Of a DNA stretch of 36,687 nucleotides, positions 1 through 36,687 are shown piece after piece (positions within the stretch are counted from its first letter, which is position 1; each line of letters opens with the position of its first letter). The notes under the pieces are model-generated. The model made no database searches and was not told the origin of the DNA. It saw only the letters and a list, made by a program, of their open reading frames with translations. The translations under genes and the position numbers were made by a program. This stretch comes from Deltaproteobacteria bacterium (GTDB lineage: Bacteria; Myxococcota_A; UBA9160): NCBI GenBank assembly GCA_020849175.1, contig JADLGR010000198.1, positions 1-36,687 on the forward strand. The letters run 5' to 3'.

Positions 1-898
1 CGGCCAGTGCGTCGACCAGCTCCTCGCGAGCATCGAGCAGGACTGCGAGGAGCTCTCGTCGCACGCCCGTGGCCGTCGTATCTCGCGCGGCGTGTAGGAG
101 AACGAAGGTGAGGAAGGCGTCCCAGTGCTGGAGCCGCTCGGAGAATCGCGCGATTTCCTCGTCTCCGAGTGGCGCCTCCGCCGCGCGGGCGCGCTCGGTC
201 TCCGGCGTGCGCTCCGGCGCTTCGAATCGCAGATCGGCGACGACACCGGCGACTGTCACGCGCGCACCGGCGAGCGCCACCGAATCGACGAGTCGCTGTG
301 TGCGTGAGGAGTCGCTCTCGGGGATCACGAGGGGCAGAAACGTGCGCAGGTCCGCCAGCGGCCGAGCGAGATCGACGTGAAACGACCCGAGCAGCGGGTG
401 CACCGAGCCCTTGATCCAGCTCCAGAGCACGCCCGAGATCGCTGCGGACCCTCCGTCGGGACGCCGCACGCGCGAGTCGATCACGCGAAAGCGCAGCGAC
501 CCCGATCCCGGCTCGACGAGCGGCTCGAGCAGGACCTCGATCTCGCCGTCCCAGTCGACCGGGAGCGCGCAGCGCTGGGCGAGCCACGTTCCGAGCCGCG
601 CGCGGGCGAGGGTGCGAAGGCGAAGGCGTCCGGCCGCGTCGTCGAAGCGGGGGTCGAAGAGCGCGAGGCGGGCGCAGTCGTGTCCGTCGTCGAGCACCGG
701 CGCGCTCGGTCCCGGTGCGGTGTAGAGCTGACGCACGAGTGTGTCGCGAAGGAAGGAGAAGTCGAGCTCGAGCGGGAGCGTGACGCCGGCGGCGTGCGCG
801 ACCGGCGCGGCGAGCAGCAGGAGCGCGGCGAGCGGCAGCGCGGCGAGCCGTGTGGCCGTGTCGCGACGACCGCACGGCCGCACTCGCGGCGCGTTCAC
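1..898 (-). CDS. Exported protein of unknown function (partial, C-terminus off left edge)
   Basis: An uninterrupted minus-strand frame runs from a GTG at 898 to the window edge, giving about 299 residues without a stop. The start overlaps the stop of the upstream recQ-like gene as GTGA, suggesting translational coupling. Residues about 17-40 form a clear signal peptide: Arg-containing n-region, Leu/Ala-rich core, and a likely cleavage site after an Ala-His-Ala-Ala motif. The mature part is rich in Leu, Arg, Asp and Val, starts with an alternating polar/hydrophobic pattern that could be beta-strand, and has two Cys (about residues 74 and 103). I recognise no family. A periplasmic or outer-membrane lipid-binding-type beta protein is possible, but that rests only on the strand-like pattern. 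Existence of the gene is well supported by the signal peptide and coupling; function is unknown. Confidence 0.8.
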   Translation of the reverse strand, partial: MNAPRVRPCGRRDTATRLAALPLAALLLLAAPVAHAAGVTLPLELDFSFLRDTLVRQLYTAPGPSAPVLDDGHDCARLALFDPRFDDAAGRLRLRTLARARLGTWLAQRCALPVDWDGEIEVLLEPLVEPGSGSLRFRVIDSRVRRPDGGSAAISGVLWSWIKGSVHPLLGSFHVDLARPLADLRTFLPLVIPESDSSRTQRLVDSVALAGARVTVAGVVADLRFEAPERTPETERARAAEAPLGDEEIARFSERLQHWDAFLTFVLLHAARDTTATGVRRELLAVLLDAREELVDALA

Positions 899-3390
899 GT
901 CGCGCTGTCTCCGCGATCGTCTCCGCCGGGCGGCCGCGTGTCGGGGCCGCCCGGGCCGCGGCGCCCCCGTCCGCGTCGCCGGCGTCGCCGGCGACGAAAG
1001 CCGCCGGGCGCCGCGTTGTCATCCGGTCGTCCTTCGCCCACGGCGCCGCGAGCGTGCCACGCCGCGTTCGGCCCGGTTCGTACGCGGGGGTCGGCCGCCG
1101 CGCCGCCTTGCGTGTCGCGGTCGGCGCCCGGCGGCACTCCTCGCCCCTCGGGCGGTCGATGCCCCGGCACTGCGGAGAAGGGACGGGCCTCGCGCGGATC
1201 GCCCGGGCCCGGCGCTCGCCCGCGCCCGCGGCGCCGCCCGCGACGCCCTCGGCGCCGCCGCTCCTCTCCATCAGCGGCGGGTACGGAGCTTCCCGCTCGC
1301 TGCCCAAACGGCGCTCCGCCCGTCCGTCCGCCTTCGGCGTGCGGACCGGCGCCCCGGCCGTGCGCTCGCCGCCGGCGCCGCCCCCCGCGCTCGCCGCCGT
1401 GGCGTTCGGGCCGACGCGCGCCGCCCGGGCGCCGGGACGAGCGCCGCGGAGCGTTGCGCGGCGCCTCGAGCGGCTCGTAGAACACCGACGGCCGCTCGCT
1501 CGATCCGCGGCACGTATCGCACATTCCGCACGGCTCGGAGCCCTCCTCGCCGAAGTACTCGCGCAGGTACGCCGCGCGGCAGCCCTGCGCCTCCGCGTAC
1601 GCGGCGACGGCGTCGAGGCGCCGCGCGTCCTGGCTTCGCAGCGTCGCAAACTGGCCGGCGAGCTTTCGGGCCTCGGCCTCGATCTCGTCCGCAGGCACCG
1701 TCACGAACACTGCCGTGGCGTCCCACTTCACGAGCGTTGCTTCTTCGAGCACGGCGAGGAGTGCGCCGGCCACCTTGACGCCGAGATCAGCCGAGAGGGC
1801 CAGTGCCTCGAGCGTGGGCACCTTCTCCTCGCCGGCCCAGCCCGCGAGTGCGCGTGCGAGCTTGTAGAGCTGCTCGGGGCGGACGCGGCTGCGCGAGAGC
1901 AGCGCCTCGTGGATGAGACGGTCCTCGTGTGAGAAGAGCAGGATGCAGTTCGCGCGGCGGCCGTCTCGGCCCGCGCGTCCGGCCTCCTGCACGTACTGCT
2001 CGAGCGACGCCGGCGACTGGTAGTGCAGCACGTAGCGGATGTCCTGCTTGTCGATGCCGAGACCGAACGCGTTGGTCGCCACCATGACGGTCCGGCGTCC
2101 GCGCCGCATGAAGGCGTCCTGCTGCTTCTCGCGGTCGCCCGCGTTCATCTTGCCGTGATAGCGATGCGCGGGAGCTCCGAAGCGGTGGAGCAGGGCGTAG
2201 ATCTCGTCGACCTCGCGCGTCGTCGAGCAGTAGATGATTCCCGGCCGACGAAGCCGCAGCACGAGGCGCATGAGCGCGCGCAGCCGCTGGTCTCCGCTGC
2301 AGCGCAGGACGTCGAACGCGAGATTCGAGCGGTGCGGCGAGCTCGCGATGATCTCGGGATCGCGCATGCCGACGAATCGCTGGATCGCGGTTCGGACCTT
2401 CTCCGTCGCGGTCGCCGTGAGCGCGAGAACGGGCGGCGCGCCGAGGCGTCGCAGGCGCTCGCCGAGCTGCAGGTACGTCGGACGGAAGTCGTAGCCCCAC
2501 TCGGAGATGCAGTGTGCCTCGTCGATCGCGGCGAGCGAGATGCCGGACTGCCCGAGCGCGACGACGGCGTCCTCGGTCGCGAGGGTCTCCGGCGTCGTCA
2601 TCACGAGCAGCGAGCCGCCCCTGGCGATGCGCGCGAGCGCGGCCACGCGGTTTCGGCCGCGAACCGTTCCGTCGAGGCGGACGACGGGCACGTCGCGCCT
2701 AACGAGCTTCTCGTGCTGGTCGCGCATCAGGGCGAGCAGCGGAGAGATCACGAGCACGGGCTTTGGCAGCACCATCGACGGAATCTGGTAACAGGCCGAC
2801 TTTCCGAACCCGGTCGGCAGCACCATCAGCACGTCGCGACCCGCGAGCACGGCGTCGATGACGCGGCGCTGCTCGCGGTGCAGGCGCTCGATCCCGAGCC
2901 GCGCGGCGGCCGCCTGAACGGGGTCGGAGAGGTCTACCGGCTCGGCGTCGAGGACGAAGTCGAGCGGATCGTCCACGTCGAGCGCGTCATCGTCCCAGAG
3001 GCCCGCGCCGGCGGCGGCGGCCTCGAGCTCGGCGGCCACGCCGGCCACCGCACCCGGGTCGAGACCGGCCGACTCGCCGGCCGCCTCGTCGTCCGGCACC
3101 TCGGCCGCCTCGGCCCTTTCGGCGGGCGCCTCGTCGGCCGTCGCGGCCTTTCGCCTGCGGCGGGTCTTCGGCTCGTCACCCGCCGCCGTGTCGGCCGTCG
3201 CGGCGGCTCGGCTCGTCTTGGCCGCCTGGCGCGGCTGGCCGCGCCGGGCACGCGCCTTCGGCGCGGCCTGCGCCCCTTCCGGCGTCTCCTGCGCCTCGGT
3301 GGCCTCGTCGGCTCGAGGCGCGTCAGCGCTGCGGCGCGGGCGCCTTCCCCGCGCGGGCTTCTGCCGTGAAGGCGTCTCGTCTTCGGTCAC
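895..3390 (-). CDS. recQ: RecQ-family ATP-dependent DNA helicase with long Arg/Gly-rich tail
   Basis: A 3'-5' DNA helicase of the RecQ family, 831 residues from a GTG at 3390. Residues 1-135 are low-complexity, alternating basic and acidic. The helicase core follows: Walker A LPTGFGKSACYQ (191-202), DEAH with the RecQ-specific aromatic loop AIDEAHCISEWGYDFRP (288-304), ALTATAT (323-329), VATNAFGLGIDK (437-448) and QEAGRAGRDG (468-477). The zinc cluster C604-x16-C621-x2-C624-x2-C627 has exactly the RecQ spacing. Between motif VI and the zinc cluster lie about 75 extra residues resembling a winged helix, and no HRDC domain follows. Residues 628-831 are an Arg/Gly/Pro-rich tail. Any start further upstream would extend into non-conserved sequence, so the GTG was chosen. 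The stop overlaps the start of the next gene. Likely role is recombinational repair, consistent with rarA in the same minus-strand cluster. Confidence 0.9.
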   Translation of the reverse strand: MTEDETPSRQKPARGRRPRRSADAPRADEATEAQETPEGAQAAPKARARRGQPRQAAKTSRAAATADTAAGDEPKTRRRRKAATADEAPAERAEAAEVPDDEAAGESAGLDPGAVAGVAAELEAAAAGAGLWDDDALDVDDPLDFVLDAEPVDLSDPVQAAAARLGIERLHREQRRVIDAVLAGRDVLMVLPTGFGKSACYQIPSMVLPKPVLVISPLLALMRDQHEKLVRRDVPVVRLDGTVRGRNRVAALARIARGGSLLVMTTPETLATEDAVVALGQSGISLAAIDEAHCISEWGYDFRPTYLQLGERLRRLGAPPVLALTATATEKVRTAIQRFVGMRDPEIIASSPHRSNLAFDVLRCSGDQRLRALMRLVLRLRRPGIIYCSTTREVDEIYALLHRFGAPAHRYHGKMNAGDREKQQDAFMRRGRRTVMVATNAFGLGIDKQDIRYVLHYQSPASLEQYVQEAGRAGRDGRRANCILLFSHEDRLIHEALLSRSRVRPEQLYKLARALAGWAGEEKVPTLEALALSADLGVKVAGALLAVLEEATLVKWDATAVFVTVPADEIEAEARKLAGQFATLRSQDARRLDAVAAYAEAQGCRAAYLREYFGEEGSEPCGMCDTCRGSSERPSVFYEPLEAPRNAPRRSSRRPGGARRPERHGGERGGRRRRRAHGRGAGPHAEGGRTGGAPFGQRAGSSVPAADGEERRRRGRRGRRRGRGRAPGPGDPREARPFSAVPGHRPPEGRGVPPGADRDTQGGAAADPRVRTGPNAAWHARGAVGEGRPDDNAAPGGFRRRRRRRRGRGRRGPGGPDTRPPGGDDRGDSAT

Positions 3391-3595
3391 TCGGTACTTC
3401 CCGACCGCCCTTGCGTCGCCTCGGAGCGCGACGGGGCACCCACCAGGCGGCATTCGGAATCCGCCCGCAGGGCCACCTCGCCAGCCGGTCGGCCGGGCCC
3501 GGTCGCTGTGGGCCGCCGGCTGCCTCTCTCCCGGGCTGCGTCTGGTGCCGGCTCCGGGGTGCGCCTCGCCCTTGCAAGGCGCGCACGACACAATC

Positions 3596-5818
3596 CTAGT
3601 GGGAGACGCCCGGTAAGGCCACCACCTCCGGGTCGAAGCCCCGGGCCCGCACCTCGCGGCAGGTCTGCATGGCGTCCGCGTAGCGATCGAAGCCGAGGAC
3701 ATAGACGTCGAAGCGCTGCGCCGGCGCGGGGCTCCAGGCCACGACCTCGGCGCGCCGTGGTGCGAGGTCGAGGCCAGCGGCGAGCGCGTCGGCTGCCGCC
3801 CGGGTGTCGGCCGTCGCAACCCACACGGCGAAGGGCGCCTCCTGCGGAGCGATCGGGAGCTGCTCCAGCCCGGCGAGGCTTCGCTCGAGGGCGATGCGCC
3901 GGCGGATCGACTCGAGCTGCAGGTCCTCCGCCGAGCGGAGCACCTGGATCTGCACGGCGAGCACCATGTCTTTGCGGACGGCTTGCTGCGACACCGAGCT
4001 GAACAGCCACCCGAGGCCGGGAACGTCCATCAGAAACGGCGTGCCCGTTCGCTGCACCTCCTGGGTGGGCTGGCCCCGAACGCCGACGACGGCGCCGGCT
4101 CCGTCGTCGAGGTGGATCACCGACTCGACGCTCTGCTTGACGAGCGTTGGGCCGACCTCCGCAACGTCGCCCGCGAAGGGCGCCGCGAGGGCCGTGAACT
4201 CGAGGTGCAGATCGAGTCGCACGGGCCCCTCTTCGGGAACGGTCGGCTCGACGCGCAGCGTGACTCCGACGTCCTGTCGCTCGACGTTCTGCGAGATCGT
4301 GAGCGGATCGGCGGTGCCCACGGCAGGCGTCGCGCCGGCGGCCGACGTCTGCGTGGCCGAGATGATGGGGATGTTGTTGCCGACGAAGATCTCCTGCTCC
4401 TCGCCGCTGCGCGCGACGATCTGCGGCTCGGCGACGAGGCGCGTGTCGCCTTCGGTTGCGCCCGCCTTCACGTCGACCGCATAGCCCGGCACCGTCTCGG
4501 TCACGGTCGTACCGTCCGGAGCGATCCTCGTGTAGGTGACCGGATCCTTGAAGAACCGGAGCAGGAAGGATTCGGAATCGTCCCTTGGCTGCGGACCGAG
4601 CAGGGACGGATCGCCGCTGTTGAGCAGGCGCACGAAGCCATTGCCTTCGCTCGGCGTTCCCGGTCGCAGGAAGGGCAGGAGCGTATCGACGGCGACCGAC
4701 AGGGACCCGGTGTCCTCGATCTCCATCAGCGTCGCCTTGACGCTCACGCTCGGCGCGTCGAGGTCGAGCGCCGCGATCAGCCGGGCGACGATCCCGAAGG
4801 TCTCCTCGTCGCAGCGGATCACCAGCGAGTTGGTCGGCTCGTCGACCGAGACGACGAGCTCGCGGCCCGTCAGCGCGCTCGCAGCCGCTTCGGCCCCCGG
4901 CGCATCGCCGCGTGCGCGCTGTCCGCCGGAAGGCGGCTGCGCAGCCTGCTGCACGACCTCGGCGAGTGTCTCTGCGTCCGCGTGGCGGATTCGAACGACG
5001 TGGATTGCACCTTGGCCCGTGGTCGGCAGGTCGAGGCTGCGGACGAACTCCGCCACCTGATCGGTGAGCTCGGGCGGTCCCTCGATCACGAGCGCGTTGC
5101 CGTGCGTGTCGGCGAAGACGCGCAGGCTCTCGGACGCACGCCGGCTCTCCGGGAAGGTCGCCTCGACGATCGGAAGCAGCTCCGCTGCATCGCGATAGCG
5201 CGGGCGCAGGAGGAGCATGCGCCGCTGCGCTGCACGATCGAGCGCGCGCGTGAGCACGAGGACCCGCTGGAGCTGCGCCTCCGTGGCCGAGAGGATGAGG
5301 ACGTTGGTCGGAGCGAAGGCCTGGATGACCGCGTTCCCGCCGAGCAGCGGCTGTACGATCGGCACCAGATCCTCGGCCTTCGCCGCGTGAAGCGGCAGCA
5401 GCGTGGTGACGGGAAGATCGACGAAGGCGCGAGGCGTCGAGAGCGAGACCTCGACGCGGCCCGCCGCATCGGAGAGAGGAACGATCTCGCGGACGCCGCT
5501 CGCTCCGCTCACGACGGCAAAGCCGGCCATGCGCAGGGCGGCGACGAGGATCGAGACGGCCTCCGCGCTGCTCACCGGTCGCGGGGCCGTCACGGTGACG
5601 CGGCCGCGGAGACGGTCGTCGAACGAGAAGGCGACGCCGCTGCGCTGCGCTACGGCGCGCACGATGTCGGCGAGCTCGGCCGCTTCGAAGTGCAGATCGA
5701 TGGTCGCGGAGCCCGTCGCCGCGGCAGCCGGCGCGGGGGAATCGGTCTGCGCGCGCGCGGGAAGCACAGCCAGGGCGACGAGCAGCGCAAGGAGCAGGGC
5801 AGGCCGGCAAAACGCCAC
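3596..5818 (-). CDS. GspD-type outer-membrane secretin with C-terminal SPOR-like segment
   Basis: Multimeric outer-membrane channel of the type II secretion family, 740 residues. The GTG at 5818 was chosen because it puts a typical signal peptide (MAFCRPALLL to ARA-Q, cleavage near 23) at the N-terminus, 24 bases after the preceding stop. Domains in order: N0 (38-112), N1 (about 137-197), N2 (200-265), N3 with a low-complexity insert (271-353), secretin core (354-628) containing VAEPQIVARSG, VGNNIPII and the closing FLMDVPGLGWLF. A final 75-residue segment (663-738) has two half-repeats, FAVWVATADTRAAADALAAG and FDVYVLGFDRYADAM, patterned like a SPOR peptidoglycan-binding domain. This is not standard for GspD. 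No other gsp genes are in the window, so the machine it serves (T2SS, type IV pilus or another system) cannot be settled here. N0 and the absence of AMIN domains favour GspD over PilQ. Confidence 0.88.
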   Translation of the reverse strand: MAFCRPALLLALLVALAVLPARAQTDSPAPAAAATGSATIDLHFEAAELADIVRAVAQRSGVAFSFDDRLRGRVTVTAPRPVSSAEAVSILVAALRMAGFAVVSGASGVREIVPLSDAAGRVEVSLSTPRAFVDLPVTTLLPLHAAKAEDLVPIVQPLLGGNAVIQAFAPTNVLILSATEAQLQRVLVLTRALDRAAQRRMLLLRPRYRDAAELLPIVEATFPESRRASESLRVFADTHGNALVIEGPPELTDQVAEFVRSLDLPTTGQGAIHVVRIRHADAETLAEVVQQAAQPPSGGQRARGDAPGAEAAASALTGRELVVSVDEPTNSLVIRCDEETFGIVARLIAALDLDAPSVSVKATLMEIEDTGSLSVAVDTLLPFLRPGTPSEGNGFVRLLNSGDPSLLGPQPRDDSESFLLRFFKDPVTYTRIAPDGTTVTETVPGYAVDVKAGATEGDTRLVAEPQIVARSGEEQEIFVGNNIPIISATQTSAAGATPAVGTADPLTISQNVERQDVGVTLRVEPTVPEEGPVRLDLHLEFTALAAPFAGDVAEVGPTLVKQSVESVIHLDDGAGAVVGVRGQPTQEVQRTGTPFLMDVPGLGWLFSSVSQQAVRKDMVLAVQIQVLRSAEDLQLESIRRRIALERSLAGLEQLPIAPQEAPFAVWVATADTRAAADALAAGLDLAPRRAEVVAWSPAPAQRFDVYVLGFDRYADAMQTCREVRARGFDPEVVALPGVSH

Positions 5819-5841
5819 GCGGGCAGCGTAGGCGAGGCGGG

Positions 5842-6288
5842 TCAGAAGGAAAGCTCGAAGCCGGCGATCATGCGGTCCGGGTCGGCGTCGAACCAGGGCA
5901 ACATGTGCTCCGGAAGGTCTCCGTGAAGGTGCAGCGCCGAGAGCAGCGCCTGACCCGCGAGCACGCCGTAGAGCGGCGCTCCGCCGTGGTTCGAAGCTGC
6001 GAGCGCCAGCACGTCGTCGCGGCGGACCGGCGCCGGGCCCGGCCGCAGCAGCCAGTGGGGTGTGCTCCGAAAGGGCGGAGCCGCCAGGCGGAACACGGAC
6101 GGGTCGGCGAACGAGCCGGCGCGCGGCGGCAGCGCACGCTCCGTTGCCGAACGCAGCGCCGAAGAGAGCCCGGCGGGTCCGGTGGCGACGGCTGCGTCCT
6201 CGGCCGCGGCGCTCGTGGATCCGAGCAGGAGCGCCATCACGGCGATCCCCGCGTACTGCACGAGCCCGGCAGCGCCCCCCTGCGCCAT
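5842..6288 (-). CDS. Small exported protein of unknown function, upstream of the secretin
   Basis: A 148-residue protein from an ATG at 6288 preceded by a G-rich ribosome-binding stretch (GGGGGGCGAG). Residues about 8-29 form a signal peptide (hydrophobic core AGIAVMALLLG, then an Ala-rich cleavage region before EDAA). The mature part is about 120 residues with no family I recognise, no Cys, and several Pro and His. It ends in GFELSF: a terminal Phe with hydrophobic residues at -3 and -5, as in the C-terminal strands of outer-membrane proteins. The gene sits 23 bases upstream of the secretin in the same direction, so a partner role (pilotin-like or channel accessory) is possible, but nothing in the sequence proves it. 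No lipobox Cys is visible, so it is not a classical pilotin lipoprotein. Coding potential is judged from the signal peptide and operon position. Confidence 0.7.
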   Translation of the reverse strand: MAQGGAAGLVQYAGIAVMALLLGSTSAAAEDAAVATGPAGLSSALRSATERALPPRAGSFADPSVFRLAAPPFRSTPHWLLRPGPAPVRRDDVLALAASNHGGAPLYGVLAGQALLSALHLHGDLPEHMLPWFDADPDRMIAGFELSF

Positions 6289-6390
6289 GCTCGCCCCCCA
6301 CCGCGCGGCGTGCTCGCCCGGGGCGGCTCCGCGCGCGGCACTCTCGAAGTCGGCAGGTCGACAGCAAGCCTTGAGCGCATACGCCGGGCG

Positions 6391-7752
6391 TCAGCGATCG
6401 GCTGCGTCGGGCGGGTCGTCGCGCTCCTTGCGCCAGCGCGCGAGGCGGTCCGCCAGCGCTCCCTCGCTTCCCTCGCGCGTCGGCTCGTAGAACCGCGCGC
6501 CGCGCAGGCGCTCGGGCAGGTTCGGGTCGGGGACGAAGCGTCCGGGAGCATCGTGCGGGTAGCGGTACCCCGCTCCGTAGCCGAGCTCGCGGAGCAGCGA
6601 CGTCGGTGCGTTGCGAAGGTGGAGCGGTACGGCAAGCGCACCGTGCTCGGCAACCGCCGCCGCGGCGCGCTCGATGCCGAGGTACGAGGCGTTGCTCTTC
6701 GGTGCGCAGGCGAGGAAGGTGACGGCCTGCGCGAGCGGGATGCGTCCCTCGGGCAGGCCGACGCGCTCGAGCGCGAGGAAGGCCGCGGTTGCGAGGCCGA
6801 GCGCCGCCGGCTCGGCGTTTCCGACGTCCTCGGCAGCGAAGATCACGAGCCGGCGCGCGATGAAGAGCGGATCGTCACCGGCCTCGAGGAGGCGTGCGAG
6901 GTAGTAGAGCGCTGCGTCCGGATCGCTTGCGCGCAGGCTCTTGATGAACGCCGAGACCACGTTGTAGTGCTCCTCGCGGTCGCGGTCGTGCAGGAGCACG
7001 CGCTGGCCCGCGGCGCGCTGCACCGTCTCGGGCGAGAGCGGCCCCGCGCCCGCGTGCAGCGCGGCTGCGGCTTCGAGCAGTCCGAGTGCGCGGCGCGCGT
7101 CGCCGTCCGCGACCGCGATGAGCGCCTCGAGAGCTTCGGGCGCGAGCGTGACGCCGCTGCGTCCGAGGCCCCGTTCGGTGTCGGCCAGTGCACGCAGCAC
7201 GAGCGTTCGCAGATCGTCCTCGCCGAGCGCGCGCAGCGTGAAGACACGGCAGCGCGAGAGCAGGGCTCCATTGACCTCGAACGAGGGGTTCTCGGTCGTG
7301 GCGCCGATCAGTGTCAGCGTTCCGGACTCGACGTGCGGGAGCAGCGCGTCCTGCTGCGCGCGGTTGAAGCGGTGAATCTCGTCGAGGAACAGGACCGTTC
7401 GCCGACCCGCTGCCGCGTCGCGCCGCGCACGCTCGGCGACCTCGCGGATCTCCTTCACGCCGACCGTCACTGCCGAGAAGGGCAGGAAGCGCGCGGACGG
7501 CACCGGTCCGCACCCGGCGAGCAGGCCCGCGATCGAGGTCTTGCCGCAGCCCGGAGGGCCCCAGAGCACGATCGAAGGCAGGCTGCCGCGCTCGGCGAGC
7601 GCGCGAAGCGGGGCGCCGGGTCCGAGCAGGTGCGGCTGGCCGACGACCTCGTCGAGGCTTCGGGGCCGCATCCGCGCCGCGAGCGGCGCCGCCTTCTCGG
7701 GCTCTCGCCCGGGCTCGCTGGCGAAGAGCTCGAGCGACTCGCCTCCAGGCAT
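6391..7752 (-). CDS. rarA: Replication-associated recombination protein A (RarA/MgsA), AAA+ ATPase
   Basis: RarA is a clamp-loader-like AAA+ ATPase acting at stalled replication forks. From the ATG at 7752 the protein has 453 residues, close to the family norm of about 440-450. The N-terminus carries the family sequence [17 protein letters not shown] (23-39), then Walker A GPPGCGKT (65-72), Walker [21 protein letters not shown] with D124-E125, sensor 1 GATTENPSF, and the C-terminal tetramerisation region with [19 protein letters not shown] and the typical KSNASYLG and LRNAPTSLL stretches. A GTG at 7782 would add ten residues (MARADSYPPS) and cannot be excluded; neither start has a clear Shine-Dalgarno. 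It is the first gene of the minus-strand cluster and is divergent from nadK. Confidence 0.95.
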
Positions 7753-7825
7753 GGAAGGAGGGTAGGAGTCCGCTCTTGCCACGTCACGCTACATTCGCCG
7801 GCGCTCCACCCCCGCAGAGGCGACC

Positions 7826-8710
7826 GTGACGAAGGCGTCCGACGTACCGCTGCGACCGCCGCGCTCGATCGGCGTATGCCTGAAGCGCTCACAGCCGCAG
7901 GCTGCGGGAATCGTCCGCGGCCTCGAGAAGTGGCTCGCCGGGCGTGGGCTCGAGGTGCTGCTCGACGAGGAGGCGGCCGAGTGGACGGGCCACGCCGGCC
8001 GCACGCGAGCCGAGCTCGCGGCGGCCGTCGATCTCGTCGTCGTGCTCGGAGGCGACGGCACGCTGCTCTCGGTATCGCGCTCGGCCGGGAGCCGGGCGGT
8101 TCCGATCCTCGGCGTCAACCTCGGGACGCTCGGCTATCTCACCGAGATCGCCCTCGACGAGCTGTTCGCGACACTCGAGCGGGTTCTCGCGGGAGACGTT
8201 CGCGTCGAACCGCGCATGCGTCTCGACGTCGTGGCCGAGCGCGGCGGAGTGCTGCTCGGGAAGTACCTCGCGCTCAACGATGCAGTCATCTCCGGCGCCG
8301 AGCTCGCGCGCATGATCGATCTCGAGACGTGCGCCGACGGGCTCGCCGTCACGACGTATCACGCCGACGGCCTCATCGTGTCGACACCCACCGGATCGAC
8401 TGCGTACTCGCTCTCGGCCGGAGGGCCGATCCTCTTGCCGGAGGTCGCGGCGATGGTCCTCACACCCATCTGCCCGCACACGCTCACGCAGCGGCCGCTC
8501 GTGCTGTCGGACTCGTCGACGATCGAGATCATCGTTCGCTCGCGGGGTGAGGGCGTTCGCGTGACGGCGGATGGACAGGAAGGACATGGCCTGCAGGAAG
8601 GCGACCGCGTGGTGGTGAAGCGGTCGAGTCATCCGCTGCTGCTCGTCTCGTCTCCCGTACGCGATCGGTTCGAGATCTTGCGCGAGAAGCTGCGCTGGGG
8701 GGCGCGGTGA
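7826..8710 (+). CDS. nadK: NAD kinase
   Basis: Phosphorylates NAD to NADP in the cytoplasm, setting the pool for reductive biosynthesis. The protein has 294 residues, usual for bacterial NadK. The diagnostic GGDGT motif is at 75-79 (VVVLGGDGTLL), followed by GVNLGTLGYLTE, the substrate-binding LNDAVI, and the glycine-rich TPTGSTAYSLSAGGPI. The GTG start at 7826 has AGAGG upstream (bases 7816-7820). A TACATT element at 7790-7795 could be the -10 of its promoter, but no good -35 is visible. The stop overlaps the recN start as GTGA, a linkage seen in many bacteria, so the two are probably cotranscribed. Confidence 0.96.
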   Translation: MTKASDVPLRPPRSIGVCLKRSQPQAAGIVRGLEKWLAGRGLEVLLDEEAAEWTGHAGRTRAELAAAVDLVVVLGGDGTLLSVSRSAGSRAVPILGVNLGTLGYLTEIALDELFATLERVLAGDVRVEPRMRLDVVAERGGVLLGKYLALNDAVISGAELARMIDLETCADGLAVTTYHADGLIVSTPTGSTAYSLSAGGPILLPEVAAMVLTPICPHTLTQRPLVLSDSSTIEIIVRSRGEGVRVTADGQEGHGLQEGDRVVVKRSSHPLLLVSSPVRDRFEILREKLRWGAR

Positions 8711-10404
8711 TCGAGCTTCTGCGAATCGAGAACCTCGCGGTCGTCGATCGTGCGGAGGTCTCGTTCGGACCAGGGCTCAACGTGCTGACCGGAGAGACGG
8801 GCGCCGGCAAGTCGATCGTGCTCGGCGCCCTCGCGTTGCTGGCGGGTGCGCGCGCGTCGGCGGACGCCATTCGCGACGGAGCCGACGAGGCCGTCGTCGA
8901 GGCAGTCTTCCGGACCGACACGCTTCCCGATCTCGAGGCCGATCTCGCTCGCCGCGGCCTCGCGACCGACGACCACGAGCTCGTCGTGCGCCGCACCCTG
9001 GCGCGGAGCGGCCGCAGCCGCGCCCAGGTCTCGGGGCAGCTCGTTCCCGTGTCGCTGCTCGCCGAGCTCTTCGCGGGACGTCTCGAGATCTCGAGTCAGC
9101 ACGAGTCGCAGGCGCTCTTGCGCGCCGAGACGCACGGACTCTTGCTCGACGCCTTCGGTGGCTGCCTGTCGCTGCGCGAGACGCTGCGAGAGCGGTACGA
9201 AGCGCTTCGCACCCTCGCTGAAGAGCGCGCTCAGCTCGCCGCCGCCGCAGCGGAGCGCGCTCGACGGCAGGACTTCCTCTCGTTCCAGGTGCGCGAGATC
9301 GACGAAGCGAAGCTCCAACCGGGCGAGCACGCGGCGCTCACCGCCGAGCGTGGCCGTCTCGCGCACGCCGAGCGGCTCCAGGCCGACGCCGCTGCAACGG
9401 TGTCGCTGCTCACGGGAGAGGGGGCGCACGACGCTGCGCCCGGCGTCGCCGCGCTGGTCACCGAGGCCCTTCGGCACGTCGAGGGCGCCGCGCGTCTCGA
9501 CCCGGCGCTCGAACCCGTCGCCATGCGCCTTCGCGCGGCGCACGTCGAGATCGACGATGTGGCGCGCGACGTCGAACGCTACGGCCTCGGTCTCGAGGCC
9601 GATCCGGCGCGCCTCGGCGCGATCGAGGAGCGGCTCGCACTGCTCGAGCGCCTCGGCCGCAAGTACGGGCCGGGTGAGGCGGAGGTGCTCGTCTTCCGCG
9701 ACGCCGCCGCAGCCGAGCTCGAGGGACTCGGGAGCGCGGAGAGCCGCGAGGAGGCGCTCGCGCAGGAGCACGGGCAGATCGCTGCGGCGCTCGTGGAGCA
9801 CGCGGCCGCGCTGTCGGCTGCGCGCAGCGAGGCCGCGCGGCGCCTCGGCGCTGCCATCGACGCGGCCCTCCAGCCGCTCGTCGCGGGTGCACGCGTCGAG
9901 GTTGCGCTCGAACCGCTCGCCGCACCCGAGGGCGCGCCGTGCGGCCCGTCCGGCGCAGAGGCAGCGGAGCTGCGCTTCGCGGCGAGCCCCGGCGAGGCTG
10001 CTCGGCCGCTTCGCCGGGTTGCATCTGGAGGCGAGCTCTCGCGCGTGTTCCTCGCCATCAAGAACGTCCTGCGTGGCGGTGCGCAGGGAATGGTGCTGGT
10101 CTTCGACGAGGTCGACACGGGGATCGGCGGTCGTATCGCCGATCGCGTCGGCCGCACGCTGGCCGAGCTCGCCACCGAGCACCAGGTGCTCTGCATCACT
10201 CACCTTCCACAGATCGCCGCCCGCGGATCGACGCACATCCGTGTCGAGAAGGACGAGCGCGACGGCCGCCCCGTGACGCGCGTGTGCGCTCTCGACGCGG
10301 CCGTTCGGGTGGAGGAGATCGCCCGCATGGCGGGCGGCGAGACCGTGAGCGAGGCCACGCGTCGCCACGCGCGAGAGCTCCTCGGCACGCGCGCCGGGCG
10401 CTGA
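8707..10404 (+). CDS. recN: DNA repair protein RecN (SMC-like ATPase)
   Basis: RecN is an SMC-family ATPase used early in double-strand-break repair. The protein is 565 residues (family about 550-570). Walker A is GETGAGKS at 29-36, followed by ILGALALLAGARAS-like sequence. The middle is a coiled-coil-rich stretch of Ala, Glu, Arg and Leu (about 150-370). The C-terminal ATPase half has the ABC signature SGGELSR near residue 440, Walker B VLVFDEVDTGIGG near 465 and the CITHLPQIAARG switch. The GTG start overlaps the nadK stop by four bases. Confidence 0.96.
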   Translation: MIELLRIENLAVVDRAEVSFGPGLNVLTGETGAGKSIVLGALALLAGARASADAIRDGADEAVVEAVFRTDTLPDLEADLARRGLATDDHELVVRRTLARSGRSRAQVSGQLVPVSLLAELFAGRLEISSQHESQALLRAETHGLLLDAFGGCLSLRETLRERYEALRTLAEERAQLAAAAAERARRQDFLSFQVREIDEAKLQPGEHAALTAERGRLAHAERLQADAAATVSLLTGEGAHDAAPGVAALVTEALRHVEGAARLDPALEPVAMRLRAAHVEIDDVARDVERYGLGLEADPARLGAIEERLALLERLGRKYGPGEAEVLVFRDAAAAELEGLGSAESREEALAQEHGQIAAALVEHAAALSAARSEAARRLGAAIDAALQPLVAGARVEVALEPLAAPEGAPCGPSGAEAAELRFAASPGEAARPLRRVASGGELSRVFLAIKNVLRGGAQGMVLVFDEVDTGIGGRIADRVGRTLAELATEHQVLCITHLPQIAARGSTHIRVEKDERDGRPVTRVCALDAAVRVEEIARMAGGETVSEATRRHARELLGTRAGR

Positions 10405-10495
10405 TGCGCGGCCGCGCGGCGGACCCCCGTGCCTCCGGCTAAGGCCCCAGTCCCGCCCGCCGATACGGAGGCGTTGCTTCCGATTCTCGATCCCC

Positions 10496-10518
10496 GGCGC
10501 GGCGAGTGTCGCCGCGCC
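10496..10518. other. Perfect 10-bp inverted repeat just before the FHA gene
   Basis: GGCGCGGCGA (10496-10505) is separated by GTG from its exact complement TCGCCGCGCC (10509-10518), giving a very stable 10-bp stem with a three-base loop. It lies 92 bases after recN and only five bases before the Shine-Dalgarno (10524-10529) of the FHA gene. No T-run follows, so it is not a standard intrinsic terminator. It could damp readthrough from recN or modulate translation of the FHA gene. Structure is seen directly; function is inference. Confidence 0.6.
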
Positions 10519-10535
10519 CGCGCGGAGGGCAGTGC

Positions 10536-10895
10536 GTGACGTCCGTGGCGATGGCCGAGCCCCGGCCGAGGATCCCCGCCGGCGCGCGGGTCGTGGTGCA
10601 GGAGGGATTCTACGAAGGGCTCGAGCTGCCGATCGATGCGGCGTGGCTCGTGATCGGCCGCGGCGCGAGCGCCGACTGGACACTGTCCGAGCTCACGATC
10701 TCGCGGTCGCATGCCGCGTTCGGATGGGACGGCGAGACGTTCTTCGTCGAGGACCTCGGCAGCACGAACGGCACCTTCGTGAACGGCGAGCGACGCTCTC
10801 GCGTCCCGCTGCAAGACGGTGACGGGGTGCAGATCGGGCGTCTTCGCCTTCGCGTCGCGCTGCCGTCGCGCGCACTCGATGGCGACCCGCGGTAG
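10536..10895 (+). CDS. Stand-alone FHA-domain protein
   Basis: A 119-residue cytoplasmic protein that is essentially one forkhead-associated domain, a phosphothreonine-binding module. Conserved residues are all present: G41-R42 at the first loop, SRSH at 56-59, and STNGTFVNG at 76-84. No other domain or membrane segment is visible. The GTG at 10536 was chosen because GGAGGG (10524-10529) lies six bases upstream; an ATG at 10551 is the main alternative. It ends 22 bases before secA. The partner and the kinase that would make its ligand are not in the window. Family assignment is firm; biological role is not known. Confidence 0.85.
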   Translation: MTSVAMAEPRPRIPAGARVVVQEGFYEGLELPIDAAWLVIGRGASADWTLSELTISRSHAAFGWDGETFFVEDLGSTNGTFVNGERRSRVPLQDGDGVQIGRLRLRVALPSRALDGDPR

Positions 10896-10917
10896 CGTCC
10901 CGTAGACTCGCCGCAAG

Positions 10918-13779
<2,862 letters not shown>

Positions 13780-13791
13780 GCGCGGTGCGGA

Positions 13792-15024
13792 GTGGCAGAG
13801 CGCGTGACGGGCGCTGACGCGGCCGCGAGGGCGGCCACGCTTCGAGTGCCCGGCTTTCGCGCCGCCGGCGTTCGTTGCGGCATCAAGCAGAAGGGCCCCG
13901 ACGTCGCGCTCATCGTGAGTGACGTACCCGCGGTCGCGGCCGGCGTCCTGACACGCTCGACCGTTCCCGGCGCGCCGGTCGTCGTCTCGCGCGAGTCCCT
14001 CGCAAAGTCGGCGCGTGCGCGTGCGATCGTTGCGAACAGTGGCTGCTCGAACGTGGCGATGGGAGCGCGCGGCGTGCGCGACGCGCGCGCGATGGCGGCG
14101 CTCGCAGCCCGCTCGCTCGGCTGCTCGCCAGGCGAGGTGCTCGTGGCGTCGACGGGCGTGATCGGTGAGCCGCTCCCGATGACGAAGCTTCGCGCCGGGA
14201 TCCCGGCCGCCGCCGCCGCCCTCGCCGAGGACGGACTCGCCGGCGCCGCGCACGCGATCCTCACCACCGACACGCGCGCCAAGATCGCCACGCGCAGCGT
14301 TCGCATCGGCGGACGCCGCGTTCGCATGGCGGGCGTCGCCAAGGGCTCGGGGATGGTCGAGCCCAACATGGCGACGGTCCTGTGCTTCGTGATCACGGAC
14401 GCCGCGGTGACGAAGGCCTTCCTGCAGCGCACGCTCGGAGCGGCGACAGACCGAAGCCTCAACTGCCTGACCGTCGATGGCGAGGGGTCGACCAGCGACA
14501 CCTGCTTCGTGCTCGCGAACGGCGTTGCGCGAAACTCCACACTGCGCGCCGGCTCGAGTGATGGCGCCGCTGCCTTCGCCGCCGCGCTCACTTCTTTGCT
14601 GCAGGAGCTGACCCGCGAGCTCGCACGCGACGGTGAGGGCGCGACGCGGCTCGTGACCGTCCGTGTCTCGGGTGCGCGCTCGGACGCCGAAGCCGACCGT
14701 GCGGCGCGCCGCATCGCGAACTCGGTGCTCGTGAAGACCGCGCTCTTTGGCGGCGACGCCAACTGGGGGCGCATCCTCCAGACGATCGGGCACGGCCGCA
14801 TCACGCTCGACCTCACTCGAACCGAGGTGCGCCTCGCCGGCGTGCCCGTCTTCCGGCGGGGCGCATCGGCGGGGCCGGCCGCCCGCTCGCGTGCGCAGGC
14901 CCGGATGCGCGCCTCCGAGGTCGTGGTCGAGGTCGCCCTCGGCGCGGGCAAGGGCCGGGCGGAGATCTGGACCTGCGACCTCACGTACGACTACGTCCGG
15001 ATCAACGCCGAGTACCGGACCTGA
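13792..15024 (+). CDS. argJ: Glutamate N-acetyltransferase / amino-acid acetyltransferase (ArgJ)
   Basis: ArgJ recycles the acetyl group from N-acetylornithine to glutamate in arginine synthesis. The 410-residue precursor self-cleaves into two chains. The cleavage motif is present as KGSGMVEPNMATV, with the A194-T195 bond and Thr195 as nucleophile, and the oxyanion pair Thr121-Gly122 in STGVIG. The usual NSGNANACTG stretch is instead ANSGCSNVAMG (81-91), a notable variation. Whether the enzyme is bifunctional (also using acetyl-CoA) cannot be read from sequence. The GTG start lies 12 bases after the secA stop; the secA-argJ pairing is familiar from delta-proteobacterial genomes. The other arginine gene here is argC at 32674. 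Confidence 0.95.
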   Translation: MAERVTGADAAARAATLRVPGFRAAGVRCGIKQKGPDVALIVSDVPAVAAGVLTRSTVPGAPVVVSRESLAKSARARAIVANSGCSNVAMGARGVRDARAMAALAARSLGCSPGEVLVASTGVIGEPLPMTKLRAGIPAAAAALAEDGLAGAAHAILTTDTRAKIATRSVRIGGRRVRMAGVAKGSGMVEPNMATVLCFVITDAAVTKAFLQRTLGAATDRSLNCLTVDGEGSTSDTCFVLANGVARNSTLRAGSSDGAAAFAAALTSLLQELTRELARDGEGATRLVTVRVSGARSDAEADRAARRIANSVLVKTALFGGDANWGRILQTIGHGRITLDLTRTEVRLAGVPVFRRGASAGPAARSRAQARMRASEVVVEVALGAGKGRAEIWTCDLTYDYVRINAEYRT

Positions 15025-15234
15025 GAGCCACCTCGCGCGGAGCCCCCTGCGCGGGCTGCTCGGCGGCATCGGGTAGAAAGAGGCGGCCGGCTCTGCTATC
15101 CGACCGGCATCTCACACGTTCCGGCTGCCCGGGCGGTGCCGTCCAGGCGGACTTCGAGGGGGAAGACCCCAGTCCGTGACGGTTCCGGGGAGAAACGGCC
15201 GGGGCGGAGGCAAAACCGCGAAGGAGTCCTTTCG
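15025..15234 (+). other. Leader region upstream of rpsB
   Basis: These 210 bases separate argJ from rpsB. They contain a possible 7-bp hairpin right after argJ (CGCGCGG, loop AGCCC, with a CTGCGCG arm) that lacks a T-run, and a short GGGG-GAAGA-CCCC hairpin near 15155. rpsB leaders often hold a promoter and an S2-binding regulatory RNA, but I do not recognise a known S2 leader motif or a convincing -35/-10 pair. The rpsB Shine-Dalgarno AAGGAG is at 15221-15226. Confidence 0.3.
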
Positions 15235-16230
15235 ATGGCTGAGTCGACCTCGGGTCCGGCCCCTGCGGCCTCGACCGAGGCCGCGTCCGGCACGGACGCT
15301 GCCCTCCAGTCCCAGGAGCTGACCCTCCACGCCTTGCTCGAATCCGGCGCACACTTCGGACACCAGACGCGGCGCTGGGATCCGCGCATGAAGTCGTTCA
15401 TCTTCGGAGAACGCAACGGCATCCACATCCTCGATCTCGATCAGACCCTGGCGCTGTTCGAGGAGGCGCTCGAGTTCGTCCGCGACACCGTCGCCGGCGG
15501 CGGCAAGATCCTCTTCGTCGGCACCAAGCGTCAGGCGCAGGCGCCGATTCGACTCGAGGCCGAGCGCGCCGGACAGTTCTACGTCAACAACCGCTGGCTG
15601 GGCGGAATGCTCACCAACTTCCGAACGGTCAAGAAGTCGGTCGAGCGCTTCAAGGAGCAGCGCGGGATCCTCGAGAACGAAGAGAAAGCGGGTGAGCTCT
15701 CGAAGCGAGATCGTGCGCACATGGCGCGCGAGGTCGAGAAGTACCGGCGTTCGCTCGAAGGCATCCAGAATCTCGGGCGGCTGCCGGACGTGCTCTTCGT
15801 GATCGACGTCGGCGCCGAGCACATCGCGATCGCCGAAGCGCGCCGCCTCGGGATCCCGATCGTCGCCATCGTCGACACCAACTGCAGCCCGGACGGAATC
15901 GACTTCGTGGTCCCCGGGAACGACGACGCGATTCGCGCGATTCAGCTCTACTGCGCGCGCATGGCGGAGGCCTGCATCGAGGGAGCCCGGATCCACAACG
16001 AGCGCCTGCAGTCGCAGGCGCCCGACGGTGAGGCGGCTCGCGGGGCAGAGCGCGAGGCGGCGGCGCCGACGACGGGGCGTGTGGTGGTCGAGATCAAGCA
16101 TCCCCCGCGCCGTGGCCGGGGTGGAACGCACTCCGCCGGGGGGCCGCGCAGCGGCGGGCCCGGCGCGCCGCGCCGCGGCCCCGAGACCGAGACGGGCGAG
16201 GCTGCTCCGGCCGGCGAGAAGGAGGCCTAG
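15235..16230 (+). CDS. rpsB: 30S ribosomal protein S2
   Basis: Small-subunit protein S2. The core shows GAHFGHQTRRWDPRMKSFIF, NNRWLGGMLTNF and LPDVLFVIDVGAEHIAIAEA. The ATG at 15235 has AAGGAG eight bases upstream. At 331 residues it is about 90 longer than the E. coli protein: an N-terminal Ala/Ser/Thr extension of about 22 residues and a C-terminal tail of about 70 residues rich in Gly, Arg, Pro, Ala and Glu (after about 260). A longer upstream in-frame start at 15136 adds only Arg-rich sequence and was rejected. Next is tsf, the standard order. Confidence 0.97.
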   Translation: MAESTSGPAPAASTEAASGTDAALQSQELTLHALLESGAHFGHQTRRWDPRMKSFIFGERNGIHILDLDQTLALFEEALEFVRDTVAGGGKILFVGTKRQAQAPIRLEAERAGQFYVNNRWLGGMLTNFRTVKKSVERFKEQRGILENEEKAGELSKRDRAHMAREVEKYRRSLEGIQNLGRLPDVLFVIDVGAEHIAIAEARRLGIPIVAIVDTNCSPDGIDFVVPGNDDAIRAIQLYCARMAEACIEGARIHNERLQSQAPDGEAARGAEREAAAPTTGRVVVEIKHPPRRGRGGTHSAGGPRSGGPGAPRRGPETETGEAAPAGEKEA

Positions 16231-16285
16231 ACCGCGACCCGCTCGAATCGGACGAGAGTCAGACGAGCGGGACCGGGGTCAGGCG

Positions 16286-16330
16286 CCAGGGCAGACAACA
16301 CCAGGGCAGACAGCACCGGGACAGACAGGT
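16286..16330. repeat. Three tandem copies of a 15-base unit between rpsB and tsf
   Basis: CCAGGGCAGACAACA (16286-16300) is followed directly by CCAGGGCAGACAGCA (16301-16315) and a diverged third copy CCGGGACAGACAGGT (16316-16330). The units differ by one base and then a few. They lie in the 183-base gap between rpsB and tsf, which has no coding frame of note. Any role (RNA structure, slippage product) is unknown. Confidence 0.75.
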
Positions 16331-16413
16331 TGGACGGACCGGCGGTCGCCGCGGCCCGGCCGACCCTGAGGCCGGGCAGAAGACGAAGGCAGCAGCGATC
16401 GAGGGAGATTCCA

Positions 16414-17289
16414 GTGGCCGAGATCTCGGCATCGGTAGTGAAGGCGCTTCGCGATCAGACCGGCGCCGGCATGATGGACTGCAAGCGAGCGCTCTCCGAC
16501 GCCGATGGCGACGTGGCGCGCGCGGGTGAGCTGCTGCGCGAGCGCGGTCTCGCGAAGGCCGTCAAGCGCGAAGGGCGCGAGACGACCGAAGGCGTGATCG
16601 GGCTCGCCCTCGCCGCAACGGCCGGTGCGCTGGTCGAGCTGGCGTGCGAGACCGACTTCGTCGCCAAGACGGACGAGTTCCATAAGCTCGCGTCCCGGCT
16701 CGCGGCGGCGGCGGCAGCGGACGCGTCGCTCGCGAGCGCCGACTCGCTCGCGAGCGCGACGCTCGACGGCGAGAAGGTCAGCGAGCGCATCCAGAGCGCC
16801 ATCGCGAAGGTGGGCGAGAACGTCGTCCTGCGGCGCGTGGCGAGGCTCGCTTCCCGTGACGGCGGCGTCGTGGGGGGATACGTCCACGCCGGCGGCAAGC
16901 TCGGCGTCCTCGTGGCCCTGTCGGCGAAGCGGGGTGGCAACGCGCTCGATGGGCTCGCGAAAGACCTCTCGATGCACGTCGCGGCTGCCGATCCTTCTCC
17001 GGTGTCGGTCGATCGCAGCGGGGTGCCGAAGGAGCTCGTCGACGCCGAGCGCGCGATCTTCCGCGCGCAGGCCGAGCAGTCGGGAAAGCCGGCGAACATC
17101 GTCGAGAAGATGGTCGAAGGGCGGGTCAACAAGTACTACGCCGAGGTGTGTCTGCTCGAGCAGGCATTCGTGAAGGATCCGGAGCGGACGGTGAGCGGTC
17201 TCCTCGCGGATGAAGCGAAACGGCTCGGCGACGAGATCGCCGTCATCGGCTTCGTTCGCTTCAAGCTGGGGGAGGCGATCGCGAAGTGA
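16414..17289 (+). CDS. tsf: Elongation factor Ts
   Basis: Guanine-nucleotide exchange factor for EF-Tu. The protein is 291 residues (E. coli 283). The N-terminal UBA-like domain ends in [18 protein letters not shown], then the exchange core with [15 protein letters not shown], and a C-terminal [16 protein letters not shown] module. GTG at 16414 was chosen because AGGGAG (16402-16407) lies six bases upstream and it gives the standard [18 protein letters not shown]-terminus; the in-frame start at 16330 would add Arg-rich non-conserved sequence. The stop overlaps pyrH by four bases. Confidence 0.97.
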
Positions 17290-17999
17290 AGGCGGTCTTC
17301 GGGCGTGTGGTGCTCAAGCTCTCCGGTGAGGCCCTCGCCGGCGACAACGGCTTCGGCATCGCCCCCGGCGTCCTGCGCGGCATCGCGCGAGAGATCCGCG
17401 AGGTGCACTCGCTCGGCGTCCAGGTCGGGATCGTGATCGGCGGCGGCAACGTGATCCGCGGTGTGAAGGCGGCCGCCGAGGGGCTCGACCGCACCAGCGC
17501 GGACTACATGGGCATGATGGCGAGCGTGATCAACGGCCTCGCCCTGCAGGATTCGCTCGAGACCGAGGGTCTCTCGACGCGCGTGCTGACGGCCCTCGAA
17601 ATCAAGCAGGTGGCCGAGCCGTACATTCGGCGTCGCGCGGTACGTCACCTCGAGAAGAGCCGCGTCGTCATCTTCGCGGCCGGCACGGGGAACCCTTACT
17701 TCACGACCGACACCGCGGCCGTGCTGCGTGCGGTGGAGATCGAGGCCGAGGTCGTGCTGATGGCGAAGCATGGCGTCGACGGCGTCTACGACGCCGACCC
17801 GCGAATCACGCCCGACGCCAGGCGATATGACGAGGTCAGCTTCGACGAAGCGATCCGCAAGAACTTGCGGGTGATGGACCAGACGGCCATCGCGCTGTGC
17901 CGCGAGAACGGGCTGCCGATGGTCGTCTTCGACATGAACGTGGCGGGCAACATCCGCAAGGTCGTGACGGGCGAGAAGATCGGAACGCGCGTCGGCTAG
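17286..17999 (+). CDS. pyrH: Uridylate kinase
   Basis: Converts UMP to UDP; bacterial PyrH is a hexameric amino-acid-kinase-fold enzyme unrelated to eukaryotic UMP kinases. The protein is 237 residues, the family norm. Motifs: [12 protein letters not shown] at the N-terminus, [31 protein letters not shown], and [17 protein letters not shown]-type sequence, then DGVYDADPR. The GTG start overlaps the tsf stop as GTGA. Confidence 0.97.
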
Positions 18000-18030
18000 G
18001 GCTGCGCCCGGCCGCAGACGAGGGGAGGCC

Positions 18031-18603
18031 ATGGCCGCAGGAACTCCGGAGAAGGCGATCGACGAAGCGAAGACCGGGATGGAGAAGGCGCTGCACAGCC
18101 TGCGCCACGACTTGCAGCGCGTGCGGACGGGACGCGCCAATGCGCAGCTCCTCGACGGCGTGAACGTCGACTACTACGGGACGCCCACGCCGCTCAACCA
18201 GCTCTCGAACATCACGATCCCCGATCCGCGTCTCATCGTGATCGCGCCGTACGACAAGGGCGCCCTGCACGCGATCGAGAAGGCGATCCAGACCGCGCAG
18301 CACCTCGGCCTCACGCCGAACAACGACGGCAAGGTGGTCCGGATCCCGATCCCGGCCCTCACCGAGGAGCGGCGCAAGGAGCTCGTCAAGCAGGTGAAGA
18401 AGATGGCCGAGGAGCACAAGCTGGGGGTGCGGGAGTCACGACGCGAGGCCCTGCAGGCGTTCAAGGCGCTCGAGACCGACGGCATCCTTCCGGCCGACGA
18501 CAAGCACCGACACGAGAAGAAGGTGCAGGATCTGACGGACGAGTACGTGAAGAAGATCGACGACACTTGCGCGGCGAAGGAGAAGGAGATCCTTCAGGTC
18601 TGA
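18031..18603 (+). CDS. frr: Ribosome recycling factor
   Basis: Splits post-termination ribosomes together with EF-G. The protein is 190 residues (E. coli 185). The conserved first helix HSLRHDLQRVRTGRAN and the following YYGTPTPLNQLSNITIPD are intact, as is the C-terminal EKKVQDLTDEYVKKID helix. The ATG at 18031 follows a GAGGGGAGG stretch. A 31-base gap separates it from pyrH; uppS starts three bases after its stop. Confidence 0.97.
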   Translation: MAAGTPEKAIDEAKTGMEKALHSLRHDLQRVRTGRANAQLLDGVNVDYYGTPTPLNQLSNITIPDPRLIVIAPYDKGALHAIEKAIQTAQHLGLTPNNDGKVVRIPIPALTEERRKELVKQVKKMAEEHKLGVRESRREALQAFKALETDGILPADDKHRHEKKVQDLTDEYVKKIDDTCAAKEKEILQV

Positions 18604-18605
18604 CC

Positions 18606-19367
18606 ATGCAGGAACGCCGGCTCCGCAGCGATCGCCTGCCCCGTCACGTCGCCGTCATCATGGACGGCAACGGGCGCTGGGCCGAGGCCCGCGGTCTGTC
18701 ACGCAACGAGGGGCACCGGGCGGGGATCGAGGCCGTCCGGGCGATCGTTCGCGGCGCCCATGAGCTCGGGATCCGCACGCTCACGCTCTACTCGTTCTCG
18801 CTCGAGAACTGGGAGCGCCCGCGCGGTGAGGTCGAGGAGCTGATGCGCATCCTCGAGCACTACCTCGAGAGCGAGCTCGACGAAGTGCATCGCAACGGCA
18901 TCCAGGTGCGGGCGATCGGACGCCTCGATCGGCTCGCGGCGCCGATCCGCAAGCGCCTCGACGACGCGATCGAGCGCACGCGCGACAACCGTGAGATGCA
19001 GCTCGTGTTCGCGCTGTCGTACGGCGGGCGCGCCGAGATCGTCGACGCTGCACGCAGCCTCATGCGCGAAGCGGAGCTCGGCAAGCTCGACCCGGACCGC
19101 CTCGACGAGAAGACCTTCGCGGCGCATCTCTACGATCCGGATCTGGCCGACCCCGATCTCCTGATCCGAACCGGCAACGAGATGCGGGTGTCGAACTTCC
19201 TGCTCTGGCAGATCGCCTATGCGGAGATCTACACCACGCCGGTCATGTGGCCCGACTTCCGAAAGGGGCACCTGGTCGAAGCGCTGCTCGACTATCAGTC
19301 GCGCGAGCGGCGATTCGGACTGACCAGCGCGCAGGTGCGGAGCGGGCGCGAGCCGGAGCGCGCTTGA
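18606..19367 (+). CDS. uppS: Undecaprenyl diphosphate synthase (cis-prenyltransferase)
   Basis: Makes undecaprenyl diphosphate, the lipid carrier for peptidoglycan and polysaccharides, from farnesyl diphosphate and IPP. The protein is 253 residues from the ATG at 18606. Signature motifs: VIMDGNGRWAEARG with catalytic D20, YSFSLENWERP, ALSYGGRAEIVDA, and RTGNEMRVSNFLLWQIAYAE. A GTG in frame at 18567 inside frr was rejected because it adds only non-conserved residues. The stop overlaps the dxr start as TTGA. Confidence 0.96.
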   Translation: MQERRLRSDRLPRHVAVIMDGNGRWAEARGLSRNEGHRAGIEAVRAIVRGAHELGIRTLTLYSFSLENWERPRGEVEELMRILEHYLESELDEVHRNGIQVRAIGRLDRLAAPIRKRLDDAIERTRDNREMQLVFALSYGGRAEIVDAARSLMREAELGKLDPDRLDEKTFAAHLYDPDLADPDLLIRTGNEMRVSNFLLWQIAYAEIYTTPVMWPDFRKGHLVEALLDYQSRERRFGLTSAQVRSGREPERA

Positions 19368-20560
19368 GGCGTCTGGCCATCCTCGGCAGTACCGGGAGCA
19401 TCGGCGAGCAGACGCTCGCCGTCGCCGCGTCGTTCCCCGATCGCTTCCGCGTCTGCGCGCTCGCGGCCGGCCGCAGGATCGAGAAGCTCGCCGAGCAGGT
19501 ACGGCGCTTCGACCCCGACGTCGTGTCGGTCGGCGATGCCGACGGCGCGGCGGAGCTGCGCGCACGGCTGCCGGGAGCGCGGGCCAAGATCGTCCACGGC
19601 GCCGAGGGCCTCGCGGCCGTCGCGACGCACGACGCCGATCTCGTCGTCGCCGCGATGGTCGGTGCTGCGGGGCTTCGTCCCACGCTCGCAGCGATCCGCG
19701 CCGGCCGAGACGTCGCGCTCGCCAACAAGGAGGTGCTGGTGATGGCCGGCGCCCTCGTGCTGCGCGAGGTGCACGCGCACGGCGTCGCATTGCTGCCGGT
19801 CGACAGCGAGCACAGCGCGATCTTCCAGGCGCTCGCCGGTCAGCGCCGCGAGGACCTGGCGCGCATCGTCCTCACCGCTTCGGGCGGACCGTTCCGGACC
19901 TGGCCCGCCGAGCGCATCGCGATGGCGACGGCGCAGGAGGCCCTGCAGCATCCGAACTGGTCGATGGGACCGAAGATCACGATCGATTCTGCGACGCTCA
20001 TGAACAAGGGGCTCGAGCTGATCGAGGCGCGGTGGCTCTTTGGAGCGTCTCCCGATCAGCTCGACGTCGTCGTCCATCCGCAGTCGATCGTCCACTCGCT
20101 GATCGAGCTGCGCGACGGCTCGGTGCTGGCGCAGCTCGGGCTGCCGGACATGCGCATTCCGATCGCGGTGGCGCTCGCGCACCCCGAGCGCCTGCCGCTC
20201 GACCTGCCGCGCCTCGACCTCGCGAAGGTCGGACGGCTCGACTTCGAGGCGCCCGATCGCTCGCGGTTCCCGGCCATCGATCTCGCGTACGCCGCGCTGC
20301 GCGGCGACGAAGCGGCGCCCGCGGTCCTGAACGCCGCCAACGAGGTCGCAGTCGCGGCGTTCCTCGCGGGCCGGATCGCGTTCGGCGCGATCGCGTCCGT
20401 GTGCGCCGCCGTGCTCGACCGCCACCTCGCGCGCGCCACGCAGGCACCGCTGGCCGACCTCGAGAACGTGCTCGAAGCCGACGCATGGGCTCGCGCCGAG
20501 GCCGAGAACGGCCTGCGCGAACGCAGTGGCGATCACGGGTGCGAGGGCGCGGCGCGATGA
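19364..20560 (+). CDS. dxr: 1-deoxy-D-xylulose 5-phosphate reductoisomerase
   Basis: Second enzyme of the MEP isoprenoid pathway; it supplies precursors used by UppS next door. The protein is 398 residues, the usual length. Motifs: GSTGSIGEQT (8-17) for NADPH, ALANKEVLVMAG, LPVDSEHSAIFQAL, TASGGPF, and HPNWSMGPKITIDSATLMNK, which carry the metal and substrate ligands. The TTG at 19364 is the only usable start: it gives the normal LRRLAILGSTGSIG N-terminus, has GGAG six bases upstream, and overlaps the uppS stop. Upstream in-frame sequence is non-conserved. The cdsA gene expected between uppS and dxr is absent. Confidence 0.95.
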   Translation: MRRLAILGSTGSIGEQTLAVAASFPDRFRVCALAAGRRIEKLAEQVRRFDPDVVSVGDADGAAELRARLPGARAKIVHGAEGLAAVATHDADLVVAAMVGAAGLRPTLAAIRAGRDVALANKEVLVMAGALVLREVHAHGVALLPVDSEHSAIFQALAGQRREDLARIVLTASGGPFRTWPAERIAMATAQEALQHPNWSMGPKITIDSATLMNKGLELIEARWLFGASPDQLDVVVHPQSIVHSLIELRDGSVLAQLGLPDMRIPIAVALAHPERLPLDLPRLDLAKVGRLDFEAPDRSRFPAIDLAYAALRGDEAAPAVLNAANEVAVAAFLAGRIAFGAIASVCAAVLDRHLARATQAPLADLENVLEADAWARAEAENGLRERSGDHGCEGAAR

Positions 20561-22248
20561 GCGCGATCGACTGGGGGATCGCCCTCGTCCTGATGCTCGG
20601 GCCGCTCGTTCTCATCCACGAGCTCGGACACTTCGTCGCCGCACGCCTGTGCGGAGTTCGCGTCCTCAAGTTCTCGATCGGCTTCGGGCCGACGGTGGGG
20701 ATTGGTCGCTGGCGCCTCGCGTGGACGCGACACGGTACAGAGTACGTGATCGCGTGGTTCCCGATCGGCGGCTTCGTGAAGATGCTCGGCGAGATCTCCG
20801 ACGACGAGCATCCGCCCGAGGTGATGGACGCGGCCCCCGACGAGACGCTACGCGCGAAGCCGCTCTGGCAGAAGCTGTTCATCCTGTTTGCGGGGCCCGG
20901 GATGAACCTGCTGCTGCCGGTGGTGATCTTCGTGGGCCTGCTCGCAGTGGGACTGCCGCGGCCCGAGCCCGTGGTGGGCCTCGTCGAGCCGGACTCACCG
21001 GCGGCGCGCGCCGGCCTCGCGCCCGGAGACCGGATCCTCGACGTGGCGGGCGAGCCGGTACGCTGGTGGGACTCGGTCGAAGAAGCCATCCGGACGCATC
21101 CCGGCGAGGACGTGAGCGTTCGCTTCGAGCGAGATGGCAAGGAGCAGACGGTTCACCTCGCGCTCGATGCCCGCTCGGGGCTGAACGAGTTCGGCGGTGT
21201 GCACGAGATCGGATGGGCGGGCCTCGGCCACGCGCGGCTCCGCGCGGTCGTCGGCGTTCCCGGCGCGGACACGCCGGCGGATCGCGCGGGCCTTCGCTCT
21301 GGCGACCGCGTGACGGCCGTCGCCGGCGCGCCTGTCGACGACTGGGAGCAGCTCGCGTCGCACTACGCCGCAGCCGGTCGCGAAGGCAGCGTCGACCTGA
21401 GCGTCGAGCGCGTCGCGCCCGACGCGACCGAATCGCTCACGCTCTCGGTTCCGGCGACCGGGTCGCTGTCCGCCCTCGGCGTCGTCCCCGCGAGCGTTCT
21501 CATCTTGCGCGTCTCTCCGGATTCTCCGGCCGAGAAGGCCGGGCTCGAGCCGGGTGATCTTCTGCTGACCGCGGACGGCGCTCCGATCGGGAGCTTCGCG
21601 TCGTTCGCCGAGATGGTGCGCTCGAGCGGCGGGCGAACGCTGCAGATCACGGTCGCGAGCGGCGGCAGGACGCGCAGCATCGCCATCCAGCCAGCAATGC
21701 TCGAGGCCGACAACGGGCTCGGCATTCCGGAGCCGCGCTACCTGATCGGCATCGAGGCCGCCGCGGCGTCGCTCCCCGGCGCGATGGGCAAGGAGATCGA
21801 GCGCAATCCGCTTCGCTCCGTGCCGAAGGCCGCCGGTATGACGTACGACGTCACGCGGACCTTCCTGGCGGGCCTTGGAAAGCTGCTCACGGGCGAGGTG
21901 TCTCACAAGCAGCTCTCGGGTCCGATCGGAATCGCCGAGATCGCGCACAAAGCGATCGAGCGCGGCTTCGAGGCCTATCTCTCGATGCTCGTCCTCATCA
22001 GCATCAACCTCGGAGTGCTGAACCTCCTGCCGATTCCCGTCCTCGACGGCGGACAGGCGCTGCTGTTCACGATCGAGGGCGTGAAGCGCTCGCCCGTCTC
22101 GCTGCGCACGCGCGAGATCGTTCAGCAGGTGGGAGTCACGGTGCTCGTGCTGCTGATGGGCCTCGCGTTCTGGAACGATCTCTCGCGGCACCTCGCAAGG
22201 CACTGGACGACGCTCGTCGAGTGGCTGCGGCCACTCACAGGGCTCTAG
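20557..22248 (+). CDS. rseP: RseP/site-2-type intramembrane zinc metalloprotease with three PDZ-like repeats
   Basis: Membrane protease of the site-2 family, in other bacteria cleaving anti-sigma factors and remnant signal peptides. The protein is 563 residues, about 110 longer than E. coli RseP. HELGH (21-25) in the first membrane helix and NLLPIPVLDGG (489-499) near the C-terminus form the zinc site. A second membrane helix is at about 107-132; two more flank the NLLPIP motif (about 475-490 and 522-537). Between them are three PDZ-like units, each with a P-A-x-x-AGL-x-x-GD core: about 136-203, 228-298 and 314-382, whereas the E. coli protein has two. The ATG overlaps the dxr stop as ATGA. 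The tail overlaps tsaB by 28 bases. Confidence 0.95.
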   Translation: MSAIDWGIALVLMLGPLVLIHELGHFVAARLCGVRVLKFSIGFGPTVGIGRWRLAWTRHGTEYVIAWFPIGGFVKMLGEISDDEHPPEVMDAAPDETLRAKPLWQKLFILFAGPGMNLLLPVVIFVGLLAVGLPRPEPVVGLVEPDSPAARAGLAPGDRILDVAGEPVRWWDSVEEAIRTHPGEDVSVRFERDGKEQTVHLALDARSGLNEFGGVHEIGWAGLGHARLRAVVGVPGADTPADRAGLRSGDRVTAVAGAPVDDWEQLASHYAAAGREGSVDLSVERVAPDATESLTLSVPATGSLSALGVVPASVLILRVSPDSPAEKAGLEPGDLLLTADGAPIGSFASFAEMVRSSGGRTLQITVASGGRTRSIAIQPAMLEADNGLGIPEPRYLIGIEAAAASLPGAMGKEIERNPLRSVPKAAGMTYDVTRTFLAGLGKLLTGEVSHKQLSGPIGIAEIAHKAIERGFEAYLSMLVLISINLGVLNLLPIPVLDGGQALLFTIEGVKRSPVSLRTREIVQQVGVTVLVLLMGLAFWNDLSRHLARHWTTLVEWLRPLTGL

Positions 22249-22991
22249 CCGTTCGCTCCGGGCAGGCTCCGCTCGTCCTCGCGATCGAGTGCGCGACGTC
22301 GCGGCCGAGCGTCGCGCTGCTGGCCGGCGAAGGCGTGCTCGCACTGCGTATCGCCGAGTCGCAGGCGAGCGCCGCAGCGGTCGTCCTGCCGCAGGTCGAC
22401 GGCGTGCTGTCGGAGGCCGGCGTGGCCCTCGGCGACGTCTCGCTCTTCGCCGTGACCATCGGTCCCGGATCGTTCACCGGGCTGCGTGTCGGACTCGCGA
22501 CCGTCAAGGGCCTCGCCTTCGAGACCGACACGCCCGTGGCGCCGGTGCCGACGCTCGCCGCGCTGTGCCGCACCGCGGGCAGTGCGAAGGCTCCCGTGGT
22601 AGCGCTGCTCGACGCGCGGCGCGGCGAGGCGTACGCGGCGGCGTACGGTCCGGCTTCGCAGGCGGCGGATGAAGCGCCAGAGGGTGACGCCGTGTTGCTG
22701 CCGGAAGGACTCTACGCCGTGAGCGATCTCGCTTCGCGACTCGGGCCCGCGTGGCGCGTGACGGGTGATGCCGCGTCGCTTCTCGTCGCGGCGTGCCGAG
22801 CGCAGGGCCGACAGCCGCCCGCAGCGGCTCCGGGCGAGCCCCTGGCGCCGGCCGTGGGCCGGCTCGGACTTCGCCTCCTTGCGCAGGGCGGGGCGCGGCC
22901 TGCCGCCGGGCTGGTGCCGCATTATCTGCGCCGGGCAGAGGCGGAAGTGCGGCGCACAGGAGAGCGGGTCGAAGCCGAGAAGCCCTTTTGA
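22221..22991 (+). CDS. tsaB: tRNA threonylcarbamoyladenosine biosynthesis protein TsaB
   Basis: Inactive-ASKHA-fold partner of TsaD in making t6A37 of ANN-decoding tRNAs. The protein is 256 residues. The hallmark [23 protein letters not shown] is intact, with [15 protein letters not shown] at the N-terminus and [14 protein letters not shown] in the middle. The GTG at 22221, overlapping rseP by 28 bases, is the only canonical start before the conserved LVLAIECA; it gives about 19 residues ahead of that motif. Confidence 0.92.
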
Positions 22992-23112
22992 CACGCATCC
23001 TTGCCCTCGGTACTCTCGCGCGAACGCCTCGCGTTTGCGGCTCCTGACATCGTGTTCGGTTCGCCCTTCGCCCGCGGTCTTCCATGGGCCGGGCGGACCC
23101 GTGGCATCGGTG

Positions 23113-23142
23113 TCCTCCGGGACGCGGGTGCCTGCCGGAGGA
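23113..23142 (+). promoter_or_regulatory. Hairpin that covers the ilvB ribosome-binding site
   Basis: TCCTCCGG (23113-23120) is an exact complement of CCGGAGGA (23135-23142), forming an 8-bp stem with a 14-base loop. The right arm overlaps the ilvB Shine-Dalgarno GGAGGAG (23137-23143), so the folded RNA would hide it. A second short hairpin (CCATGGG at 23080-23086 with CCCGTGG at 23096-23102, one G-T pair) lies just upstream. Translational control of the ilv operon is a reasonable inference; no ligand or antiterminator is evident. Confidence 0.5.
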
Positions 23143-23148
23143 GTCCGC

Positions 23149-24855
23149 GTGAGCACGAACGGCTCCGACATCCTGATGAAGGCTCTCCGCGAAGAGAACG
23201 TGGAGGTCGTCTTCGGGCACCCGGGCGGCGCCGTCCTGCACATCTACGACGCGATCCACCGGCACCAGCTCCACCACGTCCTGGCGCGCCACGAGCAGGG
23301 TGCCGTGCACATGGCCGACGGCTATGCGCGCGCCAGCGGCCGACCCGGCGTCGCGATCGTGACGTCGGGCCCGGCCCTCACGAACTCGATCACCGGCATC
23401 GCGACGGCCTACGCCGACTCGATCCCGATCGTCGTCTTCTCGGGGCAGGTCGCCACCCGGTTCATCGGGAGCGACGCCTTCCAGGAGGCCGACAACGTCG
23501 GCCTCACGCGCCCCGTCACCAAGCACAACTATCTGGTCAAGGACGTCCGCGCGCTGGCCTCGACGATCAAGGAGGCCTTTCACATCGCCACGACGGGCCG
23601 GCCGGGACCGGTGCTCGTCGACATCCCCAAGGACGTGAGCGGAGAACTCTGCGAGTTCTACTACCCGAAGTCGATCCACCTCGCCCACTACCAGCCGTGC
23701 GTCGAGGGCCACTGGGGGCAGATCAAGAAGGCGCTGTCGCTGATCCTGCAGGCGCGACGGCCCGTGCTCTACTTCGGCGGCGGCGTGATCCTCTCGGGCG
23801 CGGCCGACGAGATGCGCGCTTTCGCCGAGAAGCTTCGCGCTCCGGCGACCTATACGCTCATGGGCATCGGCGGTATCCCCGGCGATCACCCGCTCTCGCT
23901 CGGCATGCTCGGCATGCACGGCACCTACCGCGCGAACCTCGCGGTCGCCGAGTGCGACGTGCTGGTCGCCATCGGCGCACGGTTCGACGATCGCGTGACC
24001 GGGAGGCTCGACGACTTCAGCACGCGCTCGCGCAAGATCCACATCGACATCGATCCGACGACCATTCGCAAGAACGTGCACGTCGACATCCCGATCGTCG
24101 GAGACGTTCGCAACTGCCTCCAGAAGCTCCTCAAGCTCCTCGACGGCGAGCGCGATCTCGATCGCTACCACGAGCGCGTCGCACCGTGGTGGCGGCAGAT
24201 CGAGGACTGGGACCGCGAGAATCCGATCTCCTACACGCAGCGACCGGACGGGCCCCTGCTGCCGCAGTTCGTGATCGACAAGATCTTCCAGATGACGCGG
24301 GGCAGCGCCGTCGTCACCACCGACGTCGGCCAACACCAGATGTGGGCGGCGCAGTACTACCACTGCCAGCGCCCGAACACGTGGATCTCCTCGGGCGGTC
24401 TCGGAACGATGGGCTACGGGCTGCCGGCCGCGATCGGCGCACAGATGGCCTGCAAGGACGATCTGGTCGTGTGCATCGCGGGTGACGGCTCCATCCTGAT
24501 GAACGTGCAGGAGATGGTGACGGCGGTCGAGGAGCGATTGCCGGTGAAGGTCGCGATCATCAACAACGAGCACCTCGGCATGGTTCGTCAGTGGCAGCAG
24601 CACTTCTACGACAACCGTGTCTCGGAGAGCCGGCTCCAGGTGCAGCCCGACTTCGTGCAGCTCGCGCAGGCGTTCGGTGCGCTCGGACTGCGCGCAACGA
24701 CCCCGGAAGAGGTCGAGCCGGTGCTCGAGCAGGCCTTCGCGCACCCCGGACCCGTGATGATGGACTTCCGCGTATCACCGACCGAGAACTGCTATCCGAT
24801 GGTGCCGGCAGGCTCGCCGTCGTCGAAGATGATCCTCCAGGATCCGGGCTGCTGA
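23149..24855 (+). CDS. ilvB: Acetolactate synthase (AHAS) large subunit
   Basis: Catalytic subunit of the first common step of valine, leucine and isoleucine synthesis (2 pyruvate to acetolactate). The protein is 568 residues. [16 protein letters not shown] and the TPP-activating Glu49 in [15 protein letters not shown] mark the N-terminal domain; the TPP/Mg site is GDGS (445-448) through NN (472-473). GTG at 23149 was chosen for the upstream GGAGGAG (23137-23143) and because it gives the standard N-terminus; the frame remains open upstream into tsaB but is non-conserved. Its stop and the ilvN ATG share one base. Confidence 0.96.
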
Positions 24856-25331
24856 TGCGACACACCCTCTCGGTGCTGGTTCGCAACGAGTTCGGCGTGC
24901 TCTCGCGCGTCGTCGGGATGTTCAGCGGCCGCGGCTACAACATCGAGAGCCTCAACGTCGCGCCGACACTCGACCCGAAGATCTCGCACATCACGCTGGT
25001 GACCGAGGGAGAGGACGAGGTCGTCGAGCAGATCTCGAAGCAGCTCCACAAGCTGATCGACGTGATCAAGGTGACCGACCACACCGTCGGGACGTTCGTC
25101 GACCGCGAGATGGCGATGCTCAAGGTCGCGCCACCGCCCGAGGCGCGCGCCGAGGTGTTGCGGATCGCCGAGATCTTCCGAGGCAAGATCGTCGACGTCG
25201 GGCCGAAGTCGTTCGTGATCGAGATGACCGGCGCACGCGAGAAGATCGAGGCGATTGCGCGACTACTCGAGCCGCTCGGCCTGTGCGAGATGACCCGCAG
25301 CGGCCCGCTCGCGATGCTGCGCGGCGCCTGA
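24855..25331 (+). CDS. ilvN: Acetolactate synthase small (regulatory) subunit
   Basis: Regulatory ACT-domain subunit that stimulates IlvB and usually confers feedback inhibition by valine. The protein is 158 residues. The ACT domain is residues 1-75 (HTLSVLVRNEFGVLSRVVGM, FSGRGYNIESLNVAPT), followed by the usual C-terminal domain with REMAMLKV and FVIEMTG. The start is one base into the ilvB stop (TGATG). Confidence 0.96.
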   Translation: MRHTLSVLVRNEFGVLSRVVGMFSGRGYNIESLNVAPTLDPKISHITLVTEGEDEVVEQISKQLHKLIDVIKVTDHTVGTFVDREMAMLKVAPPPEARAEVLRIAEIFRGKIVDVGPKSFVIEMTGAREKIEAIARLLEPLGLCEMTRSGPLAMLRGA

Positions 25332-25376
25332 TTCCTTCGCGTTCGATTCCAAACCTTCCAGCCGAGGAGCGACCCC

Positions 25377-26398
<1,022 letters not shown>

Positions 26399-26399
<1 letters not shown>

Positions 26400-27235
26400 T
26401 GAGCGGCGCGCCGCGCGAGTCGTGGTCGCAGGTGTCGGCCGAGGGGCGCCGGCGCCGCCGTCGCCGGCCCCGCGGAGAGCGCCGCCGCGGCCTGCACCTG
26501 CTGCCGAACCTGTTCACGACCGGGAACCTGTTCTTCGGGTTCTACACGATCGTCCACGCGACGCTCGGTGACGCAGACCATGCGGCGCTCGGCATCGTGC
26601 TGGCGATGGCGTTCGACATCTTCGACGGCCGCGTGGCGCGCCTCGCGAACGCGACCAGCAAGTTCGGCGGCGAGTACGACTCGCTCGCCGACGTGGTCTC
26701 GTTCGGCGTCGCCCCCGCGATCCTCGCGTTCTCGGCCGGCGACCTTCGGATCCTGGGAAGAGCCGGGTGGGTGCTGGCCTTCCTGTACGTCGTCTGTGCG
26801 GCGCTTCGCCTGGCGCGATTCAACGTCTCGCCGTCGCGGTACAAGGGCCGCTTCGAAGGCCTGCCGAGCCCGGCGGCCGCGGGGATGATCGCGTCGACGC
26901 AGTGGTTCGTGGACTTCGTCGAGACCTCGCAGCCGTGGAGCGCCCCGCCATGGCTGGTGGCGATCGGCACTGGAGCGGTGGGGCTCATGATGGTGAGTAC
27001 GATTCCTTACCGCAGCTTCAAGGAGATCGACCTCCGGCATTCGTACGGCACGCTCGTCCTGCTCGTGTGCGCCATCACCCTGCTGGTGATCGAGCCGAGC
27101 GTCACGCTCTTCGCGGTCTTCCTCGCGTACCTGCTCTCGGGACCGGTCGAGTGGGCGTGGCGGCGGGCGAAGCGGCGCCCGCTGCCGATGACCGAGCCCC
27201 TGGCGAACCCCGAACACGTCGAGGAGGCTCCATGA
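26399..27235 (+). CDS. pssA: CDP-diacylglycerol-serine O-phosphatidyltransferase
   Basis: Integral membrane enzyme that makes phosphatidylserine from CDP-diacylglycerol and serine, en route to phosphatidylethanolamine. The protein is 278 residues. The CDP-alcohol phosphotransferase signature DG-x2-AR-x8-G-x3-D-x3-D is exact, with D76, G77, A80, R81, G90, D94 and D98. It has a highly basic N-terminus (RRRRRRRPRGERRR at about 17-30) and several hydrophobic segments after residue 30. It overlaps ilvC by one base and leuA by four. The usual companion psd is not adjacent. Lipid gene inside an amino-acid operon: a synteny known in Geobacter relatives. Confidence 0.93.
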
Positions 27236-28779
27236 GCGGCGACCGCATCCGCATCTTCGACACCACGCTGCGCGACGGTGAGCAGTCACCGGGATGCAGC
27301 ATGAACCTGGCCGAGAAGCTCACGCTGGGCCGCCAGCTCGAGCGGCTCGGAGTGGACGTGATCGAGGCCGGCTTCCCGATCGCCAGCGAGGGCGACTTCG
27401 AGGCCGTCCGCGCCGTCGCGCGCGAGCTGCGCGAGACGCAGGTCTGCGGGCTCGCCCGCACCGCGAGCGCCGACATCGAACGTGCGGCGCGCGCGCTCGA
27501 AGGCGCGGCGAGGCCTCGCATCCATACCTTCATCGCGACCAGTGACATCCACCTCGAGCACAAGCTGCGCATGAGCCGGGCGCGCGTGCTCGAGGAGGTC
27601 GACCGCGCGGTGCGCGAGGCCCGGCGCCACTGTGACGACGTCGAGTTCTCTGCCGAGGACGCGACGCGGTCGGACTGGGACTTCCTCGTCGAGGTATTCG
27701 GAGCGGCGCTCCGCGCCGGCGCGTCGACGCTCAACGTTCCCGACACGGTCGGCTACACGACGCCGGGCGAGTACGCGGCACTGATCCGGCATCTGCTGGC
27801 TCGCGTTCCAGGGATCGACCGCGCGGTGGTGAGCGTCCACTGTCACGACGACCTCGGGCTCGCCGTGGCGAACAGCCTCGCAGCGGTGCTGGCCGGTGCA
27901 CGCCAGATCGAGTGTACGGTGAACGGGATCGGAGAGCGCGCGGGAAACACTTCGATGGAAGAGTGCGTGATGGCCGTGAAGACGCGCCCCGAGGTCTTCC
28001 GTCACCTCGAGACCGGCATTCGCGCCACCGAGATCTATCCGTCGAGCCGTCTGCTCTCGTCGATCATCGGCATTCCCGTGCAGCCGAACAAGGCGATCGT
28101 CGGCGACAACGCGTTCGCGCACGAAGCGGGAATCCATCAGGACGGCGTTCTGAAGGCGGCCATCACCTACGAGATCATGACACCACAGTCGATCGGGCGG
28201 CCTTCGAACGAGCTCGTGCTCGGCAAGCACTCCGGGCGGCACGCCTTCCGTGACCGGATGCTCGAGCTCGGCTTCACGCTCGAAGGCGACGGCTTCGAGG
28301 CCGCATTCCGGCGCTTCAAGGACCTCGCCGACAAGAAGAAGGTCGTCTACACCGAAGATCTCGAGGCGATCGCGGCCGACGTCGTGGTCGCTTCGGACGA
28401 CCGCTTCGTGCTGGGCGACGTGGCGATCGTCGCGGGGACGTTCGCGACGCCGACGGCTACGGTCGAGATGGTCGTCGACGGCGCGGAGCGCAAGGCGACG
28501 GCGCTCGGCGTCGGCCCTGTCGATGCGATCTTCAAGGCGATCGCGACGCTGACCGAGACCAAGAGCGAGCTCGTTCGTTACCAGGTGAATGCGATCACGG
28601 GCGGCATGGACGCGCTCGGCGAGGTGTCGGTGACGCTCTCCGAGGACGGGCGGCGGATGATCGGACACGGCGCCCACACCGACATCCTCGTGGCGAGCGG
28701 CAAGGCGTACGTCCACGCACTCAACAAGCTCGAGTGGCACAAGCGACAGCGCGCGCGCAGCGAGCCGCGCGGCATCTAG
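27232..28779 (+). CDS. leuA: 2-isopropylmalate synthase
   Basis: First committed step of leucine synthesis, condensing acetyl-CoA with 2-oxoisovalerate. The protein is 515 residues (E. coli 523). The N-terminal TIM barrel has RIFDTTLRDGEQSPGCSMN and the metal ligands H203 and H205 in VHCHDDLGLAVANS, followed by CTVNGIGERAGNTSMEE. The C-terminal regulatory domain (after about 390), where leucine inhibits, is complete. A GAGGAGG lies before the ATG, which overlaps the pssA stop as ATGA. Confidence 0.97.
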   Translation: MSGDRIRIFDTTLRDGEQSPGCSMNLAEKLTLGRQLERLGVDVIEAGFPIASEGDFEAVRAVARELRETQVCGLARTASADIERAARALEGAARPRIHTFIATSDIHLEHKLRMSRARVLEEVDRAVREARRHCDDVEFSAEDATRSDWDFLVEVFGAALRAGASTLNVPDTVGYTTPGEYAALIRHLLARVPGIDRAVVSVHCHDDLGLAVANSLAAVLAGARQIECTVNGIGERAGNTSMEECVMAVKTRPEVFRHLETGIRATEIYPSSRLLSSIIGIPVQPNKAIVGDNAFAHEAGIHQDGVLKAAITYEIMTPQSIGRPSNELVLGKHSGRHAFRDRMLELGFTLEGDGFEAAFRRFKDLADKKKVVYTEDLEAIAADVVVASDDRFVLGDVAIVAGTFATPTATVEMVVDGAERKATALGVGPVDAIFKAIATLTETKSELVRYQVNAITGGMDALGEVSVTLSEDGRRMIGHGAHTDILVASGKAYVHALNKLEWHKRQRARSEPRGI

Positions 28780-28800
28780 CCGGCTCGAACGGAGGTCCAT

Positions 28801-29886
28801 TTGCACCGCATCCTGCTGCTGCCGGGGGACGGGATCGGTCCCGAGGTGACCCGCGAGGCGCGCCGCGTGCTCGATGCCGTGGCGCCGCGTTTCGGACTCG
28901 AGCTGGCGTTCGACGAGGAGCTGATCGGCGGTGTCTCGATCGATGCCCGCGGGACACCGCTCGCAGACCCCGTCCTCGAGAAGGCCCGTGCGTCGCGTGC
29001 GGTCCTGCTGGGGGCGGTCGGCGGGCCGACGTGGGACGCAGAGCCGGTCGACCGGCGTCCGGAGAAGGGGCTGCTTCGGATCCGCAAGGAGCTGGGGCTC
29101 TACGCGAACCTTCGTCCGGCGAGCGTCTTTCCCGCGCTCGCCGATGCGTCGCCGCTTCGGCCCGAGATCGTGAAGGGAATCGACCTGCTGGTCGTGCGCG
29201 AGCTGACGGGAGGGCTGTACTTCGGTGAGCCTCGCGGCCGCGCGCTGGTCGATGGCCGGCGCGAGGCGCGCAACACGATGGTCTACGACGAAGTCGAGAT
29301 TGCGCGCATCGCACGCACGGCGTTCGAGGCCGCCAGGCTTCGCCGGCGACACGTGACGCACGTCCACAAGCAGAACGTCCTCGAGGTCTCGCAGCTCTGG
29401 GTGCAGGTCGTCGACGAGGTCGCGAGGGAGCATCCCGACGTCGAGCTGGCGCACCAGCTCGTCGACTCGTGCGCAATGCTGCTCGTCAAGGAGCCTCGAC
29501 GCTTCGACGTGATCGTGACCGAGAACCTCTTTGGCGACATCCTCAGCGACGAGGCGGCCATGATCACGGGCTCGCTCGGCATGCTGCCCTCGGCGAGCCT
29601 CGGCGCGGGCGGTCTCGGTCTGTACGAGCCGGTGCACGGATCGGCGCCCGACATCGCCGGGCGCGACATCGCGAACCCGCTGGCGGCCATCCTCTCCGGA
29701 GCGATGCTGCTCGAGCACTCGCTCGGTGCGACCGATGCCGCGCGAGCCGTGCGCGACGCCGTCTCGTCGGTGCTCGAGGCCGGACACCGCACGGCGGACC
29801 TCGTGCTCCCTGGGGAGTCGCGACCCACGCTCGGCTGCCGGGCGATGGGCGACCGGGTGCTGGCGGCGCTCGGCGGCTTGGCGTGA
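28801..29886 (+). CDS. leuB: 3-isopropylmalate dehydrogenase
   Basis: Oxidatively decarboxylates 3-isopropylmalate with NAD in leucine synthesis. The protein is 361 residues. It starts [19 protein letters not shown], with [26 protein letters not shown] and the adenosine loop [18 protein letters not shown]. The TTG at 28801 was chosen because GGAGGT (28791-28796) is just upstream and it gives the family N-terminus. leuC and leuD are not adjacent. The stop overlaps the next start as GTGA. Confidence 0.96.
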
Positions 29887-30890
29887 GCCCGCGCCGTCCG
29901 CTCCGCGTGGCGGTGGCTGGCGCCACGGGAACGCTCGGCGGCGAGCTGCTCTCGGTGCTCGACGCACGGCGCTTTCCGATCGCATCGATCGTCCCGCTCG
30001 CGAGCGAGCGCTCGGGCGGAGAGAGCCTCGAGTTCCAGAGCGAGATCTACGAGGTGGGAACCGAGCCCGCGCGGCTTCGAGGCTGCGACCTCGCCTTTCT
30101 GTGCGCGCCGCAGGCGGCGTCGCTCGAGCTGGTGCGCCTCGCACTGCAGCTCTCGGTACCGTGCATCGACCTGTCCGGAGCGCTCGCAGGGCAGCCGGCG
30201 GTGCCGCTGCTGGTGGCCGACGTGGCCGCCGCGCCCGAAATGCTGCGACAGCCCGCGCTATCGACACCAGCAAGTGTTGCTCTCGGCTGGGCGCCCGTAC
30301 TCGCACCGCTCGCGCGAGCGGCGGGGCTGCGGCGCGTGGTCGGCACCGTGCTCACGAGCGTGTCGGGGGCCGGGCGACTCGGCATCGAGGCGCTCTCGTC
30401 GGAGACGATCGCTCTCTTCAACCAGCAGGATCTGCCCGAGCCGCCGCACTTCGGCCGCCCGGTCGCGTTCGATCTGCTCCCGGCGGTGGGCGAGGTCGAG
30501 GAAGACGGGAGCACCGCGGCGGAGCGAACGCTGGCGAGTGATCTGCGGCGGCTGCTCGGTGAGGAGGTCGCCGTCGTGGTCTCGAGCGTTCGCGTACCGA
30601 CCTTCGCGGGCGATGCGGCCGCGCTGTGCATCGAGTGTGAGCGGCCGCTCGATCCGCGCGAGGCCCGCGAGGTGCTGGCGAAGGCGCCGGGCGTCGAGCT
30701 CTGGGAGGTCGACGCCGAGGGCCCGAACACGCGAGCCTGCGCCGGGCGCGATGCGGTTCTCGTCGGCCGGCTGCGCCGAGACCCGTCGTGCGAGCGAGGT
30801 CTGCTGCTCTGGCTCGCGGCGGACACGCTGCACCTGGCGGCCGTGAACGCCGTCCGGCTCGCGGAGGCGCGCATCGGGCTCGGCGACTGA
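29883..30890 (+). CDS. usg: Usg-like ASADH-fold protein lacking catalytic residues
   Basis: Clear member of the aspartate-semialdehyde dehydrogenase superfamily by length (335 residues), N-terminal [20 protein letters not shown] dinucleotide fold, [20 protein letters not shown] and [20 protein letters not shown]. The active site is not preserved: the PNCST motif reads PALST (124-128), so the catalytic Cys is Leu126; the Tyr-Gln before SVSGAG is missing; and the RVPxxxGHS His is Asp244 in RVPTFAGDA. It therefore cannot do the ASADH reaction by the known mechanism. In E. coli the ASADH-like usg lies next to truA, as here. It overlaps leuB by four bases and ends four bases before truA. A true asd must lie elsewhere. 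Confidence 0.85.
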
Positions 30891-30894
30891 CGAC

Positions 30895-31647
30895 GTGCCG
30901 ACGCTACGCTTCGTGCTCGAGTACGACGGGACCGACTTCGCGGGCTGGCAGGCGCAGGCGCCCGGCGCGCGAACGGTACAAGGCGAGCTCGAGGCTGCGC
31001 TGCTTCGCGTGACCGGGGCCGCGGTGCGCGTCGTCGGCGCAGGCCGAACCGACGCTGGCGTCCACGCGGAAGGGCAGGTCGCGAGCTGCAGAATCGAGAC
31101 GCGGCTCGACGCCGCGACACTCGCTCGCGCCCTCAACGCCGTGCTGCCTCCCGATCTCGCCGTTCGTTCGGCGCAGCAGGCGCCGGAGGGCTTCGACGCA
31201 CGCCGGGACGCGCGGCGCAAGCTGTATCGCTACCGGGTCTGGAACGGCCCGGTCCGCTCTCCGCTTCGCGCGCGCACCCATGCCTTCGTTCGGGCGCCGC
31301 TCGACGTGGACGCCATGCGCCGGGCAGCGGCGACGCTCGCGGGGCGCCACGACTTCGCCTCCTTCGAGACGCGCCGGCGCGAGTCGGGGCGAGCGGGCGC
31401 CTCGACCGTCCGCACCCTGTTCAGGGTCGAGATCCTCGGCGCGAGCGGCGGCGAGGTCGTCTTCGAGATCGAGGGAGACGGATTTCTGCGGTACATGGTC
31501 CGCGGCCTCGTCGGAACCCTTCTCGAAATCGGTCGTGGCGAGCGTCCCGAGGCCGACGTGACCCGGATTCTCGGCGCGCGGGACCGCCGCGCCGCCGGGG
31601 TGACGGCGCCCGCACGGGGCCTCGTCCTGGTCCGGGTCGAGGGCTGA
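30895..31647 (+). CDS. truA: tRNA pseudouridine(38-40) synthase TruA
   Basis: Makes pseudouridine at positions 38-40 of the anticodon stem-loop. The protein is 250 residues. The N-terminus LRFVLEYDGTDFAGWQAQ is typical; catalytic Asp53 sits in GAGRTDAGVHAEGQVA. DFASFETRRRES and FLRYMVRGLVGTLLEIGRG complete the fold. GTG at 30895 is the only sensible start, four bases after the Usg-like gene. Confidence 0.95.
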   Translation: MPTLRFVLEYDGTDFAGWQAQAPGARTVQGELEAALLRVTGAAVRVVGAGRTDAGVHAEGQVASCRIETRLDAATLARALNAVLPPDLAVRSAQQAPEGFDARRDARRKLYRYRVWNGPVRSPLRARTHAFVRAPLDVDAMRRAAATLAGRHDFASFETRRRESGRAGASTVRTLFRVEILGASGGEVVFEIEGDGFLRYMVRGLVGTLLEIGRGERPEADVTRILGARDRRAAGVTAPARGLVLVRVEG

Positions 31648-31685
31648 ACCGTGCGGAATCTCTTGAGCTTCCCGGCCCTTGCGGC

Positions 31686-31714
31686 TTGACGCTGCCAGCG
31701 GTGTCGGGTACCTG
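31686..31714 (+). promoter_or_regulatory. Possible sigma-70 promoter upstream of rplM
   Basis: TTGACG (31686-31691) is followed 17 bases later by TACCTG (31709-31714), in the 175-base gap between truA and rplM. The -35 is good; the -10 is weak. The position, about 109 bases before the rplM ATG, fits a ribosomal-protein transcript with a leader. Weak call. Confidence 0.3.
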
Positions 31715-31822
31715 TCTGCGCTCACCGAAACAGGCCGCCCCGAGCGACGACTGCGCCCGAGCACGGGCCGCACGTGCAGCCGGGGTGGCGCGGGCCTCCG
31801 GGCGGATCCAGGAGCGAGACCG

Positions 31823-32275
31823 ATGGGAGCAGTGGCGCACCGCGCGACGCGCAGCGCGAAGCCGGCGGAGGTCGAGCGGCGCTGGTACGTGATCGACGCT
31901 TCCGATCAGGTCCTCGGCCGGCTCGCCACGCGCGTGGCCTCGATTCTGCGCGGCAAGCATCGTGCGATCTACACGCCCCACGTCGACACGGGGGAGTTCG
32001 TCGTCGTCGTGAATGCGGAGCGAGTGAAGCTCACGGGCCGCAAGACCGAGCAGAAGACCTACTACCGCCACACCGGCTGGACGGGGCACCTCAAGTCGGT
32101 GACCGCGGGCAAGGTGCTGGGGTCGGCGTATCCCGAGCGGGTGATCGAGCACGCCGTCCGCGGGATGCTTCCGAAGAACTCGCTCGGTCGGAAGATGTTC
32201 TCGAAGCTCAAGGTCTACGCTGGACCGAGCCATCCGCACGCCGCCCAGAAGCCGGAGGAGCTGCGCCTTGCCTGA
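31823..32275 (+). CDS. rplM: 50S ribosomal protein L13
   Basis: Large-subunit protein L13, 150 residues (E. coli 142). [51 protein letters not shown] and [20 protein letters not shown] are intact. ATG at 31823 with AGGAG (31810-31814) eight bases upstream; it adds a short basic N-terminus ([18 protein letters not shown]) before the conserved part. Its 3' end overlaps rpsI by eight bases. Confidence 0.96.
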
Positions 32276-32663
32276 GATCCAGACCATCACCGCCACCGGC
32301 CGCCGCAAGACCGCGGTGGCGCGCGTGCGGCTTCGCCTCGGCAGCGGGAGCTTCGCCGTCAACGGCCGGCCGATCGAGGAGTACTTCGTCCGCGAGACGC
32401 TCCAGCTCATGATCCGGCAGGTGCTCGAGACCTCGAACGCGATCGGCCGCTTCGAGATCCAGGCCAGCGTCAACGGCGGCGGTCCGGAGGGTCAGGCCGG
32501 CGCCGTTCGTCACGGCGTGGCGCGAGCGCTCGAGAAGTTCGACCCGGGCCTGCGGCCGGGTCTCAAGCGCGGCGGCTTCTTGACGCGCGATGCGCGCAAG
32601 AAGGAGCGCAAGAAGTACGGCCAGCGCGGAGCACGCGCCCGCTTCCAGTTCTCGAAGCGGTAA
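32268..32663 (+). CDS. rpsI: 30S ribosomal protein S9
   Basis: Small-subunit protein S9, 131 residues. The N-terminal [13 protein letters not shown], the GRPIEEYF loop and the basic C-terminal tail ending FQFSKR, which reaches the P site, are all present. TTG at 32268 was chosen because GGAGGAG (32253-32259) lies eight bases upstream; no ATG or GTG is available. It overlaps the rplM end. Confidence 0.96.
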
Positions 32664-32673
32664 CCTCCTCGCC

Positions 32674-33714
32674 ATGCGCGTTGCAGTCGTCGGGGCGAGT
32701 GGGTACACGGGCCTCGAGCTCCTGCGCATCCTGCTCCGGCATCCCGCGGCTGAGCTGGTGGCCGTCACGTCCGAGCAGCGGACCGGGCAGGTGGTCGGTG
32801 ACGTCTTCCCGTCGCTGCGCGGCCTCGTCGATCTGCGCTTCGAGTCGGCCGGTGATCCCGTCTCGATCGCCGGTCGCGCCGACGTCGTCTTCACGGCGCT
32901 GCCGCACGCGACGTCGGCTCCTGTCGTGGCAGTCCTGCACCGGGCGGGCACGAGCGTGATCGATCTCTCGGCCGACTTTCGCCTCGCTGATCCGGGCCTC
33001 TACGCGAAGTGGTACGGGGAGCATGCGGTGCCGGAGCTGATCGGGAGCGCCGTCTACGGCCTTCCGGAGCTGCACCGCGACGCGATTCGCAAGAGCGAGT
33101 TCGTTGCGGCGCCGGGCTGCTACCCGACGTCCGTGCTGCTTCCGCTGTGCCCGTTCCTGCGGGCTGGCCTCGTCGAGACGGCGGGCATCTTCATCGATTC
33201 CAAGTCGGGCGTCTCGGGGGCAGGGCGCACGCTGCAGGACGGCTATCTCTTCGCCGAGCTCGACGGGAACCTCCACGCCTACAAGGCGGGCGGTGCGCAC
33301 CGGCACGTTCCCGAGATGGAGCAGGAGGCAGGCCGCGCCGCGGGCGGCCCGGTTCAAGTCGCGTTCGTGCCGCACCTGCTCCCGGCGATCCGAGGCATCG
33401 CGACGACCGTCTTCGCGCGGCCGCAGGGATCGCTCACCACCGACGAGGCCCTCGGCGTGCTGCGCGACGCCTACGACCGCGAGCCGTTCGTCCGCGTGCT
33501 GCCGAAGGGGGAGACGCCCAGGCTCGCCTCCGTCCGCGGCAGCAACTTCTGCGATGTCGCTGCCGTCGTCGACCAACGAACGGGTGTGCTCGTCCTGCTC
33601 TCCGCGATCGACAATCTCGTCAAAGGGGCGTCCGGGCAGGCCGTGCAGTGCATGAACCTGATGCGTGATCTTCCCGAGACCGCCGGGCTGCTCGAAGCGC
33701 CGCTGCATCCGTAG
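32674..33714 (+). CDS. argC: N-acetyl-gamma-glutamyl-phosphate reductase
   Basis: Third step of arginine synthesis, reducing N-acetylglutamyl phosphate with NADPH. The protein is 346 residues. The N-terminal GASGYTGLELLRIL fold, IDLSADFRL, and the catalytic Cys149 in AAPGCYPTSV are present, followed by SGVSGAGR. The ATG lies ten bases after rpsI with no clear Shine-Dalgarno between, so coupling to rpsI is likely. rplM-rpsI-argC is a familiar order in delta-proteobacterial genomes. Confidence 0.97.
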   Translation: MRVAVVGASGYTGLELLRILLRHPAAELVAVTSEQRTGQVVGDVFPSLRGLVDLRFESAGDPVSIAGRADVVFTALPHATSAPVVAVLHRAGTSVIDLSADFRLADPGLYAKWYGEHAVPELIGSAVYGLPELHRDAIRKSEFVAAPGCYPTSVLLPLCPFLRAGLVETAGIFIDSKSGVSGAGRTLQDGYLFAELDGNLHAYKAGGAHRHVPEMEQEAGRAAGGPVQVAFVPHLLPAIRGIATTVFARPQGSLTTDEALGVLRDAYDREPFVRVLPKGETPRLASVRGSNFCDVAAVVDQRTGVLVLLSAIDNLVKGASGQAVQCMNLMRDLPETAGLLEAPLHP

Positions 33715-33744
33715 GACGCCGCCGCCGCGCCAACCGCGCTCGGT

Positions 33745-33774
33745 TTGACACCCTCGCAGGGCGCACGGTATAAC
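33745..33774 (+). promoter_or_regulatory. Near-consensus sigma-70 promoter for the Nudix-pyrG unit
   Basis: TTGACA (33745-33750) is a perfect -35; TATAAC (33769-33774) is a five-of-six -10, with an 18-base spacer. Expected start of transcription is near 33781, leaving a leader of about 83 bases before the Nudix ATG. This is the best sigma-70-type promoter I can see in the window. Confidence 0.8.
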
Positions 33775-33801
33775 CCACCAAACCGGCTCCCATCGAGGAT
33801 C

Positions 33802-33863
33802 ATGAACCAGCGCTGCGGCCCCGCTGCACGGGGCGTCGCACGCCGAGCGTGCGGCACGACGCC

Positions 33864-33867
<4 letters not shown>
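33802..33867 (+). CDS. Possible 21-codon leader peptide overlapping the Nudix start
   Basis: An ATG at 33802, preceded by a GAGGAT, opens a frame of 21 codons (MNQRCGPAARGVARRACGTT, then Pro) ending in a TGA that overlaps the Nudix ATG as ATGA. It lies wholly in the leader made by the promoter at 33745 and covers both hairpins at 33818-33852. It could couple translation into the downstream gene. A chance frame is also possible at this GC content. Confidence 0.35.
33818..33852 (+). promoter_or_regulatory. Two adjacent hairpins in the Nudix-pyrG leader
   Basis: First stem: GCCCCG (33818-33823) with CGGGGC (33829-33834), loop CTGCA. Second stem: GCACGC (33838-33843) with GCGTGC (33847-33852), loop CGA. 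Both are perfect 6-bp stems, separated by three bases, ending 11 bases before the Nudix ATG, where a ribosome-binding site would be expected. No T-run follows, so they are not a plain terminator. Confidence 0.55.
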
Positions 33868-35946
<2,079 letters not shown>

Positions 35947-35971
35947 CCCACGCGCCGCGCGGCAGCCCGCC

Positions 35972-36000
35972 TTGCGGCCCGTCTGCGGCTCGCCTACACC
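35972..36000 (+). promoter_or_regulatory. Possible promoter for the tRNA pair
   Basis: TTGCGG (35972-35977) and TACACC (35995-36000) are separated by 17 bases, 19 bases upstream of the first tRNA. The -10 match is weak, but the position fits a tRNA promoter. The alternative is readthrough from pyrG. Confidence 0.3.
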
Positions 36001-36019
36001 CTCTTTCTCGCGGGGAAGC

Positions 36020-36095
36020 GGGACGTTAGCTCAGCTGGGAGAGCGCCGTGTTCACACCGCGGAGGTCGCAGGTTCGATCCCTGCACGTCCCACCA
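36020..36095 (+). tRNA. tRNA-Val (anticodon CAC)
   Basis: A complete 76-base cloverleaf: acceptor GGGACGT with ACGTCCC, D stem GCTC/GAGC, anticodon stem CCGTG/CGCGG (one T-G pair) around loop TTCACAC with CAC at 34-36, T stem GCAGG/CCTGC with loop TTCGATC, discriminator A and an encoded CCA. It reads GUG, the main valine codon class in such a GC-rich genome. Confidence 0.96.
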
Positions 36096-36123
36096 TCCGC
36101 TCCGCTTGGTCGCTCACCGTTCT

Positions 36124-36201
36124 GGCCCGGTAGCTCAGCCTGGATAGAGCACCAGCCTCCGAAGCTGGGGGTCGCGCGTTCGAATCGCGCCCGGGTCACC
36201 A
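36124..36201 (+). tRNA. tRNA-Arg (anticodon CCG)
   Basis: A complete 78-base cloverleaf: acceptor GGCCCGG with CCGGGTC (one G-T pair), D stem GCTC/GAGC, anticodon stem CCAGC/GCTGG around loop CTCCGAA with CCG at 34-36, T stem GCGCG/CGCGC with loop TTCGAAT, discriminator A and encoded CCA. It reads CGG. It lies 28 bases after the tRNA-Val, so the two are probably cotranscribed. Confidence 0.96.
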
Positions 36202-36239
36202 CTTCCTCCCTCGCCCACCCCCTCGTAAACGCTCGGCTT

Positions 36240-36259
36240 CTCTCGCACGTCTCCGAGAG
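36240..36259 (+). terminator. Possible stem-loop terminating the tRNA transcript
   Basis: CTCTCG (36240-36245) pairs with CGAGAG (36254-36259) around an 8-base loop, 39 bases after tRNA-Arg. The sequence after it is only mildly T-rich (TAACCTTTCGTTGTG), so this is a weak terminator candidate. Confidence 0.3.
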
Positions 36260-36343
36260 GCTCGTAACCTTTCGTTGTGTAGCTGCGGGGACTTTGGTGG
36301 GACTTCGCAAGCCGTGCGCTCCCGGTCTCCGGCTCGCGGAATG

Positions 36344-36366
36344 CGTTTTCTTCGAACGAGAAAACG
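36344..36366. promoter_or_regulatory. Perfect 8-bp inverted repeat, candidate activator site for the sigma-54 promoter
   Basis: CGTTTTCT (36344-36351) and its exact complement AGAAAACG (36359-36366) flank a 7-base spacer. Its AT-rich arms stand out in this GC-rich DNA. The centre lies about 118 bases upstream of the predicted start of the sigma-54 promoter, where enhancer-binding activators usually bind. A further TTTTCT half-site occurs at 36432-36437. Binding by an activator is inference. Confidence 0.5.
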
Positions 36367-36445
36367 ATTTCTTCTGCAGTCTTGCCGAGCTGCCCGGAGA
36401 ACTCCTAAGTCACTGATTCAAAAGGAGATTATTTTCTGGGTCGCA

Positions 36446-36462
36446 TTGGCGCGTGTCTTGCA
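36446..36462 (+). promoter_or_regulatory. Sigma-54 (-24/-12) promoter
   Basis: TTGGCGCGTGTCTTGCA matches the sigma-54 consensus YTGGCACG-N4-TTGCW at all but one position: GG at 36448-36449 and GC at 36460-36461 with the obligatory 10-base spacing between them. Predicted transcription start is near 36473, giving a leader of about 31 bases with a strong Shine-Dalgarno before the GTG at 36504. Such promoters need an ATP-driven activator. Confidence 0.8.
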
Positions 36463-36503
36463 CTGCGGGGCTGCGATCCATTCATCTTGGGGAGGATTGC
36501 GTC

Positions 36504-36687
36504 GTGAAGATCAAGAACTTGGGAATTGCTGCGGGTCTGGCTGCGGCCTTGGTTGCCGCTCACGGTGCGAGCGCGACGACGTTCACGTTCACCGGGCTCG
36601 GCAGCGTGCCGGCCAGCGGGTACTCGACGACGGTCGATGGGATCACGGTCACGGTGACCGCGCCCGGAGAGGACCTCGGCTACCTGA
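36504..36687 (+). CDS. Secreted protein, possibly PEP-CTERM-type (partial, C-terminus off right edge)
   Basis: The first 61 residues are visible from a GTG at 36504, with GGGGAGG eight bases upstream. Residues 1-25 are a standard signal peptide (MKIKN, then an Ala/Leu/Gly core, cleavage after ASA). The mature start is Thr/Gly/Val/Ser-rich with alternating strands (TTFTFTGLGSVPASG, then GITVTVTAPGED), typical of extracellular-matrix or exosortase-sorted proteins. The deciding C-terminal VPEP-type signal is outside the window. Low-abundance residues such as Cys are absent in the visible part. It is driven by the sigma-54 promoter upstream. Signal peptide and gene are well supported; the PEP-CTERM assignment is inference. 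Confidence 0.75.
   Translation, partial: MKIKNLGIAAGLAAALVAAHGASATTFTFTGLGSVPASGYSTTVDGITVTVTAPGEDLGYL

Follow-up and report, generated by a model that had tools for sequence, protein, structure and literature searches.

A tandem-dyad sigma-54 control region at a contig end, probably part of an order-specific regulon for PEP-CTERM cell-surface proteins

The right end of the window (the whole stretch of 36,687 nucleotides analysed here) is, with a probability of about 77%, the control region of a gene in an order-specific sigma-54 regulon for cell-surface (PEP-CTERM) proteins. The module found there is recurrent, restricted to one lineage, helically phased in its spacing and linked to PEP-CTERM genes. 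Sigma-54 control of PEP-CTERM genes had previously been described only together with PrsK/PrsR and with one type of box. What is new here is a different enhancer and a named candidate activator, which mark a PEP-CTERM sigma-54 regulon in a poorly known, uncultivated order. Its consensus, spacing rules and target lists are now available and give a handle on the timing of matrix building.

The window is contig C198 of a draft genome of 3.95 Mb in 371 contigs, 94.8% complete. On its forward strand, a sigma-54 -24/-12 promoter, TGGCGCGTGTCTTGCA, occupies positions 36447–36462. It matches TGGCRCG-N4-TTGCW perfectly and is the sole match in the window at 0–1 mismatch; the GG-N10-GC core and the TGGCAC/TTGC consensus are both present, and upstream activator sites stand at a suitable, helically phased distance. 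A correctly spaced -24/-12 promoter had been proposed in an earlier reading by a model that saw the sequence alone (here referred to as the sequence-only reading), and the perfect match bears this out. Taken alone, such a match is within chance in a GC-rich genome, as 9 exact matches occur in the whole genome and the reversed pattern has 7. The tandem pair of upstream dyads is missing from all 8 of the other exact sites.

These two dyads, the only ones of the form RGAA-N6-TTCY in the window, lie on the forward strand at 36338–36351 (dyad 1, GGAATGCGTTTTCT) and 36359–36372 (dyad 2, AGAAAACGATTTCT), 21 bp or two helical turns apart. The sequence-only reading had instead named a palindrome, CGTTTTCT-N7-AGAAAACG, as the activator site. 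It is exact at 36344–36366 on the forward strand, but the distance given, 118 bases upstream of the start, needs correcting: the palindrome precedes the start codon by 138–160 bases and the -24 element by about 81 bp. In fact, dyad 1 contributes its right half and dyad 2 its left half. Because the palindrome is merely the junction of two dyads, it has no further copies near -24/-12 promoters in the 3.95 Mb genome, where it is unique at up to 2 mismatches, and the part that is conserved is a different one. The window has about 1.5 perfect 8-bp inverted repeats per kb, the palindrome being the only AT-rich one, and an order-wide search with the single palindrome gave one extra match, in genome G051, with the same layout. 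The upstream box common to the strong -24/-12 sites of this genome's PEP-CTERM genes is the dyad RGAA-N6-TTCY, usually present twice and 21–22 bp apart. As judged from these sequences, then, the regulatory unit is the pair of tandem dyads and not the 8-bp palindrome.

We searched 379 genomes, 80 from the window's order and 299 others (11 of the class and 288 of the phylum), with a pattern of two GAA-N6-TTC dyads 21–22 bp apart, followed after 58–88 nt by GGC-N7-TTGC. As a result, 63 sites were obtained in 37 of the 80 genomes of the order and a single one in the 299 others, while the reversed pattern had no match in any of the 379. As far as these genomes show, the module of tandem dyads and -24/-12 promoter is confined to a single order. 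Moreover, bases that the pattern left free are biased among the 63 sites: G precedes GAA in 79% (dyad 1) and 87% (dyad 2), C follows TTC in 79% and 69%, and the -24 element carries A in 76% and G in 63%. This bias outside the pattern indicates that the true box is GGAA-N6-TTCC. The gaps between dyad 2 and the -24 element fall into groups of 64–68, 71–78 and 84–88 nt, with a helical period that jittered gaps reached in 0 of 5000 trials, a figure to be read with caution owing to the 58–88 limit of the pattern and to the relatedness of the genomes. The gap in the window, 76 nt, is the commonest of the regulon.

The genes behind the module are dominated by one class. PF07589 matched 20 of the 51 downstream proteins scanned (the truncated window ORF is among the 51), and by inspection PEP-CTERM-like tails stand behind at least 28 of the 63 sites. 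About half of the 63 sites have no recognisable PEP-CTERM gene directly downstream; some of these genes are truncated, some are TetR, SDR or other genes, and some sites are seemingly spurious. In the window's genome, which holds about 47 PEP-CTERM matches above the Pfam cut-off and two exosortases, boxes with a -24/-12 site are found at four other PEP-CTERM genes (on contigs C125, C355, C133 and C45), and the module serves only about 5 of the 47–48 or so PEP-CTERM genes. Recurrence of the module ahead of PEP-CTERM genes across the order upholds both proposals made for the window's gene, control by sigma-54 and a link to PEP-CTERM, and an exosortase, which was to be looked for in the genome, is there in two copies.

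Other genes behind these promoters raise the question of a wider programme. SDRs and secreted dockerin-like or thrombospondin-repeat proteins are among them, and a conserved TetR-family gene follows the promoter at about nine sites in several genera (L216, L217, L219, L224, L232, L238, L241, L244 and L246), which suggests a regulatory layer inside the regulon. At L218, L242 and L243 the promoter is followed by small secreted thrombospondin-type-3-repeat proteins, with PEP-CTERM genes further downstream. These targets, together with the roughly 15 long NtrC-like regulators that the genome encodes, are what one would expect if a general NtrC-family activator (for example a PilR-like one or a TetR-linked circuit) were at work, PEP-CTERM genes being one output of a broader surface or envelope programme. 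We regard this as unlikely, though the most serious of the alternatives, since PEP-CTERM is the dominant class downstream and, among the NtrC-like genes examined, only the one at the XrtA locus has clustered boxes in its promoter.

That locus, on contig C358, is an XrtA-type exopolysaccharide locus, with exosortase A over its cut-off, WecB, a polysaccharide export protein, and an XrtA chain-length determinant and XrtA ATPase whose matches are under their cut-offs. Its export genes are headed by a response regulator that combines a receiver domain, a sigma-54 activation domain and a Fis-type HTH domain. Three boxes lie in the promoter of this regulator, two of them perfect (L269:11238 and 11277) and one with a single mismatch (11256, 21 bp ahead of the box at 11277), whereas the background density is 0.08 per kb; the promoter's -24/-12 candidate is only a weak one. 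Of four other NtrC-like loci checked, two lack the box and the remaining two have one copy each. In a different genus of the order, exosortase homologs and regulon sites are found together on L083, L218 and L243. The only activator candidate on the regulon loci examined is a weak response-regulator homolog beside the sole match outside the order (L206, at G230:C712:36796-36931). It has 29% identity to the XrtA-locus regulator, and this match may be due to chance. The evidence comes from a single locus of a single genome, and on it the XrtA-locus regulator, an NtrC-family response regulator, is the best candidate for the activator, with chances that we put at about even.

The regulon most similar to the present one is the classical one of Proteobacteria, in which sigma-54 control of PEP-CTERM genes is tied to PrsK/PrsR and the box is a 17-nt motif ending in TTTACA, sometimes repeated, 32–92 nt before the -24/-12 promoter (Haft et al. 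2006, PMC1569441). In Aquincola, the PEP-CTERM gene pepA has been reported to depend on RpoN (PMC9850573). The two regulons share an activator box upstream of -24/-12, single PEP-CTERM genes and a link to exosortase and exopolysaccharide, and the spacing of the window's module falls within the 32–92 nt of the earlier one. The sequence-only reading had suggested that the protein may be under PrsK/PrsR control. PrsR acting on the palindrome would account for this layout of activator box, spacer, promoter and single secreted gene, and the best matches to the PrsR model in the genome are long, at 401–433 bits. However, no protein of the genome is above the curated cut-off of either family: the best PrsR (TIGR02915) match has 433.5 bits against 502.6, and the best PrsK (TIGR02916) match 105 against 300. 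In addition, none of the nine promoters examined has TTTACA in the 200 nt that precede it, and the conserved box of the present module is GGAA-N6-TTCC. The present regulon also differs in including a TetR regulator, in covering only a minor part of the PEP-CTERM genes that the genome holds and in being confined, as far as tested, to one order. Control by the classical PrsK/PrsR/RpoN system is therefore improbable. The sequence-only reading had picked out a real unit and guessed its pathway correctly; the binding unit that it named is wrong, and the regulator probably so.

Similar comparisons can be made with two other systems. Sigma-54 enhancer-binding protein regulons of Desulfovibrio use inverted repeats around N6, such as yGTCA-N6-TGACr (PMC4641369); they share with ours the dyad geometry of the NtrC family (Fis-type HTH) upstream of -24/-12, and differ in half-site sequence and target genes. 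The C358 locus resembles the XrtA-type locus (TIGR03109, TIGR03007, TIGR03015) in its exosortase A, chain-length determinant and XrtA ATPase, whereas its NtrC-family regulator is not PrsR by the curated model. In the literature searched, GGAA-N6-TTCC is not described in a PEP-CTERM sigma-54 role, although such an absence is no proof of novelty.

The weakest alternative, a hairpin or terminator following the tRNA-Val/tRNA-Arg pair with a -24/-12 match by chance, could draw on the position of the palindrome about 140 nt past tRNA-Arg and on exact promoter matches that, alone, do not exceed the reversed control, but it is refuted, as no T-run follows the palindrome, the dyads and promoter recur ahead of unrelated genes and the reversed control has 0 matches.

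Under the preferred reading, an order-specific sigma-54 regulon for PEP-CTERM proteins, an NtrC-family enhancer-binding protein would occupy the tandem GGAA-N6-TTCC dyads as two dimers, both on the same face of the DNA, and the spacer would be bent by an IHF-type protein. The activator would then open RNA polymerase-sigma-54 at the -24/-12 promoter, and the transcript would yield a Sec-exported protein to be sorted by exosortase to the exopolysaccharide or surface layer. A more specific version is a lineage-specific replacement of PrsK/PrsR, in which the XrtA-locus regulator acts on the tandem dyads and co-activates exopolysaccharide and a subset of PEP-CTERM genes, with the YGGGAAGG element of the leaders (see below) adding post-transcriptional control; we put this forward tentatively, at rather less than even chances.

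The gene for the sigma factor itself, rpoN, is missing from the window's draft assembly. It is present in 74 of the 80 genomes of the order, including those of the same genus and family (in G001, of the same genus, at C176:8574-9986), which makes an assembly gap the probable reason for its absence here. Many NtrC-family activators are encoded in this genome even though the assembly lacks rpoN.

The gene controlled by the module in the window starts with GTG at 36504 on the forward strand and runs past the contig end at 36687, leaving 61 codons of the 5' part of a secreted protein, a probable PEP-CTERM/exosortase substrate. Both a ribosome-binding site and a secretory signal had been claimed for it, and both are found: ggggagg precedes the GTG, and MKIKNLGIAAGLAAALVAAHGASA, encoded at 36504–36575 (forward strand) and read from the sequence, is a typical Sec signal peptide, as a PEP-CTERM protein should have. 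The sorting tag is out of sight because the gene is cut off after 61 codons. Upstream, a tRNA-Val(CAC) and a tRNA-Arg(CCG) at 36020–36201 separate the regulated gene from the CTP synthase gene. Among named records, the CTP synthase is most similar to that of a Deltaproteobacteria/Myxococcota lineage (UBA6930, 72%), which points to the lineage but does not classify the genome. None of the other contigs of the assembly overlaps the right end of the window. In the same genome, another PEP-CTERM gene is split across the overlapping contigs C45 and C228 (L203, L035). As those broken contigs do overlap and the window's end does not, the rest of the gene probably lies outside the assembly. Protein searches with the 61-residue fragment gave no orthologs and mostly false matches to ABC transporters, with one credible partial homolog (L054), which ends in VPEP; genome collections scanned with the same fragment gave no match. 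The signal peptide and the position behind the tandem dyads and -24/-12 promoter suggest that the truncated ORF is a PEP-CTERM gene, and we consider it quite likely that the complete protein ends in PEP-CTERM.

Two further elements of the control region were also analyzed. First, an IHF-like element, TAAGTCACTGATT, lies in the spacer at 36406–36418 (forward strand), 42 nt before the GG of the -24 element and with one mismatch to YAANNNNTTGATW. At up to 2 mismatches this motif is present in 24 of the 63 spacers, clustered at -40 to -43, compared with about 7 expected from shuffles; the opposite strand of these spacers is likewise enriched (19 of 63), and part of the count is therefore due to AT-richness. 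Second, the leader element TGGGGAGG at 36488–36495 (forward strand), whose regulon consensus is YGGGAAGG, coincides in the window with the Shine-Dalgarno sequence. It occurs in 27 of the 63 leaders (L207–L268 and the window), compared with 0.6 expected from its density in their own DNA, mostly 12–26 nt past the -12 element and close to the 5' end of the transcript. No Rfam family matched the regulon leaders, in which a CCTT/AAGG hairpin is suggested. YGGGAAGG was also found upstream of five PEP-CTERM genes that have no sigma-54 box or promoter. It may be a post-transcriptional site, and its being common to PEP-CTERM genes with and without the promoter provides a lead on regulation after transcription.
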